Below the pieces are notes generated by a model. It searched no databases, was not told where the DNA came from, and was given only the letters and a program-made list of their open reading frames with translations. Position numbers and translations under genes: made by a program. Source: Rhodanobacter thiooxydans (GTDB lineage: Bacteria; Pseudomonadota; Gammaproteobacteria; Xanthomonadales; Rhodanobacteraceae). Taken from it: DNA of 64,000 bases. Positions within the stretch are counted from its first letter, which is position 1; each line of letters begins with the position of its first letter. This document shows, in pieces, positions 1-64,000 of the stretch. The DNA lies in assembly GCF_030291135.1 (NCBI RefSeq), contig NZ_CP127409.1:2046001-2110000 (forward strand), in the 5' to 3' direction.

Positions 1-963
1 GTCGACGGCAGCGATCCGGCCACCGACTGGCAGGGCCTGCATGCGCTCGACGAGGCGCCGCACCTGCTCAACCCGCCCAACGGCTGGATCATGAATACCA
101 ACAACTGGCCGTACTCCGCCGCCGGCGCGTTCAGCCCGAAGCAGGCGGACTACCCGCGCTACATGGACAGCTTCGGCGAGAACCCGCGCGGCATCCACGC
201 CACCCGCCTGCTCACCGGCGCGCACGACGTCACGATGGCCTCGCTGATCACCAAGGCGTTCGATTCGTACCTGCCGGCGTTCGCGCGGCAGTTGCCGATC
301 CTGATCGCCGACTACGACTCGCTGCCCGCCAGCGATCCGCTCAAGTCACGCCTGAAAGGTCAGATCGCGCTGTTGCGCGATTGGGATTACCGCTGGGGCA
401 TCGCCTCGATGCCGACCACGCTGGCGGTGTTCTGGGGCGACACGCTATGGGACCAGGCCAGCAAGGCCGACACCGCCGAAGGCCTGACGATCTATGACTA
501 CATCGCCGACAAGGCCGGTGCGAAGCTGCGCCTGCAGGCGCTGGTCGAGGCATCCGATCGATTGACGAAGGATTTCGGCAGTTGGGGCGTGCCGTGGGGC
601 GAGGTCAACCGCTTCCAGCGCAACGACGGTGCCATCGTGCAGAAGTTCGACGACGCCAGGCCGAGCATCCCGGTGCCGTTCGTCTCCTCGCGCTGGGGTT
701 CGCTGGCCTCGTTCGGCGCGCACCGCTGGCCCGGCACGAAGAAGTACTACGGCACCAGCGGCAACAGCTTCGTGGCGGTGGTGGAGTTCGGCCCGAAGGT
801 CGGCGCGCGTGCGATCACTGCCGGCGGCGAGAGCGGCCACCCGGGCTCGAAGCACTTCAACGACGAGGCCGAGCGCTACACCACCGGCAACCTGCGCACG
901 GTGTACTTCTGGCCCGAGCAGCTCAAGGGCCACACCGAGCGGGTCTACCACCCCGGCGAATGA
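1..963 (+). CDS. Penicillin acylase family hydrolase, C-terminal part (5' end outside window)
   Basis: The frame is open from base 1, so the gene starts upstream and only about 320 C-terminal residues are visible. The stretch NPPNGWIMNTNNWP near the left edge and the following Arg/Leu-rich helix (GIHATRLL) match the beta-subunit of penicillin/AHL acylases (peptidase S45, Ntn hydrolases), which hydrolyse amide bonds in the periplasm after autoproteolytic maturation. The nucleophile Ser and the signal peptide would lie in the missing part, so substrate (beta-lactam, acyl-homoserine lactone or other amide) cannot be judged. It converges on the VIT-type transporter gene. Family assignment is good, specificity unknown. 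Confidence 0.8.
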   Translation, partial: VDGSDPATDWQGLHALDEAPHLLNPPNGWIMNTNNWPYSAAGAFSPKQADYPRYMDSFGENPRGIHATRLLTGAHDVTMASLITKAFDSYLPAFARQLPILIADYDSLPASDPLKSRLKGQIALLRDWDYRWGIASMPTTLAVFWGDTLWDQASKADTAEGLTIYDYIADKAGAKLRLQALVEASDRLTKDFGSWGVPWGEVNRFQRNDGAIVQKFDDARPSIPVPFVSSRWGSLASFGAHRWPGTKKYYGTSGNSFVAVVEFGPKVGARAITAGGESGHPGSKHFNDEAERYTTGNLRTVYFWPEQLKGHTERVYHPGE

Positions 964-987
964 GCCATCGCGCTACGGGCCGCCGCG

Positions 988-1683
988 TTACGCGGCGGTG
1001 CCGAACAGCATGCCCACGCCGGTGGTGACCGCCATCGCCAGCGCGCCCCAGAACGTGATGCGCATGGCGCCGACGCCCATCTTCGCGCCGCCGGCCCACG
1101 CCGCCACCGCGCCGAGCACGGCGAGGAATACCAGCGAAGTGGCGAACACCAGCCACAGCAACGCCGTCGCCGGCGCCAGCGCCACCACCAGCAGCGGCAG
1201 CGCGGAGCCCACCGCGAAGCTCAGCGCCGAGGCTCCGGCGGCCTGCAGCGGTCGTGCCTTCAGCGCTTCGGTGATGCCCAGCTCGTCGCGGGCGTGGGCA
1301 TCCAGCGCGTCGTGCGCCATCAGCTGGTCGGCTACCTGCCGCGCCAGCTGCGGGTCGAGCCCACGGCCGACGTAGATCGCCGCCAGCTCGCGATGCTCGG
1401 CTTCCACGTCGGCCTGCAGTTCCTGGTGCTCGCGCTCGAGTTCGGCGTGCTCGCTGTCGGCCTGCGAATGCACCGACACGTACTCGCCGGCGGCCATCGA
1501 CATCGCCCCGGCCACCAGCCCGGCGACACCGGCGACCAGGATGTTCTGCCCGCTGGCGTGCGCTGCCGCCACGCCCAGCACCAGGCTGGCGGTCGACACG
1601 ATGCCGTCGTTCGCGCCCAGCACCGCCGCGCGCAGCCAGCCGATGCGGTCGGTGCGATGTCGTTCGTGATGGTGTCGGGGCAT
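988..1683 (-). CDS. VIT1/CCC1 family iron/manganese transporter
   Basis: A 231-residue membrane protein of the vacuolar iron transporter family, which moves Fe(II)/Mn(II) across membranes. The N-terminus has the family signature LRAAVLGANDGIVSTASL at about residues 15-32, and a second helix is followed by AGEYVSVHSQADSEHAELERE, the start of the soluble metal-binding helical segment rich in Glu and His. Three hydrophobic segments follow (about residues 150-230). The start at 1683 (MPRHHHE) was chosen because family similarity begins there; the frame stays open further upstream but runs into the neighbouring gene. The stop codon lies in the loop of an 8-bp GC hairpin (980-998) shared with the convergent acylase gene. 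Export versus uptake is not decided by sequence. Confidence 0.85.
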   Translation of the reverse strand: MPRHHHERHRTDRIGWLRAAVLGANDGIVSTASLVLGVAAAHASGQNILVAGVAGLVAGAMSMAAGEYVSVHSQADSEHAELEREHQELQADVEAEHRELAAIYVGRGLDPQLARQVADQLMAHDALDAHARDELGITEALKARPLQAAGASALSFAVGSALPLLVVALAPATALLWLVFATSLVFLAVLGAVAAWAGGAKMGVGAMRITFWGALAMAVTTGVGMLFGTAA

Positions 1684-1787
1684 GGCGATCTCGCAGGTCG
1701 GATGGCGGCATTGTGCGCAGGTTTGCGCAGGCCCGTGCAAAAGCTTCTCGTCACCGCCACGGCCGGTGCCCCAGCCATCGCGAAAAT

Positions 1788-2492
1788 TCAGCCGCGGCCG
1801 GGGATCTTCAGCCCTCGCTGTACCGCCGGGCGCGCCAGGCCGCGTTCGAGCCACGCGGCGACGTTCGCGAAGCGCTCGAACTCCACCAGCTCGCGCGCCT
1901 CGTAGAACGTGATCAGGTTGTTCACCCAGCCCAGCGTGGCGATGTCGGCAATGGTGTAGTCGTCGCCCATGATCCAGCGACGACCGTCGAGGCGGCCATC
2001 GAGCACGCCCAGCAAGCGCTTTGATTCGTCGACGTAGCGCTGCAGCGGACGCTTGTCCTCGTACGCCTTGCCGGCGAACTTGTTGAAGAAACCAACCTGG
2101 CCGAACATCGGGCCGATCGACGCCATCTGGAAGAACAGCCACTGGATCGTCTCCCAGCGCCGCGCCGCATCGACCGGGATGAACTGGCCGGCCTTGTCCG
2201 CCAGGTACAGCAGGATCGCGCCCGACTCGAACAGTGCCAGCGGCTCACCGCCGGGGCCCTGCGGGTCGATGATCGCGGGGATCTTGCCGTTCGGGTTCAG
2301 CGCGAGAAACTCCGCCGTGTGAGTCTCGTCCCGCATGATGTCGATCAGGTGCGGCTCGTACGGCAGGCCGGTTTCCTCCAGCATGATCGATGCTTTCACG
2401 CCGTCCGGCGTGTTCAGCGAGTAGAGCTGGATGCGGTCGGGATGCTGCGCGGGCCAGCGCGCGCTGATGGGAAAGTCGGACAACCGGGTCAC
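1788..2492 (-). CDS. Glutathione S-transferase, Nu-class/YghU-like
   Basis: A 234-residue cytosolic GST. The thioredoxin-like domain carries TPDGVKASIMLEETG (about residues 27-41), the cis-Pro loop NPNGKIPAI and the glutathione-binding FESGAILLYLA. The helical C-terminal domain has WIMGDDYTIADIATLGW. The TPDG..K pattern is typical of Nu-class enzymes such as YghU and YfcG, which act as disulfide-bond reductases or organic peroxidases rather than classical conjugating GSTs. I prefer the GTG start at 2492 because a CAGGAG Shine-Dalgarno sits 6 bases upstream; an ATG nine codons further upstream lacks one. It stands alone between divergent or unrelated genes. Confidence 0.85.
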   Translation of the reverse strand: MTRLSDFPISARWPAQHPDRIQLYSLNTPDGVKASIMLEETGLPYEPHLIDIMRDETHTAEFLALNPNGKIPAIIDPQGPGGEPLALFESGAILLYLADKAGQFIPVDAARRWETIQWLFFQMASIGPMFGQVGFFNKFAGKAYEDKRPLQRYVDESKRLLGVLDGRLDGRRWIMGDDYTIADIATLGWVNNLITFYEARELVEFERFANVAAWLERGLARPAVQRGLKIPGRG

Positions 2493-2596
2493 GTGGTGCT
2501 CCTGCAGTGTGGGGACCACTGCAAGGTGGGTGCCTGCCCCGGCCGGTTCAACCGCGGAGCATCCGGTGGCGCGCCGACCTCCTGCTTCCGGCGTCC

Positions 2597-3001
2597 TTAC
2601 CAGGTCGCCTTCAGTGCGCGCTCGATCTCTTCCAGCGGCGCACGGAACAGCGACTTGTTCAGTTGCTCCACCATCCGCCGGGTGGTTTCCTCGTGCAGCA
2701 AGGGACGCATCTGCCCCAGCGTCTGCGGATCAGCCGCCAGTACCAGGTGGGAAAACTCGTTCTTCAGCGCAGCGGCGTTCAGGCGTTGCGCCAGCTGCTT
2801 GGCGAAAGTGGCCTCGTCGATCTCGGCGCTGCTCCGCTCGGGCGGCTGGCGCCCGGCCGGGCCGTCGTTGAGGAGATCCTTCGGCCCGACCAGCTTCACC
2901 TGTTCGAGCGATACGTTGAGGCCCTTGCCGACGTTGCGCAGGAGGCGCGCGCCGGTGCCATCGGCCACCACGACCCATGCACCCGTGGGAATCTTCTTCA
3001 T
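2597..3001 (-). CDS. Host attachment protein family (COG5622) protein
   Basis: A 134-residue soluble protein starting WVVVADGTGARLLRN, the hallmark opening of the family named 'protein required for attachment to host cells' (related to the bacterial eRF1-like/baeRF fold). The remaining segments, HLVLAADPQTLGQMRP and the C-terminal helix ERALKATW, are where the family usually has them, so it looks full length. The family name comes from an Agrobacterium phenotype; biochemical function is not established. Start at 3001 follows a GGAG-like sequence (upstream GAGGAGATTCCG). No operon partner is visible. Confidence 0.8.
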   Translation of the reverse strand: MKKIPTGAWVVVADGTGARLLRNVGKGLNVSLEQVKLVGPKDLLNDGPAGRQPPERSSAEIDEATFAKQLAQRLNAAALKNEFSHLVLAADPQTLGQMRPLLHEETTRRMVEQLNKSLFRAPLEEIERALKATW

Positions 3002-3096
3002 CGGAATCTCCTCGGTGATACGGCGCCCGGGCGACCGCGTGCCGTACCACTCACGCTAGCACCGGGGATGTGATGCCGATGGGAACGGGCCGCGGT

Positions 3097-4194
3097 TCAG
3101 CCTGCCCGCCGCATGCAGCGCTGCCAGCGCTCGTCGACGCGTTTCGCGAACCACGCGGTGGTCAGCTTGCGGGTGATCTTCGGGCTCTCCAGCGTGATGC
3201 CGGGCAGCACCGCACGCGGCAGCGGCCTGCCCTCGCTGCGTTCGGCCAGCGCGAATACCCGGGCGTAGAGCTGGCTGTCGGCGAAATCCTGGCGCGTGCC
3301 CTGCTCCAGCGCACGGTGGATCGCCGGGTCGCCCATGTCCAGCCGTGCGGCCAGCGAACGCACGGCCAGCTCGGTCGCACCGGGCGGATCGCCGAAGCCG
3401 GCATCCGGCGGCAGCAGGTCGCCGTCCAGCGCCAGCGGGATGCCCGAGGCGATGCTGACCGCCCGCTGGAACGCGGCATTGCGGCTGGCATACCAGCCGG
3501 CGTTGAAATCGGCGTAGCGGTAGATCGGTTGCGCATAGTCCACCGGGTAACCGAGCAGGTGCGCGATGCCGAAGTACATGCCGCCGCGCCGGCTGAACAC
3601 CTCGTCGCGGATCGAACCCTGCACCGGATACGGGTAGTCCCGGGCATGCGCCTCGGCGAACGCGATGCTGACCTGCATCGGCCCGCCGGTATGCACCGGG
3701 TTGAAGTTGCCGAACAAGCGCCGGCCCAGCGGCACCATGCCGATGAAGTCCTGGAACATCCGGCTCAGGTCCCTCTCGGTGCGCGCGGCCGTCAGTCGTT
3801 CGCTGTAGCGCCTGCCGTCCGGCGACTTCAGCCACAGCGCCGCATCCACCACGAATCCCGGCACGTGTTTCGCCGCGGCGCGACGGTCGATCTCCCGCCG
3901 GGCGATCTGCGCCAGCCCCGGCACCACCGGATCGACCTGGAAGCCCGACTCCTGTTGCGCCACCGCCAGTACCGCGCACAGGTTCGAGCCGGTCGGCGCG
4001 ATGCCCTGTGCCGCGAACGCGACCTGGATGTCGGTGGCCCAGCCTTCGCGATCGCCCGCGTCGGCCGGCATCAGCCGCACGATCTGCGCGCGCACCTGCG
4101 CCGGACTGCGCGGCGCTTGCGTGTGCTGGGCAGCGCAGCCGGCCAGCAGCGCCACGGCCAGCCATGCAGTCCATGCCGCCAGGCGACGACTCAC
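3097..4194 (-). CDS. DUF1615 domain lipoprotein
   Basis: A 365-residue probable lipoprotein: a basic N-terminus and hydrophobic stretch ending in the lipobox LLAGC, with the lipidated Cys at residue 20. The rest matches DUF1615, a proteobacterial family with an Arg/Glu-rich core and the segment QQESGF around residue 87 that resembles the catalytic-Glu region of lytic transglycosylase-like folds; that resemblance is only suggestive. Its ATG overlaps the stop of the preceding acetyltransferase gene by four bases (ATGA), so the two are probably translationally coupled. Function is otherwise unknown. Confidence 0.75.
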   Translation of the reverse strand: MSRRLAAWTAWLAVALLAGCAAQHTQAPRSPAQVRAQIVRLMPADAGDREGWATDIQVAFAAQGIAPTGSNLCAVLAVAQQESGFQVDPVVPGLAQIARREIDRRAAAKHVPGFVVDAALWLKSPDGRRYSERLTAARTERDLSRMFQDFIGMVPLGRRLFGNFNPVHTGGPMQVSIAFAEAHARDYPYPVQGSIRDEVFSRRGGMYFGIAHLLGYPVDYAQPIYRYADFNAGWYASRNAAFQRAVSIASGIPLALDGDLLPPDAGFGDPPGATELAVRSLAARLDMGDPAIHRALEQGTRQDFADSQLYARVFALAERSEGRPLPRAVLPGITLESPKITRKLTTAWFAKRVDERWQRCMRRAG

Positions 4195-4880
4195 GCCGGC
4201 GCCCGCTGCAGCGACCAGAAGCCGATGTCGCGCCGGTGGACATAACCCATCTGCTCATACAGCGATTTCGCGCGCCGGTTCTGGTGGCTCACGTGCAGGA
4301 ACGGCAGGCGGCCGCGCTCGAGGTTGTCGTTCGACAGCAGCGCCAGCAGGCGGCGCGCGTAGCCGCGGCCGTTGAAGTCGGGGTGCGTGCAGACCGCGCT
4401 GATTTCCTGCTGTGCGTCCATGCCCAGCCGCTCGCCGATCATCGCCGCCAGCCGACCGTCCTGGTAGATGCCGAAATAGCGGCCCAGCTCCATCGTGCGC
4501 GGGCGGAAATAGTGCGGATACACCAGCGCGGTCAGCGCCAGCACGTCGGCGCGATGCACCTCGGTCAGCTCGATCACCGGCGGCCCGTCGATCACCGCGG
4601 TCGGCGTCGGGCAGATCATCTGCGCCAGCGGCGCGAATGCATCGAGCGCCCAGCCGTGCGGCAGAGTGGGTGCCACGCCAAGCAGGTAGACGGATTCGCC
4701 CGCGCCGACCAGCGACGCGATCGCCGCGGCCACGTCGGCCTGCGCACTCGCCACGCCCAGGAACGGAGCGAACTCCGCCGGGTAACGCGCCGCCTCGCCG
4801 CGGCGCAGCGCGATGGCCTGGTGCCGGCTGCGCAAGGCGAACCAGAACGGGTTGTCGAGTTCCGCAGCGATCATGTTCAT
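4191..4880 (-). CDS. GNAT family N-acetyltransferase
   Basis: A 229-residue two-part protein with a C-terminal GNAT domain: the acetyl-CoA binding motif A appears as VCTHPDFNGRGYARRLL (about residues 166-182), followed by LHVSHQNRRAKSLYEQMGY, the usual beta-5/alpha-4 ending. The N-terminal half is less conserved and probably forms a degenerate first GNAT-like lobe. I start at the ATG at 4880 (MNMIAAELDNPFW), where the conserved opening begins; an upstream ATG at 4961 would overlap the next gene. It is coupled by a four-base overlap to the DUF1615 lipoprotein. The acetyl acceptor is unknown. Confidence 0.75.
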   Translation of the reverse strand: MNMIAAELDNPFWFALRSRHQAIALRRGEAARYPAEFAPFLGVASAQADVAAAIASLVGAGESVYLLGVAPTLPHGWALDAFAPLAQMICPTPTAVIDGPPVIELTEVHRADVLALTALVYPHYFRPRTMELGRYFGIYQDGRLAAMIGERLGMDAQQEISAVCTHPDFNGRGYARRLLALLSNDNLERGRLPFLHVSHQNRRAKSLYEQMGYVHRRDIGFWSLQRAPA

Positions 4881-4939
4881 GCCATGGCTGGTCTGCCGCA
4901 CAGCTTGCCACGTGGACCGGCCGATGGCGGTGCCCGCGA

Positions 4940-5125
4940 TCAGATGATCGGGAAGATCCAATGCAGGGTCACATACACCAGGATTTCCGCCGTGACGAAC
5001 ACGGCGAAGCCGAGGCAGAATTTCCCCACCGGCTTTTCATGCCAGAGCTTGTAGGTATCTTCGAGCGCTGTCCCCGCTGCAACATGCCCGTTTGCGTCGG
5101 TGCCTGCAGCCTTGCCTGTGCCCAT
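4940..5125 (-). CDS. Small single-span membrane protein
   Basis: A 61-residue protein with a polar, flexible N-terminus and one C-terminal hydrophobic helix (KFCLGFAVFVTAEILVYVTL, residues about 35-54). It ends five residues later, so it is probably a tail-anchored inner-membrane peptide. Two ATGs are available; the one at 5125 lies 7 bases after AAGGA, while the ATG at 5131 sits only one base from it, so the shorter form is preferred. I do not recognise the family. It is divergent from the sirtuin gene and lies just upstream of the acetyltransferase-lipoprotein pair. Confidence 0.55.
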   Translation of the reverse strand: MGTGKAAGTDANGHVAAGTALEDTYKLWHEKPVGKFCLGFAVFVTAEILVYVTLHWIFPII

Positions 5126-5274
5126 GTGCATGTCCTTCTACTGGAAGTCCGAGCAAGCGTGGAAGATGTCTGTCGACGCTCATCATCCGCCACCCGGGGA
5201 AAGTGGGGCAAGCCCCCGCTCCATCGCCTGCGCCGGCCCTGTTTTTCCAGCGGTCCCATACCCATATTCCGCGC

Positions 5275-6108
5275 ATGACCCCGTTGCAGCGATTCATCGA
5301 AGCCCATCCGCGCCTGTTCGTGCTCACCGGCGCGGGCTGCAGCACTGACTCGGGCATTCCCGACTATCGCGACCGTGACGGTCAGTGGAAACGCCCGCCA
5401 CCGGTGAATTACGCCGCCTTCATGCATGAACCGGCCACACGCCAGCGCTACTGGGCGCGCAGCATGGTCGGCTGGCGGCGCTTCGGCAGCGCCTTGCCGA
5501 ACGTCGCGCATCACGCGCTGGTCGCACTGGAACGGCACGGCCGGATTGAACTGCTGGTGACGCAGAACGTGGACCGCCTGCACCAGCGCGCCGGCAGCGA
5601 GCGCGTGCTCGACCTGCACGGCCGCCTCGACGAAGTGCGCTGCATGAACTGCGACTGGCGGCTGGCCCGCCACGCGTTCCAGCGGCTTCTGGTCGAGCGC
5701 AATCCGGCCTGGGCGCAACTCGATGCCGCCGATGCGCCGGACGGCGACGCCGACCTGGAAGGCCACGACTTCGCCTCGTTCGACGTGCCGCCCTGCCCGC
5801 ACTGCGGCGGCATCGTGAAACCGGACGTGGTGTTCTTCGGCGAGGCGGTGCCGCGCGAGCGCGTGGAAGCCGCCACGCGCGCCTGGCAGGCCGCCGATGC
5901 GGTGCTGGTGGTCGGCTCCTCGCTGATGGTTTATTCCGGCTACCGCTTCGTTGACGCCGCGGCGCGTGCAGGCAAGCCGGTCGCCGCGGTGACGCTGGGC
6001 CGTACCCGTGCCGACGCGCTACTCACGCTGAAGGTCGACGCGCCCTGCCACGAGGCGCTGGCGTTCCTGCAGACGGGCAAGCGGCCGGAAACTGCACTGC
6101 GCGAGTAA
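5275..6108 (+). CDS. SIR2 family NAD-dependent protein deacylase
   Basis: A 277-residue sirtuin that removes acyl groups from lysines using NAD+. Visible are the NAD-binding GAGCSTDSGIPDYR (residues 19-32), TQNVDRLHQRAGS, the catalytic His115 in DLHGRL, and a zinc ribbon with Cys123, Cys126, Cys174 and Cys177. The unusual 47-residue spacing between the two Cys pairs is filled by an acidic insertion. The start at 5275 was chosen because the conserved N-terminus begins there; no strong Shine-Dalgarno is visible. It is a single gene with no obvious substrate partner such as an acyl-CoA synthetase beside it. Confidence 0.9.
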   Translation: MTPLQRFIEAHPRLFVLTGAGCSTDSGIPDYRDRDGQWKRPPPVNYAAFMHEPATRQRYWARSMVGWRRFGSALPNVAHHALVALERHGRIELLVTQNVDRLHQRAGSERVLDLHGRLDEVRCMNCDWRLARHAFQRLLVERNPAWAQLDAADAPDGDADLEGHDFASFDVPPCPHCGGIVKPDVVFFGEAVPRERVEAATRAWQAADAVLVVGSSLMVYSGYRFVDAAARAGKPVAAVTLGRTRADALLTLKVDAPCHEALAFLQTGKRPETALRE

Positions 6109-6255
6109 CGCAACGCTTCAGCCGGGGCCGCAAGCTGCGGAAACCATGCGGCCTCGCCGGAATTCACCCGGCATCAAAACCACTCTCCAAAGCAACCAGG
6201 AAGTTGCATTTCCCATGCTGCCGACGCAGGCTCACCTGCAACCGGGAGGTGGCAT

Positions 6256-6729
6256 ATGAACGACCGCATCGAGAAACGCATCCAGCTGAAGGCACCGGTA
6301 TCGCGCGTATGGCGGGCGCTGACCGACCATCGCGAATTCGGCGCATGGTTCCGCGTCGCCCTGTCCGGACCGTTCGAGCCCGGCCGGGAATCCGTCGGCC
6401 ACATCACCTGGCCCGGTTACGAGCACATCGTCTGGCGCGCCGTGGTGCAGGCGATGGAGCCGGAGCGGCTGTTCAGCTTCACCTGGCATCCCTATGCCAT
6501 CGAGCCGGGCGTGGACTACTCCGCCGAGCCGCCGACCCTGGTCGAGTTCCGCCTCGAACCGCACGGCGACGGCACCGTGCTGACCCTGGCCGAGTCGGGT
6601 TTCGCCGACATCCCGGTCGATCGCCGCGCCGAGGCGTTCCGCATGAACGACGACGGCTGGGGCATCCAGATGGAGAACATCCGCCAGCATCTCGAAGGCA
6701 CCGCCGCCGCAGCCGGCCATGGCGGCTAG
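6256..6729 (+). CDS. SRPBCC (AHSA1-like) domain protein
   Basis: A 157-residue START/AHSA1-like protein, opening with IEKRIQLKAPVSRVWRALTD, the usual first strand and helix of the SRPBCC fold, which binds hydrophobic ligands in a deep cavity. GGAGGT lies 6 bases before the ATG. The last codons overlap the start of the downstream ArsR regulator gene by 11 bp. ArsR-SRPBCC pairs of this kind are common in proteobacteria and are often annotated as an arsenic-type regulator with a ligand-binding partner; no ligand has been established for this one. Confidence 0.85.
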   Translation: MNDRIEKRIQLKAPVSRVWRALTDHREFGAWFRVALSGPFEPGRESVGHITWPGYEHIVWRAVVQAMEPERLFSFTWHPYAIEPGVDYSAEPPTLVEFRLEPHGDGTVLTLAESGFADIPVDRRAEAFRMNDDGWGIQMENIRQHLEGTAAAAGHGG

Positions 6730-7066
6730 CGCACAGGCACGCCTGGCGCGGCGGTCGCGGCGGGCTGCCACCGTGTTCGCCGCGCTCGGCGACTGCACGC
6801 GGCTGGCGCTGGTGGTCCGGCTGTGCGACGGCTCGCGCCAGTCGATCACCCAGCTCTGCGACGGCCAGTCGCTGACCCGGCAGGCGATCAGCAAGCACCT
6901 GCGCGTACTCGAGGATGCCCGCCTCGTGCGCAGCGAGCGCGCAGGCCGCGAAAGCCTGTACGCGCTCAACCCGCAGCCGATCGCGGAACTGCGCGACTAC
7001 ATCAACCTCGTGTCGAGCCAGTGGGACAGCGCGCTGGCACGGCTGAAGGCGTTCGTGGAGGAATGA
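6719..7066 (+). CDS. ArsR family winged-helix transcriptional regulator
   Basis: A 115-residue regulator. The winged helix opens with VFAALGDCTRLALVVRL, and the recognition helix is in SLTRQAISKHLRVLEDARLV (about residues 52-71), followed by the wing RSERAGRESLYAL. No CxC metal site of the arsenic or cadmium type is visible in the recognition helix region, so it is probably not a metal sensor. It is translated from inside the end of the SRPBCC gene (11-bp overlap), so the two are expressed together and may regulate their own operon. Confidence 0.9.
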   Translation: MAASAQARLARRSRRAATVFAALGDCTRLALVVRLCDGSRQSITQLCDGQSLTRQAISKHLRVLEDARLVRSERAGRESLYALNPQPIAELRDYINLVSSQWDSALARLKAFVEE

Positions 7067-7075
7067 GCCGGCGGC

Positions 7076-7549
7076 TCAGCTGGTGTGGTCCAGGATGATC
7101 TTCCAGCCGTCGGCGGTCTTCTCCCACAGCAGCGAGAACACGCCATCGTCCTGGGCCACCTCGCCGTGCGCCGCGCGATCGAGGTGGAAGCGGCCGGTCA
7201 CCGCGGCGTAGCGCACCTCGCCGTCGGTGCCGGGCAGCAGGCGCACGTCCAGTTCGAAGAACGTGAGCCGGCCCATCTGCTGCGCCGTGGCGTAGTGCTT
7301 GCGGTAGCCGTCGAGAATGGTGCGATAGCCCTTGCGCACCTTGCTGCCGACGAAGGTGGTGTCAGGCGCGTCCTTGTAGCCGCGCATGTAGTTCGCCACG
7401 TCGCCGCGGTTCCACGCCACCGCCTGTTGCGCCATCACCTGGCGGATCGCGGCGGCATCGTCGCCGCCCGCCCGGGCCGGAACGGCAACCGCCCAACCAG
7501 CCATCACCACGAGCAACCCGCACAGGAGGAAAAATCTTTGCCCGTTCAT
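7076..7549 (-). CDS. Secreted NTF2-like (DUF4440/SnoaL-type) protein
   Basis: A 157-residue exported protein with a typical signal peptide (FFLLCGLLVVMAGWAVAVPA, cleavage probably after ARA near residue 27). The mature part is an NTF2-like cone: IRQVMAQQAVAWNRGDVANYM near its start and LLWEKTADGWKIILDHTS at the end, as in DUF4440 and SnoaL-like proteins. Such domains bind small molecules or serve as enzymes; the residues here do not identify a reaction. It converges on the ArsR gene with a 9-bp gap. A GGAGGA Shine-Dalgarno precedes the ATG. Confidence 0.75.
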   Translation of the reverse strand: MNGQRFFLLCGLLVVMAGWAVAVPARAGGDDAAAIRQVMAQQAVAWNRGDVANYMRGYKDAPDTTFVGSKVRKGYRTILDGYRKHYATAQQMGRLTFFELDVRLLPGTDGEVRYAAVTGRFHLDRAAHGEVAQDDGVFSLLWEKTADGWKIILDHTS

Positions 7550-7746
7550 CGCGTACTCCGTTGCGTGTCATGGCCGGATGGCATTCCGGAGCAAGGTTGC
7601 CTTGATCCGCAAGGGCCGACAAGAGCGAGTCGCCTCCTTCACGCGGAAATGCAATCGCGTCCGGTTCCATGTCGATCCGGTCCACGCCCGTTCGTCACAA
7701 CCATGAAGGCGACCGTTGCGGCCGCCATGCTCCCAGGGAGACAGCC

Positions 7747-8103
7747 ATGTCCTACATCGACGGTTTCGTGATCGCCGTACCCCACGCCAACCGCAACAAG
7801 TTCATCGAGCACGCCAGGACCTTCGACCCCATTTTCCTGGAGTACGGCGCCACCCGGGTGCTGGAGTGCTGGGGCGACGACGTGCCCGAGGGCAAGCTCA
7901 CCGACTTCCACCGCGCCGTGCAGGCGCAGCCGGATGAATCGGTGGTGTTCTCCTGGATCGAGTGGCCGGACAAGGCCACCCGCGACGCCGGCATGGAGAA
8001 AATCATGCATGACCCGCGCATGCCCGCGGCCAGCGACATGCCGTTCGACGGCAAGCGCATGATCTTCGGCGGCTTCATGCCGGTCGTGAACCTGCCGGCG
8101 TAG
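7747..8103 (+). CDS. DUF1428 domain protein
   Basis: A 118-residue protein that begins with YIDGFVIAVPHANRNKFIEH and ends with MIFGGFMPVVNL, the N- and C-terminal signatures of DUF1428 (ferredoxin-like, dimeric alpha/beta barrel fold, YbaA-like). It appears complete. The start at 7747 follows AGGGAGA 5 bases upstream. Function of the family is unknown; members are often found, as here, next to SRPBCC and VOC proteins in what look like collections of small stress or detoxification genes. Confidence 0.85.
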   Translation: MSYIDGFVIAVPHANRNKFIEHARTFDPIFLEYGATRVLECWGDDVPEGKLTDFHRAVQAQPDESVVFSWIEWPDKATRDAGMEKIMHDPRMPAASDMPFDGKRMIFGGFMPVVNLPA

Positions 8104-8177
8104 CCACATCGACCGCTTTCATCCCGCCCGTCCGGCGGGCGGAGCGCGAACCCCTCACTCTTGCCACGGGAATCACC

Positions 8178-8624
8178 ATGACCACCCACACCGTCCGCCT
8201 GCACCGCGTGCTGCGCGCACCGCCGGAACGTGTCTACCGTGCCTTCCTCGACGCCGACGCCAAGGCCAAGTGGCTGCCGCCGAACGGCTTCACCGGCAAG
8301 GTGCACCATCTCGACGCCAGGGTCGGCGGCAGCTACGCGATGTCCTTCACCAACTTCGCCACCGGCCAGAGCCACCGCTTCGGCGGCACCTACGTCGAAC
8401 TGGTGCCGCACCAGCGCATCCGCTACACCGACCGTTTCGACGACCCCGACCTGCCGGGCGAGATGAGCGTCACCGTCACCCTCAAGGCCGTCTCCTGTGG
8501 CACCGAGCTGCACATCGTGCAGGAAGGCCTGCCCGCGGTCATACCACTCGAACCGTGCTACCTGGGCTGGCAGGAATCGCTGGTGCTGCTGGGCAAACTG
8601 GTGGAAGCGGACATCCCGGACTGA
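8178..8624 (+). CDS. SRPBCC family protein (AHSA1/polyketide-cyclase-like)
   Basis: A 148-residue single-domain SRPBCC protein: VRLHRVLRAPPERVYRAFLD at the N-terminus, then the beta-grip of the fold (FGGTYVELVPHQRIRYTDRF) and a C-terminal helix (WQESLVLLGKLVEADIPD). It is a different subfamily from the SRPBCC protein at 6256 and has no regulator partner. It lies 74 bp after the DUF1428 gene on the same strand and could share its transcript. Ligand unknown. Confidence 0.85.
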   Translation: MTTHTVRLHRVLRAPPERVYRAFLDADAKAKWLPPNGFTGKVHHLDARVGGSYAMSFTNFATGQSHRFGGTYVELVPHQRIRYTDRFDDPDLPGEMSVTVTLKAVSCGTELHIVQEGLPAVIPLEPCYLGWQESLVLLGKLVEADIPD

Positions 8625-8766
8625 CCGGCGCGTCAGCAGCCATCTGCCGGCGTGGCCGCGTACGCTGGAGATGTCGGGGCTGCTGTGGCTAGATGGGCCG
8701 TGCGGAAAACCGGGGATGCTCCGCCGGGCATTGCCCACGACACCTTTCCACGCGAGGAACCCGTCC

Positions 8767-9231
8767 ATGATCTATCCACGACAACTCCCCGCCACCGGCA
8801 GCTGCCGCTGTGGCCGCGTGCGTCTGCGCGTCAGCAAGCCGGCCATGCTTACCATGGCGTGCCACTGCCACGGCTGCCAGAAGATGACCGGCAGTGCGTT
8901 TTCGCTATCGCTGGCGATGCCCGCCGACGGCGTGGAGGTGATCGAAGGCGAACTGGTCTGCGGCGGCCTGCAGGGGGAACACAGCCACCTGTACTGCGCG
9001 TTCTGCAAGTCGTGGGTGATGACCCGCCCGGCAGGGCTCGACTGGCTGCTCAACCTGCGCCCCTCGGTGCTCGACCCGCACGAAGACTTCGTGCCGTTCA
9101 TCGAAACCTGCACCGACGCCCGGCTCGCCTGGGCGTCGACCCCGGCGAAACACAGCTATGCCGGCTTCCCGCCGATGGAGGCCTACCAGCCGCTGGTCGA
9201 GGCCTTCGCCGCCGAAACCGCGGATGCCTGA
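8767..9231 (+). CDS. GFA family (CENP-V/GFA fold) zinc protein
   Basis: A 154-residue protein with the zinc-binding cysteines of the glutathione-dependent formaldehyde-activating enzyme family: SCRCGRVR (about residues 13-20), CHCHGCQKMTGSAFS (about 37-51) and a later CAFCKSW. Most members are not true Gfa enzymes, so a formaldehyde role should not be assumed. The start at 8767 gives the usual family length. A GC hairpin (GCGCCCGAAAAGCCGGGC-type) directly follows the stop and may act as a terminator. Confidence 0.8.
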   Translation: MIYPRQLPATGSCRCGRVRLRVSKPAMLTMACHCHGCQKMTGSAFSLSLAMPADGVEVIEGELVCGGLQGEHSHLYCAFCKSWVMTRPAGLDWLLNLRPSVLDPHEDFVPFIETCTDARLAWASTPAKHSYAGFPPMEAYQPLVEAFAAETADA

Positions 9232-9300
9232 CTGGCGCGCCCGAAAAGCCGGGCCAGCCCGGTTTCGTGCCCATCGCCATCGCCGCTGACGGAGCATCGC

Positions 9301-10071
9301 ATGCGCCTGCACATCCTGTCAGACCTGCACCTGGGCGTGCACGGCATGCCACCACCCGAAGTGGTGGCGGACGTGACGATCCTTGCCGGCGACATCCGGC
9401 GCCCGGCATCCGACGCGATGCAGTGGGCGGCCGGCCTGGGGCGCCCGGTGCTGTATGTCCCCGGCAATCACGAGTTCTACGGCGGTTCGATCCCGGAGGT
9501 GCGCCAGGCACTGGCCCGCAGCGCCCGCGAACACGGCGTCCGGCTGCTGGACCAGGCCGTGCAGGTGATCGACGGCGTGCGCTTCGTGGGCACCACGCTG
9601 TGGACGGACTTCGCGCTGTTCGGCGCCGAAAACAAGAGCCTGGCAATGACGCAGTCGGCAAAGTTCATGCGCGACTTCACCGTCATCCGCAACGCCGACA
9701 GCAGCGCGTTCACCCCGGCCGACGCCTGCGCGCTGTTCGCCGAACAATACGCATGGCTCGCCACCGCGCTGGATGAACCTTTCGCCGGGCCAACCGTGGT
9801 CGTCACCCACCATGCGCCGACCCCGCGCAGCGTGCATCCGCGCTTTGCCGATACGCCAGTCAGCGCCGCCTTCGTGTCCGACTGCAGCGCACTGATGGGC
9901 CGCGCCGCACTGTGGGTCCACGGCCACACCCACGACAGCTTCGACTACACCGTGAACGGCACCCGCGTGGTGTGCAATCCGCGCGGCTACGGCTCCGACG
10001 GGGTGAACGAGAACCCGCATTTCGACCCGTGCCTGTGCATCGAGGTGGCGGCAGGCCGCCAAGCGGCGTAA
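9301..10071 (+). CDS. Calcineurin-like metallophosphoesterase
   Basis: A 256-residue metallophosphoesterase with all expected metal ligands: Asp8 and His10 in SDLHLG, Asp31 in AGDIRR, Asn56-His57-Glu58 in PGNHEF, a His in VVVTHHAPTP and the C-terminal GHTHD. It has no signal peptide or membrane segment and should be cytosolic. The two-metal centre could act on phosphomonoesters or diesters; substrate cannot be told. It starts 69 bp after the GFA gene. Confidence 0.85.
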   Translation: MRLHILSDLHLGVHGMPPPEVVADVTILAGDIRRPASDAMQWAAGLGRPVLYVPGNHEFYGGSIPEVRQALARSAREHGVRLLDQAVQVIDGVRFVGTTLWTDFALFGAENKSLAMTQSAKFMRDFTVIRNADSSAFTPADACALFAEQYAWLATALDEPFAGPTVVVTHHAPTPRSVHPRFADTPVSAAFVSDCSALMGRAALWVHGHTHDSFDYTVNGTRVVCNPRGYGSDGVNENPHFDPCLCIEVAAGRQAA

Positions 10072-10156
10072 TGCGGCGGCGTCATGTCGATCTGCACGCC
10101 CGCCGTTCGTCGGTAGCAGGAAGAGCCGCTTCCCCGACCGACTCAGGAGCACCGGC

Positions 10157-10636
10157 ATGATGAACAAGAACACGATCTGTCTCTGGTACGACGGCGCCGC
10201 GCTGGAGGCGGCGACGTTCTACGCCGCGACGTTCCCGGACAGCCGCGTGGGCGCCGCCCATCGTGCGCCGGGCGACTATCCGGCGGGCAGGCAGGGCGAC
10301 GTGCTGATGGTCGAATTCACGGTCATGGGCATCCCGTGCCTGGGCATGAATGGCGGCCCCGGCGTGCCGCACAACGAATCGTTCTCGTTTCAGGTGGCCA
10401 CCGAGGACCAGGCCGAAACCGACCGCCTGTGGAACGCGATCATCGACCACGGCGGCCAGGCCAGCGCCTGCGGCTGGTGCAAGGACAAGTGGGGCCTGTC
10501 GTGGCAGATCACCCCGCGCGCACTGATGGCAGCGGTCGCCGACCCCGACCCGGCCGTGGCAAAGCGCGCATTCGAGGCGATGATGACGATGACGAAGATC
10601 GACATCGCCGCGATCGAGGCCGCCCGGCGCGGCTGA
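10157..10636 (+). CDS. PhnB-like VOC family protein
   Basis: A 159-residue protein of the PhnB/'3-demethylubiquinone-9 3-methyltransferase' domain family (PF06983), a vicinal-oxygen-chelate fold. Diagnostic segments are CLWYDGAALEAATFYAATFPD near the start, PCLGMNGGP in the middle and DKWGLSWQITP toward the end. The domain name is historical; these proteins are not methyltransferases. Two consecutive ATGs are present after CAGGAGCACCGGC; either could be used. It stands between the phosphoesterase and a GST gene, all on the plus strand. Confidence 0.85.
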   Translation: MMNKNTICLWYDGAALEAATFYAATFPDSRVGAAHRAPGDYPAGRQGDVLMVEFTVMGIPCLGMNGGPGVPHNESFSFQVATEDQAETDRLWNAIIDHGGQASACGWCKDKWGLSWQITPRALMAAVADPDPAVAKRAFEAMMTMTKIDIAAIEAARRG

Positions 10637-10707
10637 CACACCCCGACCATTCGTGCCGGGCGCCGCCCGCGCAACGATGACGCCATGCCATCACCCGGAG
10701 TTTTCCG

Positions 10708-11361
10708 ATGTCCCCCATCATCACGGCTTTTGAAAGTTCACCCGATCGCGGCCAGGGCCTCGCGCGCGACATGCGCGTGCGCTGGGCGCTCGAGGAAGTG
10801 GGCCAGCCTTACAACGTTCGTCTTGTTTCGTTCAAGGCGATGAAGGAACCGGCGCATCGCGCGCTGCACCCGTTCGGGCAGATCCCCACCTACGAGGAAG
10901 ACGGGCTCGCCCTGTTCGAGTCCGGCGCCATCGTGCTGCACATCGCGAAGCAGCACGCGGGCCTGCTGCCGGACGAGGCGAACGCCCGGGCGCGCGCCGT
11001 CATGTGGATGTTCGCCGCGATCAACACGGTGGAACCGCCGATCCTCGAACTGCAGACCGCCAAATTCGCCGAGGGCGACAAACCCTGGACCGCCGAACGC
11101 CTGCCGCTCATCAAGCAGCGCATCCGTCACCGGCTGGACGAGCTTGCGGTTCGCCTCGGCGACGCCGACTGGCTCGACGGCGCGTTCAGCGCAGGCGACC
11201 TGATGATGATGCACACCCTCCAGCGGTTGAAGCCCTCGGGCCTGCTTGGCGACTACTCGAATCTCGCCGCCTACGTCGCCCGTGGCGAAGCAAGGCCCGC
11301 ATACAAACGTGCCTTCGCCGCCCAACTGGCGGTGTTCACCGGCAAGCCGCCGGCCGGCTGA
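10708..11361 (+). CDS. Glutathione S-transferase family protein
   Basis: A 217-residue GST with a thioredoxin-like N-terminal domain (ARDMRVRWALEEVGQPY, PFGQIPTYEEDG with the cis-Pro, LFESGAIVLHIA) and an all-helical C-terminal domain with WLDGAFSAGDLMM. It is not closely similar to the Nu-class GST at 1788. Start at 10708 follows ACCCGGAG with a spacing of about 8 bases. Substrate unknown. It is convergent with the halogenase gene, separated by 77 bp. Confidence 0.85.
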   Translation: MSPIITAFESSPDRGQGLARDMRVRWALEEVGQPYNVRLVSFKAMKEPAHRALHPFGQIPTYEEDGLALFESGAIVLHIAKQHAGLLPDEANARARAVMWMFAAINTVEPPILELQTAKFAEGDKPWTAERLPLIKQRIRHRLDELAVRLGDADWLDGAFSAGDLMMMHTLQRLKPSGLLGDYSNLAAYVARGEARPAYKRAFAAQLAVFTGKPPAG

Positions 11362-11438
11362 CAGGGTGCGCCACAGGGCCGTGGATGCGACGGGTCCACG
11401 ACACCGGGGCTCCGTCCCTTTGGCCCAGACGGCAGACC

Positions 11439-12941
11439 CTAGCGTGCGCGGCAATGGCGATCGATGTACTCGGCCTGGGTCGGCATCGTCGTCACGACCT
11501 GCTCCATCATCTGCCGCAGCTCGGCCAGCCGGCTCGGTGCGTCGATGGTGGTGCGCAGGTCCACCAGCGGGTCGTAGCGCGCGGGCCAGACTTCCTGGCC
11601 GATCATCACCGCCAGCCAGTTCGGGTTCTGGAACAGCTCCAGCGGCTCGGCCACGGTGCGGCCGCAACTGCGGAACTGGTCGAGCTTGTATTGCAGCGTG
11701 TCGGGAATCGCCATCGCGCGGCAGTCGCGCCACAGCGGGGCGTCGTCGCGCGTCGTGGCGTGGTAGTGCAGGATCAGGAAGTCGCGGATGCGCTCGTGCT
11801 CGGCATGCGTGATGCGGTTGAATTCGCGCGCGGCCAGCGGATCGAAGTCGCGGTCGGGGAACAAGGCCAGCAGGCGCGACAGCGACGACTGCACCAGGTG
11901 GATGCTGGTCGACTCCAGCGGCTCCATGAAGCCGGCCGCCAGGCCCAGCGCCACGCAGTTGCGGTTCCAGGCAAGCCGCCGCCGCCCGGTGACAAAGCGC
12001 AGCAGGCGCGGTTCCGCCAGCGCCTCGCCTTCGAGCCTGGACAGCAGCAGCGCCGTCGCCTCGTCATCACTGATGTAACGGCTGCCGTAGACCATGCCGT
12101 TGCCCATGCGATGCTGCAGCGGAATGCGCCACTGCCAGCCCGCCGCATGCGCCGTGGCGCGGGTGTACGGCACCGGCGCCTCGCCGTGCGCGCTCGGCAC
12201 GGCCACCGCGCGGTCGCACGGCAGCCACTGCTCCCAGCTCTCGTAGCCGGTCTTCAGGGCGCCCTCGATCAGCAGGCCGCGGAAACCGGAGCAGTCGATG
12301 AACAGGTCGGCCTCCAGCACCGCGCCGCCGGCCAGCGTCACCGATTCGATGAAGCCGTCCCCGCCGCGCAGCGTGACGTCCACCACCTTGCCTTCCGTGC
12401 GCACCACGCCGCGCTGTTCGGCGTAGCCGCGCAGGAAGCGCGCGTACAGGGTGGCGTCGAAGTGGTAGGCGTAGTCGAACGTGGCCTGCACGTGCTGGCG
12501 CCCGCCCGATGGCCGCTCGAACCGGCCCTTGCGCGCGGCCACCCAGGCAAGGGCGTAATCCTGCAGTGGCGTGGTATCGCCGCGGGCGCGCTCGCGCAGC
12601 CAGTACTGGTGCAGCGGCACCGCGTCGAACGACATGCCGATCTGCCCGAAGGGATGGAAATAGCGGTGCCCCAGGCTGCTCCAGTCGACGAACTCGATGC
12701 CGAGCTTGAACGTGCCCTGGGTGGCGGCGACGAACGCGTTCTCGTCGATGCCGAGGATCTGGTTGAACAACTTGATCGGCGGCAGCGTCGCCTCGCCGAC
12801 GCCGATGGTGCCGATCTCGTCGGACTCCACCACGTCGATGCGGCAGTTGCCCTGCAGCCCCCTCGCCAGCGCGGCGGCGGCCATCCAGCCAGCGGTGCCT
12901 CCTCCAACGATCACGATGCGGCGGATACGGCGGTCGGTCAT
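11439..12941 (-). CDS. Flavin-dependent tryptophan-halogenase family protein
   Basis: A 500-residue FADH2-dependent halogenase homologue. Signatures seen: the dinucleotide-binding GGGTAGW (residues 13-19), the catalytic lysine Lys79 in [11 protein letters not shown] (same position as Lys79 of PrnA), the halogenase-specific W-x-W-x-I-P motif (WQWRIP, 269-274) that blocks monooxygenase activity, and the EPLEST segment (340-345) near the catalytic Glu. So it should halogenate an aromatic substrate with FADH2, O2 and halide. The family label 'tryptophan 7-halogenase' overstates what is known; substrate is unknown. No flavin reductase, TonB receptor or SapC/cupin gene, which often accompany such enzymes, is adjacent. 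Confidence 0.9.
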
Positions 12942-13110
12942 GGCGCGAGGGCGGTGGCGGGCGGGAATGCCCTTGCATCTTTACCGGAAGCGGGGAGGCC
13001 CGCAAACCCCCGGAGCCATCGCGTCTGCCTTGCTCCGCCTTCCCGCAGAGAAAAGGGGGACGTACCCAGTCAAGCCAGTCGACCTGGCGTGCCGGCAAGG
13101 GTCACCGCCG

Positions 13111-13140
13111 GGATCCAATTTGCCACGTCCCGTTTAATTG
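13111..13140. repeat. 30-bp direct repeat, copy A
   Basis: This segment matches 14611-14640 at 26 of 30 positions (shared core GCCACGTCCCGTTTAAT); the two copies are exactly 1500 bp apart in the same orientation. The stop codon of the VOC gene (TAA on the minus strand, 13134-13136) lies inside the copy, so the repeat forms the very end of that gene and its 3' region. The origin is unknown. Confidence 0.8.
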
Positions 13141-13541
13141 GCAGGAATGGCTGCGGGGTCCATCCAGAACGGCCCCCACACATGCCCGTCGGGATCGGTC
13201 AGGTCGCGGCCGTACATGAAGCCCAGGTCCTGCACCGGATTGATGTCCGCGGTGCCGCCGTGGGCGGCGGCCGCCGCGTTCATGGCATCGACCGCCGCGC
13301 GGCTGTCCAGCGCCAGCGCCAGCGACACCTCGCTCGACGTCGCCGGGCAAATCGGGCGCTCGGTGAACGTGCGCCACTTGCCATGCGTCAGCAGCATCAC
13401 GTAGATCGCCTCGCTCCACACCATGCAGGCGGCCGTGTCGTCGGTGAACTGCGGATTGTTGGTGAAGCCCAGCGCTTCGTAGAAGGCCATCGAGGCAGCC
13501 AGGTCGGCGACTGGCAGGTTGACGAAGATCATGCGGTTCAT
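13134..13541 (-). CDS. VOC family protein (glyoxalase/bleomycin-resistance fold)
   Basis: A 135-residue single-domain VOC protein. The opening MIFVNLPVADLAASMAFYEA and the ending YGRDLTDPDGHVWGPFWMDP are typical of the PhnB-like, DNA-binding-free glyoxalase/dioxygenase-related subfamily. The start at 13541 was chosen for the conserved opening; the frame remains open for another 138 codons upstream through repeat-rich DNA with no coding look. The last codons and stop fall in the 30-bp repeat at 13111-13140. Substrate unknown. Confidence 0.8.
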   Translation of the reverse strand: MNRMIFVNLPVADLAASMAFYEALGFTNNPQFTDDTAACMVWSEAIYVMLLTHGKWRTFTERPICPATSSEVSLALALDSRAAVDAMNAAAAAHGGTADINPVQDLGFMYGRDLTDPDGHVWGPFWMDPAAIPAN

Positions 13542-14040
13542 GGCGATTCCATTTCGGTGAGGTGCCCATGCAACGAACGGCGAGGCTGGAAATCGACAAG
13601 TTACGCAGCTATCCGGAACGGGTTCCGGAGACCTTCCCGCCGCTTCCCGACGGGAGGAAGTGAACCGGGCACCGTTGCCCTCATCGGGCATGCGTTGCCC
13701 TGACCTTAATTGACGCGCCCGAAAAAGCCGGGCCACCTCAACCTGACCCTGTTTTTTGCCCTTGAAAATTGTCCCTGACACCTTTACGGTTCTGGGCTCA
13801 CCGCCGCCCTCACCGGGGCGCCTTCGACCGTTCTCCAGCCGATCACCAGGAGAAAACGCCCAAGCGCGAAGGCCGCAGGCTTGCACGCAAACCAACAACC
13901 CTGAAGCGCAAGGTTCGAAGCATTGGACCGCGAGGGTCATCCACCTCGCACGCAAGGTTCAAACCCTCGTGCGCAACGATTCGACGGAGCGGTCGGCGTT
14001 TCGGACGGCCCACGCGGCACGGATGCGCCGGCACCGGACG
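13542..14040. other. Intergenic patch with short dispersed repeat modules
   Basis: About 500 bases without a supportable gene. It contains a palindrome CCGGAAC-GG-GTTCCGG (about 13613-13628), a hairpin of the GCGCCCGAAAAAGCCGGGC type near 13713 that also follows the GFA gene near 9240, the module CAACCTGACCCTGTTTTTT (from 13739) and the module GTCCCTGACACCTTT (13771-13785). The last two recur in altered form at 14494-14525 and 14566-14580. Several frames are open, but none has a ribosome-binding site with family resemblance. Confidence 0.6.
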
Positions 14041-14376
14041 TCACGTCTCGTCGGTGCAGGGTTCCGGCACTACGCCCGGTGCCACCGTCATCACGTCCTG
14101 CCAGGCCGGGTTCTTCAGATAACGCGCACGGACGTAGGGGCAGAACGGAATGATCCGGAAGCCCTGCCCGCGCGCGTCGGCGATCAGCCGATCGACCAGC
14201 GCCGACGCCGCGCCGGTGCCCTTCAGGCTCTCCGGGGACAAGGTGTGGTCCGCGCTGATCAGCCCCGGCCCGCGATGCGTGAAAACCAGTTCGGCTTCGG
14301 CCTCGATACCGGTCACCGTTGCGACATAGCGGCCATGCCGGCCATGTTCTTCCCGGGTGATGTGAACGTCAGTCAT
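14041..14376 (-). CDS. Small GNAT-like N-acetyltransferase (YjdJ type)
   Basis: A 111-residue minimal acetyltransferase of the GCN5-related N-acyltransferase type (PF14542). Visible: HGRYVATVTGIEAEAELVFT, then ISADHTLSPESLKGTGAAS with the acetyl-CoA loop, LVDRLIADARGQGFRIIPFC, and the family ending PYVRARYLKNP. The start at 14376 follows CAGGAG with 8 bases spacing; the longer open frame to 14709 runs through repeats. It sits alone inside the repeat-bounded patch. Confidence 0.8.
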   Translation of the reverse strand: MTDVHITREEHGRHGRYVATVTGIEAEAELVFTHRGPGLISADHTLSPESLKGTGAASALVDRLIADARGQGFRIIPFCPYVRARYLKNPAWQDVMTVAPGVVPEPCTDET

Positions 14377-14812
14377 GGCTCGACTCCTGGGCTTGAACCC
14401 GTGGGGATGGCAGCAGTGTGCCATGCGCACGCTGGTCGGCCACCGACGTGCCGCCGCTGGCGCGCCCAACGGGCCAGTCGAATTTTCCAGGGCCCAGGAA
14501 GTGAACCTGATCTGGCCCCGTTTTTGAGCACCGTGAACACGCCGAAAATGTCCCTGCCAAAAAAAGTCCCTGACACCTCTTTCTGCAGTCTTCGCCCTGG
14601 TTTCGCCCATGGATTTAATTCGCCACGTCCCGTTTAATCGTTTAATCTGAACGGTGACTGGCGCGATCTTGGCGCCGCATGAAACATAGCGGCTGGTGGT
14701 CAACGACAAAACGGGCGCCTACTCCTGGCGATCACCGGGGAAGAGCAAGTGCGGGCCTATTGACTACGGATGGCGAAATGGTGACCTCTGTTTTTTTTAA
14801 ATTATATACGAG
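14377..14812. other. Repeat-rich junction into the AT-rich segment
   Basis: About 436 bases without a supportable gene. Left part (14460-14590) carries GCGCGCCCAACGGGCCAG, a CCTGATCTGGCCCCGTTTTTG module and GTCCCTGACACCTCT (14566-14580), echoes of 13710-13785. The 30-bp repeat copy B (14611-14640) is followed by a tandem GTTTAATC. From about 14770 the base composition falls sharply (TTTTTTTTAAATTATATA at 14791-14808), marking the boundary of the AT-rich segment. Confidence 0.6.
14611..14640. repeat. 30-bp direct repeat, copy B
   Basis: Second copy of the repeat at 13111-13140: 26 of 30 bases identical, same orientation, offset exactly 1500 bp. It marks the right edge of the patch that holds the VOC and small GNAT genes and lies about 150 bases before the composition drop. 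Confidence 0.8.
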
Positions 14813-15427
14813 TCAGTCGCCCCTATTTCTGATCTTGTCGATAGATATTCTGACGCCGATAAAGCTACTCGCCATGAAGCGCCGAACCCGGGGTATGAGC
14901 GTGACTTCTTGTTGTGAGACGCGTTCAATCATCCGAGCCACCTCAGCGCGCTGCTTGGACGTCAAGTCTTCCAAGCCTCCGCTACGCCCCAATTCCTCAC
15001 GAATTCTCTGGCGATTCGCGCGGGCCAATCGGCCTTGCTCATACTGGTTGTACGCCGAAGAAACCGAAAGCACTGCACTTGGAAGGTACTTCAGCACTAA
15101 CCACATAATCACGAGCGGGGAGGAGTTGGTGGCGACGCCGAGCGCCTCCCGGGCTATTAGCTCCCACGAGCCTTGCTGACATTTAGCAAACTTGAAGTGT
15201 CCAGTCTGGCGACGAGAGTAAGAACGAAAGTCCTTATGTGATCGACCGTATATACGATCAATAAATTCTAAAAACGCCGCAAAATCTCTTGCGACAATAT
15301 TTTCTGCTGAGATGCTCACAATAAGGTGCAAATAAGCGTCGCTGGAAACCTCATCAATCTCGGGCAAGACACTCTTCGTAATAGCACGAACCGAGGAATG
15401 AGAGATAGCAATGAGCTGACCAGTCAT
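14813..15427 (-). CDS. Uncharacterised protein with one hydrophobic segment
   Basis: A 204-residue protein I do not recognise. Residues about 35-95 look like an alpha/beta domain (YLHLIVSISAENIVARDFAA, then FKFAKCQQGSWELIAREAL). A hydrophobic stretch follows at about 101-121 (SPLVIMWLVLKYLPSAVLSV), then a charged helical segment rich in Arg and Glu (YEQGRLARANRQRIREELG) that could form a coiled coil. The pattern suggests a membrane-anchored protein with soluble domains on both sides. The DNA is far more AT-rich than the window average, for example 22 of 60 G+C at 15241-15300, which points to recent transfer. It is the last gene of the minus-strand run in the segment. Confidence 0.6.
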   Translation of the reverse strand: MTGQLIAISHSSVRAITKSVLPEIDEVSSDAYLHLIVSISAENIVARDFAAFLEFIDRIYGRSHKDFRSYSRRQTGHFKFAKCQQGSWELIAREALGVATNSSPLVIMWLVLKYLPSAVLSVSSAYNQYEQGRLARANRQRIREELGRSGGLEDLTSKQRAEVARMIERVSQQEVTLIPRVRRFMASSFIGVRISIDKIRNRGD

Positions 15428-15654
15428 CTTGGCAATCCATTAGAAGATGGAAACATGACAGAGAAATGAGAGCATGTAAAAAATTGTGCAGCCGAGGCTA
15501 TGATTACACAGATGAATTCACCTTCAGGGCAAAAAGAACCTTATTCACTGAAGCGCCACGCACCGCCTGAGTAAAAACTCGCTCACCTTCACCACCGACA
15601 GCACCAACCGTAGAACTCCTTGCACGTCCTCCTAGACAAAATCCGGTTCGTTTG

Positions 15655-15682
15655 AAAACGATGGGGGCCGAAGCCCCCATCG
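15655..15682 (-). terminator. Intrinsic terminator, minus strand
   Basis: A perfect 10-bp stem (CGATGGGGGC / GCCCCCATCG) with a TTCG tetraloop on the minus strand, followed by TTTT. It lies three bases after the stop codon of the small minus-strand protein gene at 15686-15817 and should end that transcript, separating it from the uncharacterised gene at 14813. Confidence 0.8.
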
Positions 15683-15685
15683 TCC

Positions 15686-15817
15686 TTAGCAGCGAACCAA
15701 AAAGCAAAAATAGTCAGCCGTTTTCGGGTAGACCAATTTGCCGGTCCGATAGTGCTTGAAGCACTTAACGAACACCCACCGATACCCCGGTGGAGGGGGA
15801 GGACGTGACCCAGTCAT
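15686..15817 (-). CDS. Small basic aromatic protein, 43 aa (58 aa with an upstream start)
   Basis: A short frame on the minus strand: it starts MTGSRPPPPPGYRWVF, continues with the basic aromatic stretch VKCFKHYRTGKLVYPK and ends FCFLVRC. TGGAG lies 8 bases before the ATG at 15817. An in-frame ATG at 15862 would give 58 residues (MWGWLKCQGAPGAKP added), bounded upstream by a stop; it has no clear ribosome-binding site. Support for a real gene: an aromatic and basic composition unlike random frames and a strong terminator right after the stop. The family is unknown to me. Confidence 0.55.
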   Translation of the reverse strand: MTGSRPPPPPGYRWVFVKCFKHYRTGKLVYPKTADYFCFLVRC

Positions 15818-15946
15818 GGGCTTTGCTCCAGGCGCTCCTTGACACTTCAGCCATCCCCACATCAGACTTTAGTTGTTGACACCGAAGACTGAGGGAAAGG
15901 TAAAGCTCCCTTGGGGCAGCGCCAGATGCACCCCTTGGAATTCGGA

Positions 15947-15984
15947 GCCGCCTACTGCTCGAAACAGTAGGCGGCTTTTTTATT
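15947..15984 (+). terminator. Intrinsic terminator, plus strand
   Basis: An 11-bp perfect stem (GCCGCCTACTG / CAGTAGGCGGC) with a 7-base loop, then TTTTTTATT on the plus strand. No plus-strand protein gene ends here; the stop codon of the minus-strand gene at 15980 falls inside its T-tract. On the minus strand the hairpin lacks a following U-run. It therefore implies plus-strand transcription from the preceding 100-150 bases, where TTGACA hexamers occur at 15839 and 15876 without convincing -10 boxes. Confidence 0.7.
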
Positions 15985-16696
15985 GTTCATCCAAACGTTG
16001 CACCAGAACCTTTTTCACCTTCTTTAGCATCGCTTCGACGATCAGCAAGTCCTCTTCTTCAGCAACGACGATCGTAGAGTTCAGCCCAGGACCCTTGAAT
16101 GTGATCGCGTAGTCGGTGGGGCCAAGCGGCTCTACCTTGGCTGCAACCGGATTGGGGGAGACAGCAACCTGACTTTCGTCATCATCAGCGGAGCTACTTT
16201 CTGGCTCGGCTAAGTCACTTGATGATGTCATGGTAGCCAAGACGTTCCCTGCTTCGATAATTCCGGCTTGATCGGCGCCTTCCAAAAAGTACGCGCTGAC
16301 CTTAGATGCCTGATCTTGAGGAACGTCAAACTCCCTAATCAACAGCTTCCCGAAGTGCTCAACCGGTAGCGGCTTTCCCTCGAAGCGCTTGTAAATTGCA
16401 AGAAACATGGGAGGCGACAGCAACGCAGCCCGTAGAGCATTGCGCTTCTCGACGTCGTTGTACGCCAGCTTGTAATCACGGTAGACCTGTTGAACCGCCA
16501 GCCTGCCGCCTTTTGAGCTAATCAATCCATACTTGGTTGCCGCTGATATCAACGCCGTGAAAGCTCCGCCCTCTTTCCGGTTCAAGCGCTCTGCCGCCAT
16601 CAAAGCTGTACTAGAGCCACCCAAACTGCTCACGGCATCGGCAAGTTCGATGCTGTTCAATAACGAAGCTCGTGGGTAATCGACAATCTTAGGCAT
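15980..16696 (-). CDS. Uncharacterised protein, possible winged-helix N-terminus (DUF5343-like)
   Basis: A 238-residue soluble protein. Residues about 10-75 (LLNSIELADAVSSLGGSS to GLISSKGGRLAVQQVYRDY) have the rhythm of a winged helix and, with the following LRAALLSPPMFLAIYKRFEG and LIREFDVPQDQASKVSAYF, resemble DUF5343-type proteins; this match is tentative. An acidic Ser-rich linker (about 160-180) joins a short C-terminal beta domain (YAITFKGPGLNSTIVVAEEE) and a final amphipathic helix. Its promoter region carries repeated TAGCT palindromes, which would suit autorepression. Composition is more AT-rich than the flanking hutU gene. Confidence 0.6.
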   Translation of the reverse strand: MPKIVDYPRASLLNSIELADAVSSLGGSSTALMAAERLNRKEGGAFTALISAATKYGLISSKGGRLAVQQVYRDYKLAYNDVEKRNALRAALLSPPMFLAIYKRFEGKPLPVEHFGKLLIREFDVPQDQASKVSAYFLEGADQAGIIEAGNVLATMTSSSDLAEPESSSADDDESQVAVSPNPVAAKVEPLGPTDYAITFKGPGLNSTIVVAEEEDLLIVEAMLKKVKKVLVQRLDEQ

Positions 16697-16717
16697 GGCA
16701 GCGTCTCCAGTTTTATC

Positions 16718-16766
16718 TAGCTTAACTAGCTAAAAACCAGAAGTCAACTACAGCTGCTAGTAGCTA
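16718..16766 (-). promoter_or_regulatory. Promoter with TAGCT-type palindromic operators
   Basis: On the minus strand, TTGACT (16747-16742) and TAAGCT (16724-16719) are 17 bases apart and lie upstream of the gene starting at 16696. The palindrome TAGCT-TAAC-TAGCTA (16718-16732) covers the -10 region, and AGCTGCTAGTAGCT (16752-16765) sits just upstream of the -35 box. Two related palindromes flanking the promoter elements are the usual arrangement for a repressor. The binding protein is unknown; the product of the downstream gene is the obvious candidate. Confidence 0.5.
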
Positions 16767-16791
16767 ATAACGAGAGGTCACACCTTGACCG

Positions 16792-18462
16792 TTACGTCAT
16801 CGGCAACTTCAGCCCCATCTCCCTCGCACACTCCACCGCCACCTCATACCCCGCATCCGCATGCCGCATCACCCCGGTTCCCGGGTCATTCCACAACACC
16901 CGCGCAATCCGCTCATCCGCTTCCTTGGTCCCGTCGCAAACGATCACCACCCCGGAATGCTGCGAATACCCCATCCCCACCCCGCCGCCATGATGCAGCG
17001 ACACCCACGTTGCACCACCAGCCACATTCAACATCGCATTGAGCAGCGGCCAGTCGGACACCGCATCCGAGCCATCCTTCATCGCCTCGGTCTCGCGGTT
17101 CGGTGAGGCCACCGAGCCGGAATCCAGATGATCGCGACCGATCACCACCGGCGCCTTCAGCTCGCCGTTGCGCACCATTTCGTTAAACGCCAGCCCCAGC
17201 TTGTCGCGCAGACCCAGGCCGACCCAGCAGATACGCGCCGGCAATCCCTGGAAGCTGATGCGCTCTTTCGCCATATCCAGCCAGCGATGCAGGTGCTTAT
17301 CGTCGGGGATGAGTTCCTTGACCTTGGCGTCGGTCTTGTAGATGTCTTCCGGATCGCCGGACAGCGCGACCCAGCGGAACGGGCCGATGCCTCGGCAGAA
17401 CAGCGGGCGTACGTAGGCGGGGACGAAGCCGGGGAACGCGAATGCGTTTTCGCAGCCCACGTCCTTGGCCATCTGGCGGATGTTGTTGCCATAGTCGAAG
17501 GTGGGGATGCCTTGCGCGTGGAACGCGAGCATCGCGTCCACGTGGGTCTTCATCGACAGCTTGGCGGCGCGCGCGGTGCCGACCGGATCGGACTTGCGCC
17601 GCTCGAACCACTGCTCGACCGTCCAGCCCTGCGGCAGGTAGCCGTTGACCGGGTCATGCGCGCTGGTCTGGTCGGTGACGGCGTCGGGGCGCACGCCGCG
17701 GCGCACGAGTTCCGGCAGCACGTCGGCGGCGTTGCCGAGCAGCGCGATGGATTTCGCCTCGCCGGCTTCGGTGTACTTCCTGATGCGTGCCAGCGCGTCG
17801 TCGAGGTTCGTGGCCTGCTCGTCGACGTAGCGGGTCTTCAGGCGGAAGTCGATGCTCTTCTGCTGGCACTCGATGTTGAGGCTGCAGGCGCCGGCCAGTG
17901 TGGCGGCCAGCGGCTGCGCGCCGCCCATGCCACCGAGACCGGCAGTGAGGATCCAGCGTCCCTTGAGCGAGCCGTGGTAGTGCTGGCGGCCCATCTCGAC
18001 GAACGTCTCGTAGGTGCCCTGCACGATGCCCTGCGAGCCGATGTAGATCCACGAGCCGGCCGTCATCTGGCCGTACATCATCAGGCCCTTCTTATCGAGC
18101 TCGTTGAAGTGCTCCCAGGTGGCCCAGTGCGGCACCAGGTTGGAGTTCGCGATCAGCACGCGCGGCGCGTCGGCATGCGTGCGGAACACGCCGACCGGCT
18201 TGCCGGACTGCACCAGCAGGGTCTCGTCGTCGTTCAGTGCGCGAAGGGATTTCAGGATCGCGTCGAAGCACTCCCAGTTGCGCGCGGCGCGACCGATGCC
18301 GCCGTACACCACCAGCTCCGCCGGGTTCTCCGCCACCTCCGGATCGAGGTTGTTCTGCAGCATGCGGAACGGCGCCTCGCTGAGCCAGCTCTTGCAGGAA
18401 AGCTCGCTGCCGCGCGGCGCGCGGATGGTGCGGGTGGTGTCGATGCGGGTGGGTGCGTTCAT
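16792..18462 (-). CDS. hutU: Urocanate hydratase
   Basis: A 556-residue urocanase, the second enzyme of histidine degradation, converting urocanate to imidazolonepropionate with a tightly bound NAD+. Full family length, with [17 protein letters not shown] near the N-terminus, the NAD-binding [17 protein letters not shown] at about 170-186, and the conserved region [20 protein letters not shown] followed by WPLLNAMLN and [15 protein letters not shown]. The start at 18462 has GGAG 9 bases upstream; longer starts lack support. It is not next to hutH or other hut genes; hutF and hutI lie 10 and 14 kb away on different transcripts. Confidence 0.95.
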
Positions 18463-18675
18463 CACGAAGGGCTCCGGTGAGTCAGACCACCGAGTATAGG
18501 TCAGCGGCCGGCGCACCCGAACGGTGGCCCCCGGGGCTATAAGCAGGCGTCGAGCCGAATCGACAAGCCGCATGTAACGAAGTGCCGCCACAGAGCGAAG
18601 ACCTGACGGCACGGCCAGGAAACCCACCGCCGCGCCTTCCCCGATCACACGAGGCCCTGCGGCCAGGAGTCGAGC

Positions 18676-19758
18676 ATGCACGATCCCGCCCCACCCGATT
18701 CGCCGGCTCGCCGGTTCGGATCATGGACCCTGATCGCCGCAGCCGTCGCGGTCGCCGCCGTCGCGTTCGGCTACGTCGGCGGCTGGCTGGCGCCGCAGCG
18801 GCTCACGCCGGAAAAACTGGTGGACCAGTTCCAGCACAACGCCGGCACGTTCGTCGGCTACCGTCGCAACCACGCGAAGGGCGTCTGCGTGACGGGTTAT
18901 TTCGACAGCAACGGCCAGGCGCAGGCGTACTCCATGGCGCAGGTGTTCGCACCCGGGCGCACGCCGGTGGTCGGCCGCTTCGCGCTCCCCGGCAGCAATC
19001 CGTACGCGCCGGACGGCAGCGTGCCGATCCGCAGCATGGCGCTGCGCTTTGCGCTCGCGAACGGGCAGCAATGGCGCACCGGCATGAACAGCATGCCGGT
19101 ATTCCCGGTCGCCACGCCGCAGGCGTTCTTCGCGCAATTGCAGGCGCAGCAGCCTGATCCGGCCACCGGCAAAGCGGACCCGGCGAAGGTGGCCGCGTTC
19201 TTCGCCGCGCATCCGGAAACCGCCGCGTTCCGCGCCTGGGCGAAGACGGCGGAACCGTCCGCCAGCTTCGCAACCGAAAGCTACTGGAGCCTCAACGCGT
19301 TCGTGTTCGTCGACGCGAACGGCAAGCGCCAGCCGGTGCGCTGGCGCATGGTGCCGGAAGCGACTGACGCCGGCAGCGGGTTGAACAAGGCCGGCAACGC
19401 GAACTATCTGGCCACCGACCTGGCCGAACGCCTGGCGCACGGTCCGCTGCGCTGGCATCTGCAGGTCACGCTTGCGAACCCGGGCGACCCGACGAACGAC
19501 GCGACGAAGACGTGGCCGGACGACCGCCGCACGATCGACGCCGGCACCCTGGTGCTGGAACGCACCGAGCCGCAGGACAGCGGCCCCTGCCGCGACATCA
19601 ACTACGACCCGCTGGTGCTGCCGGCTGGCATCGAAGCCTCCGACGATCCGCTGCTGCCCGCGCGCTCGGCCGCGTATGCGGACTCGTACCTGCGCCGCAC
19701 CAGCGAGGAAGCCCGCCTGCCCGGCACAGCCACGCCCTCAGCGGAGATGAAACGATGA
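18676..19758 (+). CDS. Membrane-anchored catalase-family heme peroxidase
   Basis: A 360-residue protein of the small catalase-like (SrpA-type) family. A single N-terminal hydrophobic segment (about 17-38) should anchor or export it. The heme distal region reads [16 protein letters not shown] (about 61-76) with the distal His; the proximal end has a Tyr in [12 protein letters not shown] near residue 335, in the place of the heme-ligating Tyr of catalases. Its stop overlaps the start of the cytochrome b561 gene (ATGA), as in many genomes where the two form one unit; electron transfer from the quinone pool is a reasonable inference for a periplasmic peroxidase. Confidence 0.85.
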
Positions 19759-20291
19759 AGGCCGCCACGAACACGTTCACGCTCGCCGCGCGCGTGCTGC
19801 ACTGGCTGATGGCTGCGATGATCCTGGCAATGCTGTTCATCGGCGTCGGCATGGTCGCGTCAGTGTCCGAGCGACACGAATGGCTGCTCGCGATCCACAA
19901 GCCGCTCGGCATCGCAATCCTGATCCTGGCCGTGGTGCGGCTGGCGGTGCGCCTGCGCCACCCGCCGCCGCCCCTGCCCGCTGACCTGCCCGCGCTGCAG
20001 AAACTGGCGGCGCTGGCGTCGCACTGGCTGCTGTATTTCCTAATGCTGGCGATGCCGCTGATCGGCTGGGCGATGCTGTCGGCCGGCGGCTATCCGGTGA
20101 TGCTCGGCACGTCATTGCGGCTGCCGTCGATCCTCCCGGCCAACGCGACCGCGTTCGCCGTGCTGCGCCACCTGCATGGCACGTTCGCGCTGCTGCTGTT
20201 CCTCACGTTCCTGGCGCACATGGCGGCGGCGCTGTACCACGGCCTGATCCGTCGCGACGGCGTGCTGTCGGGCATGCTCGGGCGGCGCTGA
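19755..20291 (+). CDS. Cytochrome b561
   Basis: A 178-residue four-helix membrane protein of the prokaryotic cytochrome b561 family. The four hydrophobic segments carry the expected heme-ligand histidines: RVLHWLMA in helix 1, LLAIHKPLG after it, ASHWLLYFL in helix 3 and RHLHGTFALL in helix 4. It probably passes electrons from ubiquinol to the catalase-like protein encoded just upstream, with which it is translationally coupled. A perfect 11-bp stem (20315-20340) follows the stop. Confidence 0.9.
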   Translation: MKAATNTFTLAARVLHWLMAAMILAMLFIGVGMVASVSERHEWLLAIHKPLGIAILILAVVRLAVRLRHPPPPLPADLPALQKLAALASHWLLYFLMLAMPLIGWAMLSAGGYPVMLGTSLRLPSILPANATAFAVLRHLHGTFALLLFLTFLAHMAAALYHGLIRRDGVLSGMLGRR

Positions 20292-20314
20292 TCCGGCAGC
20301 GAGGGCTGCGTCGT

Positions 20315-20340
20315 GTTCGCCGGCGACGACGCCGGCGAAC
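20315..20340. terminator. Strong hairpin after the catalase-cytochrome b561 pair
   Basis: GTTCGCCGGCG and CGCCGGCGAAC form a perfect 11-bp stem with the 4-base loop ACGA, 24 bases after the cytochrome b561 stop. There is no U-run, so it may be a Rho-dependent or mRNA-protecting structure rather than a classical intrinsic terminator. Confidence 0.5.
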
Positions 20341-20471
20341 CGGTGCACATGCCTGCCGGCAGCCACCGCCCGCCCCGGCCATCGCGCCGATTGACCGCGC
20401 CATGACAGCGGCACAGACTGTCCGGCGGGAACCCCGGAGTGACCGTCACAAGTCACCGTGAGGAGGTTGTC

Positions 20472-21053
20472 ATGCGTACCACAGGCTGGAAAAAGCAAAG
20501 CTGGAAGAACGGAGCCATCGTCGCCGCTGCCTTGTTCGCCGTCGGGGGCGGAGTGCTCGCGGCGGAACATCCCGCACCGAGCGATGCGCAATTGATCGCG
20601 AGCGCGATGCACGCAGCGCCGGCACGCGTCGCGAAGGATGCGACGATCGTGGCCATGGGCGCGGATGGCGCGATGCGCACGCTGCGCAAGGGCACGAACG
20701 GGTTCACCTGCATGCCGGACAACCCGTCGACGCCGGGGCCGGACCCGATGTGCATGGACCAGAATGCGCTGGAGTGGATCAACGCGTACATGGCGAAGAA
20801 AACACCGCCGGCCGGCAAGCTCGGCATGATGTACATGCTGGCCGGTGGCACGGACGCGAGCAACACGGACCCGTATGCGCAGAAGCCGGACAGTGGCAAC
20901 CACTGGATCAGGACCGGGCCGCATTTCATGATCGTCGGCGCGGACCCGGCGTTCTACGCGAACTATCCGAAAAGCGCGGACCCGGAAACAGCGGCACCGT
21001 ACGTGATGTGGGGCGGCACGCCGTACGAGCACCTGATGGCGCCGATCAAGTGA
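20472..21053 (+). CDS. Exported protein of unknown function
   Basis: A 193-residue protein with a signal peptide (GAIVAAALFAVGGGVLAAEH, cleavage likely after LAA near residue 31). The mature part has paired Cys residues in GFTCMPDNPSTPGPDPMCM and a conserved-looking aromatic part (MLAGGTDASNTDPYAQ, then HWIRTGPHFMIVG). I recognise it only as a conserved hypothetical periplasmic protein. A GAGGAGG Shine-Dalgarno 5 bases before the ATG at 20472 fixes the start. It stands alone. Confidence 0.65.
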   Translation: MRTTGWKKQSWKNGAIVAAALFAVGGGVLAAEHPAPSDAQLIASAMHAAPARVAKDATIVAMGADGAMRTLRKGTNGFTCMPDNPSTPGPDPMCMDQNALEWINAYMAKKTPPAGKLGMMYMLAGGTDASNTDPYAQKPDSGNHWIRTGPHFMIVGADPAFYANYPKSADPETAAPYVMWGGTPYEHLMAPIK

Positions 21054-21211
21054 AGCGCCAAAGCAAGGCACGCGCGATGACTGCGTGGATCGATCACGCG
21101 AACTGATGTCCTGGACCGGTTGAACGTACCGCCCCGACCGGCCCGTTTGCATGCAGCATGGATGTCCGAAAACGGCGAGTCAGCCTGCGCAGGTGGTGCT
21201 AGCCTGCCGCC

Positions 21212-22717
21212 ATGAACGAACCACCCACCCTGCCCGCCCCGCATGTCTGCGAACAGGCCCGACTCAGCCGCGACGCGCGCTTCGACGGGTTGTTCTTCAC
21301 CGCCGTGCGCAGCACCGGCATCTATTGCCGGCCGGTGTGCCCGGCGCCGGCGCCGAAGCGCGAGAACGTGCATTACTACGCGAACGCGGCCGCCGCGGCA
21401 GCGGCCGGCTTCCGGCCGTGCCTGCGCTGCCGGCCGGAACTGGCGCCGGGCAACGAGCAGTGGCAGCGCGGCGATCATGTCGTGGCGCGCGCGTTGAAGC
21501 TGATCGAGGCCGGCGCGCTGGCGGAGCAATCACTGGACGAACTGGCGGCGCGCGTCGGCATCGGCGCGCGGCAACTGCGCCGGCTGTTCGTCGAGCGCAT
21601 CGGCGCGCCGCCGGTCAGCGTGCACACGACGCGCCGGCTGCTGTTCGCGAAACAGCTGCTGACGGAGACGGCGCTGCCGGTGACGGAAGTCGCGCTCGCG
21701 TCCGGTTTCCGCAGCCTGCGCCGGTTCAACGCGGCGTTTGCGCAGGCGAACCGGATTGCACCGCGCGAACTGCGCCGGCACCCGCGCGCGGCGGCCGATG
21801 CGCCGCTGGTGCTGCGGCTCGGCTACCGGCCGCCGTACGATTTTCCGGGGCTGCTCGCGTTCCTGCGCACGCGCGCGTTGCCGGGCGTGGAACTCGTCGA
21901 CGAAGGCAGCTACGCGCGCGTGTTCGGTCCGGCGGATGCTCCCGGCTGGCTGCGGCTCAGTGCGTGGCCGGGCGGCGAGCATGCGTTGCAGCTGCAATTG
22001 CATTGCCCGCAGCCGACGCGGCTGCTCGGCGTGGTGACGACGCTGCGGCGCATGTTCGACCTGGACGCGAACCCGCAGGCGATCGCGGACACGTTCCGCC
22101 ACGACGCCGTACTCGGCCCGCGGCTCGCGCGCCACCCCGGCCTGCGCCTGCCCGGCGGCTGGGACGGTTTCGAGATCGCGGTGCGCGCGGTGCTCGGCCA
22201 GCAGATCAGCGTGCCGGCGGCGCGCACGCTGGCAACGCGCATCGTGCAGCGCTGGGGCGAGCCGCTGCCGGCGGCGCCGCTGCCGGGGTTGCAGCGGCTG
22301 TTTCCGACGCCGGCCGCGCTGGCGCAGGCGGACCTGCGCGAGGTCGGCCTGACCACGACGCGCGCCACCACGATCAGCGGCATGGCGCAGGCGCTGCTGG
22401 ACGGCCGTGTGGACTTCGGTGCAGGGCAAGCGCTGGAGGCGTTCGTGGCGCGCTGGGTCGCACTGCCCGGCATCGGCGAATGGACGGCGCACTACATCGC
22501 GATGCGCGCGTTGAGCGCGCCGGATGCGTTCCCGGCGGCCGACCTGATCCTGCGCCGCGAAGCGGCAGCGGATGCCACGCCGCTCAGCACGAAAGCGCTG
22601 ACCGCACGCGCGAACGCGTGGCGCCCGTGGCGCGCGTACGCCGTCATCCATCTGTGGCGCGGCGCAGTGGAAGCGCCGTCGCCGGCACGCCAGAAAAAAG
22701 CGGAGGCGATTGCATGA
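21212..22717 (+). CDS. alkA: Ada-type regulator fused to AlkA DNA-3-methyladenine glycosylase II
   Basis: A 501-residue three-part protein. Residues 1-80 are an Ada methyl-phosphotriester acceptor domain with Cys39, Cys43, Cys70 and Cys73 (Cys39 should be the methyl acceptor). Residues 90-190 are an AraC-type helix-turn-helix pair. Residues 200-490 are AlkA: the HhH motif [17 protein letters not shown] (418-434) and catalytic Asp444 in PAADLIL. It would sense methylated DNA backbones, activate transcription and excise alkylated bases. Its last bases overlap ogt (ATGA), which supplies the missing methyltransferase function of classical Ada. The frame is strikingly GCG-rich for alanine. Confidence 0.93.
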
Positions 22718-23226
22718 CGAACCTGCCTGACACCATTTACTACGACGAGATGGACAGCCCGGTCGGCACGCTGCGCCTGGTCGCCGACGGCCACGGCCTG
22801 CGCCAGATCTGGTTCGAGCGCGAACGCCATCCGAAGCAGGCGCACCCCGGCTGGGTCCGCGCAGCCGCACCGTTGAAGTTCGCGCGCGTGCAGCTGGAGC
22901 AATACTTCGCCGGCGAACGCCAGCACTTCGAACTGCCGCTGCATCCCGTCGGCACGCCGTTCCAGCTGGAGGTGTGGCACGAGCTGGGGCGGATTCCGTA
23001 CGGCGTCACGATCAGCTACGGCGAACTGGCCCGGCGCATCGACAAGCCGCTGGCGGTGCGCGCGGTCGGCGCCGCGAACGGACGCAACCCGCTGCCGATC
23101 GTGCTGCCGTGCCACCGCGTGATCGGCGCGAACGGCAGCCTCACCGGCTTCGGTGGCGGCCTGCCGACGAAGCGCTACCTGCTGGACATGGAAGGTCGCA
23201 TCGCGCACGGCGATCTGTTCGGCTGA
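22714..23226 (+). CDS. ogt: Methylated-DNA-[protein]-cysteine S-methyltransferase
   Basis: A 170-residue O6-alkylguanine-DNA alkyltransferase. The acceptor Cys133 is in [19 protein letters not shown], and the helix-turn-helix DNA-binding part is [13 protein letters not shown] and [16 protein letters not shown]. Each molecule repairs one O6-methylguanine and is consumed. It is translated in overlap with the Ada-AlkA fusion gene and has GGAGG 8 bases before the ATG. Together the two genes form a self-contained adaptive response. Confidence 0.95.
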
Positions 23227-23289
23227 CGCGCGACTCTTGCCGCTTCCCGTACGGCGGGCAGTGCCCGCCTGCGACCGCCCGCTTGAACG

Positions 23290-23709
23290 TCAACCGCCGC
23301 TGCGCGACGCCGCCGGCAACGCCTGCGGCACCACCCGCGGCAGATCGGGCGTGTCGCGCTCGCGGTCGAGCAGATCCTGCTGCCGGACCCGATCGCGCTC
23401 GCGTTGTGCCTGGTCGGCCTGGTCGAGCTGGCGCTGGGCGCGGGCGTCATTCGCCGCCGGACGTTTCGCGTTGTCCGACACACCCTGATGCAACTGCTGC
23501 TGCAGCTGGCTCTTTTGCAGTTCGTCGCGCACCTGCTGCTGTTGCGCATCCTGCTGGAAGCGCACGCTCGGCGACACCGGCCGGGTCGCCGGCTGCGTGC
23601 CGGACTGTTGCCAGGCACAGACGGCGCCCAGCGGGACAAGCGCCAGCACACCCGTCAACAGCGTGCGCAGCAACGGGGAATACCAGGCGTGGCGTGTAAT
23701 GGTCATCAT
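23290..23709 (-). CDS. Exported Gln/Arg-rich protein of unknown function
   Basis: A 139-residue protein with an N-terminal hydrophobic segment (LLRTLLTGVLALVPLGAVCA, residues about 13-32) that looks like a signal peptide. The rest is low-complexity and helical, dominated by Gln, Arg, Asp and Ala (QQDAQQQQVRDELQKSQLQQ), suggesting a coiled coil in the periplasm. ATG codons at 23709 and 23706 are both possible. No family recognised. Confidence 0.55.
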   Translation of the reverse strand: MMTITRHAWYSPLLRTLLTGVLALVPLGAVCAWQQSGTQPATRPVSPSVRFQQDAQQQQVRDELQKSQLQQQLHQGVSDNAKRPAANDARAQRQLDQADQAQRERDRVRQQDLLDRERDTPDLPRVVPQALPAASRSGG

Positions 23710-23758
23710 GGTGCGCGATCATGCAGGGATGGTTTGAATACATCGTAAGGTCCCCCGC

Positions 23759-25042
23759 ATGAAAATCCTGTTTCGCCTGCTGCTGTGCTCGCTGGCAGCA
23801 TTCTGCTTCGGCTGCGCCACGCAACACCCCACCACACCTGCAGCCACCACCGCCGCGTCCGGCAGACCCGTACCGCTGCTGCTGATCTCGATCGACGGCT
23901 ACCGCCCCGACTACCTGCAGCGCGGGCTCAGCCCGACCCTGGCGATGCTGGCGCAAGGCGGCGTGCAAGCCGCGTCGATGCAGCCGGCGTTCCCGTCGCT
24001 GACGTTCCCGAACCACTACACGATCGTCACCGGCCTCACTCCGGACCATCACGGCGTGGTCAACAACACGATGTTCGACCCGCAGCTGGGCAAGTTCTCG
24101 CTGAGCAGCCGCAAGGCGGTCAGCGACGGCCGCTGGTGGGCCGAGGGCACGCCGATCTGGGAGACCGCCGACCGGCATGGCCTGCGCACCGCCACCATGT
24201 TCTGGCCCGGCTCGGAGGCGGATATCCACGGCCATCACCCGGATTACTGGAAGCCGTTCGACGGCAGCGTGACGGCCGACCAGCGGGTGGACCAGGTGCT
24301 GGCCTGGCTGGATCTGCCGGCGGCCGAACGGCCCGGCTTCCTCACCCTGTACTTCGATGCGGTCGATCACGCCGGCCATCTCTACGGACCGGACGCGCCG
24401 CAGGTGAACGCTGCGCTGCGCGAGACCGACGCGGCGCTGGCGCGGCTGGTCGCGGGGCTGAAGCAGCGCGGCCTGTTCGACCGCATCAACCTGATCGTGC
24501 TGTCCGACCACGGCATGGCCGGCGTGCCGGAAGCGAACAGCGTGATGATCGACCAGCTGGTCCCGCTCGACCGCGTGCAAACGGTGAGCATGGGCATCCT
24601 GGCCGGCTTCAACCCGACGTCGGACAGCGCGGAGGCGCGCGCCGATTTCGCGAAGGTCGAGCAGACCCTGGAGCAGCCGCACCCGCACATGCAGTGCTGG
24701 GACAAGACCCGCGTGCCGGCGCGACTGGCCTACGGCAAAAACCCGCGCGTGCCGCAGCTGCTGTGCCTGGCGAACGTGCACTGGCGCATCACCACCAGCG
24801 ACTACGCAGCGAAACGCAAAGGCCGGTTGAGCCTGGGCGAGCACGGCTACGACAACGCCGAGCCGCTGATGCAGGCGCTGTTCGTGGCGCATGGCCCGGC
24901 GTTCCGTGTTGGCGCGAAGGTGTCGGCGTTCCCGAATGTGGACGTCTATCCGTTGATGACCCACCTGCTCGGCGTCCCCGCCGCCGCGAACGACGGCGAC
25001 TACGCGGCGGTGAAGGACATGCTGAAACCCGCCGCGCGCTGA
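23759..25042 (+). CDS. Nucleotide pyrophosphatase/phosphodiesterase lipoprotein
   Basis: A 427-residue member of the ENPP branch of the alkaline phosphatase superfamily. It carries a lipoprotein signal with Cys19 (CFGC). Metal and nucleophile sites are visible: Asp46 in LISIDGYRPDYL, the nucleophile Thr82 in FPSLTFPNHYTIVTG, the DAVDHAGHLYG region around 202-212, SDHGMAG near 249-255 and EHGYDNAEP near the end. It should hydrolyse phosphodiester or pyrophosphate bonds of nucleotides or related substrates in the periplasm. It is followed by a dispersed double-hairpin repeat. Confidence 0.9.
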   Translation: MKILFRLLLCSLAAFCFGCATQHPTTPAATTAASGRPVPLLLISIDGYRPDYLQRGLSPTLAMLAQGGVQAASMQPAFPSLTFPNHYTIVTGLTPDHHGVVNNTMFDPQLGKFSLSSRKAVSDGRWWAEGTPIWETADRHGLRTATMFWPGSEADIHGHHPDYWKPFDGSVTADQRVDQVLAWLDLPAAERPGFLTLYFDAVDHAGHLYGPDAPQVNAALRETDAALARLVAGLKQRGLFDRINLIVLSDHGMAGVPEANSVMIDQLVPLDRVQTVSMGILAGFNPTSDSAEARADFAKVEQTLEQPHPHMQCWDKTRVPARLAYGKNPRVPQLLCLANVHWRITTSDYAAKRKGRLSLGEHGYDNAEPLMQALFVAHGPAFRVGAKVSAFPNVDVYPLMTHLLGVPAAANDGDYAAVKDMLKPAAR

Positions 25043-25050
25043 GCCTTTCT

Positions 25051-25180
25051 CCCTCCCCTGCGCGCAGGGGAGGGTTGGGGTGGGGTGCTTCTTGCCCGGA
25101 CCTCAGATCAAGAGCTTTACCCCTCACCTGAAGGACTCCCTTCGGTCGCCGACCTCCCCCTGCGAGCAGGGGGAGGAGTA
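25051..25180. repeat. Dispersed double-hairpin repeat, copy 1
   Basis: Two hairpins about 80 bases apart: CCCTCCCCTG/CAGGGGAGGG (25051-25074) and CCTCCCCCTG/CAGGGGGAGG (25153-25176), with a middle part containing GCTTCTTGCCC and GGACTCCCTTCGGTC. The same layout recurs at 40411-40518 and 61764-61889. It lies between convergent genes and may help terminate both. Elements of this kind are frequent in Xanthomonadales. Confidence 0.8.
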
Positions 25181-25189
25181 GTGCAGACC

Positions 25190-26485
25190 CTACGGCATCG
25201 CGCCTCGGCTCATCGGCGTGGGCGGCGTCGCCACGTTGACCAGCGGCGGCAGGCGGAACAGCCGCAGCGCGACCAGCAGACCGGCCAGCACCAGCAGGCC
25301 GACGAACAGCGCCACCCCGCTCCAGCCATGCGACGCGTAGAACAGCCCGCCGCTGGCGCCGGCGATGCTGGAACCCATGTAGTAGCAGAACAGGTAAACC
25401 GAGGCGGCCTGCGCCTTCGCCGCGCCGGCGCGCCGACCGACCCAGCTGCTGACGATGGAGTGGCCGCCGAAGAAGCCGAACGTGATCGCCACGATGCCCA
25501 GCATGATCAGTGGCAACGGCCGCGTCATGGTCAGCGCCACGCCGGCCAGCATCAGCGCGAACGCGGTCCACAACACCTTGCGCCGCCCGAGCTGGCCGGC
25601 CAGGTGGCCCATCCACGCCGAGCTGAATGTGCCGATCAGATAGATGCCGAAGATCAGCCCGACCACCGCCTGGCTCAGCTTGTACGGCGGCGCCATCAGC
25701 CGGTAGCCCAGGTAGTTGTAGACGGTGACGAACGCGCCGAGCAGCAGGAAACCCTCGACGAACAGCCACGGCAGGCCGCGGTCGCGGAACATGCCGGCGA
25801 AGCGCCCCAGCAGCGCGCGCCAGCGCAACGGCTGCGCCGTGAAATGCCGCGACGGCGGCAGCGCGCGCCAGAACACCAGTGCGGCCAGCACGCCGATCAC
25901 ACCGACCACCGCCACGCCGATGCGCCAGCCGAAGAAATCGGCCAGCACGCCGCTGATCAACCGCCCGCCCATGCCGCCGACCGCGCTGCCGCTGATGTAC
26001 AGGCCCATGCCCAGGCCGATCGACTCGGTGTCCATTTCCTCGCCGAGATAGGTCATCGCCACCGCCGGCAGGCCACTCAAGGTCAGTCCCAGCAAGGTGC
26101 GTACGGCCAGCAGCGCGGTCCAGTCCGGCATCACCGCGGTGACCAGCACCAGCAACGCCGAAGCCAGCAGCGAGGCCACCATCACCGGCTTGCGCCCCCA
26201 CGCGTCGGACACACCGCCGGCGAACAGCATCGCGAACGCGAGCACGCCGGTGGTCAGCGACAGCGACAGCGCCGCACCCGCCTCGCTGACCCCATAGTGC
26301 CGACTGAACTCCGGCATCAGCGGCTGCACGCAGTACAGCAGCCCGAACGTGGCGAAGCCGGCGGCGAACAGCGCCAGGTTGGTCTGCCGGAACGCCGGCG
26401 TCCCGTGGTGGATGTACGGCGCCAGCGCTTCGGCTTCCAATGGCCCTGCCGCTTCCGGCTCCGCGTCACGCTTCATTTCGCTCAC
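25190..26485 (-). CDS. MFS transporter (YnfM/AraJ-like exporter)
   Basis: A 431-residue major facilitator with twelve hydrophobic segments and a soluble 30-residue N-terminus. The MFS motif between helices 2 and 3 reads GGVSDAWGRKPVMV, and a second, half-repeat copy is GHLAGQLGRRKVLW. Overall similarity is to the YnfM and arabinose-efflux subfamily of drug:H+ antiporters. Substrate unknown. The start at 26485 is chosen for the family's usual charged N-terminus; it is divergent-free, being followed upstream by another exporter gene on the same strand 64 bp away. Confidence 0.85.
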   Translation of the reverse strand: MSEMKRDAEPEAAGPLEAEALAPYIHHGTPAFRQTNLALFAAGFATFGLLYCVQPLMPEFSRHYGVSEAGAALSLSLTTGVLAFAMLFAGGVSDAWGRKPVMVASLLASALLVLVTAVMPDWTALLAVRTLLGLTLSGLPAVAMTYLGEEMDTESIGLGMGLYISGSAVGGMGGRLISGVLADFFGWRIGVAVVGVIGVLAALVFWRALPPSRHFTAQPLRWRALLGRFAGMFRDRGLPWLFVEGFLLLGAFVTVYNYLGYRLMAPPYKLSQAVVGLIFGIYLIGTFSSAWMGHLAGQLGRRKVLWTAFALMLAGVALTMTRPLPLIMLGIVAITFGFFGGHSIVSSWVGRRAGAAKAQAASVYLFCYYMGSSIAGASGGLFYASHGWSGVALFVGLLVLAGLLVALRLFRLPPLVNVATPPTPMSRGAMP

Positions 26486-26549
26486 CCTGGTGGCTCAACC
26501 CGGCAAGGATAGAGCGAGACGGCCGAACGATGGATGACGCTCCCGCAGC

Positions 26550-27536
26550 TCAGGCGCTGCGGTCGCCACGCAGCGCGCGAACTTCCTCGTCGTGCCCCGC
26601 CGCGCCGCGCCCGCTGGACCAGCCGAACAGCGCGATGCCGACGACGATCGCCAGCGCGCCGATCGCGGCGTAGCCGTGCGGCCAGGCCTCGCCGAGGAAC
26701 CATGCGCCGAGCAGCGTGGCGAACAGCAGCTCGGCTGCCTGCATCGCCTCCACTGCGGCCAGTGCGGTAGGTTCGCTGCGCACCATGTCGGTGGCGCGGA
26801 AGAACAGGATCGTGGCGATGGTGCCCGAGGACAGCGCCACGCCAGCAGCCAGCAGCGCCTCACGCCACGTCGGCGGACCGATCGTGAACCACGCGACCAG
26901 CGCGAACACCAGCCACAGCGGCCAGCTGCACAAGGTCATGCCGAACACCCGCTGCACCGCGTTGAGCCGGCTGTCGCAATGTTCCAGGTGCAGCAGCAGC
27001 TTGCGGTTGCCCAGTGGATAGGCGAACGCGGACAACACCACCGCACCGATCGCCAGCCAGTCACCAGCGCGCAATTGCCCCTGCGCATGGCCCCATTGCA
27101 GTGCGAACACGCCGACCACGATCAGCGCACCGAGCGCCAGCGTGCGCCAGGCCAGCCGGCGCCGTTCGTCGCGATAGATCAGCGGCGCCAGCAGCGGCCC
27201 GGCCAGCACGGTGGTCTGGAAGCTGCCGGCGACCAGCCACGACGGCCCGCTGCTGGCCGCCCAGGTCAGCGGCACGCCGAACAGCACGAAACCCATGCTG
27301 CTCCACAGCAGCCACGGCCGGGCGTGCCGGCGCAGCTCGCGCGGCAGTTCGCCCAGCCCGCCCTGCAACGGCAGCACCATCGCCAGCAGCGGCAAGGTGA
27401 TCAGGTAGCGCAGGATCACCGCCCACGCCCAATGCCCGCCGCCGGCAACGATGCCGCGGTTGAGCACGTAGGTCAGCGTGAAAAACAGCGCCGAGCACAG
27501 CGCCAGTCCTGTCGCGGCAAGGGCATTCGTACGCAT
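26550..27536 (-). CDS. EamA/DMT family transporter (multidrug resistance efflux type)
   Basis: A 328-residue membrane protein with ten hydrophobic segments arranged as two EamA-type repeats, matching the 'EmrE-like multidrug resistance efflux' family (PF13536). Helix 1 is ALCSALFFTLTYVLNRGIVA, and the last helix AIGALAIVVGIALFGW is followed by a charged cytosolic tail. Substrate unknown. It is separated by 64 bp from the MFS gene and could be cotranscribed with it. Confidence 0.85.
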   Translation of the reverse strand: MRTNALAATGLALCSALFFTLTYVLNRGIVAGGGHWAWAVILRYLITLPLLAMVLPLQGGLGELPRELRRHARPWLLWSSMGFVLFGVPLTWAASSGPSWLVAGSFQTTVLAGPLLAPLIYRDERRRLAWRTLALGALIVVGVFALQWGHAQGQLRAGDWLAIGAVVLSAFAYPLGNRKLLLHLEHCDSRLNAVQRVFGMTLCSWPLWLVFALVAWFTIGPPTWREALLAAGVALSSGTIATILFFRATDMVRSEPTALAAVEAMQAAELLFATLLGAWFLGEAWPHGYAAIGALAIVVGIALFGWSSGRGAAGHDEEVRALRGDRSA

Positions 27537-27619
27537 GCGGCGCTATCGGGCAAAGGATCGAGTGTGGCAAATCGCGCCGCGCCGGCGAAGCATCCGGTCG
27601 CGACTGCATGAGCGCATGC

Positions 27620-27649
27620 GGAACGCCCGCCGTTGCCGGTGGGCGTTCC
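27620..27649 (-). terminator. Hairpin after the DoxX gene
   Basis: GGAACGCCC and GGGCGTTCC form a 9-bp perfect stem with a 12-base loop, 28 bases downstream of the DoxX stop on the minus strand. It has no strong U-run. It probably separates DoxX transcription from the transporter genes downstream. Confidence 0.5.
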
Positions 27650-27677
27650 GGTCAAGCGATGGCGGATGGAAAGCCGC

Positions 27678-28082
27678 TCAGTTCCAGCGGCCGTTGCTGC
27701 CGCCGAGGCTGTAACGGCCGGCGCCGAGCAGCATGATCGCCAATGCGGTGCCGAGGAACATGCCCTGCAGTTCCAGCGCCCAGCCGCCGGTATCGGCCAG
27801 CGTGGCGAGCTGGCCCATATGCACCAGCCCGATCGCCACCAGCATGTTGATCACGATGATCAGCCCGCCTACCCGCGTCCAGTACCCGGCCAGCAGCAGC
27901 AGCGGCGCCACCACCTCGCCCACGTACACCCCATAGGCGATGAACGACGGCAGGCCGGCACCGGTCACCACGCCGATGATGTAGCCAGGCCCGTGCATCA
28001 GCTTGGACACCCCATGGAACAGGATCAGCACACCCAGTACGACGCGAAGCACCAACTTGCCCAGATCGGTGGAACCTTGCAT
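27678..28082 (-). CDS. DoxX family membrane protein
   Basis: A 134-residue four-helix membrane protein. The first helix LVLRVVLGVLILFHGVSKLM and the loop that follows are the DoxX signature; the remaining three helices (PLLLLAGYWTRVGGLIIVIN, the region around LVAIGLVHMGQ, and GTALAIMLLGAGRYSL) match the family in order and length. DoxX proteins are variously linked to thiosulfate oxidation, redox stress and surfactant resistance; none of these is indicated by neighbours. GGGGGAG precedes the ATG by 6 bases. Confidence 0.85.
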   Translation of the reverse strand: MQGSTDLGKLVLRVVLGVLILFHGVSKLMHGPGYIIGVVTGAGLPSFIAYGVYVGEVVAPLLLLAGYWTRVGGLIIVINMLVAIGLVHMGQLATLADTGGWALELQGMFLGTALAIMLLGAGRYSLGGSNGRWN

Positions 28083-28234
28083 GGCAACTCCCCCTTGACT
28101 GACTCGTTGAGAAAATCAGACACCCCTTCGACACGCTGACTGTCGCCGTGGAAGTCCACTGGCGGGCGATGCCTCTGGCAGGAAACCGTGAAGGGTCACC
28201 TGCCAGCAGGCTCCCGCAGATGAACCGGCGTGGA

Positions 28235-29599
28235 TCAACGCAGCCGTGATACTACACCGCGATAACGCGCCGCGATGCGCTCCTCGTCGCGATGGCGGAA
28301 ACCGCGCACCTGCCAGCGCCCGCCGACCATCACGTCGCGCACCAGCGGCGTGTTGCCGGCGAACAGGAAGCTGTCCAGCAGCGAACGCGCATCGCGCGCG
28401 GCGAGCAGCGGCGAGCTGTCGTCCAGCACGATGAGATCGGCGCGCGCGCCCTCGCACAGTTCGCCGACCGGTCGGCCCGAAGCCTGGGCGCCGCCACGCA
28501 GCGCGGCGCGCCACAGCGTCTCGCCCACGCTGTCGCCCTCGTGCCGCGCGGCGATGTTGCGGTGGCGGGTCGAAAGGCGCTGGCCGTATTCCAGCCAGCG
28601 CAGTTCCTCCACCGGCGAGATCGAGATGTGCGAGTCCGAGCCGATGCCAAGCGTGCCGCCGGCGTCCAGGTAATCGGCCAGCGGGAACAGGCCGTCGCCC
28701 AGGTTCGCCTCGGTGGTCGGGCACAACCCGGCCACGGCGCCGCTGCGCGCCAGCTGCGCGGTCTCCGCCGCGGTCAGGTGGGTGGCGTGCACCAGGCACC
28801 AGCGTGGGTCGACCGCGGCATGCTCGAACAGCCATTCCAGCGGCCGCGCGCCGCGGGTGGCCAGGCAGTCCTGTACCTCGCCGACCTGCTCGGCGATGTG
28901 CAGGTGGATCGGCCCGCTGGCCGCCAGCTCGCTGGCCAGCACCTCGCGCAACGCCGGCTCCGGCACCGCGCGCAGCGAGTGCAGCGCGATGCCCACGCTG
29001 ACGTCTTCGTTCTGCTGCCGGCGCAGCGTCTCCAGCAGGCGCAGCCAGGCCTCCACGGCATGGCCGAAGCGGCGCTGGCGCGCACTCAGCGCACGACCGT
29101 CGAAGCCACCGCTGATGTACAGCACGGGCAGCAGGGTCAGGCCGATGCCGGCCTCGCGCGCCGCCTCGATCAGTGCCAGCGACATCGCCTCAGGCTGCGC
29201 GTACGGCATGCCATCCGGCTGGTGGTGCAGGTAGTGGAACTCGCAGACGCTGGTGTAGCCGGCCTTGAGCATCTCCACGTAGAGCTGGGCGGCGATCGCC
29301 TGCAGTTCGTCCGGACCGATCGTGGCGGCGAACGCGTACATCGTCTCGCGCCAGCTCCAGAAGCTGTCGTCGGCCTTCCCCCGCCGCTCGGCCAGCCCGG
29401 CCATCGCGCGCTGGAACGCATGCGAGTGCAGGTTCGGCATGCCCGGCAACACCCAGCGGCCCAGCGGCTTGGCGGTCGTGTCCGCCGGCGCCAGCAGGTG
29501 CCCGTCGGCAGCCACGCCCAGCGTCGCGCCGGCCTGCCAGCCGCCTGCCCGCCACAGCTGATCGGCCTTGAAGTGGGCAATGGCAGTGCTGTCACTCAT
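28235..29599 (-). CDS. hutF: Formimidoylglutamate deiminase
   Basis: A 454-residue amidohydrolase that deiminates N-formimidoyl-L-glutamate to N-formyl-glutamate, the branch of histidine catabolism that needs HutG deformylase rather than HutH-U-I-glutamate formiminotransferase. Metal-binding PNLHSHAFQRAMAG (about 53-66), HLHIAEQ in the barrel, LVHATHL and GSDSHISISPVEELRWLEYG are all present; the last is typical of HutF. The ATG at 29599 is chosen because similarity starts there; upstream in-frame codons overlap the divergent gene region. No hutG is visible in the window. Confidence 0.92.
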   Translation of the reverse strand: MSDSTAIAHFKADQLWRAGGWQAGATLGVAADGHLLAPADTTAKPLGRWVLPGMPNLHSHAFQRAMAGLAERRGKADDSFWSWRETMYAFAATIGPDELQAIAAQLYVEMLKAGYTSVCEFHYLHHQPDGMPYAQPEAMSLALIEAAREAGIGLTLLPVLYISGGFDGRALSARQRRFGHAVEAWLRLLETLRRQQNEDVSVGIALHSLRAVPEPALREVLASELAASGPIHLHIAEQVGEVQDCLATRGARPLEWLFEHAAVDPRWCLVHATHLTAAETAQLARSGAVAGLCPTTEANLGDGLFPLADYLDAGGTLGIGSDSHISISPVEELRWLEYGQRLSTRHRNIAARHEGDSVGETLWRAALRGGAQASGRPVGELCEGARADLIVLDDSSPLLAARDARSLLDSFLFAGNTPLVRDVMVGGRWQVRGFRHRDEERIAARYRGVVSRLR

Positions 29600-29693
29600 T
29601 GGTCTGGCTCCCGTGCGCGATGCCGCGCAGTGTAACCGGCCCGGTGAAACCGCTTTCACCTGCCCTCACCGCCGGGCCGGGCATAATCGCCCG

Positions 29694-31253
29694 ATGGCCC
29701 GAAAAACCAGCGAAAACACCCCGAAACTGCGGCTGCGCCAGGCCACCCCGGCCGACGTGCCGGCCTTGGTCGAACTCACCGCGCGCGTCTACACGCCCGA
29801 GTGGGGCCACTCCGCCGAGATGCTGCGCTCGCAGCAGACGCACTTCCCGGAAGGTCAGTTCGTGGTCGAGTACGAAGGTGCGATCGCGGGCTACTGCGCC
29901 ACCTTCCGCATTGACGAGGCCACCGCGCTCGGCGCCCACACCTGGATGCAGGTCACCGGCGGCGGCATGGGCTCGCGGCACAAGCCGGACGGCAACTGGC
30001 TGTACGGCATGGAAGTCGTGGTGCACCCGGACTACCGCGGCATGCGCATCGGCCAGCGGCTGTACCGGGCGCGCAAGCGCCTGTGCATGGATCTCAAGCT
30101 GCGCGGCATCGTGTTCGGCGGGCGCATCCCGGGGCTGGCGCGGAACATCCAGCGCTATGGCAGCGCCGAGGCCTACGTGCAGGCGGTGGTGGAAGGCAAG
30201 CGCCGCGACCAGACGCTGAGCTTCCAGCTGGCCAACGATTTCGAGGTAATCGGTGTGTTACGCGCCTACGTGCCTTCCGACCATGAATCGCTGGGCTATG
30301 CCGTGCACCTGGTCTGGCGCAACCCGCAACTGCTCGACCAGCCCGACATCCCGCCGATCACCTCGGCGCGGCTGCTGCCCGATTCGGTGCGGGTGGCTTC
30401 GGTGCAGTACCAGCAGCGGCGGATCGCCTCGTTCGAGGAATTCGCCACCCAGGTCGAGTACTTCACCGACATCGCCGCCGACTACGGCGCCGACTTCGTC
30501 ACCTTCCCCGAACTGATCACGCTGCAGCTGCTGTCGATCGAGAACACCGAGCTGTCGCCGGTGGAGTCGATCCGCAAGCTCAGCCACTACACGCCACAGG
30601 TGAAGGAGCTGTTCAGCCGTCTGGCCGTCCATTACAACATCAACATCATCGCCGGCACCCATCCGACCGAGCAGGCCAACGGCGACATCCACAACGTCTG
30701 CTACGTGTGCCTGCGCGACGGCTCGCTGCACGAGCGCGAGAAGCTTCACCCCACGCCGAGCGAGCGCAACGTGTGGAACATCGCCGGCGGCGACAGCGCG
30801 GCCACCGTGCAGACCGACTGCGGCCCGATCGGGGTGATGATCTGCTACGACGCGGAGTTTCCCGAGGTGGCGCGCTACCTCACCGACCAGGGCGCGCTGA
30901 TCCTGTTCGTGCCGTTCTGCACCGACGTGCGCGAAGGCTACCTGCGCGTGCGCTACTGCGCGCAGGCGCGGGCGATCGAGAACCAGTGCTACGTGGTGAT
31001 GTCGGGCAACGTGGGCAACCTGCCGGGGGTGAACAACTTCGACATCCAGTACGGCCAGAGCTGCATCCTCACGCCGAGCGACTTCCCGTTCGCGCGCGAC
31101 GGCATCGCCGCTGACTCCACCCCGAACATCGAGACCGTGCTGTTCGCCGACCTGCGCCTGGAAAGCCTGGCTCGCGCACGCAACGCCGGCGCGGTGACCA
31201 ACCTCAAGGATCGCCGCTTCGACCTGTACGAGACGCGCTGGCGGCCGCACTGA
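29694..31253 (+). CDS. Bifunctional GNAT acetyltransferase / carbon-nitrogen hydrolase
   Basis: A 519-residue fusion. Residues about 11-210 form a GNAT domain with acetyl-CoA motif VHPDYRGMRIGQRLYRARK (110-128). Residues about 232-510 form a nitrilase-superfamily domain with the full catalytic triad: Glu273 (FPEL), Lys350 (EKLHPTPSE) and Cys384 (ICYDAEFPE). Such fusions are a conserved bacterial family, but the reaction is not established; an amidase acting on a product of the acetyltransferase half, or the reverse, is the natural reading. The start at 29694 lies just after a likely -10-like CATAAT. It is divergent from hutF. Confidence 0.9.
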   Translation: MARKTSENTPKLRLRQATPADVPALVELTARVYTPEWGHSAEMLRSQQTHFPEGQFVVEYEGAIAGYCATFRIDEATALGAHTWMQVTGGGMGSRHKPDGNWLYGMEVVVHPDYRGMRIGQRLYRARKRLCMDLKLRGIVFGGRIPGLARNIQRYGSAEAYVQAVVEGKRRDQTLSFQLANDFEVIGVLRAYVPSDHESLGYAVHLVWRNPQLLDQPDIPPITSARLLPDSVRVASVQYQQRRIASFEEFATQVEYFTDIAADYGADFVTFPELITLQLLSIENTELSPVESIRKLSHYTPQVKELFSRLAVHYNINIIAGTHPTEQANGDIHNVCYVCLRDGSLHEREKLHPTPSERNVWNIAGGDSAATVQTDCGPIGVMICYDAEFPEVARYLTDQGALILFVPFCTDVREGYLRVRYCAQARAIENQCYVVMSGNVGNLPGVNNFDIQYGQSCILTPSDFPFARDGIAADSTPNIETVLFADLRLESLARARNAGAVTNLKDRRFDLYETRWRPH

Positions 31254-31323
31254 ACGCACGCCTCCGGTTCGCAGGGCGGGCACTGCCAGATACCATCCGC
31301 AGCGAGTCTGCGATAATCGCAAG

Positions 31324-32778
31324 ATGCCCGAGTCGCCCGACCCCGTATCGAAATCGTCCAATCCGCGCCTGCAGGCGCTGCTAGGGCACGAGTTCTTCGC
31401 GCCACACCACTGGAAACGCCGGCTGGTGCTGTGGTCCGGCGCGGTGCTGGTGGCGCTGGCGGCGATCCTGTTCGCCAAGGCCAGCACCTGGTCCTACCAC
31501 CTGTTCCTGCGCGTCCTCGGCCACGGCAGCTGGATCCCGCTGATCCTCACCCCGCTGGTGTTCGGCCTGCTCGCCTGGGCCACCGAAGGACGCCTGCGCG
31601 CCACCCGCGGCAGCGGCATCCCGCAGGTGATCGCCACGCTGCACGTGGAGGACGCCGGTTTTCGCGCGCGCATGCTGGCGCTGCCGATCGCCGCCGGCAA
31701 GATGGTGATGACCCTGCTCGCGCTGGCGGTGGGCGCCTCGATCGGCCGCGAGGGGCCGACCGTGCACGTCAGCGCGGGTCTGTTCCACGCGTTGGGCCGG
31801 CGCTTCGGCTTCACCGATCCCAAGGCCGCCTCGCGCTTCATCCTGGCCGGCGGCGCCGCCGGCATCGCGGCGGCGTTCAACACGCCGCTGGCCGGCGTGG
31901 TGTTCGCGATCGAGGAACTGGCCGGTACCTTCGAGCACCGCTTCAGCGGCCTGCTGCTGACCGCGGTGATCATCGGCGGCGTGGTTTCGCTGGGCATTAT
32001 GGGCAACTACTCGTACTTCGGCGAAGTCGAGGCCAGCCTGCCGCTGGGCCACGCCTGGCTCGCGGTGCTGCTGACTGGCGTGGTCTGCGGCCTGCTCGGC
32101 GGGCTGTTCGCGCGGCTGATCCTGCTCAGCCGGCACGGTCCGCTGGCGCAGGTCGGCCGCCTGCGTGCGCGCTGGCCGGTGTGGTTCGCCGTGGGTTGCG
32201 GCCTGGCGCTGGCGCTGCTCGGCGTGTGCACTCACGGCAGCGTCTACGGCACCGGCTACGACCAGGCCCGCGCGATCGTGCAGGGGGCGGCCAGCATGCC
32301 GGACCAGGGTTTCGGCATCGCCAAGCTCGTCGCCAACGTGGTCTCGTACTGGGCCGGCATCCCCGGCGGCATCTTCTCGCCGGCGCTGGCGGTCGGCGCC
32401 GGGCTGGGCCAGAACATCGCGCACTTCCTGCCCGGCGCACCCGCCGCGGCGGTGGTCCTGCTGGGCATGAGCGCCTACCTGGCCGGCGTCACCGGCGCGC
32501 CGCTGACCTCGGCGGTGATCGCGATGGAACTGACCGACAACCAGGACATGGTGATCCCGATCATGGCCGCCTGCCTGCTGGCGCGTGCCGCGTCGTCGCT
32601 GTTCTGCCCCACGCCGGTGTATCGCGATTTCGCCGAGCGCATGGTGCGCGACTTCGAGCAGCAACAGGCCACGCCCGCCGACCAGGCGTCCGCCGAGGCG
32701 CTGCCCGCCGCCGGCGAAACCAGCGCCTACACCGAACCTGCCGCGCCGGCGGACCGGGCACGCTCCAGCCAGCCATGA
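31324..32778 (+). CDS. ClC family H+/Cl- exchanger
   Basis: A 484-residue ClC protein with the chloride-filter motifs GSGIP (96-100), GREGP (141-145, gating Glu143) and GGIFSP near 345. Glu198 in FAIEEL aligns with the internal proton glutamate of the Escherichia coli exchanger, so this should be an antiporter rather than a channel. No C-terminal CBS domains; the last 50 residues are hydrophilic and Ala/Pro-rich. hutI starts 15 bp after its stop on the same strand, suggesting a shared transcript although the functions are unrelated. Confidence 0.92.
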   Translation: MPESPDPVSKSSNPRLQALLGHEFFAPHHWKRRLVLWSGAVLVALAAILFAKASTWSYHLFLRVLGHGSWIPLILTPLVFGLLAWATEGRLRATRGSGIPQVIATLHVEDAGFRARMLALPIAAGKMVMTLLALAVGASIGREGPTVHVSAGLFHALGRRFGFTDPKAASRFILAGGAAGIAAAFNTPLAGVVFAIEELAGTFEHRFSGLLLTAVIIGGVVSLGIMGNYSYFGEVEASLPLGHAWLAVLLTGVVCGLLGGLFARLILLSRHGPLAQVGRLRARWPVWFAVGCGLALALLGVCTHGSVYGTGYDQARAIVQGAASMPDQGFGIAKLVANVVSYWAGIPGGIFSPALAVGAGLGQNIAHFLPGAPAAAVVLLGMSAYLAGVTGAPLTSAVIAMELTDNQDMVIPIMAACLLARAASSLFCPTPVYRDFAERMVRDFEQQQATPADQASAEALPAAGETSAYTEPAAPADRARSSQP

Positions 32779-32793
32779 CGGAAGAATGAAGCA

Positions 32794-34056
32794 ATGACCG
32801 AACCCCGCTGGGACCGCCTGCTGCTGAACGCCACGCTGGCCACGTTTGCCGGCGACGAACCCTATGGCCTGATCGCGCACGGCGCGATCGCGCTGCACCA
32901 CGGCCGCATCGCCTGGGTCGGCCGGCAGGACGAACTGCCGGAGGCTCCGGCCAGTCTCGCCGCCACGGTGGAGTCGCTGGACGGCGCCCTGGTCACGCCG
33001 GGGCTGGTCGACTGCCACACCCATCTGGTGTTCGGCGGCGACCGCGCGCACGAGTTCGAGCTGCGCCTCAACGGCGCCAGCTACGAGGAGATCGCCCGCG
33101 CCGGCGGCGGCATCGTCTCCAGCGTCAACGCCACCCGCGCCGCCAGCGAGGAACAGCTGTTCGCGCAATCGCTGCCGCGCGCCCGGGCGTTGCTGGCCGA
33201 CGGCGTGACCACGCTGGAGATCAAGTCCGGCTACGGGCTGGATCTCGACAGCGAACGCCGCATGCTGCGGGTGGCGCGACGGCTCGGCCGCGAGTTGGGC
33301 ATCGGCGTACGCACCAGCTTCCTCGGCCTGCATGCACTGCCGCCGGAATACTGCGACCGGCGCGACGACTATGTGGCGCTGGTCTGCGACGACATGCTGC
33401 CCGCGCTGGCCGCCGAAAAACTCGTCGATGCGGTCGATGCGTTCTGCGAAGGCATCGGCTTCAGCCGCGAGGAAACCCGCCGCGTGTTCGAACGCGCAAG
33501 GCAGCTCGGCCTGCCGGTGAAATTGCACGCCGAGCAGTTGTCCGACCTCGGCGGCGCCGCGCTGGTCGCCGAGTACGGCGGCCTTTCCGCCGACCACCTG
33601 GAGCACCTGAGCGAAGCCGGCATCGCGGCGATGGCCGCGGTCGGCACCGTCGCGGTACTGCTGCCCGGCGCGTTCTACGCGCTGCGCGAAACGCAGCTGC
33701 CGCCGATTGCGGCGCTGCGCGAACACCGCGTGCCGATCGCCGTCGCCACCGACTGCAATCCCGGCACCTCGCCACTGCTGTCGTTGCGGCTGGCTGCCGG
33801 AATGGCCTGCACCTTGTTCCGGCTGACACCGGAGGAAGCGCTGCGCGGAGTGACCGTGAACGCCGCGCGCGCGCTTGGCCTCGACGACCGCGGCACGCTG
33901 GCGGTTGGCCAGCGCGCCGACCTGGTGGTGTGGAACGCGCGCCAGCCGGCCGAACTGTGCTACTGGATCGGTGGAAACCTGGCCCGCAGGGTCTACGTGG
34001 CGGGCGAACCGGTTTCGCGGCGCAAACCGTCCAGGCGCTCGCCCAGCGCCTCGTAA
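32794..34056 (+). CDS. hutI: Imidazolonepropionase
   Basis: A 420-residue amidohydrolase, third enzyme of histidine degradation, opening the imidazolone ring to give formimidoylglutamate. Metal-binding [12 protein letters not shown] (about 71-82), [24 protein letters not shown] and [13 protein letters not shown] are the HutI signatures in order. The C-terminus ([16 protein letters not shown]) is longer and more basic than usual because the gene runs 64 bp into the convergent lpxK gene. It follows the ClC gene by 15 bp and is far from hutU. Confidence 0.93.
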
Positions 34057-34994
34057 AACGCCGCCGGCAAGTACGCCTGCACCGGCACCCGCCACCAGCC
34101 TGGCCGGGCGAAACGCCGGCATTTGACCGCGTCCTTGTCGGTCATCAGCAACGGCAGGCCATCGGCGAAATCCAGGTCGGTCGGCATGAAACCATGATGA
34201 TCGGCGAAGGCATGCTCGATCACCTCGATGCCAGCGGCGCGCAGGCTGTCGAAGAAACGCCGCGGGTTGCCGATCGCCGCCACTGCATGGACACGCTGTC
34301 CGCTGAAACCGGCCAGTGCCTGCGTGCGGCCGTCGTCCAGCGCGATCACGTCGCCGCCGCGCAGTTGCATCGGGTACTCGCCCGGCTCGGCCACGCCGCC
34401 ATTGCAGACGCGCAGGTCGACGCGCTGCAAACGGCTCAACGGTTCGCGCAATGGCCCGGCCGGCAGCAGCCGACGGTTGCCAAAGCGGCGGGTGCCGTCG
34501 ATCACGCAGATTTCCACGTCGCGCGCCAGGCGATAGTGCTGCAGGCCGTCGTCGGCGACCAGCACATCGCAGCCGGCGTCCAGCAGCAGTCGTGCCGCCG
34601 CCGGCCGGTCGTGCCCTACCGCCACCGGCACGCCGCTGGCGTGGATCAGACAGGGTTCGTCGCCGACCTGTGCCGGGTCCGGCGCGTCGCCGAGCAACAG
34701 CGGTTCACGCTGGCTACCGCCGTAGCCGCGGCTGACCACGCCAGGCCGGTAACCGCGTGCACGCAGGGCACCGGCCAGCGCGATCGTCAGCGGCGTCTTG
34801 CCGGTGCCGCCGACGCTGAGGTTACCGATCACCACCACTGGCGCAGGCAAGCGCACGCTGCGCAGGATGCCGCTACGGTAGAGGCCACCGCGCAGACGGG
34901 TCACGACGCCATAAAGCGCTGCCAGCGGTGGCGCCCACCACGGTACCCGGCCGTTGCCGTACCAGGCTGATTCGAGCGTGTCGATCAGCGCCAC
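33993..34994 (-). CDS. lpxK: Tetraacyldisaccharide 4'-kinase
   Basis: A 333-residue lipid A kinase that phosphorylates the 4' position of the disaccharide-1-phosphate precursor at the inner membrane. The N-terminus has the membrane-associated amphipathic region, then the P-loop [20 protein letters not shown] (about 54-73), the SRGYGG motif near 93 and [12 protein letters not shown] around 148-159. It is the last gene of the comEC-exbB-exbD-msbA-lpxK run and starts 9 bp after msbA. Its 3' end overlaps hutI by 64 bp in convergent orientation. Confidence 0.95.
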
Positions 34995-35003
34995 GGGCGG
35001 CCC

Positions 35004-36788
35004 TCAGTCGCTGCCGAGATTCGCGGCGTGGTCGTGGAACTGCATCCGGTGCAATGCGGCGTACTGGCCGTCCAGCGCGATCAGCTCGGCGTGCGTGCCG
35101 CGCTCGATGATGCGGCCCTGCTCCATCACCGCGATCTGGTCGGCGCCTTCGATGGTGGACAGGCGATGTGCGATCACCAGCGTGGTGCGGTCGCGCATCA
35201 GGCGCTGCAGTGCCTGCTGGATCAGCTGTTCCGATTCGGTGTCGAGCGCGCTGGTCGCCTCGTCCAGCACCAGGATCGGCGCGTTCTTCAGGATCGCGCG
35301 GGCGATCGCGATGCGCTGGCGCTGGCCGCCGGACAACGTGTTGCCGCTCTGCCCGATCGGCGTGTGGATGCCTTGCGGCAGGCGCGCGATGAACTCCATC
35401 GCATTGGCCGCCTCGGCGGCGGCCACGATGTCCGCCTCGCTGGCGCCGGCCAGCTCACCGTAGGCGATGTTGTTGGCCACGGTGTCGTCGAACAGCACCA
35501 CGCTTTGCCCGACCCAGGCGATCTGGCGGCGCAGCGAGGCCAGTGTGTAATCCTGATAGTCCTCGCCATCAAGCACGATGCGGCCGGCGCTGGGCGCGTA
35601 GAAACGCGGCAGCAGGCTGACCAGGCTGCTCTTGCCGCTGCCGGAGCGGCCGACCAAGGCGGTCACCGTGCCGGGGGCGCAATCCAGGTCGACACCGCGC
35701 AGGGCTTCGAAATCATTGCTCGGGTAAGTCAGGCGTACATCCTCGAAACGCAGGTCGCCACGCGTGCGCACCAGCTCGCGCGAACCCTGGTCGGTTTCCG
35801 GCGGCAAGTCGATGACCTCGAACAGGTCCTCCGCCGCGGAGATCCCGCGCTGGATGTTCGCCTGCACGGTGGCCAGACGCTTCAGCGACGGCATCATGGC
35901 GCCCATCGCGGTGAGCACGGCGATGAAAACGCCGGAAGAAATCTGGTCGATGACGCCCGGTCGCGTGCCCAGGAACACCAGCACCGCGAGCGCAAACGCC
36001 GCCACCGTCTGGATCGCGGTGCTCGAGCTGGCATTGGTTGCCGCGATCTTCAGGTTGAGTCGGCGCGCGCGATGGGTGACCTCGTCGAAACGGGCCGCTT
36101 CATGCTGCTGGCCGCCGTAGATGCGCACCTCGCGATGGGCACCGACCGATTCCTCCACCGTACCGGTGACCGACCCCATCATGCCCTGAATGCGCCGGCT
36201 GATCTGCCGGTAACGCCGGCTGACCACGGTGGCGATCAGCATGATCGCCGGGATCATTACCAGCAGCGCCAGCGTGAGGTAGGCACTGTTGTGCAACATC
36301 ACGTAGAACATGCCGATCACGGTGACGCCTTCGGTCACCGCGATCTTCACCGCATCGGTCGAGGCCGAGGCGACCTGTTCGCTGGTGTAGGTGATGCGGG
36401 AAATCTGCTGACCGGACGGCTCGCGGCCGAAGAAGGTCGCCGGCAGGCGCAGGTAGGACGCAAACACGTCGTGCTGTATGGCCTGCACGATGTTGCGCCC
36501 AATGTAGGAGATGCCGTAGCTGCTGACGAAAGTGCCGATGCCGCGAATCGCAAAGATGGCCAGGATCCAGATCGGCATCCAGAAAATCAGGTATGGATCC
36601 TTGTTCAGGAACAGCTCGTCGAACATCGGCCTGAGCAGGTTGGTGAAAACCGCCAGGCCGCCGCCGTCCACCGCCATGCCGACCAGTGCGATCAGGCCCA
36701 CCGCCCAGTAAGGCCGGGTGTAGCCAAGCAGGCGCTTGTAGACGCGCCGACTCTCGGCATCCCACACACCAGTCTTGCTGGTGCTCAC
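35004..36788 (-). CDS. msbA: Lipid A export permease/ATP-binding protein MsbA
   Basis: A 594-residue ABC half-transporter that flips lipid A-core across the inner membrane. Six transmembrane helices lie in residues about 25-330; the nucleotide-binding domain has Walker A GRSGSGKSSLVSLL, Q-loop, signature LSGGQRQRIAIARA, Walker B ILVLDEATSALD and the switch His in VIAHRLST. Its start overlaps the exbD stop by four bases and lpxK follows after 9 bp, the standard msbA-lpxK pairing. Confidence 0.95.
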   Translation of the reverse strand: MSTSKTGVWDAESRRVYKRLLGYTRPYWAVGLIALVGMAVDGGGLAVFTNLLRPMFDELFLNKDPYLIFWMPIWILAIFAIRGIGTFVSSYGISYIGRNIVQAIQHDVFASYLRLPATFFGREPSGQQISRITYTSEQVASASTDAVKIAVTEGVTVIGMFYVMLHNSAYLTLALLVMIPAIMLIATVVSRRYRQISRRIQGMMGSVTGTVEESVGAHREVRIYGGQQHEAARFDEVTHRARRLNLKIAATNASSSTAIQTVAAFALAVLVFLGTRPGVIDQISSGVFIAVLTAMGAMMPSLKRLATVQANIQRGISAAEDLFEVIDLPPETDQGSRELVRTRGDLRFEDVRLTYPSNDFEALRGVDLDCAPGTVTALVGRSGSGKSSLVSLLPRFYAPSAGRIVLDGEDYQDYTLASLRRQIAWVGQSVVLFDDTVANNIAYGELAGASEADIVAAAEAANAMEFIARLPQGIHTPIGQSGNTLSGGQRQRIAIARAILKNAPILVLDEATSALDTESEQLIQQALQRLMRDRTTLVIAHRLSTIEGADQIAVMEQGRIIERGTHAELIALDGQYAALHRMQFHDHAANLGSD

Positions 36789-37216
36789 CGAGCGCTGCCC
36801 GGCTTGCTCGGCGTGGTGGCGATCGACAGCCGGGTGAAGCCGAGCTGGCCCAGCGCGTCCATCGCGGTGACCACGTCCTGGTGCGGCGTGTTCGCATCGG
36901 CACGGATCGTCACCTGGCGCTCGCGCTCGGCGCCCGCATTGCGCGCGATGGTCTGCTTCAGCGCCTCGATGCCCTCGCCCATCACCTCGTCGCTGCCCAC
37001 GTAGAAGCGGCCATCGCGGTCGATCATCACCGTCAGCGTCGGGGCGTTCATGTCCCGATCCTGCGTGCTCGCCTGCGGCAGGGTCACCTGCAGGCGCGAG
37101 TGCTGGATGAAGGTACTGGTCAGCACGAAGAACATTAGCAGGGTCAGCAGCACGTCGATCAACGGGATCACGTTGATCTCGAACTCGTCACCGCGGCGGT
37201 CGTTGCCGATACGCAT
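36785..37216 (-). CDS. exbD: ExbD/TolR-type biopolymer transport protein
   Basis: A 143-residue protein with one N-terminal membrane helix (VIPLIDVLLTLLMFFVLTST, about 16-35) carrying the conserved Asp of the proton pathway, then a periplasmic domain. It would energise an outer-membrane or envelope process together with the ExbB-type protein encoded 9 bp upstream. In this gene order (comEC-exbB-exbD-msbA-lpxK) the pair is not linked to a TonB or Tol gene, so its partner is not evident. Confidence 0.9.
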   Translation of the reverse strand: MRIGNDRRGDEFEINVIPLIDVLLTLLMFFVLTSTFIQHSRLQVTLPQASTQDRDMNAPTLTVMIDRDGRFYVGSDEVMGEGIEALKQTIARNAGAERERQVTIRADANTPHQDVVTAMDALGQLGFTRLSIATTPSKPGSAR

Positions 37217-37225
37217 CGGTGCGCC

Positions 37226-37933
37226 TCAGCCCGCGCTCGGTGCAGTCGGCACCGCCGCGCGCCGCGGCCGCGCCGGCGCCGCGGCAGGACTCGGGGTCAG
37301 CGTCAGGTCGTCGAGCAGCGCGGTGGCCTGCTTTTCCATCTCTATGCGGTAACCGGTCACGCGCGAGCGGAAGTAGCGGTGCAGCACGTAGGCGGGAATC
37401 GCCACGGTCAGGCCTGCCGCGGTGCAGATCAGCGCCTCGCCGATGCCGCCGGCCATCTTCGCCGGATCGCCGATACCGCCGGCCATCACGTCCATGAACA
37501 TGCGGATCAGACCGATCACGGTGCCGAACAGGCCCAGCAGCGGGCCGATCAGCGCGATCGTGCCCAGTGTGTTGAGGTAGCGCTCCATCCGGTGCACCAC
37601 ATGCCGGCCGGTATCCTCGATGCGCTCCTTGATGATATCGCGCGACTGCCGGCGCACGGTCAGCGCAGCGGCCAGCAGTTCGCCCAGCGGCGAACCGTTT
37701 GCCAGCGCCTCGACATGCTTCGGATCGAGCTGGCCGGAGCGCGCCCACTGGCGCACTTCGTCGCCCAGGCCCGGTGGCAGCACCGACTTGCGGCGCAGGG
37801 TCCAGCAGCGCTCCAGCACGATCGCCAGGGCAATCGCCGAGCAGATCAGGATGGGTGCCAACGCCCAACCACCAGCCAACAGGATTTCCAGCACTTTTCG
37901 ACCCCAACGCGCGACCCGACAGGAAGCGCGCAT
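37226..37933 (-). CDS. exbB: ExbB/TolQ/MotA-type proton channel protein
   Basis: A 235-residue membrane protein with three hydrophobic segments: LLAGGWALAPILICSAIALA (about 17-36), NTLGTIALIGPLLGLFGTV (about 122-140) and ALICTAAGLTVAIPAYVLH (about 167-185). The second carries the motif G-P-L-L-G-L-x-G-T-V of this family. The C-terminal tail is Pro/Ala/Arg-rich. The ATG at 37933 has a weak ribosome-binding site; a GTG at 37894 (VLEILLAGGW) is the alternative and matches the usual family start better. It pairs with exbD and lies 56 bp after comEC. Confidence 0.88.
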   Translation of the reverse strand: MRASCRVARWGRKVLEILLAGGWALAPILICSAIALAIVLERCWTLRRKSVLPPGLGDEVRQWARSGQLDPKHVEALANGSPLGELLAAALTVRRQSRDIIKERIEDTGRHVVHRMERYLNTLGTIALIGPLLGLFGTVIGLIRMFMDVMAGGIGDPAKMAGGIGEALICTAAGLTVAIPAYVLHRYFRSRVTGYRIEMEKQATALLDDLTLTPSPAAAPARPRRAAVPTAPSAG

Positions 37934-37989
37934 GATAGCAGTCTCGCCCCGCGGTACTGCTGCATGCGTGGCATTCCCCGCCGGCCCGG

Positions 37990-40290
37990 TCACTCGCGCC
38001 AGTAGCGTGCCTGCCGCTGGCGCCAGCCCGGCTCGCGCCGCGGTGGCGCGTCGGCGGGAAAATCCAGCGGGATCGCGCCTTCCCGGGCCGTATCGAACAC
38101 CGGCACGTGGGCATCGGCGTAGCGCGCCATCACCTCCGGCCTGGGGTGGCCGAAGCGGTTGTGCCAGCCCGCCGACACCACCGCCAGCCGGGGTCGCACG
38201 GCGGCGATGAAAGCGGCGCTGGACGAAGTCCGGCTGCCATGGTGTGGCACCAGCAGCACCGGTGCCGGGCCGGGGCCGAGTGCCACCGCCACCAGCGGCT
38301 CCACCGCGGAGCTGATGTCGCCGGTCAACAACAGGCGCCCGCCACGGCCCTCGACCAGCAACACGCAGGAACTGTCGTTGTCGCGGTCGCCCGCGCCGCG
38401 GGTCGGGTTCAGCATGCGAAAGCTCACGCCATCCCACTGCCATGCCTGGCCAGCCACGCACTGCTGCATCGGCACACGTACTCGCGATGGCTCGCCCGCA
38501 TAGCGTTGCGCCTGCGGGAATGCGTTCGCCACCGCTTCGGCGCCACCGGCGTGGTCGTTGTCGCCGTGGCTGACCATCAGCATGTCCAGCCGGCCGATGC
38601 CCAGCGCGTGGATCGACGGCAACACCACCGCCTCGCCCAGGTCGAAGCCGGACGGGTAACGCGCACCAGCGTCATACACCAGCACGTGGTCGCGGGTACG
38701 CAGCAGCACCGACAGGCCCTGCCCCACGTCGAGCACCCATACCTTGAACGCGCCCTCCGGCGGCGACGGATTCGGCGGCCACAGCAATGGCAGGAACAAC
38801 AGCAGGCCAAGCCAGCGCAGCGGCACGCCGCGCGGCAGGAACAGCCACAATGCGCCGAGCACGGCCAGCAGCAGCGCGTGCGCCTGCACCGCGGGCAGAT
38901 ACCACTGTGCACCGGGCCAGCTCGCCATCTGCTCCAGCAGCCACCATTGCGCATGCGCGATCCGTGCGGCCAGCCACAGCACCGGCGCGGCCAGCGGCGG
39001 GCACAGGCCCAGCAGCAGCATGCCGAGCAAGGCGCACGGCACGATCACGAAGCTGACCACCGGCACCGCGACCAGGTTCGACAACGCGCCCACCAGCGAG
39101 GCCTGGCCGAAGAACCACAAGGTCAGCGGCAGCAGGGCCACCGTCATCAACAATTGCCCGGCGGTCAGTTCGTGCAGGAACGCGCGCAAGCCACGCCCGC
39201 GCGACTGCAGGCACAGCATCAGGAACGCCACGCCCACGAACGACAGCCAGAACCCTGCCGCCAGCACCGCCAGCGGATCGGCCAGCAGGATCGCGATCAG
39301 CGCCAGCGCCAGCGACTGCGCGCCGCTGCTGCCGCGCCGGCTACAGCGCGCCAGCGCCACCACCGCGATCATCAACAAGGTGCGTACCGTAGGCAGGCCG
39401 AAGCCGGCCAGCGCGCTGTACAGCGCGGCCACTAGTAGCGCCGCCGCAGCCTGCACCTGCGGCCGCGGCCACCACAGGCCCAGCCGCGGCCACAGTACGT
39501 AGGCCAGCCAGGCCAGCCACACCCCGAACACCGCCGCCACGCCGACGTGGAAGCCGGAAATCGCGATCAGGTGCGACACCCCGTTTGCGCGCGCCACGGC
39601 CCAGTCGCGCTGCTGCAAGCCGCGTGTGTCGCCAACCGTGAATGCCTGCAGCAGTGCTGCGTCGTGCCGGTCACGCACCCGTGCCGCGATGCCGCGGGCC
39701 ACCGCGTCACGCACCCCATCGATGCACCAGCGCGCGCCGGCCAGCGCCGCATTGTCCGGATCGTCGCGCACGTAACCGGTGGCGACGATGCCACGCTCCA
39801 GCGCCGAACGTTCACTGTCAGCGCCACCGGGATCGAGCAGCCCGCGCGGCCGCTTCAGGCGCAGCGACAGTCGCCAGCGCGAACACGGCCGCAGCGGCGG
39901 CGCATCCTCGTACCAGGCCACCGTGACGCGTCCACGCAACGCGACTGGCTGGCCATCCAGCATGGCCTGTTCCACCTGCAGCGTGAAGCGGCTGGCGTCC
40001 GGATGCGCCAGCGGCAGGTCGGCGATCGTGCCGATGGCCACCAGGTCACGCCCTTCCAGCGCCCGCGGCAACCGCGCATCCATCGCGAGGCCGCCATGCC
40101 AGGCCGCCCACACCATGCCGAACAGCAGCCAGGCCAGCCAGCGCCAGCATGGGCAGCACCAGGCCAGCACGCCGGCCACCAACAGCGACAGGGCCAGGCA
40201 CCAGTACGGCGGCAGTTGCGGCAGCCACTGCACCAGCAGCACGCCAGCCAGCAAGGCCAGGGCTGCCGTGACTGCCGTCATTCGCGTCAT
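37990..40290 (-). CDS. comEC: DNA internalization-related competence protein ComEC/Rec2
   Basis: A 766-residue three-part protein: an N-terminal OB-like domain between membrane helices, a Competence domain with about ten helices (SHLIAISGFHVGVAAVFGVW at about 235-254), and a C-terminal metallo-beta-lactamase-like domain with SHGDNDHAGG (about 583-592), LLTGDISS and VPHHGSRTSSS. It forms the inner-membrane channel for single-stranded DNA in natural transformation and may degrade the other strand. Full length, so the host is probably competent if the rest of the machinery exists. First gene of the five-gene envelope run. Confidence 0.95.
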   Translation of the reverse strand: MTRMTAVTAALALLAGVLLVQWLPQLPPYWCLALSLLVAGVLAWCCPCWRWLAWLLFGMVWAAWHGGLAMDARLPRALEGRDLVAIGTIADLPLAHPDASRFTLQVEQAMLDGQPVALRGRVTVAWYEDAPPLRPCSRWRLSLRLKRPRGLLDPGGADSERSALERGIVATGYVRDDPDNAALAGARWCIDGVRDAVARGIAARVRDRHDAALLQAFTVGDTRGLQQRDWAVARANGVSHLIAISGFHVGVAAVFGVWLAWLAYVLWPRLGLWWPRPQVQAAAALLVAALYSALAGFGLPTVRTLLMIAVVALARCSRRGSSGAQSLALALIAILLADPLAVLAAGFWLSFVGVAFLMLCLQSRGRGLRAFLHELTAGQLLMTVALLPLTLWFFGQASLVGALSNLVAVPVVSFVIVPCALLGMLLLGLCPPLAAPVLWLAARIAHAQWWLLEQMASWPGAQWYLPAVQAHALLLAVLGALWLFLPRGVPLRWLGLLLFLPLLWPPNPSPPEGAFKVWVLDVGQGLSVLLRTRDHVLVYDAGARYPSGFDLGEAVVLPSIHALGIGRLDMLMVSHGDNDHAGGAEAVANAFPQAQRYAGEPSRVRVPMQQCVAGQAWQWDGVSFRMLNPTRGAGDRDNDSSCVLLVEGRGGRLLLTGDISSAVEPLVAVALGPGPAPVLLVPHHGSRTSSSAAFIAAVRPRLAVVSAGWHNRFGHPRPEVMARYADAHVPVFDTAREGAIPLDFPADAPPRREPGWRQRQARYWRE

Positions 40291-40410
40291 GCCGCGCGCC
40301 TCATTCCATCCTGGAAGAGTGCGAGCCTAGCGCGGCGGCCGCAGCGGTGAAGATGAAAAATGTGTAGGCGCACGCCCGGGCGACTTGCCGAACCCGTCAG
40401 GATGGGTTCC

Positions 40411-40518
40411 CTCCCCTGCGCAGCAGGGGCGGATCAGGGAGGGGTGGCTCTTGATCTTGCCGTCTTGCCGCAAGCTCGGACTACCCCACCCAACCTCCCC
40501 CTGCATGCAGGGGGAGGA
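40411..40518. repeat. Dispersed double-hairpin repeat, copy 2
   Basis: Same layout as at 25051-25180: CCCCTGC/GCAGGGG (40413-40429) and a perfect 24-bp palindrome CCTCCCCCTG-CATG-CAGGGGGAGG (40494-40517), with a GCTCTTG-containing middle. It lies between the comEC start and the lolD stop; both genes are on the minus strand. Confidence 0.8.
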
Positions 40519-40526
40519 GCGGAGCG

Positions 40527-41240
40527 TCAGGCGTTCGCGCTTTCCTGCAGCACGCCGTTGTGCAGCACCAGGGTGCGGTCCATCTTCGCCGCGAGGTGCG
40601 GGTCGTGGGTGACCAGCACGAAGCTGGTGCCGATCTCGCGGTTGAGCTCCAGCATCAGCGCATAGACCTGCGCGGCGTTGCCCTCGTCGAGGTTGCCGGT
40701 GGGCTCGTCGCCGAGCACGCAGGCCGGCCGCGTCACCAGCGCGCGCGCCACCGCGCAGCGCTGGCGTTCGCCGCCGGAAAGTTCGGACGGCTTGTGATGC
40801 GTGCGCCCGCCCAGCCCGACACGTTCCAGCAAGGCCGCGGCCTGCTTCTGCGCCTCGGCGATCGCCGTGCCGCGGATCAGCAGCGGCATGCACACGTTCT
40901 CCAGCGCGGTGAACTCGGGCAGCAGGTGGTGGAACTGGTAGATGAAGCCGAGCGAGCGGTTGCGCACGCGGCCGCGCTCGGCGTCGGACAGCTTCGACAG
41001 CACGCGGCCGTCCACTTCCACTTCGCCGGCGGTCAGCGTATCCAGCCCGCCGATGATGTGCAGCAAGGTGCTCTTGCCCGAGCCGGAGGCGCCGACAATC
41101 GCCATCGTCTCGCCGCGCTTCAGGGTGAAGCTGACGTTACTCAGCACGTCGGTGCGCAAGCCGCCTTCGGCGTAGGTCTTGGCGACGCCACTGGCGCGCA
41201 GCACGTGTTCGGTGGCGGGTTTCATGATGGTCTTATTCAT
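40527..41240 (-). CDS. lolD: Lipoprotein-releasing system ATP-binding protein
   Basis: A 237-residue ABC ATPase: Walker [17 protein letters not shown] (about 50-65), signature [15 protein letters not shown], Walker B with [13 protein letters not shown] and VTHDPHLA. It powers the extraction of outer-membrane lipoproteins from the inner membrane by the LolC/E partner, whose gene overlaps it by 8 bp upstream. The motif order and the [17 protein letters not shown] segment are typical of LolD rather than MacB. Downstream lies the dispersed repeat. Confidence 0.93.
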
Positions 41241-42474
41241 AACGCAGCGCCTGCGCCGGCTGCGTGCGCGAGGCGCGCCACGCGGGATAGAGGGTGGCCA
41301 GCAGCGAGAACGCGAAGGTCAGCAGCGCAGTCCAGCCCACGTCGTGCCAGTCGAGCCGGCTGGGCACCTCGCTGATGTAGTAGACGTCCGGCGACAGGAA
41401 GGTGACGTGGAAGGTGTGCTCGATCCACTTGATGATGCCCGGCAGCTTCCAGGACAGCAGCGAGCCGAAGCCCACGCCGAAACCGATGCCGACGAAACCC
41501 ACCAGCACGCCCTGCACCATGAACATGCCCATGATGCTGCGCGGGGTGGCACCCAGCGTGCGCAGGATCGCGATGTCGGCCTGCTTGTCGGTGACCAGCA
41601 TCATCAGCATCGAGATCAGGTTGATCACGGCGACCAGGATGATCAGCGACAGGATGATGAACATCACCATCTTTTCCATCGACAGCGCGGCGAACAGGTT
41701 TGCGTTGGTGTCCATCCAGGTCTGCACGCGGTAGACCTGGCCCAACTGGTCGGCCAGTTCGCGTGCGACCGGGCGGGCGTTGAACAGGTCGTCGAGCTTC
41801 AAGCGGATGCCGGTGGGGCCGCTCAAGTCGTTGAGCTTCTCGGCGTCGCTCATGTTGACCAGCGCCAGGCCGGAGTCGAACTGCTCCATGCCCAGCTCGA
41901 AGGTGCCCACCACGTGGAAGACGCGCATGCGCGGCACGCTGCCCATCGGCGTGGCGCGCAACTGCTGCACCGCCATGGTGACGCGGTCGCCCACGCTGAC
42001 ACCCAGCGTCATCGCCAGTTCACGGCCCAGCACGATGTTCCAGCTGCCGGGAGTCAAGTCGGCGAGCTTGCCGTCGAGCATGTGCCTGTCGATGTCGACG
42101 ACCTTTGGCTCCTGCGCCGGCTCGATGCCGCGCACCAGCGCGCCGCTGGAGCGCCGTGCCAGCAGCATCGCCTCGCTCTCCACGTACGGTGCGGCGCCCA
42201 GCACGTGCGGGTTGGCCTCGGCGATCTTGAGTGCGCGCGGCCAGTCCTGCACGCTCTCGCCGATGCCGGACACGGTGGCATGCGAGATCGCGCCGAGGAT
42301 GCGTGAGCGCATCTGGTAGTCGAAGCCGTTCATCACCGACATCACCGTGATCAGCGCGATCACGCTGATCGCGATGCACACGATCGATACGGTGGAGATG
42401 AAGGAGATGAACTGGTTGCGCCGTTTGGCACGGGTATAGCGCAGGCCGATGAAGAGTTCGAGCGGTCGGAACAT
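41233..42474 (-). CDS. lolC: Lipoprotein-releasing ABC transporter permease, LolC/E family
   Basis: A 413-residue permease with one N-terminal helix, a large periplasmic MacB-like domain (about 50-260) and three C-terminal helices with the FtsX motif ([20 protein letters not shown]). The opening [20 protein letters not shown] is diagnostic for LolC/LolE. Only one such gene lies at this locus, so either a second lolE is elsewhere or the protein works as a homodimer (LolF-like). The start at 42474 is the conserved one; the frame stays open upstream without support. Coupled to lolD. Confidence 0.92.
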
Positions 42475-42571
42475 GGGCGGGTCGCTGGTGGGAATCGCAG
42501 GGCGGGCCGCCCGGTCGCCCATTATCGGGCATTCGCTCGGACCGTGCTGCGGCGGCAAAGTTGCCGGACGG

Positions 42572-43009
42572 TCACAGCCGCGGCAATGCCTCACCCGGCT
42601 GGATCGTGGCCAGGCGCATGCGCAGGCGCCGGCGGATGTCCGCGTCGCTGTTGTCCGGCGCCAGCAGCAGCACCTGCATGCCACGCTCCGCCGTCCGCAG
42701 GCGCAGCAGCACGAACGCGCCGAGCACGCGGGACGAGGCCAGCGTGGCAGCCATGTCATCGTGGTTGCGCATGCGCAGCGTCCAGGCGTCGTCGGCGCCC
42801 CAGCCAGCCGCCACGACCGGACCCGCGGCCAGGCGGCGAAGCGCATGCCACGTGGCCAGCAGCACGAGCACCGCCAGCAGCAGCTTCAGCCACATCGGCA
42901 ACGCACTCAGCGCCACCGCGAGCAACGCCAGTGCGGCGACCAGCACCAGGGTCCGCCGCAACCATCGCGACGGCCGGTATTCAAAGCCGATGGCGGGTGC
43001 GGATGTCAT
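42572..43009 (-). CDS. YgfX/CptA-like membrane protein
   Basis: A 145-residue protein with two adjacent hydrophobic segments (TLVLVAALALLAVALSALPM and LKLLLAVLVLLATWHALRRL) and a C-terminal soluble beta part (FVLLRLRTAERGMQVLLLAP, then DADIRRRLRMRLAT). This layout, and its position after sdhE with a 29-bp overlap, match YgfX, the membrane partner of SdhE/YgfY in Escherichia coli. YgfX has been described as a toxin acting on the cytoskeleton (CptA), but that role is disputed; here only the family can be claimed. Confidence 0.75.
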   Translation of the reverse strand: MTSAPAIGFEYRPSRWLRRTLVLVAALALLAVALSALPMWLKLLLAVLVLLATWHALRRLAAGPVVAAGWGADDAWTLRMRNHDDMAATLASSRVLGAFVLLRLRTAERGMQVLLLAPDNSDADIRRRLRMRLATIQPGEALPRL

Positions 43010-43229
43010 CGATGATCGCCTGCCAGTCCGCCCGCTGCGGACGCGCATGACCCATCACCCAGTCCCACAGGTCCGGGTCCTGCACGTCGAGCAGCTCGTC
43101 GAACGCCTGCCGGCGCGCTTCGTCCGCATCGGCGAAGCATTCGTCCAGCCAGCCGCCGAACAGCGCATCCAGTTCGCGCGTGCCGCGGCGGGTGCGCCAG
43201 CGCAGGCGCTTGATGCGTGCTTCATCCAT
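42981..43229 (-). CDS. sdhE: FAD assembly factor SdhE
   Basis: An 82-residue protein of the SdhE/YgfY/SDHAF2 family, required for covalent flavinylation of SdhA. The essential RGxxE motif is visible as RRGTRELD (about 14-21), and the C-terminal helices end in PDLWDWVMGHARP. It starts at 43229 (MDEARIKRLRWRTRRG). It lies 104 bp downstream of sdhB, separated by a strong stem-loop, and overlaps the YgfX-like gene by 29 bp. Confidence 0.92.
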   Translation of the reverse strand: MDEARIKRLRWRTRRGTRELDALFGGWLDECFADADEARRQAFDELLDVQDPDLWDWVMGHARPQRADWQAIIDDIRTRHRL

Positions 43230-43281
43230 CACGAGGCTCGGTCGTTGTCCATGAAGGCGGAGTGTAGCCGTTGCACCAGAA

Positions 43282-43312
43282 CGTGACAGGCCGCACATGG
43301 CGGCCTGTCACG
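43282..43312. promoter_or_regulatory. 13-bp stem-loop between sdhB and sdhE
   Basis: CGTGACAGGCCGC and GCGGCCTGTCACG form a perfect 13-bp stem with the 5-base loop ACATG. No U-run follows on either strand, so a simple intrinsic terminator is unlikely; an mRNA-stabilising structure or partial attenuator that lowers sdhE expression relative to sdhB is more likely. Position within the intercistronic gap of the operon supports this. Confidence 0.6.
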
Positions 43313-43333
43313 TGCGGAACTTTGGCAGGGCGG

Positions 43334-44116
43334 TCAGACCGAGCGCCGCTCCACCATCAGCTTCTTGATCTCCGCGATCGCCTTGGCCGGGTTGAGGCCC
43401 TTCGGGCAGGTGCGCGTGCAGTTCATGATGGTGTGGCAGCGATACAGCTTGAACGGGTCTTCCAGGTCGTCCAGTCGGTCGCCGGTGGTTTCGTCGCGTG
43501 AGTCGACGATCCAGCGGTAGGCCTGCAGCAGGATCGCCGGGCCGAGGTACTTGTCGCCGTTCCACCAGTAGCTGGGGCAACTGGTGGAGCAGCACGCGCA
43601 CAGGATGCATTCGTACAGGCCGTCGAGCTTCTTGCGGTCTTCCGGCGACTGCAGGCGTTCCTTGTCGGGCACCGCGCTCTGCGTGCGGATCCACGGCTTG
43701 ATCGAGGCGTACTGGGCGTAGAAATGGGTGAGGTCGGGCACCAGATCCTTCACCACCGGCATGTGCGGCAACGGGTAGATCTTCACGTCGCCCGACGCCA
43801 CCTTGTCGATCGCGCAGATGCAGGCCAGCGTGTTGGTGCCGTCGATGTTCATGGCGCACGAGCCGCAGATGCCTTCGCGGCAGGAGCGACGCAGCGTGAG
43901 CGTGGGGTCGATCTCGTTCTTGATCTTCAGCAGCGCGTCCAGAACCATCGGCCCGCACGCGGCCAGGTCGACCTCGTAGGTGTCGATGCGCGGGTTCTGG
44001 TCGTCGTCCGGACTCCAGCGATAGATGCGGAAGGTACGCGGCTTCTTCGCGTCCTTCGCCGGGTAGTGCTTGCCCGGCTGGATCTTGGAATTCTTGGGTA
44101 GCGAAAACTCTGCCAC
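43334..44116 (-). CDS. sdhB: Succinate dehydrogenase iron-sulfur subunit
   Basis: A 260-residue complex II subunit carrying three Fe-S clusters: the [2Fe-2S] ligands in [16 protein letters not shown], the [4Fe-4S] set in [16 protein letters not shown], and the [3Fe-4S] set in [17 protein letters not shown]. It passes electrons from SdhA FADH2 to the quinone site. It follows sdhA by 21 bp in the order sdhC-D-A-B. Length and motifs are normal. Confidence 0.97.
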
Positions 44117-44137
44117 AGTGGCTCTCCAGTCCGGATA

Positions 44138-45925
44138 TCAGTAAACGCGCTTCTTCGGCGGCACCACTTCGACCTCGTCGGAGAGGGTGAACATGTGCAC
44201 CGGGCGGTAGTCGAAGCTGGTCTTGCCGTGCTCGTCCACCTTGACCAGGGTATGTTTCATCCACTCGGCGTCGTTGCGATCGGGGAAGTCCTCGCGCGCA
44301 TGGGCGCCGCGGCTCTCCGGACGCTGCTCGGCCGAGTGCATGGTGCCCACCGCCTGGTCCAGCAGGTTGGCCAGCTCCAGCGTCTCGATCAGGTCGGAGT
44401 TCCACACCAGCGAACGGTCGCTGACCTTCACCTGCTGGAACGAGGCGTGCACCTTGTCGATCTTCGCGCAGCCTTCCTTCAGCGTCTCGCCGGTGCGGAA
44501 CACCGCGGCGTCGGCCTGCATGGTGCGCTGCATGTCGAGACGGATCTGCGCGGTGGGCAGTTCGCCATCAGCGTGGCGCAGGCCGTCGAAGCGGGCCAGC
44601 GCCTTGTCCAGCGCGCTGGCCGGCAGATCCTTGTGCGCGGCACCGGGCTGGATGAGTTCGGCGCAGCGATGCGCCACCGCGCGGCCAAACACCACCAGGT
44701 CGAGCAGCGAGTTGGAGCCCAGGCGGTTGCCGCCATGCACCGATACGCAGGCCGCTTCGCCGATCGCGAACAGGCCCGGCACCACGGCGTCGACGTCGTC
44801 GCCCTTCTTCTGCACCACTTCGCCGTGGTAATTGGTCGGGATGCCGCCCATGTTGTAGTGCACGGTGGGCAGGATCGGGATCGGCTCGCGGGTCACGTCC
44901 ACGCCGGCGAAGATGCGCGCCGACTCGGCGATGCCCGGCAGGCGCTCGTGGATCACCTCGGGGCCGAGGTGCATCAGGTTGAGGAAGGCGTGGTCCTTGT
45001 GCTCGCCCACGCCGCGGCCTTCGCGGATCTCGATGGTGATGGCGCGGCTGACCACGTCGCGCGAAGCCAGGTCCTTCGCGCTGGGCGCGTAGCGCTCCAT
45101 GAAGCGCTCGCCCTTGGAATTGGTGAGGTAGCCACCCTCGCCACGCACGCCCTCGGTGATCAGGCAGCCGGCGCCGTAGATGCCGGTGGGGTGGAACTGC
45201 ACGAACTCCAGATCCTGCAACGCCAGGCCGGCACGCAGCACCATGCCGCCGCCGTCGCCGGTGCAGGTGTGCGCCGAGGTGGCGCTGAAGTAGGCGCGGC
45301 CATAGCCGCCGGTGGCCAGCACCACGGCCTGGCCGCGGAACACGTGCAGCGTGCCCTCGTTCATGTCCAGCGCCAGCACGCCGCGGCAGACGCCTTCCTC
45401 ATCGAAGATCAGGTCGGTGGCGAAGTATTCGACGAAGAACGTGGCGTCGTGCGCCAGCGCCTGCTGGTACAGCGTGTGCAGGATCGCGTGGCCGGTGCGG
45501 TCGGCCGCGGCGCAGGTGCGCTGCGCGGTGCCCTTGCCGTAATGCGTGGTCATGCCGCCGAACGGGCGCTGGTAGATGTGGCCGTCCTCGGTACGCGAGA
45601 ACGGCACGCCGTAGTGCTCCAGTTCGATCACCGACTGCGGCGCGTTCTTGCACATGTACTCGATCGCGTCCTGGTCGCCCAGCCAGTCGCCGCCCTTCAC
45701 GGTGTCGTAGAAGTGGAAGCGCCAGTCGTCCTCGCCCATGTTGCCCAGCGCGGCGGCGATGCCGCCCTGCGCCGCCACGGTATGCGAGCGGGTCGGGAAC
45801 ACCTTGGTGATGCAGGCGGCCTTCAGCCCCTTCTCGGCCAGACCGAAGGTGGCACGGAGGCCCGCGCCGCCGGCGCCGACCACCACCACGTCGTACTTGT
45901 GCTGCTGGATCTTGTAGCTTTCCAC
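44138..45925 (-). CDS. sdhA: Succinate dehydrogenase flavoprotein subunit
   Basis: A 595-residue flavoprotein that oxidises succinate to fumarate. FAD binding: [20 protein letters not shown] (about 14-33); the covalent FAD attachment site is His48 in [10 protein letters not shown]. Substrate-site residues are seen in [19 protein letters not shown], and [19 protein letters not shown] is the conserved capping motif. Flavinylation would need the SdhE encoded downstream and possibly the SDHAF4-like protein encoded upstream. It follows sdhD by 4 bp. Confidence 0.97.
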
Positions 45926-45929
45926 GGTC

Positions 45930-46343
45930 TCAGACTCCCAATGCGATGCGCAGCACGGCCAGCACGCCCGCGAGCGCGCACAGCACCGCGAGGAACTTGA
46001 TCGCCACCAGCAGCACCACTTCCTTCCAGCGGGTGTGCACGTAATCCTCGATCACCACCTGCAGGCCGAGCACGGCATGCCAGAACGCGGTGACCACGAA
46101 CAGTATCAGCAACAGCGCATTCCACGGCTTGGCCACCATGGCCTTCGCCGTGGCGTAGTCGGCGTGCAGCAGGGAGAGCACGGTGACCAGGAACCACAGG
46201 CCGAGCACGATCAGCGCGGCGGCGGTGACGCGCTGTACCCACCAGTGATCCACGCCGTGCTGCGCCGAGCCCAGGCCACGCGCATGCTTCATCGGATGGC
46301 GCAGCTGGCTGCGCACGTCGTCGGTACCCACGCGCAGGTTCAT
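45930..46343 (-). CDS. sdhD: Succinate dehydrogenase membrane anchor subunit
   Basis: A 137-residue three-helix membrane protein. The N-terminus has [20 protein letters not shown], and helix 2 carries the heme-ligand region [20 protein letters not shown] with His and the quinone-site Asp-Tyr. It overlaps sdhC by four bases and sdhA follows 4 bp later. It anchors SdhA-SdhB and, with SdhC, binds heme b and ubiquinone. Confidence 0.93.
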
Positions 46344-46735
46344 GCCACACCTCCTTGAGCAAGCACGCAGGCCCAGATGAGTATCGTGAGCACGAAGCTA
46401 CCGATCACCGACAGCCAGCTCGAACGCACGAACTGGGGAATCGCGTAACCGGCGCCGGTGTCCTGCACCAGGTGACGGATGCCGTTGCACAGGTGATAGC
46501 TGAGCGCCCAGCTCCAGCCCACCAGGAGAATGAGGCCGATGGGACTGCCGGTGCAGGTCTTGAACTGCTCGAAAGCCGCCTCGCCGGAGGCCAGCGCCAG
46601 AAGCCCCCACACCACCAGCAGAGTGCCGATGGCCAGCGCGATGCCGGTGGCGCGATGCAGGATAGAGGTCACCATCTGTATCTGCCACCTGTAGACCTGC
46701 AGGTGCGGGGAGAGCGGTCGTTGCGTATCTGCCAT
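46340..46735 (-). CDS. sdhC: Succinate dehydrogenase cytochrome b556 subunit
   Basis: A 131-residue three-helix membrane subunit. The family signature RPLSPHLQVYRWQIQMVTSI (about 6-25) is followed by LHRATGIALAIG, and the heme-ligating His lies in SYHLCNGIRHLVQDTG near residue 80-95. Start at 46735 (MADTQRPLSPH) matches the family length; an ATG two codons earlier (46741) is also possible. First of the four structural genes, 87 bp after the SDHAF4-like gene. Confidence 0.93.
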   Translation of the reverse strand: MADTQRPLSPHLQVYRWQIQMVTSILHRATGIALAIGTLLVVWGLLALASGEAAFEQFKTCTGSPIGLILLVGWSWALSYHLCNGIRHLVQDTGAGYAIPQFVRSSWLSVIGSFVLTILIWACVLAQGGVA

Positions 46736-46822
46736 GGCGGCCATCCTGTGTGGAATCGCTGATGTCCATGCCGCACCTTCCCCTGTCCTTATGCGCGACG
46801 ACAACGAGCGCCGCGCGGTCGT

Positions 46823-46990
46823 TCAGAAGTCGATACAGCGCCCGTTCTTTTCCCAATCGCCATAACGCGTGGGATCGGGGGCCGGCTTCTCCTCCGACAC
46901 TTTGTCCGCCACCGGCGTGACAGGCACGACAGTCGTCTCCGTCGAAACGGAGGCAGGTGTGGACTCGGCGGGAGAGGAGGTATCGGACAT
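46823..46990 (-). CDS. SDHAF4-like (DUF1674) succinate dehydrogenase assembly factor
   Basis: A 55-residue protein: a disordered Ser/Thr/Pro/Val-rich N-terminal half and the diagnostic C-terminal motif DPTRYGDWEKNGRCIDF, which defines DUF1674 (PF07896). The mitochondrial member SDHAF4 binds the flavinylated SdhA subunit and protects it before assembly with SdhB. Being the first gene of the sdh operon strongly supports the same role here. The ATG at 46990 is inside a longer open frame, and translation from it gives the usual bacterial length. Confidence 0.85.
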   Translation of the reverse strand: MSDTSSPAESTPASVSTETTVVPVTPVADKVSEEKPAPDPTRYGDWEKNGRCIDF

Positions 46991-47119
46991 GGTTTTTGTA
47001 AGCCGCCAAAGGTTAATACTTGCGGCAATGCAGTACAACCATGCGACACGCCCGGCGAAGCCTCGACTGGCGGATCGCACTTGTGCCCGACGCCACCTGC
47101 CCCCAATTCTGGCTGACTC

Positions 47120-47923
47120 ATGCCGACATACCATCCTGCCGAAACCCTGTTGATCGAAGGTCCTGACGCGACGACTTTCGCGCACGCGCAGTTCAGCAGC
47201 GCAGTCAGCCCGCTCGCCACCGGCCAGTGGCAATTCAGTGCATGGCTCGACCCGCAGGGACGCGTGCGTGCGCTGTTCCAGTTGGCCCGGCTTGCCGACG
47301 AGCGCTACCTGCTGCTGCTGCGCGGAGGCATCGCCACGACGCTGGCCGATGCGCTGCGACGCTTCGTGTTCCGCTCGAAACTCGGCGTGACGGCATTGCC
47401 GCCGCGCATGCTCGCGACCGGTCCGGCACTGCCGCTGCACACGGTCGTCGACGATGGCGAAGCCGTGTCACTCGGCTGCGACACGCACAGTCTGCGCATC
47501 ATCGCCTCCGCTGTGGGCGACGACGCATGGCGCTTGCCGCAACTGCGCGCAGGCTGGCCCTGGTTGCCGACACCACTGCTGGGCGAACTGTTGCCATCGG
47601 CCTTGTCGCTGCAGCGCCTGCATGCAGTCGCCGTTGACAAGGGCTGTTATCCGGGCCAGGAAATCGTCGCGCGGCTACATTTTCGCGGCGGGCACAAACG
47701 ACACCTGCATTGCGTCAGATTGTCGCAAGCGGTGAGTGCCGGCGACACACTGCGACGTGATGGCCGCGATGTCGGCTGCGTGCTCGATGTCGTCACGACA
47801 GGCGACGGCATCGAGGCACTCGTCGTGTTGAGCGATGACGTCGCTGCGCAGGCCACCACCGGACATGCACAAACATTCGACGACGATCTTGCGATCGAAA
47901 TCCTTGCGTCATGGCCAGCGTGA
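47120..47923 (+). CDS. ygfZ: YgfZ/GcvT family folate-binding protein
   Basis: A 267-residue protein of the YgfZ/IBA57 family, which acts with tetrahydrofolate in Fe-S cluster assembly or repair for enzymes such as complex II and MiaB. The family motif K-G-C-Y-x-G-Q-E is seen in DKGCYPGQEIVARLHFRG (about 173-190). The short GcvT-like fold and C-terminal barrel are complete. It is divergent from the sdh operon, whose SdhB carries three Fe-S clusters, so the placement may be functional. Confidence 0.88.
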   Translation: MPTYHPAETLLIEGPDATTFAHAQFSSAVSPLATGQWQFSAWLDPQGRVRALFQLARLADERYLLLLRGGIATTLADALRRFVFRSKLGVTALPPRMLATGPALPLHTVVDDGEAVSLGCDTHSLRIIASAVGDDAWRLPQLRAGWPWLPTPLLGELLPSALSLQRLHAVAVDKGCYPGQEIVARLHFRGGHKRHLHCVRLSQAVSAGDTLRRDGRDVGCVLDVVTTGDGIEALVVLSDDVAAQATTGHAQTFDDDLAIEILASWPA

Positions 47924-48398
47924 GCGATAGCTGTCGACGCAGATGAATTTCGCGTGTGGACCTTGTCAATGAATCGTGAGCCTCAGTTAAACTTCGCCAC
48001 CCCGGCACTTGCCAGCGGCAGATTCCGCCACTAGGCTCCGCCGATCGAATATCGCGGCATCCGGAACACGGGGTGCCGATACACGCGACGAACCGGAAGA
48101 ATCCGAATCGGCGCGACCCGGCAGCAGCAACGCCGGATGGAACACGCCTCGCAGCCAACGAGTGCGCAGTAGTCGAAGGCAACACGGCCGAACGGCCGCA
48201 CGACGCCCGACAACATCAAAATCCCCCGATCGGCGCAACCCCGTCGTTCGACCCGCCACAGTCCCGTGGCAAAGCACCATGGCCACAAGTTTCGGCCATG
48301 GTGATTGATCCAGGTGGAACGGCCTGCCCGCCCGTCCACCGCAACGGCGCACAAAGCTGCAGTCTGCTTTGTGCGTACAGCACGCTGGAGGCAGAACC
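47924..48398. other. 475-base leader region with two perfect hairpins, no supportable gene
   Basis: No frame here has both a ribosome-binding site and coding character. Two strong stems occur before the downstream hydrolase gene: CACCATGGCC/GGCCATGGTG (48275-48303, 10 bp, 9-base loop) and GCACAAAGC/GCTTTGTGC (48349-48374, 9 bp, 8-base loop). TTGTCA near 47966 with GTTAAA 17 bases later is a weak promoter candidate that would give a leader of about 400 bases. Confidence 0.5.
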
Positions 48399-48833
48399 AT
48401 GAAACTTTCCATGCTGTTGTGGCTGACGACACTCATGCCCCAGCCCGTCGCTGACCAGGCCTGCCTGGCCACCACTGTCTATCTCGAGGCACGCAGCGAA
48501 CCGACCAACGGCCAGCTCGCCGTGGCGGAAGTGGCACTGCGACGACGCGACCGCGGGCGCTGGGGCGACACCGTGTGCAAGGTGGTGACTTCGCCTCACC
48601 AGTTCGCCACGACGACTACGCCTGGCTCGTTCGAGATCACCAACCTGGAAGCCTTCAACAAGGCATGGCAGGTAGCCGGCACGTCGATCCGGAACTGGCA
48701 ACTGCCGCTCGCGCAACGCCGCATGCTGGTACCGCGCGCCGATCACTTCGCCACGACCGCGATCGCACCTGCCTGGTCGCGCAACCGCCCCAGCGTGACG
48801 ATCGGCGAACATGCGTTCTATGCCGTGAACTGA
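48399..48833 (+). CDS. SleB-like cell wall hydrolase (Hydrolase_2 family)
   Basis: A 144-residue protein of the SleB/CwlJ-type 'cell wall hydrolase' family (PF07486), with the characteristic TTVYLEARSEPTNGQLAVAE near residues 25-44, in which the Glu is the presumed catalytic acid, and the ending HAFYAVN. The N-terminal 18 residues are hydrophobic and may be a signal peptide, as expected for a peptidoglycan hydrolase. GGAGG lies 7 bases before the ATG at 48399. A strong bidirectional terminator follows. Confidence 0.8.
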   Translation: MKLSMLLWLTTLMPQPVADQACLATTVYLEARSEPTNGQLAVAEVALRRRDRGRWGDTVCKVVTSPHQFATTTTPGSFEITNLEAFNKAWQVAGTSIRNWQLPLAQRRMLVPRADHFATTAIAPAWSRNRPSVTIGEHAFYAVN

Positions 48834-48854
48834 TTCGCGCATCGGCAAAGAAAT

Positions 48855-48884
48855 AAAAAAGGCCCTCTTTCGAGGGCCTTTTTA
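48855..48884. terminator. Bidirectional intrinsic terminator
   Basis: GGCCCTC-TTTC-GAGGGCC stem flanked by an A-run before (AAAAAA) and TTTTT after, so it works on both strands, between the wall hydrolase (plus) and the glycine-zipper gene (minus). Confidence 0.9.
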
Positions 48885-48886
48885 TT

Positions 48887-48910
48887 CAGACGTCCAGACG
48901 TCCAGACGTA
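48887..48910. repeat. Triple tandem CAGACGTC repeat
   Basis: Three consecutive 8-base units, CAGACGTC, CAGACGTC and CAGACGTA, directly after the bidirectional terminator and before the stop of the glycine-zipper gene. Probably a slippage product. Confidence 0.8.
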
Positions 48911-48915
48911 TTTAC

Positions 48916-49419
48916 TTAACGCGGATAGACCTGATCGCCGCGTACCTCGACATAGTCGCCGTTGCGCACGCCGGGGTTCTCGCGCTGGGTCACCGTGGCG
49001 TACTGGCCGTTGTCCAGCCGCACCACGATGCGCCAGGCGACGTCGCTGCCGCTGTTGCGCTTGCCGATCTGGTTGCCGACGACGCCACCGGCCACCGCAC
49101 CGACCACGGTGGCGGCCTTGCGGCCATCACCCTTGCCGACCTGGTTGCCGAGCACGCCGCCGGCCACCGCACCGATGATCGCGCCCAGCGTGCCACCGTT
49201 GCCGCTGCTGCCATCGATGTAGACCTGCTGCACCTCCTGCACCACGCCACAAGCCTGGCAGCGGCCGCTGCGATCACCATAGCCGTAGCTGCCCTGCTGC
49301 CCCTGGTAGCCACGGTTGTAGTTGCCATTGTTGCCGTACGGTGCGGAGGCGCAGCCGGCGAGGGCCAGACCGGCACTCATCGCAGCGGCCAGGGCGAACT
49401 TGCTGGTCAGTGCATTCAT
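48916..49419 (-). CDS. Glycine-zipper 2TM domain lipoprotein (paralogue 1)
   Basis: A 167-residue probable lipoprotein: signal with lipobox LALAGC (Cys about 23), a Gly/Tyr/Gln-rich linker, and a glycine-zipper hairpin of two repeats (GAIIGAVAGGVLGNQVGKGD and GAVAGGVVGNQIGKRN, about 80-120), followed by a small beta domain (IVVRLDNGQYATVTQ, ending YVEVRGDQVYPR). Similar to SlyB/PcP-type envelope proteins of the outer membrane. A second protein of the same type is encoded directly upstream. Exact role unknown. Confidence 0.8.
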   Translation of the reverse strand: MNALTSKFALAAAMSAGLALAGCASAPYGNNGNYNRGYQGQQGSYGYGDRSGRCQACGVVQEVQQVYIDGSSGNGGTLGAIIGAVAGGVLGNQVGKGDGRKAATVVGAVAGGVVGNQIGKRNSGSDVAWRIVVRLDNGQYATVTQRENPGVRNGDYVEVRGDQVYPR

Positions 49420-49445
49420 GGGATCACTTCCTTTTCTGGGTCGTT

Positions 49446-50033
49446 TCAACGGGCGTCGGACACAGCCGTCACGCCTTCCTGCACCTGCACGCGGTCGCCC
49501 GGATCGTGGTCCATCCGCACGGTGCGGGTGACGCCGTTGTATTCGTAGCGGACGTCGTAACCGACGATCTTGCTGCTGGTGTCGTTGACGGTTTCGCACT
49601 TGCGCTCCACCGTCGATTCCACCTGGGCGTGCTGGCGGCTGGCCTGGATGCGGTTGCCGGCATAACCACCGCCGACCGCACCGGCCACCGTGGCCAGGGT
49701 CCTGCCCTTGCCGCCGCCGATCTGGTTGCCGACCAGGCCACCAACGACCGCGCCGATCGCGGTGCCGGCGATGCGGTGCTCGTCCTTCGGCGGCTCGGTG
49801 TGCGTGACCGTCTCGTCATGACAGACCTGCTTCGGGTGGTTCACCGTCGAGTGCACCGGATCGACGCTAACGACCTTGGCGTACTTGACCCCGGCATCCG
49901 CGCCCGCACTGGTGCCTGCATCGGCGGAAGCGTTGGAAGCGCCTGCGTCCGCATTGCGGTTGCAGGCCGAGAGGCCAGTCGCGAGTACCGCCGCGATGGC
50001 GACATTGAGTACATTGGCTGTCAACCTGTTCAT
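49446..50033 (-). CDS. Glycine-zipper 2TM domain lipoprotein (paralogue 2)
   Basis: A 195-residue probable lipoprotein: signal with lipobox TGLSAC (Cys about 24), an Ala/Asp/Ser-rich linker, a glycine-zipper hairpin (GTAIGAVVGGLVGNQIGGGK and GAVGGGYAGNRI) and a C-terminal beta domain with YDVRYEYNGVTRTVRMDHDP. Its core is clearly related to the downstream neighbour, so the pair arose by tandem duplication and divergence. The start at 50033 follows GAGAGGA. The frame is open further upstream without support. Confidence 0.8.
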   Translation of the reverse strand: MNRLTANVLNVAIAAVLATGLSACNRNADAGASNASADAGTSAGADAGVKYAKVVSVDPVHSTVNHPKQVCHDETVTHTEPPKDEHRIAGTAIGAVVGGLVGNQIGGGKGRTLATVAGAVGGGYAGNRIQASRQHAQVESTVERKCETVNDTSSKIVGYDVRYEYNGVTRTVRMDHDPGDRVQVQEGVTAVSDAR

Positions 50034-50204
50034 CACAATCCTCTCCTCTGTTTGTTGGCGGCATCGCCGGCGCCTGCCGCACCAGCGCAATAACGTGCGT
50101 ATCCATTGGACCGTTGTTCAACTGAATCGCAGCTAGCTCACGCTCGTTACATTATCTTCACGTTGCAGCCGCGGAACTCTCTGCCAGTGCACGAAAAGCG
50201 AACC

Positions 50205-50972
50205 ATGTCTCATCTCGTCGACAGTCACGTCCATCTCGATGACGACGCCTTCGGCAGCGATCGTGACGCGATCATCGCACGCGCCCGCCTGGCCGGGGTC
50301 GGCACGATGGTCATTCCTGCCGTCGATGCCGGCAGCTGGCCGACGATCCGCGATCTCTGCGCCCGCCATGTCGGGCTGCACCCTGCCTACGGGCTGCACC
50401 CGATGTTCCTGTCGCAGCATGCGCCGGAACATGTCGACGCGCTGTCTTCCTGGCTGAACGAAAACCATCCGGTGGCGGTCGGCGAGATCGGCCTGGATTT
50501 CCACGTGGACGGGCTCGACCGCGAGCTGCAGCGGTACTACTTCTCGCGCCAGCTGCAGCTGGCGCAGGAGCATGACCTGCCGGTGATCGTGCACGCCCGC
50601 GGCGCACTGGAGGAAGTCACGCTGACCTTGCGCCGCAACGGCAAGCTGCGCGGCGTGGTGCACAGCTTCTCCGGCAGCGAGCAGCAGGCACGCCAGTTGT
50701 GGGATCTGGGTTTCCACCTGGGCATCGGCGGCCCGGTGACCTACGAACGCGCGCAGCGCCTGCGCCGGATCGTGGCGCAGATGCCGATCGAGTTCCTGCT
50801 GCTGGAAAGCGACGCCCCGGACCAGCCCGGCGCCGCCCACCGCGGCGAGCGCAACGAACCGGCCCACGTCACCGAGGTCCTGCGCTGCATCGCGGCGCTG
50901 CGCCATGTGCCGGAAGCGGACATCGCCGCCGCCACCAGCACCAACGCCCGCCGCCTGTTCGGGCTCGGCTGA
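50205..50972 (+). CDS. TatD family metal-dependent hydrolase
   Basis: A 255-residue TIM-barrel hydrolase of the TatD/YcfH/YjjV group. Metal ligands: VDSHVHLDD (about 5-13), VGEIGLDFHVDG with the Glu, VIVHARGA, VVHSFSGSEQQA and LLESDAPDQP. The family includes 3'-5' exonucleases and D-aminoacyl-tRNA deacylase-like activities; the exact one is not known. The start at 50205 is the conserved one. It is divergent from the glycine-zipper gene. Confidence 0.9.
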   Translation: MSHLVDSHVHLDDDAFGSDRDAIIARARLAGVGTMVIPAVDAGSWPTIRDLCARHVGLHPAYGLHPMFLSQHAPEHVDALSSWLNENHPVAVGEIGLDFHVDGLDRELQRYYFSRQLQLAQEHDLPVIVHARGALEEVTLTLRRNGKLRGVVHSFSGSEQQARQLWDLGFHLGIGGPVTYERAQRLRRIVAQMPIEFLLLESDAPDQPGAAHRGERNEPAHVTEVLRCIAALRHVPEADIAAATSTNARRLFGLG

Positions 50973-51023
50973 CGCACATGCCATCCGTCACTTGCCAACG
51001 GTGACCGGGGTCTGCTAATTTTT

Positions 51024-51054
51024 ATTTCACTGGTGAACTATGAGTCAGTGAAAT
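51024..51054. promoter_or_regulatory. Palindromic operator over the MarR gene start
   Basis: ATTTCACTG (51024-51032) and CAGTGAAAT (51046-51054) are perfect 9-base inverted arms separated by 13 bases; the left half also nests a smaller palindrome TTCAC-TG-GTGAA. The right arm overlaps the ATG of the MarR gene. This is the size and place expected for autorepression by a MarR dimer of the efflux operon. Confidence 0.7.
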
Positions 51055-51577
51055 GGCACGTTTGGCAAACTGCATCACGATGATGGACGAAGGCGTCGGC
51101 CGGGTCAGCCAGATCATCCCGCAGGTACCTGCGCTCGAAGCGCGGCTGTGCCGGCTGATGCTGATGCTGGGCGACGACATCGAGGAAGAGCTCGAATTCA
51201 AGCTGAAGGCGCACAAGCTCAACCACAGCGAATTCCTGACCCTGATGATCCTGTACAGCCGCCCGGACGGCAGCTCGACCCCGGGCGAACTGTGCGAGTA
51301 CACCTCGCAGGGCGCCACCAACATGACCCGCATCGCCAACACGCTGGTCAAGCGCGGGCTGATCACCCGCGGCGGCAGCGAAGCGGATCGCCGCCGCGTG
51401 CTGATCCGCATCACCGCAGCCGGGCGGCGCTTCGTGCAGAAGATGCTGCCGCCGATGTTCCCCCGCGTCGCCACCATGTTCGCCGGCTTCAGCGACACCG
51501 ACAAACGCCAGTTCGACCGCCTGCTGCGCAAGCTGGCGGGCAACCTCGACCAGCTGGGCGAAAGCCGCCTCCCATGA
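51053..51577 (+). CDS. MarR family transcriptional regulator of the efflux operon
   Basis: A 174-residue MarR-type winged helix protein. The DNA-binding part is LNHSEFLTLMILYS, then TPGELCEYTSQGATNMTRIANTL (recognition helix about 82-96) and the wing GGSEADRRRVLIRITAAG. It should repress the downstream outer-membrane factor and emrAB genes and release on binding a toxic compound. The operator candidate overlaps its start codon. Its stop overlaps an ATG of the next gene. Confidence 0.92.
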   Translation: MARLANCITMMDEGVGRVSQIIPQVPALEARLCRLMLMLGDDIEEELEFKLKAHKLNHSEFLTLMILYSRPDGSSTPGELCEYTSQGATNMTRIANTLVKRGLITRGGSEADRRRVLIRITAAGRRFVQKMLPPMFPRVATMFAGFSDTDKRQFDRLLRKLAGNLDQLGESRLP

Positions 51578-51588
51578 AGGACATCCTG

Positions 51589-53070
51589 ATGAAACATGCC
51601 CCGCTCCGCGGTCGCACGGTGCTGGTCGCCGCAATGGTGCTGGCGCTGGCCGGCTGCGCCGCCGTGCCGGCCAGGCTCGGCGCGCCGGCGCTGCGCGACG
51701 ATGTGCCGCTGGCCGGCCTGCAGGCTCCCGTTCGCGCCGGCTGGCCAAGCACCCAATGGTGGCGCCAGTACGGCGACCCGCAACTGGACGACCTGATGGA
51801 TCGCGCCATGCGGCAGTCGCCGGACCTGGCGCTGGCGCAGAGCCACGTGCAGAACGCCGAGCAGTCGGCGAAGCTCGCCGCGGCGCAGCTCGGGCTGTCG
51901 GTCAACGGCAGCGCGCAGGTGTCGCGCCAGCGGCTGAGCGACCACGGCCTGATCCCCAGCCAGTTCCTCGGTTTCAGCTGGTACAACCAGGCCGACCTCG
52001 GCGTGCAGTTGCAGTACGACTTCGACTGGTGGGGCAAGCAGCGCGCGACGATGGAAGCTGCGCTGGACCAGGCGCACGCCGCGGAGGCGCAGCGCAGCGC
52101 CGCCGCGCTGGCGATCCAGTACGCCGTCGCCGACACCTACTTCGGCTGGCAGGCCGACCAGGCGCGGTTGCAGCTGGCCGACCGCTTGCTGGCCACGCAA
52201 CAGCAGTTCGCCGATATCGCCGAGCTGCGCGTGCGCCAGGGCGTGGACCTGCCCGATGAAGCACAGAAGGCCCGCGGCCAGCTGGCCGCGGTGCGCGAGA
52301 TGCGCGTGGCGCTCGATGGCTCGGCGCAGATCCGCCGTGCCGCGCTGGCCTCGCTGCTCGGCGTGGCGCCGGCCGACCTGGCCGGTCTGCAGCCGCGGCC
52401 GCTGCCGACGATCGAACGTGGCGTCCCGGCGAACGGCGGGCTGGACCTGATCGCGCGCCGCCCCGACATCGCCGCCAGCCGCTGGCAGGTCGAAGCCGCG
52501 CTGAAGCAGACCGACGCCGCGCGCGCCGAGTTCTTCCCCGACATCAGCCTCACCGCCCTGGCCGGCCTGTCCAGCATCGACATGGGCAAGCTGCTCACCG
52601 CCGGCAGCCGGACCTTCGCGCTGACCCCGGCGCTGCACCTGCCGATCTTCAACGGCGGCGCGCTCGAGGCGAACTACGGCGTCAGCAAGGCCCGGCTCGA
52701 TGCGGCCGTGGCGCAGTACGACGGCACCGTGCTGGCCGCCGCGCGCGAAGTGGCGACGCAAGCCTTGAGCGCCGAGCAGGTCGCCGCCCGCCAGCGCGAG
52801 CAGCAGGCCCAGCTCGACGCCGACCAGCGCCTGCTGGCGAATGCGCAGGCGCGGGCTCGCCAGGGCGTGCGCGACCTGCGCGAAAGCCTGGGCGCGCAAG
52901 CTGCGCTGCTGCAGCAACGCGACGCCGCCGCCCAGTTGCAGGCACAGGCGGTGAGCACCGACCTGGCCCTGATCAAGGCACTCGGCGGCGGCTACCGCGC
53001 CACCGCCGACGCCGCCACCTCCCCTTCCTCTTCTGTTACCGCCGGAGCCGCCCAGCATGAGCGCCACTGA
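51589..53070 (+). CDS. RND/MFS-type efflux outer-membrane factor lipoprotein (NodT family)
   Basis: A 493-residue TolC-like outer-membrane channel with a lipoprotein signal (LVAAMVLALAGCAAV). Two repeated helical hairpin segments are visible: STQWWRQYGDPQLDDLMDRA and LALAQSHVQNAEQ early, and QTDAARAEFFPDISLTAL and IFNGGALEANYGVSKA later. I start at 51589, with AAGGA 8 bases upstream; an ATG at 51574 overlapping the MarR stop is possible. It overlaps emrA by 14 bp. Confidence 0.9.
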   Translation: MKHAPLRGRTVLVAAMVLALAGCAAVPARLGAPALRDDVPLAGLQAPVRAGWPSTQWWRQYGDPQLDDLMDRAMRQSPDLALAQSHVQNAEQSAKLAAAQLGLSVNGSAQVSRQRLSDHGLIPSQFLGFSWYNQADLGVQLQYDFDWWGKQRATMEAALDQAHAAEAQRSAAALAIQYAVADTYFGWQADQARLQLADRLLATQQQFADIAELRVRQGVDLPDEAQKARGQLAAVREMRVALDGSAQIRRAALASLLGVAPADLAGLQPRPLPTIERGVPANGGLDLIARRPDIAASRWQVEAALKQTDAARAEFFPDISLTALAGLSSIDMGKLLTAGSRTFALTPALHLPIFNGGALEANYGVSKARLDAAVAQYDGTVLAAAREVATQALSAEQVAARQREQQAQLDADQRLLANAQARARQGVRDLRESLGAQAALLQQRDAAAQLQAQAVSTDLALIKALGGGYRATADAATSPSSSVTAGAAQHERH

Positions 53071-54265
53071 ATCCGCCAAGTCCTCCGTCGACGCCAGCGA
53101 CAGCGGCATGGCCGCGAAGAACCCGGCCAAGCGCCGCCGCGCACTGCTGATCGTGTCCGGTATCTTCATCCTGGCCGGACTGCTGTGGTTCCTGCTGTGG
53201 TTCTTCGTGCTGTCGACCCGGGTGAAGACCGACAACGCCTATGTCGGCGGCAACCAGGTGGCGATCTCGGCCCAGGTGCCGGGCACGGTGGTGGCGATCC
53301 TCGCCGACGACACGCAGCACGTCGAGGCCGGCCAGGTACTGGTGAAGCTGGACAGCACCGACGCCGACACCCGCCTGGCACAGGCGCGCAGCGCGCTGGC
53401 GCAGGCCGTGCGCGGCGTGCGCCAGCAGACCAGCTCGGCCACCGGCGCCGATGCCCAGGTGGTCGCCGCGAAGCTCGACCTGAAGAAGGCCGAAGCGGAC
53501 CTGCAGCGCCGCCTGCCGCTGATCGCCGCGCAGGCCGAATCGCCGGAGATCGTGCAGCACCTGCGCGACGGCGTGGAGCAGGCGCGCGCCGCGGTGAACG
53601 CCGCCGAGGCGCAGGCCGCTGCCGCGCACGCAGCGATCGAAGGCACCGACGTGGCGCAGAACCCGGTGGTGCTGCAGGCCCGCGCGAACTTCCGCGCCGC
53701 CTGGGTCGCCGCGCAGCGCAACGCGATCTACGCGCCGGTGTCCGGCTACGTGGCCGAGCGCAGCGTGCAGCTGGGCAACAGCGTGCAACCAGGCCAGCAG
53801 CTGATGACCGTGGTGCCGCTGCACGACCTGTGGATCGATGCGAACTTCAAGGAAGGCCAGCTGCGCCACATCCGCATCGGCCAGCCGGCGAAGATCGTCT
53901 CCGACCTGTATGGCAGCGACGCCGAGTACCACGGCAAGGTGGTCGGCCTGGGTGCCGGCACCGGCAGCGTGTTCTCGCTGCTGCCGGCGCAGAACGCCAC
54001 CGGCAACTGGATCAAGGTGGTGCAGCGCGTGCCGGTGCGCATCGCGCTGGACAACCAGGAACTGGACAAGCACCCGCTGCGCATCGGCCTGTCCACCGAC
54101 GTCACCGTCGACATCAGCCATGACCAGGGCAGCGTGCTGGCCAACACGCCGACGCAGCAGCCGGTGGCGCAGACCGACGTCTACGAACAGATGGCCAGCA
54201 AGGCCGACGCGGAAGCGGAGCGGATCATCCGCGCCAACCTGCCCCACGCCACCGCCGCGAACTGA
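53057..54265 (+). CDS. emrA: EmrA-type membrane fusion protein
   Basis: A 402-residue periplasmic adaptor: one N-terminal membrane helix (LLIVSGIFILAGLLWFLLWF, about 31-50), the lipoyl/barrel motif VKTDNAYVGGNQVAISAQVP, two coiled-coil helices (about 110-195) and the segment NFKEGQLRHIRIGQPAKIV. The closing stretch FSLLPAQNATGNWIKVVQRV matches Escherichia coli EmrA closely. It bridges EmrB and the outer-membrane factor. It ends 8 bp before emrB. Confidence 0.95.
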   Translation: MSATESAKSSVDASDSGMAAKNPAKRRRALLIVSGIFILAGLLWFLLWFFVLSTRVKTDNAYVGGNQVAISAQVPGTVVAILADDTQHVEAGQVLVKLDSTDADTRLAQARSALAQAVRGVRQQTSSATGADAQVVAAKLDLKKAEADLQRRLPLIAAQAESPEIVQHLRDGVEQARAAVNAAEAQAAAAHAAIEGTDVAQNPVVLQARANFRAAWVAAQRNAIYAPVSGYVAERSVQLGNSVQPGQQLMTVVPLHDLWIDANFKEGQLRHIRIGQPAKIVSDLYGSDAEYHGKVVGLGAGTGSVFSLLPAQNATGNWIKVVQRVPVRIALDNQELDKHPLRIGLSTDVTVDISHDQGSVLANTPTQQPVAQTDVYEQMASKADAEAERIIRANLPHATAAN

Positions 54266-54273
54266 ACCACACC

Positions 54274-55839
54274 ATGGCCGCCACGCCGAACGACGCCACC
54301 TCCGACGCCGCCCCGCTGAAGCCGCTGCATGGCGGCCCGCTGGCGCTGCTCACCATCGCCGTCGCGTTCAGCACCTTCATGGAGGTGCTGGACATGACGA
54401 TCGTCAACGTCGCGGTGCCGCACATCGCCGGCAGCCTCGGCGTGAGCCCCAGCGAAGGCACCTGGACGATCAGCTCCTACGCGCTGGCCAGCGCGATCAT
54501 GCAGCCGCTCACCGGCTGGCTGGCGCGCCGTTTCGGCGAGGTGAAGACCTTCGTCGGCTCGGTGCTGCTGTTCGTGGTGTTCTCGATGCTGTGCGGCCTG
54601 GCCACCAGCATGCCGATGCTGGTGATCGGCCGCCTGCTGCAGGGCGCCGGTTCCGGCCCGATGGTGGCGCTGTCGCTGACCCTGCTGCTGTCGAATTATC
54701 CAAAGGAAAAACAGGGCATCGCGCTGGCGCTGTGGGCGATGACCGTGGTGGTGGCGCCGATCTTCGGACCGATCCTGGGCGGCTGGCTGACCGACAACTT
54801 CTCGTGGCCGTGGATCTTCTTCATCAACCTGCCGGTCGGGCTGGCGGCAGCGGTGATCACCTGGGGTTTGCTGCGCAAGCGCGAGACGAAGACCTACAAG
54901 GCGCCGATCGACATGATCGGCCTGCTGTTGCTGGTGGTCGGCGTGGGCGCGCTGCAATTCATGCTGGACAACGGCAACGACCACGACTGGTTCGCCTCGC
55001 CGATGATCCTGGTGCTGGGCCTCACCGCGCTGGTCTGCATCACCTTCCTGATCGTGTGGGAGCTGCATGCGAAACATCCGGTGGTGGATCTGTCGCTGTT
55101 CAGGCAACGCAACTTCACCGTCGGCGTGGTCAGCCTGTCGCTGGGCATGTTCGCGTTCTTCGGCATCAACGTGGTGTTCCCGCTGTGGCTGCAGATCACC
55201 CTGGGCTACACCGCCACCTGGGCCGGCCTGGCCACCGCGCCGGTCGGCGTGCTGGCGTTCCTGATCGCGCCGGTGCTGGGCAAGAACATGCACCGGCTGG
55301 ACCTGCGTGCGGTGGTGACGTTCGCCTTCCTGGTGTTCGCCGGCACCGCGTACTGGTTCTCCACCTTCGACAGCTCCGCCTCGTTCTCTGCCCTGGTGGT
55401 GCCACGCTTCGTGATGGGCCTGGCGATCCCCTGCTTCTTCATCCCGCTGAACCAGGTCTACCTGTCCGGCCTGCCGGTGGACCAGATCGCCAGCGCCTCG
55501 GGGCTGTCCAATTTCTGCCGCACGATCGGCTCCAGCGTATCCACCGCAATCATGGTGACCTTGTGGCAGCACCGCGGCGAGTCGCACCACGCGACGCTGA
55601 CCGAGTACGTCAGCCCCGGCCACCCGGCTGCCACCGGGTTCGTCGGGCAGCTGACGCATGGCGGGCTGTCGCACACACAGAGCCTGGGCCTGATCGACCA
55701 ATTGCTGACCCGCGAGGCGCTGACGCTGGCGGTGAACGACGTGTTCTGGGCCTGCGCGATCCTGTTCGTGCTGCTGATTCCGGTGCTGTGGTTCGCCAAA
55801 CCGCCGTTTGGCAGCGCCGGCGGCGCGGCCGGCCATTGA
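54274..55839 (+). CDS. emrB: EmrB/QacA family drug:H+ antiporter
   Basis: A 521-residue MFS transporter of the DHA2 family (14 helices). Motif A reads GWLARRFGEVKTF, motif C lies in LWAMTVVVAPIFGPILGGWL, and the closing WFAKPPFGSAGG matches Escherichia coli EmrB. It drives export of hydrophobic toxicants through EmrA and the outer-membrane factor. A perfect 11-bp stem (55857-55881) follows the stop. Confidence 0.95.
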   Translation: MAATPNDATSDAAPLKPLHGGPLALLTIAVAFSTFMEVLDMTIVNVAVPHIAGSLGVSPSEGTWTISSYALASAIMQPLTGWLARRFGEVKTFVGSVLLFVVFSMLCGLATSMPMLVIGRLLQGAGSGPMVALSLTLLLSNYPKEKQGIALALWAMTVVVAPIFGPILGGWLTDNFSWPWIFFINLPVGLAAAVITWGLLRKRETKTYKAPIDMIGLLLLVVGVGALQFMLDNGNDHDWFASPMILVLGLTALVCITFLIVWELHAKHPVVDLSLFRQRNFTVGVVSLSLGMFAFFGINVVFPLWLQITLGYTATWAGLATAPVGVLAFLIAPVLGKNMHRLDLRAVVTFAFLVFAGTAYWFSTFDSSASFSALVVPRFVMGLAIPCFFIPLNQVYLSGLPVDQIASASGLSNFCRTIGSSVSTAIMVTLWQHRGESHHATLTEYVSPGHPAATGFVGQLTHGGLSHTQSLGLIDQLLTREALTLAVNDVFWACAILFVLLIPVLWFAKPPFGSAGGAAGH

Positions 55840-55856
55840 AGCGTCTGCCCCTGGAA

Positions 55857-55881
55857 ATGCTGCGGCCACCGGCCGCAGCAT
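55857..55881. terminator. Hairpin after emrB
   Basis: ATGCTGCGGCC and GGCCGCAGCAT form a perfect 11-bp stem with the loop ACC, 18 bases after the emrB stop. No U-run follows, so termination strength is uncertain. Confidence 0.55.
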
Positions 55882-55934
55882 GAAAACCGGCCACCGGCTG
55901 GTGCGGCGCAATATCTTCTGCTAGCGTTCGCCGC

Positions 55935-56432
55935 ATGGCACAAACAAAACGCACCATCAAGAAGTATCCGAACCGGCGTCTCTACGACACGGAAATCTCC
56001 AGCTACATCACGCTGGAGGAGGTCCGCCAGCTGGTGCTGGACAACGAGGACTTCGAGGTACGCGACGCCAAGAGCGGCGAGGACCTGACCCGTTCGGTCC
56101 TGCTGCAGATCATCTCCGAGCACGAGGACAAGGGGCAGCCGATGCTGTCGCCGCAACTGCTCAGCCAGATCATCCGCTTCTATGGCGATTCGCTGCAGGG
56201 CTTCATGGGTCCTTACCTGGAGCGCAGCCTGCAGGTCTTCCTCGACCAGCAGACGCAGTTCCGCAGCCAGCTCAACAGCCTGATGGGGCAGACCCCCTGG
56301 AACACGCTGAACGACCTGACCGAACGCAACCTGGCCGCGTTCCAGGCCATGCAGCGCGGGCTGATGGATACTGCCGCCCAGGTGATCCCGACCCCGGGCA
56401 CCGGCACTCGCGGCGGCAAGAAATCCGGCTGA
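55935..56432 (+). CDS. phaR: Polyhydroxyalkanoate synthesis repressor PhaR
   Basis: A 165-residue regulator with the PHB/PHA DNA-binding N-terminus IKKYPNRRLYDTEISSYITL (about 9-28) and the following accumulation domain (VLLQIISEHEDKGQPMLSPQ). PhaR binds PHA granules and phasin promoters, releasing transcription when polymer forms. A PHB reductase gene follows; no phaC is visible in the window. Confidence 0.92.
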   Translation: MAQTKRTIKKYPNRRLYDTEISSYITLEEVRQLVLDNEDFEVRDAKSGEDLTRSVLLQIISEHEDKGQPMLSPQLLSQIIRFYGDSLQGFMGPYLERSLQVFLDQQTQFRSQLNSLMGQTPWNTLNDLTERNLAAFQAMQRGLMDTAAQVIPTPGTGTRGGKKSG

Positions 56433-56549
56433 TTCCAGCCCGGTCGACGGCGCGCATCGACGCGCCGTCCGTTGGTTTCCCCTGACACCGATCGCTGCAG
56501 CACAGCACGTGCTGTCCTGCGGCATGATCCCGCCGATGGATGCACTGGC

Positions 56550-57311
56550 ATGAGCCAAACCGACCCTCGTTCGCGCGTCGCCCTGGTTACTGGCGGCATC
56601 GGTGGCCTTGGCACGGAAATCTGCCGCCAGCTGGCCCGGGCCGGCTGCCGGGTGATCGCGCTTGACCTTGCTTCGCGCGAAGATCGCGTGGCGGCTTTCC
56701 ATGACGAGGTCGCCGACTGCAACGGTGCCATCACGTTCGAACCGGCTGACGTCAGCGATTTCGACAGTTGCCAGGAACTGGTCGCCCGCCTTGAACAGCA
56801 GCACGGCAGCGTCGACATCCTGGTCAACGCCGCCGGTATCACCCGCGACGCCAGCCTGCGCAAGATGACGCCGCAGCAATGGCACGAGCTGATGCGGGTG
56901 AACCTCGATGGCGTATTCAACATGTGCCGCCACGTGGTCGAAGGCATGACCGCGCGCGGCTTCGGCCGCATCGTCAATATCAGCTCGGTGAACGGCCAGA
57001 CCGGCCAGTTCGGGCAGACCAACTACTCCGCGGCCAAGGCCGGCGTGCACGGCTTCAGCATGGCTCTGGCGCGCGAGACCGCGCGCAAGGGCGTCACCGT
57101 CAACACCGTCTCGCCCGGCTACTGCGACACCCCGATGGTCGCCGCCGTACCGGCCGATATCCGCGCGCAGATCATCGCCGACATCCCGGTCGGCCGGCTC
57201 GGCCTGCCGTCCGACATCGCCCGCGCCGTCGCCTTCCTCGCCGCCGACGACGCCAGCTACATCACCGGCGCCAACCTGCCGGTGAACGGTGGCTATTTCA
57301 TGAGCTTCTGA
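56550..57311 (+). CDS. phaB: Acetoacetyl-CoA reductase PhaB
   Basis: A 253-residue short-chain dehydrogenase. NADPH binding VALVTGGIGGLGTEI (about 10-24), NAAGITRDASL, the catalytic Ser/Tyr/Lys in NISSVNGQ and TNYSAAKAGVHGF, and TVNTVSPGYCDTPM. The SVNGQ-GQFGQTNYS stretch is the mark of PhaB rather than FabG. It reduces acetoacetyl-CoA to (R)-3-hydroxybutyryl-CoA for polyhydroxybutyrate. It is the second gene of a phaR-phaB pair. Specificity inferred from sequence. Confidence 0.82.
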   Translation: MSQTDPRSRVALVTGGIGGLGTEICRQLARAGCRVIALDLASREDRVAAFHDEVADCNGAITFEPADVSDFDSCQELVARLEQQHGSVDILVNAAGITRDASLRKMTPQQWHELMRVNLDGVFNMCRHVVEGMTARGFGRIVNISSVNGQTGQFGQTNYSAAKAGVHGFSMALARETARKGVTVNTVSPGYCDTPMVAAVPADIRAQIIADIPVGRLGLPSDIARAVAFLAADDASYITGANLPVNGGYFMSF

Positions 57312-57521
57312 GTCGGCCTAGCCGAAGATTCCTGCGTCGTGGCGTGACCCAGTCGCCGGAAATATCAGCCGCGGAACCTGCCGGGCGTTGACCTAGGCTG
57401 GCAAGAGGTCGTAATTTCCTGCGATCCGGTTGCCCATCTGTCCTGGGGGGGACATCGCGCACACCGGACTGCAAGACGCCCTGCCGGGGCGTCTTTCCAA
57501 TCATGAGGAGGGGAACCACAG

Positions 57522-59072
57522 ATGATGCATAAACCACTTGCCGCGGCGCTGTTGGGCGCCATCGGCCTGGCCGCCATGTCCGATGCCGGCGCTGCCACCC
57601 ACGCACGCGTCCAGGCCCAATCCCTGGGCCAGATCGCGCCGGCCGCCCTGGCCAATCGCATCGGCCTGGAAGCCGACGCCGCGCTGTCACCACGCTTGCA
57701 GATGCGTACTGCCCAGGGGACCCTGAAGACCCGCGAACAACAGACCTTCCGCGGCGTGCCCGTGTACGGCCGCAGCGTCGTGGTGGAACATGACGGCAGC
57801 GGCAACGTGCTCGGCGTCAGCGGCGAAATTTCCCGCGGTATCGGCCACGACATCGCCTCGGTCGCTCCCGCCATCAGCGGCGCCCGTGCCGCCGCCCTGT
57901 TGCGCACGCATGCCGGCCTGCTGCCGCTCGGCATCGGCGTCAACGGCATCCAGGACGGCGACATCCAGAACGCGAAGAGCGACCTGTACGTCTACGCCGA
58001 AGGCAACCGCGCCCGCCTCGCCTACCTCACTTCGTTCTTCGTCGACCGCAGTGGCAGCCCGACGCGCCCGATGGCGATCATCGACGCCAACACCGGGGAA
58101 GTGATCCAGTTCTGGGAAGGCCTCACCACCAAGGGCAAGCCGGGCGGCGGTGGTGGCAGCACCGGCACGCCGGCCCTCGCCACCGGCGCCGGCGGCAACC
58201 TGAAGACCGGCCAGTATCTCTACGGCACCGACTATGCCTCGCTCGCGGTCACCCAGTCCGGCTCCACCTGCTACATGCAGAACCCGGACGTGAAGACCAA
58301 CAACATGGCCGGCAGCACGCGCACAGGTACGCTGTGGAGCTTCATCTGCCCGAACAGCAGCGGCGACGCCGCGAACGGCGCCTATTCGCCGATCAACGAC
58401 GCGCACCACTTCGGCAGCGTCGTGCATGACATGTACAACACCTGGCTCGGCGCGCCGCCGCTGAGCTTCTCGCTGGTGATGAACGTGCACTACGGCCGCA
58501 ACTACGAGAACGCGTTCTGGAACGGCACGTCGATGAACTTCGGCGACGGCGCCAGCTACTTCTACCCGCTGACCTCGCTGGACGTGACCAGCCACGAAAT
58601 CAGCCACGGCTTCACCGAGCAGCACTCCAACCTGCAGTACTCCGGCCAGTCCGGCGGCATGAACGAGGCGTTCTCGGACATGGCCGGCGAAGCGGCCGAG
58701 TACTTCGACCGCGGCGGCAACGACTGGCTGGTCGGCGCCGACATCATCAAGAACGGCACCGCGCTGCGCTGGATGTGCACGCCGACCCAGGACGGCCGCT
58801 CGATCGACAACGCCGCCAACTTCACCAGCTCGATGGACGTGCACTATTCCAGCGGCGTCTACAACAAGGCGTTCTGCATGCTGGCGAAGACGGCCAACTG
58901 GAACACGAAGAAGGCCTTCGAGGTATTCGCACGCGCCAATGCGATGTACTGGACGGCCACTTCCACGTTCAACTCCGGCGCCTGCGGCGTGCAAACCGCT
59001 GCAGTCGACTACGGCTACACCCGTAGCGACGTGGCGGCGGCGTTCAACGCCGTCGGCGTGACCTGCCAGTAA
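57522..59072 (+). CDS. Secreted M4 family (thermolysin-like) metalloprotease
   Basis: A 516-residue preproenzyme: signal peptide (about 1-25), FTP/PepSY-type propeptide (about 50-200), then the catalytic domain. The zinc site is His358-Glu359-Ile-Ser-His362 with the third ligand Glu382 in GGMNEAFSD; the catalytic His is in HYSSGVYNKAF near residue 440. A Gly-rich linker (GKPGGGGGSTG, about 205-215) marks the likely processing site between propeptide and enzyme. AGGAGGGG precedes two ATGs. Probably secreted by the type II system. Confidence 0.92.
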   Translation: MMHKPLAAALLGAIGLAAMSDAGAATHARVQAQSLGQIAPAALANRIGLEADAALSPRLQMRTAQGTLKTREQQTFRGVPVYGRSVVVEHDGSGNVLGVSGEISRGIGHDIASVAPAISGARAAALLRTHAGLLPLGIGVNGIQDGDIQNAKSDLYVYAEGNRARLAYLTSFFVDRSGSPTRPMAIIDANTGEVIQFWEGLTTKGKPGGGGGSTGTPALATGAGGNLKTGQYLYGTDYASLAVTQSGSTCYMQNPDVKTNNMAGSTRTGTLWSFICPNSSGDAANGAYSPINDAHHFGSVVHDMYNTWLGAPPLSFSLVMNVHYGRNYENAFWNGTSMNFGDGASYFYPLTSLDVTSHEISHGFTEQHSNLQYSGQSGGMNEAFSDMAGEAAEYFDRGGNDWLVGADIIKNGTALRWMCTPTQDGRSIDNAANFTSSMDVHYSSGVYNKAFCMLAKTANWNTKKAFEVFARANAMYWTATSTFNSGACGVQTAAVDYGYTRSDVAAAFNAVGVTCQ

Positions 59073-59094
59073 GCAACCGGCAAGTAAGACCAGG

Positions 59095-59122
59095 AAGGGC
59101 CGGCCCGCCAGGGCCGGCCCTT
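59095..59122. terminator. Strong hairpin after the M4 protease
   Basis: AAGGGCCGGCCC and GGGCCGGCCCTT form a perfect 12-bp stem with the loop GCCA, 22 bases after the stop, followed by CTCGTT. Very stable, with a weak U-tract. Confidence 0.65.
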
Positions 59123-59240
59123 CTCGTTGCCGGGCGCGTTGCCCCGGCTGCGCTCCTTCGGCACAACCTGTGGTTTACCCGGGATTGCAGTCCTGCGGCG
59201 CTTGCGGAACAGTGTGCGGACTCCTTCCACGGATCGCAGC

Positions 59241-60644
59241 ATGGCGCAGCAACCCATCACCCTCATCGGCGGCGGCCTGGTCGGCGCCTTGCTGGCGCAG
59301 CAGCTGGCCCAGCGCGGTTTCGCCGTCGAGGTGTTCGAGAAGCGTGCGGACCCGCGGCATGCTGGCTTCGCCGGCGGTCGCTCGATCAACCTGGCGCTGG
59401 CCGAGCGCGGCCTGCAGGCGTTGCGCAGCGCCGGCCTGGCCGACGACGTGCTGCAGCGCGCAGTGATGATGCGCGGGCGCATGGTGCACGACCGCGACGG
59501 CAACAGCGGCCTGCAGCGCTACGGCGTGGACGACAGCGAGGTGATCTGGTCGGTCTCGCGCGGTGCGCTGAACATGCTGCTGCTGGATGCCGCCGAGGCG
59601 GTTGGCGTGCGCTTCCACTTCGGCCAGTCGCTGGTCGGCGCCGACTTCCGGCGGCAGCGCATCCGGCTCGCCGACGAGGCCGGCGTGGAACGCGAACGGG
59701 ATATCGGCATGCTGCTCGGCGCGGACGGCGCCGGCTCCGCGGTACGCGCGGCCATGAACGCGCATGCGCCGCTGGGCGAGCGGATCGAGTCGCTCGGCCA
59801 CGGCTACAAGGAATTGGAGATCCCGCCAGCCGGCGAGCTGCCGGCCGCGGTGCTGCAGCTCGGCGGCGGCCGCGACCAGTTCGCGCTGGAGCCGCACGCG
59901 CTGCACATCTGGCCGCGCGGCGGCTACATGTGCATCGCACTGCCGAACACCGAAGGCAGTTTCACGGTGACCCTGTTCCTGCCGGCACAAGGCGCCGCGC
60001 CAAGCTTCGCCAGCCTGCCCGACGCGACGGCCGCGGCCGCGTTCTTCCGCGAACAGTTCCCCGGCCTGCTGCCGCTGATCCCGCGCTTCGCCGCGGATTT
60101 CGACAGCCATCCGGTCGGCACGCTGTCCACGCTGTACCTGGAGCGTTGGCACCTGGAAGGCAGCGCGCTGCTGATCGGCGACGCCGCCCACGCGATCGTG
60201 CCGTTCCACGGCCAGGGCATGAACTGCGGCTTCGAGGACACCGTGGTGCTGGCAAACCTGCTGGCCGAGGCGCCGGACGACAGCGCCGAGGTGTTCGCCG
60301 AATTCCAGCGCGTGCGCCAGCCGAACGCCGACGCGATCGCCGCGATGGCGCTGGAAAACTACGTCGAGATGCGCGACTCGGTGGCCGATCCGCATTACCT
60401 GGCCAAACGCGAACTGGGCGCGTCGCTGGCCACACGCATTCCCACCCATTACATGGCGCGCTATCGCATGGTCACCTTCACCCATCTTCCCTACGCCTAC
60501 GCGCTGGAACGCGGCCGGGCGCAGGATCAGCTGCTGGAGCAACTGTTGCGCGAAAACCCGAACGTGGCCGCCATCGACATCGATGCTGCCGCGCGGCTGT
60601 TCGTCGCCACGCTGGCCCCGCTACCGGCGCTGCGTCATGGATGA
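59241..60644 (+). CDS. kmo: Kynurenine 3-monooxygenase
   Basis: A 467-residue FAD-dependent aromatic hydroxylase, converting kynurenine to 3-hydroxykynurenine with NADPH and O2. FAD motif LIGGGLVGALLAQQLAQRG (about 7-25), GRSINLALAERGLQAL, and the conserved GDAAHAIVPFHGQGMNCGFED (311-331). The start at 59241 is the conserved one. No other tryptophan-degradation gene is adjacent; its 3' end overlaps a DUF3293 gene by 8 bp. Confidence 0.93.
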   Translation: MAQQPITLIGGGLVGALLAQQLAQRGFAVEVFEKRADPRHAGFAGGRSINLALAERGLQALRSAGLADDVLQRAVMMRGRMVHDRDGNSGLQRYGVDDSEVIWSVSRGALNMLLLDAAEAVGVRFHFGQSLVGADFRRQRIRLADEAGVERERDIGMLLGADGAGSAVRAAMNAHAPLGERIESLGHGYKELEIPPAGELPAAVLQLGGGRDQFALEPHALHIWPRGGYMCIALPNTEGSFTVTLFLPAQGAAPSFASLPDATAAAAFFREQFPGLLPLIPRFAADFDSHPVGTLSTLYLERWHLEGSALLIGDAAHAIVPFHGQGMNCGFEDTVVLANLLAEAPDDSAEVFAEFQRVRQPNADAIAAMALENYVEMRDSVADPHYLAKRELGASLATRIPTHYMARYRMVTFTHLPYAYALERGRAQDQLLEQLLRENPNVAAIDIDAAARLFVATLAPLPALRHG

Positions 60645-61044
60645 GGCCCTGCTCGAAGCGTTTCGCGCCACGGCCTACCACGTCTGTCTGGACACCGTGA
60701 CCTGGGCGACGATCCGCGTGGACCTGCCCCTGCCGGCCCAGCTCGCCGAAGCGGTCGGTTCGCGCCCGTGGGCTTTCATCACGGCGTGGAATCCGCAGGC
60801 GCGACGACGCCCGCCGGCACAGAACCTGGCCGCACAACGCGAACTGCTGGCCGCCTTGCAGGACCAGCCCGGCGTCGCCGTGCATCCGGCCCTCGGCGTG
60901 GGAACTTCCGGCTGGAGCGAGCCCAGCCTGTTCGTCGTCGGCGCGAGCGCCCATGCGCTGGACAAGCTGGCCAGGACCCACGGACAACTGGCCTACGTGC
61001 ACGGCGAAGCCGGCAGCGCCGCCCTCTTGCGGACCCTGGATTGA
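60637..61044 (+). CDS. DUF3293 domain protein
   Basis: A 135-residue soluble protein matching DUF3293 (opening LEAFRATAYHVCLD, then WAFITAWNPQARRRP, ending GQLAYVHGEAG). Function unknown. Its start overlaps the kmo stop by 8 bp, so the two are translationally coupled, which may reflect only compact organisation. It lies 61 bp before ccmA. Confidence 0.8.
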   Translation: MDEALLEAFRATAYHVCLDTVTWATIRVDLPLPAQLAEAVGSRPWAFITAWNPQARRRPPAQNLAAQRELLAALQDQPGVAVHPALGVGTSGWSEPSLFVVGASAHALDKLARTHGQLAYVHGEAGSAALLRTLD

Positions 61045-61105
61045 CCGGTTCAGCGGCAGCGCGCCGCATGGACAAGCGCCATCGGCATTGCGGACAATCA
61101 CGGGG

Positions 61106-61741
61106 ATGACTGCCGCCAGCACCGCTGCGCCCCTGCTCGAAGCGCGGGCCCTGAGTTTCCATCGCCAGGACGAACCGGTGTTCGCGCCGCTGGATTTCCA
61201 GCTGCGTGCGGGCGAACTGGCCCTGGTCGAGGGCGACAACGGCAGCGGCAAGACCACCTTGCTGCGTATGCTGGCCGGACTGCTGCACATCGGCGCCGGC
61301 GAACTGCACTGGCGCGGCGAACCACTGCAGCGCGACCACTGCGCCGGCGAGATCCTGTTCCTGGGCCACCAGCTCGGCCTCAAGGCCGATCTCAGCCCAC
61401 GCGAGAACCTGCACATCGCCGCCGGTCTGCACGGCGCGCGCGATGGTGCCAGCGTGGCCTCGGTGCTGGCCCGGATCGGCCTGCGCGGCTACGAGGACGA
61501 GCCGGTGCGCCGGCTGTCCGCCGGCCAGAAAAAGCGCGCCGCGCTGGCCCGGCTGCTGTTGCTGCCGGCGACCTTGTGGCTGCTCGACGAGCCGTACGCG
61601 AACCTTGACCGCATCGGCATCGCGCTGGTGAACGACTTGCTGGAAAACCACACCGACGCCGGTGGCGCGGCGATGGTCACCAGCCACGGCACGGTGAGTT
61701 TCCATGGCGGCGAGCCGCGACGGATCCGCATGCATGATTAA
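61106..61741 (+). CDS. ccmA: Heme exporter ATP-binding protein CcmA
   Basis: A 211-residue ABC ATPase: Walker A VEGDNGSGKTTLLRMLAGL (about 42-60), signature LSAGQKKRAALARL, Walker B LLDEPYANLD and an unusual VTSHG instead of a canonical switch. With CcmB, CcmC and CcmD it releases holo-CcmE in cytochrome c maturation system I. A dispersed repeat separates it from ccmB. Confidence 0.93.
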   Translation: MTAASTAAPLLEARALSFHRQDEPVFAPLDFQLRAGELALVEGDNGSGKTTLLRMLAGLLHIGAGELHWRGEPLQRDHCAGEILFLGHQLGLKADLSPRENLHIAAGLHGARDGASVASVLARIGLRGYEDEPVRRLSAGQKKRAALARLLLLPATLWLLDEPYANLDRIGIALVNDLLENHTDAGGAAMVTSHGTVSFHGGEPRRIRMHD

Positions 61742-61763
61742 CGTCGGGCATTCCATGCGTGGA

Positions 61764-61889
61764 CTCCCTCCCCTGCTTGCAGGGGAGGGTTGGGGAGGGG
61801 TAACGCTCTTGCCCTTGTGCAAGAGCGAACCCCCTCCCAGCCTCCCCCTGCGACCGAAGGAAGTCCCTTTGGGACAAGCAGGGGAAGGA
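61764..61889. repeat. Dispersed double-hairpin repeat, copy 3, inside the ccm operon
   Basis: Left hairpin CCCTCCCCTG/CAGGGGAGGG (61766-61789), right arms CCTCCCCCTG (61841-61850) and CAGGGGAAGG (61879-61888), inner hairpin GCTCTTG/CAAGAGC (61805-61826). The terminal AAGGAG of this copy (61885-61890) lies 7 bases before the ccmB ATG and acts as its Shine-Dalgarno. Confidence 0.85.
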
Positions 61890-61897
61890 GCACAGCG

Positions 61898-62584
61898 ATG
61901 AACCGCCCTGGCCTCGCCCCCGCCTGCGCCGCCATGCTTCGGCGCGATCTCACCCTCGCCTGGCGCCGGCGCGGAGACATCGCGATGCCGGTGCTGTATG
62001 CACTGATCGTGACCATGCTGTTCCCGTTCGCGCTGGGACCTGAGGACACTCTGCTGCAACGGATCGCCGGCGGCGTGGTGCTGGTCACCGTACTGCTGGC
62101 GATGCTGCTGGCGCTGGACGCGATGTTCGCCAGTGACATCGAGGACGGTTCGCTGGAACAACTGGTGCTGGCGCCGCAGCCGCTGGCGCTGATGCTGGGC
62201 ATGAAAATTCTTGCGCACTGGATCACCACCGCGCTGCCGCTGATCGTGATCGCACCGCTGATGGCCGCGATGCTGCACCTGCCCGGCGCGGTAATCCCGG
62301 TGCTGCTGCTGGCGCTGCTGCTGGCCACACCACTGCTCAGCCTGCTCGGCGCTGTGCTGGTCGCGCTGACGGCCGGCACCCGGCGCTCTGGTATGCTGCT
62401 CGCCTTGATGTTGCTGCCGCTTTGCGTGCCAGCCGTGATCTTCGCCGCCGGCGCCGTGGCGGCTGCCCAGCAGGGTTTGCCATGGTTCGCGCCGGTCGCC
62501 TGGCTCGCGGCCGCGCTGGTGCTGGCCGTGGTGCTGGCGCCACTGGCCTGCGCGGCGGCCCTTCGTATTGCCCTGGACGCTTGA
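61898..62584 (+). CDS. ccmB: Heme exporter protein CcmB
   Basis: A 228-residue membrane permease with six hydrophobic segments, partner of CcmA. The opening MLRRDLTLAWRRRGD and SDIEDGSLEQLVLAP are typical of CcmB. The ATG at 61898 is fixed by AAGGAG 7 bases upstream, which belongs to the dispersed repeat. Longer in-frame starts run through the repeat and are unlikely. Confidence 0.92.
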   Translation: MNRPGLAPACAAMLRRDLTLAWRRRGDIAMPVLYALIVTMLFPFALGPEDTLLQRIAGGVVLVTVLLAMLLALDAMFASDIEDGSLEQLVLAPQPLALMLGMKILAHWITTALPLIVIAPLMAAMLHLPGAVIPVLLLALLLATPLLSLLGAVLVALTAGTRRSGMLLALMLLPLCVPAVIFAAGAVAAAQQGLPWFAPVAWLAAALVLAVVLAPLACAAALRIALDA

Positions 62585-62590
62585 TCGGTT

Positions 62591-63349
62591 ATGGCTAGCT
62601 GGATTCCGCTCTGGTTGCACAAGCTCGGCTCGCCGCCGACGTTCTACCGCTTCGCCGGCGCGCTGCAGCCGTGGGCGATGGCGCTGGCGCTTCTGCTCGG
62701 CGCGGTCGCGCTGTACGGCGGGCTGGTGCTGGCGCCGGCCGACTACCAGCAGGGCGACGCTTACCGGATCATCTTCATCCACGTGCCCAGCGCGTGGATG
62801 AGCATGTTCATCTATGCAGTGATGGGCGTGGCCTCGTTCATCGCGCTGGTGTGGCGGATCAAGCTGGCCGAGGTGGTGGCGATGGAGTCGGCGCCGATCG
62901 GCGCGGCGTTCACCTTCATCACCCTGGTCACCGGCTCGCTGTGGGGCAAGCCGATGTGGGGCACCTGGTGGACCTGGGATGCGCGGCTCACCTCCGAGCT
63001 GGTGCTGCTGTTCCTGTTCCTGGGCGTGATCGGCCTGTACCACGCGTTCGAGGATCGCCGCCAGGGCGCGCGCGCCGCGGCGTTCCTCGCCATCATCGGC
63101 ATCATCAACGTGCCGATCGTGCATTTCTCGGTGAACTGGTGGAACACCCTGCACCAGGGCAGCACAGTCAACGTGTTCGGCCAGTCGAAGATTTCCGCGG
63201 ACATGTTATGGCCGCTGCTGACGATGACCCTGGCGACCAAGTTCTACTACCTCGCCAGCCTGTTCCGTCGCGCACGCACCGACCTGCTGGCGCTGGAAGG
63301 CGGCAAGGACTGGGTGCGCAAGATCGCCGAAGACGAGGCTGGCCGATGA
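62591..63349 (+). CDS. ccmC: Heme exporter protein CcmC
   Basis: A 252-residue six-helix protein that loads heme on CcmE. The tryptophan-rich signature is GKPMWGTWWTWDARLTSE (about 119-136); the flanking His residues lie in IIFIHVPSAW and VHFSVNWWNTLHQG. Overlaps ccmD by four bases. Confidence 0.96.
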   Translation: MASWIPLWLHKLGSPPTFYRFAGALQPWAMALALLLGAVALYGGLVLAPADYQQGDAYRIIFIHVPSAWMSMFIYAVMGVASFIALVWRIKLAEVVAMESAPIGAAFTFITLVTGSLWGKPMWGTWWTWDARLTSELVLLFLFLGVIGLYHAFEDRRQGARAAAFLAIIGIINVPIVHFSVNWWNTLHQGSTVNVFGQSKISADMLWPLLTMTLATKFYYLASLFRRARTDLLALEGGKDWVRKIAEDEAGR

Positions 63350-63552
63350 GCGCCCTGCAGCACTTCCTGGCGATGGGCGGCTACGCGGCCTATGTATGGC
63401 CGGCCTACGCGCTGTTCTTCATCGTGCTGATCGCCGATACCCTCGCGCCGCGCCTGCGCCGCCGCCGCGTGCTGGCGGAACTTCGTGCCCGCCTGGCGCG
63501 TCAGAGCGCGCGACAGGAACGCAAACCCCTTTCCACGCCAGCATCCCCCTGA
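63346..63552 (+). CDS. ccmD: Heme exporter protein CcmD
   Basis: A 68-residue single-helix protein (FLAMGGYAAYVWPAYALFFI, then VLIADTLAP) with a basic cytosolic tail, typical of CcmD, which stabilises the CcmABC complex and releases holo-CcmE. The ATG overlaps the ccmC stop (ATGA). Confidence 0.88.
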   Translation: MSALQHFLAMGGYAAYVWPAYALFFIVLIADTLAPRLRRRRVLAELRARLARQSARQERKPLSTPASP

Positions 63553-63570
63553 CCGGGGCGGTCGACCACC

Positions 63571-64000
63571 ATGCCCATGAATCCCACCCGCAAGCGCCGG
63601 CTCACCATCGTGCTGGCCATCCTCGCCGCGGCAGCCGTCGCGGCCGTGCTGGTCGTGCTGGCGTTGCAGAACAACATGAACTACCTGCTCACCCCGAGCC
63701 AGGTTCAGTCGGGCGAGGCGGCCAGCTACAACACGTTCCGCCTCGGCGGCATGGTCAAGGCCGGCTCGATCCAGCGCTCCAGCGACTCGCTCAAGGTCAC
63801 CTTCACCGTGGTCGACGCCGGCGGCGCGATGCCGGTGGAATACACCGGCATCCTGCCCGACCTGTTCCGCGACAACCAGTCGGTGATCGCCACCGGCCAC
63901 ATGGACGGCGCCCGCTTCGTCGCCACCGAAGTGCTGGCCAAGCATGACGAGACCTACATGCCGAAGGAACTGAAGGACGCCATGGCGAAGGCGCACGAAG
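63571..64000 (+). CDS. ccmE: Cytochrome c-type biogenesis protein CcmE (3' end outside window)
   Basis: A periplasmic heme chaperone with an N-terminal membrane anchor ([20 protein letters not shown], residues 11-30) and an OB-fold. His125 in [12 protein letters not shown] is the covalent heme site, Tyr129 the second ligand. 143 residues are visible before the window ends. A second ATG at 63577 is equally possible. Last visible gene of ccmABCDE. Confidence 0.95.

Follow-up and report, generated by a model that had tools for sequence, protein, structure and literature searches.

The window, meaning the whole 64,000-nt stretch of Rhodanobacter thiooxydans DNA that was analyzed, contains behind hutU an AT-rich segment whose core appears to be an operon-like unit of two genes, termed C and B. 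From their sequences and genomic contexts, we propose that this C-B unit, carried in acquired cargo, is an autoregulated, antisense-controlled module of a toxin-antitoxin-like or defense type. We consider this a real possibility whose chances fall somewhat below even. Gene C encodes a predicted DNA-binding protein, gene B encodes a very small basic protein with many relatives, and the leader between them carries a terminator-like hairpin on the opposite strand that recurs before other B genes.

The segment (14781..16781, 2001 bp; edges formed by a 9-bp inverted repeat, GTGACCTCT) has a G+C content of 51.1%, versus 68.3% in the two flanks pooled. In 600-base windows, G+C remains at 48-57% between ~14400 and 17100 and climbs back inside hutU. 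The abrupt drop in composition and the recovery at hutU that had been described from the letters alone are thus borne out, and the quoted low of 22 G+C in 60 bases (given as 15241-15300) is true for 15240-15299. Three minus-strand genes had been predicted in the segment, and ORFs A, B, and C are indeed present, adjacent on the same strand and similar in composition (G+C 51-54%). The stretch 14640-14770, formerly counted as part of the segment, lies outside it and holds a repeat-like sequence that also occurs in genome G013 (107 bp, 87%). Terminators belonging to the segment had also been proposed, and a scan of 14760-16800 did return five terminator-like sites (2.3 expected, sd 1.6), but the strongest hairpin, at 15944-15978, is on the plus strand. 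A promoter scan of the segment gave no excess over chance (two found, 1.5 expected), and Rfam, searched with 13000-19000 at a threshold of E 1, gave no match.

Gene C (15980..16696, minus strand) encodes a protein of 238 aa with a predicted winged-helix N-terminal part, an acidic linker, and a small C-terminal tail. The winged helix, earlier named as a possibility, receives support from an AlphaFold2 model built from three sequences, which is confident at residues 11-150 (pLDDT 81-92). Foldseek matches to this model are weak, the best at E 0.009 and none of 712 at E ≤0.001, and include IdeR/DtxR and other regulators. C-type proteins also have weak Pfam matches below curated scores, to PF09821 (E 0.012 and 0.017) and PqqD (0.11). 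A profile match of C to a viral fusion protein (E 7e-4) was judged to be due to chance.

Close relatives of C (at least 64% identity) are present in three of 233 family genomes, namely its own, G495 (64%), and G505 (70%), and distant C-like N-terminal domains occur in six more. Identity falls to 45% for L005 and 38% for L006, and the C-like gene of Tistrella plasmid pTM3 aligns to C with an hhalign probability of 97.5. Proteins whose N-terminal 150 residues are significantly similar to those of C are here called the C-like family, to which these relatives belong. In this family, the domain is fused to the CAP12/Pycsar TIR domain PF10137 in G454 (2.7e-18) and to the deoxyribosyltransferase-like PF05014 in G569 and G509 (3e-4 and 1.2e-4, both below curated score), and by reading, an N-terminal part in G227 resembles C as well. 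Unlike the fusion proteins, C ends in a small tail and has no enzyme domain. It gave no match to PF10137 or, at E up to 5, to PF17278 (DUF5343), no match in the plasmid search, and no accepted relative in viral contigs. A C-terminal tail common to C, the Tistrella, G080, and Proteus genes, and DUF5343 genes was considered and rejected (hhalign probability 0.3).

Upstream of C is a putative minus-strand promoter, TTGACT-N17-TAAGCT, with its -35 box at 16742..16747, its -10 box at 16719..16724, and a 17-nt spacer. Over the -10 box lies TAGCTAGTTAAGCTA, an inverted repeat (TAGCT-AGTTA-AGCTA; 16718..16732) that is a putative operator. The palindromic promoter of the original prediction is therefore present. 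Boxes and inverted repeat occur at the same offset in G495 and one base off in G505, and thus in three genera; the inverted repeats of the three differ in sequence while holding about the same place.

Gene B (15686..15817, minus strand) encodes a basic aromatic protein of 43 aa. Of the earlier size range of 43-58 aa, only the lower value stands: the frame 15686-15862 would give 58 aa from the alternative start at 15862, but it is the ATG of the 43-aa frame, together with the preceding GGAG, that is conserved with G495. Over the 32 codons of the core, stop codon included, B differs from its G495 relative by 15 synonymous and 2 nonsynonymous nucleotides, a ratio indicating that B is under purifying selection. 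We define a B family of proteins 40-54 aa long that have G[YF].W close to the N terminus and finish in aromatic and basic residues, for example FLV[RP]. B has these features, and other members were found on chromosomes and small plasmids. Among 35 plasmid records matching one B query, 22 list a hypothetical protein only, 12 no gene, and one an unrelated gene, although the underlying gene table has gaps and the lowest-ranking matches are weak. The family phrog_30400 (41 aa, unknown function) matches B at 2.8e-6, a likeness that is silent on role. The phage records and viral contigs searched gave no accepted relative of B (none or weak matches), and pattern scans of viral contigs found zero and four stretches, with the four excluded as B genes by translation.

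B and C are linked in other genomes. In G495, which belongs to another genus, C (64%) and B (84%) occur in the same order as here, and the alphaproteobacterial plasmid pTM3 of Tistrella has a C-like gene, a B-like gene (58.7% identity), and an MmeI-type gene in succession. Co-occurrence, which the original prediction had put forward as a check, is therefore seen for B and C, which are not always unlinked; gene A has no homologs by which to judge. G505 has C with a DUF5343-type protein beside it and no B match.

More generally, the gene directly upstream of B is of HTH, ImmA/IrrE, C-type, DUF5343, or SAM-like type at 14 of 20 B loci. An HTH and ImmA/IrrE pair takes this position in G018, G621, G499, and two Acinetobacter plasmids. 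DUF5343-type genes occupy the place of C before B in G598 and, below curated score, in G516, whereas C itself lacks a PF17278 match. Four loci, those of P. putida, Alteromonas, G616, and G600, have no regulator either directly upstream or divergent. The 20 loci, some of which are related to one another, exclude the near-duplicates As133 (of Ab129) and Ec126 (of Kp127), other plasmid matches, and the weak profile matches L114, L116, L117, L118, L143, L144, and L145. An Rfam search of 11 B loci found tRNA and plasmid RNAI only.

The intergenic leader between C and B (15818..15979, minus strand, 162 nt) is conserved with G495, where 11-19 of 20 positions are identical in each 20-nt block of the first 160 nt. 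The terminator scan placed a hairpin of 14 pairs with a T-run on its opposite strand, just behind the C stop codon (15944..15978, plus strand), and this hairpin is predicted to form the 3' end of an antisense RNA. The plus strand also carries a TTGACA box at 15876..15881 within TTGACACCG, common to G018, Tistrella, and P. putida, and a second TTGACA box at 15839..15844 that reads TTGACG in G495. Behind B, a hairpin read from the sequence, CGATGGGGGC-TTCG-GCCCCCATCG and then TTTTC (15659..15682, minus strand), is the probable end of the B transcript; it is not among the terminator-scan sites listed.

A strand-reversed terminator lies ≤240 nt before B at nine of 13 loci, where Markov sequences would give 1.7; for the sense strand, the count is 1 of 13. 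In a later set, the corresponding counts are 4 of 7 (1.3 expected) and 0 of 7. Under this criterion the feature is absent from four of the 13 and three of the seven loci. The overall count of 13/20 compares with 16 of 171 control genes, whose starts were set mechanically, whereas those of B were picked by a rule together with inspection by eye. These controls are the genes, among 183, that have 240 nt upstream; six have an opposite-strand terminator with a stem of at least 10, four an opposite-strand TTGACA, and 21 a sense terminator. Ten of the 20 loci and none of the 171 controls have the hairpin beginning 110-132 nt upstream of the gene, an interval picked once the data had been seen; among loci not used to find it, the proportion is 3 of 7. 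Three other loci have the hairpin 167-175 nt before B. Four of 13 loci have an opposite-strand TTGACA (0.95 expected), and in all four a copy lies 21-30 nt before B. Because this box is missing from most loci (9 of 13 in the first set and 6 of 7 in the second, where the sense strand has 1 of 7), it points to a possible antisense promoter at some loci and not in general.

In the module that we propose, C would act as its own repressor by way of the inverted repeat that covers the -10 box. An antisense RNA of ~70-110 nt would start inside the B leader, end just behind the C stop codon, and keep B low. If C were inactivated or the short RNA were lost, for example during phage infection or upon loss of the element, B would then be made. 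As a small basic protein, B could bind nucleic acid, and it would arrest or protect the cell. Gene A may be an unrelated neighbor or else a membrane effector recruited locally. Taken together, this would act like a three-part toxin-antitoxin or defense module. A layout of this general type had been suggested before, and it is plausible because C-like domains are fused to TIR and deoxyribosyltransferase-like domains and because B genes occur behind HTH and ImmA/IrrE pairs. In the window, no known effector or ImmA/IrrE gene stands beside B, and searches of Pfam, NCBIfam, and PADLOC gave no accepted match to any of the three genes A, B, and C (0 defense families of PADLOC-DB 2.0.0 at E up to 5).

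A bolder idea, which we hold with more doubt, is that B marks a widespread three-part class composed of an interchangeable DNA-binding controller, an antisense RNA, and a nucleic-acid-directed actor of 40-54 aa. The controllers would then include winged-helix C, HTH proteins with ImmA/IrrE, SAM-like proteins, and DUF5343 proteins, and the antisense RNA would end just behind the controller's stop codon. A three-part class with a B-type actor was not found in the literature searched.

Two kinds of known systems invite comparison. In type I toxin-antitoxin systems, a small protein that is toxic if left unchecked is held down by an antisense RNA from a gene that overlaps its mRNA. The B loci resemble these systems in having a small ORF whose 5' leader contains a terminator on the opposite strand and, at some loci, TTGACA boxes. 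They differ in that B, as read from its sequence, looks like a basic, aromatic protein and not like a hydrophobic peptide, and in that a DNA-binding-type gene usually precedes it. The second kind is the Xre-COG2856 pair (HTH plus ImmA/IrrE metallopeptidase), predicted in a passage of Makarova et al. (2009; PMC2701414) to be a toxin-antitoxin module for which a three-component or larger circuit is expected. B-family genes lie directly behind the five pairs of this type named above, but the window has no metallopeptidase or HTH of that kind, with C in place of the pair. Peptidase_M78, present at the B relatives G018, G621, and G499, has no match among A, B, and C.

The likeliest alternative, although we think it rather unlikely, is that B is no toxin but serves its DNA-binding neighbor as a small cofactor or regulator, such as an anti-repressor or co-repressor, with the leader acting as a structured cis-regulatory RNA and the unit running neighboring mobile-element genes. 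Such a role would suit a protein that is mostly accompanied by regulators and not by one enzyme, as well as the conservation of the leader between the window and G495, and the passage of Makarova et al. (2009; PMC2701414) views COG2856-Xre pairs as proteolytic switches in a larger circuit. However, wherever a hairpin occurs, its T-run is nearly always on the opposite strand, which a sense riboregulator would not need, and the G495 B is conserved above C. The presence of a B gene on a Klebsiella plasmid that measures 4.1 kb and has five genes annotated is also read more simply as a self-maintaining module.

The original prediction treated all three genes as one unit, and a three-gene defense system with A as its membrane effector would fit their shared strand, adjacency, and composition, the C-like enzyme fusions, and the putative membrane helix of A. 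Gene A (14813..15427, minus strand) encodes 204 aa with a hydrophobic stretch and a charged tail. As predicted, the stretch is single (residues 105-123, mean Kyte-Doolittle 1.8) and is possibly one membrane helix. Five of 2000 mononucleotide shuffles of the segment contain an ATG-ORF of at least 204 aa. We judge a three-gene system improbable, since C and B occur without A in G495 and Tistrella, a hairpin separates B from A, and searches for relatives of A at E 0.001 were negative in overlapping sets of 60, 369, 233, and 200 genomes as well as in plasmids and viral contigs. Weak matches to A exist in 18 other genomes (E 0.001-0.05). Matches to dynactin (best E 0.004) and to a phrog transposase (E 0.038, weak) were judged to be chance. 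Bacterial TRADD-N membrane proteins, considered as possible relatives of A, have an RRM-like alpha/beta N-terminal domain; A has no Pfam match, and its structure model is too poor for use (pLDDT 38).

The segment sits in a hypervariable cargo site that starts directly behind the stop codon of hutU (urocanase, three urocanase domains; 16792..18462, minus strand), its conserved border, and extends to a GST gene (10708..11361, plus strand) at which the conserved far border starts. The site (11362..16791) measures 5.4 kb here and 8.4-19.5 kb in nine relatives in which both borders were reached. The first 800 bp behind hutU sort 28 genus genomes into 21 groups, with the window's own genome alone in its group. 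The segment's absence from this position in relatives had been proposed as a check, and 0 of 27 share the window's first 800 bp, where the 27 are those of 37 hutU-matching genomes with loci returned and long enough. Of 40 genus genomes, 37 gave a match to hutU, which in one case was no more than a weak 141-bp stretch. Thus, the deviating composition and the rarity of close C relatives (3/233 family genomes), set against widespread hutU, support the earlier proposal that the segment is horizontally acquired cargo. Elsewhere in the site, region 14009-14511 is 97.8% identical to G032, while hutU is ~90% identical.

An integron-like cassette array was considered because the site behind hutU differs between genomes. 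Strand-biased repeats are found there; the most widespread of the 12-mers occur in 10 of 29 sequences. Remnants of the hutU 3' end follow hutU in G018 (508 bp), G429, G007, and G021; in the window's own site there are short chance-level matches at most (best 12 bp, E 0.16). OLD/Gabija/PtuA-like ATPase families each match 3-4 of 134 cargo-site ORFs, probably the same ORFs, whereas of 49 control ORFs from the window a single one matched, to one family; this is presence and not enrichment.

The orphan status of A and the repeats scattered throughout the cargo site could also be the marks of a leftover of horizontal transfer whose genes are decaying and have no present function. This too is improbable, given the intact frames of B and C and the mostly synonymous differences in the B core. 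That the segment is a small transposable unit with passenger genes, delimited by the two inverted GTGACCTCT copies at its edges, is very improbable, because no transposase match was accepted among the segment ORFs scanned, no target duplication was seen, the right GTGACCTCT copy also belongs to a hairpin behind hutU, and the sequences of relatives examined do not begin with GTGACCTCT; the repeat may be due to chance.

If B marks the broader three-part class, its modules would serve plasmid upkeep or phage defense, and B would qualify as a candidate for the additional component expected beside Xre-COG2856 pairs in the cited passage of Makarova et al. (2009; PMC2701414). If the proposal is right, several orphan regulator pairs, chromosomal as well as on small plasmids, would have one unnamed small protein in common, and the Xre-ImmA/IrrE, DUF5343, and C-type regulators would gain a testable output. 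The hutU 3' end would likewise be another cargo site to search for new defense genes.

The AT-rich segment behind hutU lies in a one-contig genome of 3.5 Mb (window, G000:C1:2046001-2110000). As the original prediction stated, composition drops abruptly there, with 51.1% G+C at 14781-16781 against 68.3% in the two flanks together. Likewise, the three minus-strand genes proposed for the segment correspond to three minus-strand ORFs that fill it: C (15980-16696, 238 aa), B (15686-15817) and A (14813-15427, 204 aa). Searches of Pfam, NCBIfam and PADLOC gave no accepted match for any of them. B does match phrog_30400, a 41-aa family with no assigned function, at 2.8e-6.

These three genes had been viewed as one module, a proposal that holds for A only in its adjoining position and like composition, which alone tie A to B and C. 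At E 0.001, the genome sets, plasmid records and viral contigs searched yielded no relative of A, and structure modelling gave no usable model. Because an ORF of its length arises in only 5 of 2000 shuffles, A is probably a real gene. Co-occurrence in other genomes, proposed as a check, is borne out for B and C, which adjoin also in a second genome of the family (G495) and, as distant relatives, on a plasmid (pTM3), and not for A.

Among 233 family genomes, close relatives of C are present in two others, G505 (70%) and G495 (64%); a further six have distant C-like N-terminal domains. A profile built from three sequences recovered one further distant domain (G227) from 369 class genomes. Two relatives were found among named genomes, on contigs labelled Bacteroidia (45%) and Williamsia (38%). 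The genes of contig L006 (JADCRZ010000013.1), labelled Williamsia sp., look Bacteroidota by reading, and this contig is possibly a mislabelled or chimeric MAG. An AlphaFold2 model of C from three sequences is confident over residues 11-150. Foldseek gave weak matches to it, the best at E 0.009 and none reaching 0.001, with IdeR at the top and other regulators lower, and the model together with these regulator-type matches fits a winged helix.

C-like N-terminal parts also occur in longer proteins. In G454 (L107:595-1740) such a part is joined to a CAP12/Pycsar TIR domain (PF10137, 2.7e-18), and in G569 and G509 to a deoxyribosyltransferase-like domain (PF05014, E 3e-4 and 1.2e-4, below curated score). 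The loci with deoxyribosyltransferase-like C-terminal parts behind C-like parts are L105:123-1202, L106:6732-7793 and, by reading alone, L108:5432-6631. Possibly, the proteins carrying either domain are single-gene defence proteins. The C-like parts in G594 and G581 have a different tail with no Pfam match. In G505 (L102:7148-9128), a DUF5343 gene and a Hypoth_Ymh gene come after C, and the three genes may be a separate unit.

The palindromic promoter predicted for the segment was located before C, where TTGACT-N17-TAAGCT sits 51 nt upstream of the ATG, with an inverted repeat spanning the spacer and -10 element. Putative promoters precede C in G495 (TTGACC-N17-TAGCCT, at -51) and G505 (TTGACT-N17-TACAGT, at -50), again with an inverted repeat across the spacer and -10. 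The repeats occupy about equal positions and differ in sequence, in a comparison of three cases with short arms of 4-5 bp. Because keeping place while changing sequence is the pattern expected of a repressor-matched operator, C probably controls its own promoter through this putative operator.

The B gene begins at an ATG that is common to the window and G495 and is preceded by GGAG, which gives a protein of 43 aa. In G495, B (84% identity) is of the same type and lies directly behind C. Over 32 codons, counting the stop, the nucleotide differences between the two B genes are 15 synonymous and 2 non-synonymous. At E 0.01, with weak matches counted, B profiles detected the family in 13 of 233 family genomes and 7 of 369 class genomes. 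Members of a second type end in, for example, LDAHDYGYEAWSFLVP.

Neighbours of B are varied and frequently regulatory. A regulator-type gene lies directly upstream on the same strand at 14 of 20 loci: 3 are C-type, 5 HTH plus ImmA/IrrE, 3 SAM-like, 2 DUF5343-type and 1 HTH. On Tistrella mobilis plasmid pTM3, a B-like gene of the window's type (58.7%) stands between a C-like gene (hhalign 97.5) and an MmeI-type gene. B of the window's type follows an HTH (by reading) and ImmA/IrrE (Peptidase_M78) pair in G018; for the second type, an HTH plus ImmA/IrrE pair precedes B in G621, in G499 and on Acinetobacter plasmids. Second-type B also stands behind members of a Pfam-unmatched gene family, called SAM-like by reading, in G080, G012 and Proteus. 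Distant B-like genes come after DUF5343 genes in G598 and G516 (the latter below curated score) and after an HTH gene, identified by reading, in G113. A divergent HTH plus ImmA/IrrE pair adjoins B at two loci, where E. coli and Klebsiella plasmids of 4-9 kb carry the second type. The remaining 4 of 20 loci (P. putida, Alteromonas, G616 and G600) have neither arrangement; on the P. putida plasmid, B of the window's type immediately precedes a patatin gene annotated as a CBASS phospholipase.

C and B are 162 nt apart. A 14-pair hairpin lies directly past the stop codon of C, with its T-run on the plus strand, opposed to both genes. In the 240 nt ahead of B, a terminator scan detected one on the opposite strand at 9 of 13 first-set loci, against a Markov expectation of 1.7, and one on the sense strand at 1 of 13. 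Seven later loci, not used in pattern discovery, gave 4 on the opposite strand (1.3 expected) and none on the sense strand; all three of these with strong B scores had the opposite-strand terminator. Combined, it is present at 13 of 20 B loci versus 16 of 171 control genes. Its start falls at 110-132 nt in 10 of 20 loci versus 0 of 171 controls (Fisher p ~1e-11, with the interval set post hoc and the loci partly related). An opposite-strand TTGACA occurs at 4 of 13 first-set loci (0.95 expected), each time including one 21-30 nt ahead of B, and the window has a second at 58 nt before B. In the later set, TTGACA appears once in seven on the opposite strand (at 56 nt) and once on the sense strand. 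No Rfam family matched the leader region. For the window, the simplest reading is a short putative antisense RNA, roughly 70-110 nt long, that would cover the B leader; beyond B's nearest relatives, the promoter part of this reading is weak.

The segment borders hutU (16792-18462, minus strand), identified by three urocanase domains and matched in 37 of 40 genomes of the genus, one of these by a weak 141-bp match alone. Thirty hutU loci were returned, 28 (own included) with at least 300 bp behind the gene. Past its stop codon, the sequence changes almost genome by genome in these 28. When matches of at least 100 bp were counted as shared, the first 800 bp fell into 21 groups, of which 19 were single genomes and the other two had six and three members. 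The window's genome is one of the singles, which supports the proposed acquisition of the segment. The far border (10076-11361) consists of the GST gene (10708-11361, plus strand) and then a second conserved gene. Border-to-border distance is 5.4 kb in the window versus 8.4-19.5 kb in nine relatives with both borders reached. The hutU-GST interval (11362-16791; L059-L078 and L084 in relatives) forms a hypervariable cargo site throughout the genus.

Pieces are exchanged within this site: an acetyltransferase (PF14542) region at 14009-14511 is 97.8% identical to G032, whose hutU is ~90% identical, and G002 and G019 have 3.2 kb in common at 95%. A second copy of the hutU 3' end (508 bp, 88%) lies ~2.6 kb behind the first in G018 (L075, G018:C1:232442-232949), possibly a trace of how cargo arrives; a search of the window found no such copy. 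G429, G007 and G021 carry shorter hutU 3' end remnants. Two types of intergenic repeat occur in the window, at 13765-13783 and 14560-14578 and at 13111-13138 and 14611-14638. The first has a strong strand bias in relatives' cargo sites, where its 16-mer AAAAGGTGTCAGGGAC has 12 copies in 8 genomes and the reverse complement none. In at least eight draft relatives the contig stops less than 4 kb behind hutU, as repeats would cause. The site also holds a tryptophan halogenase family gene (11442-12941; PF04820, 4.5e-196), for which blastn gave no match in the cargo-site stretches compared from relatives.

The first 6.5 kb behind hutU was scanned in 20 relatives and gave 134 cargo ORFs. Several of these match OLD-, Gabija- and PtuA-like ATPases; one matches an N-6 DNA methylase, two match the toxin TumE, one matches a rifampin ADP-ribosyltransferase and some match transposases. 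The cargo site thus holds defence-type genes. We claim their presence and not their enrichment, because a PADLOC match also occurs for 1 of 49 control ORFs taken elsewhere in the window.

The anatomy described here is well supported. We infer that C binds its own promoter, that an antisense RNA exists opposite the B leader and that B is toxic or protective. C-B would then be an autoregulated, antisense-controlled module, toxin-antitoxin-like or defensive. In it, C would act as both sensor and controller, B would be the actor, and A would be no more than an optional neighbour. A literature search that covered subscription journals only in small part found no description of the C-B unit or the hutU cargo site. 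Makarova et al. (2009, PMC2701414) proposed that Xre-COG2856 pairs belong to circuits that have three components or are more complex still. At the loci where it follows such pairs, B is a candidate additional component of a circuit of this type.
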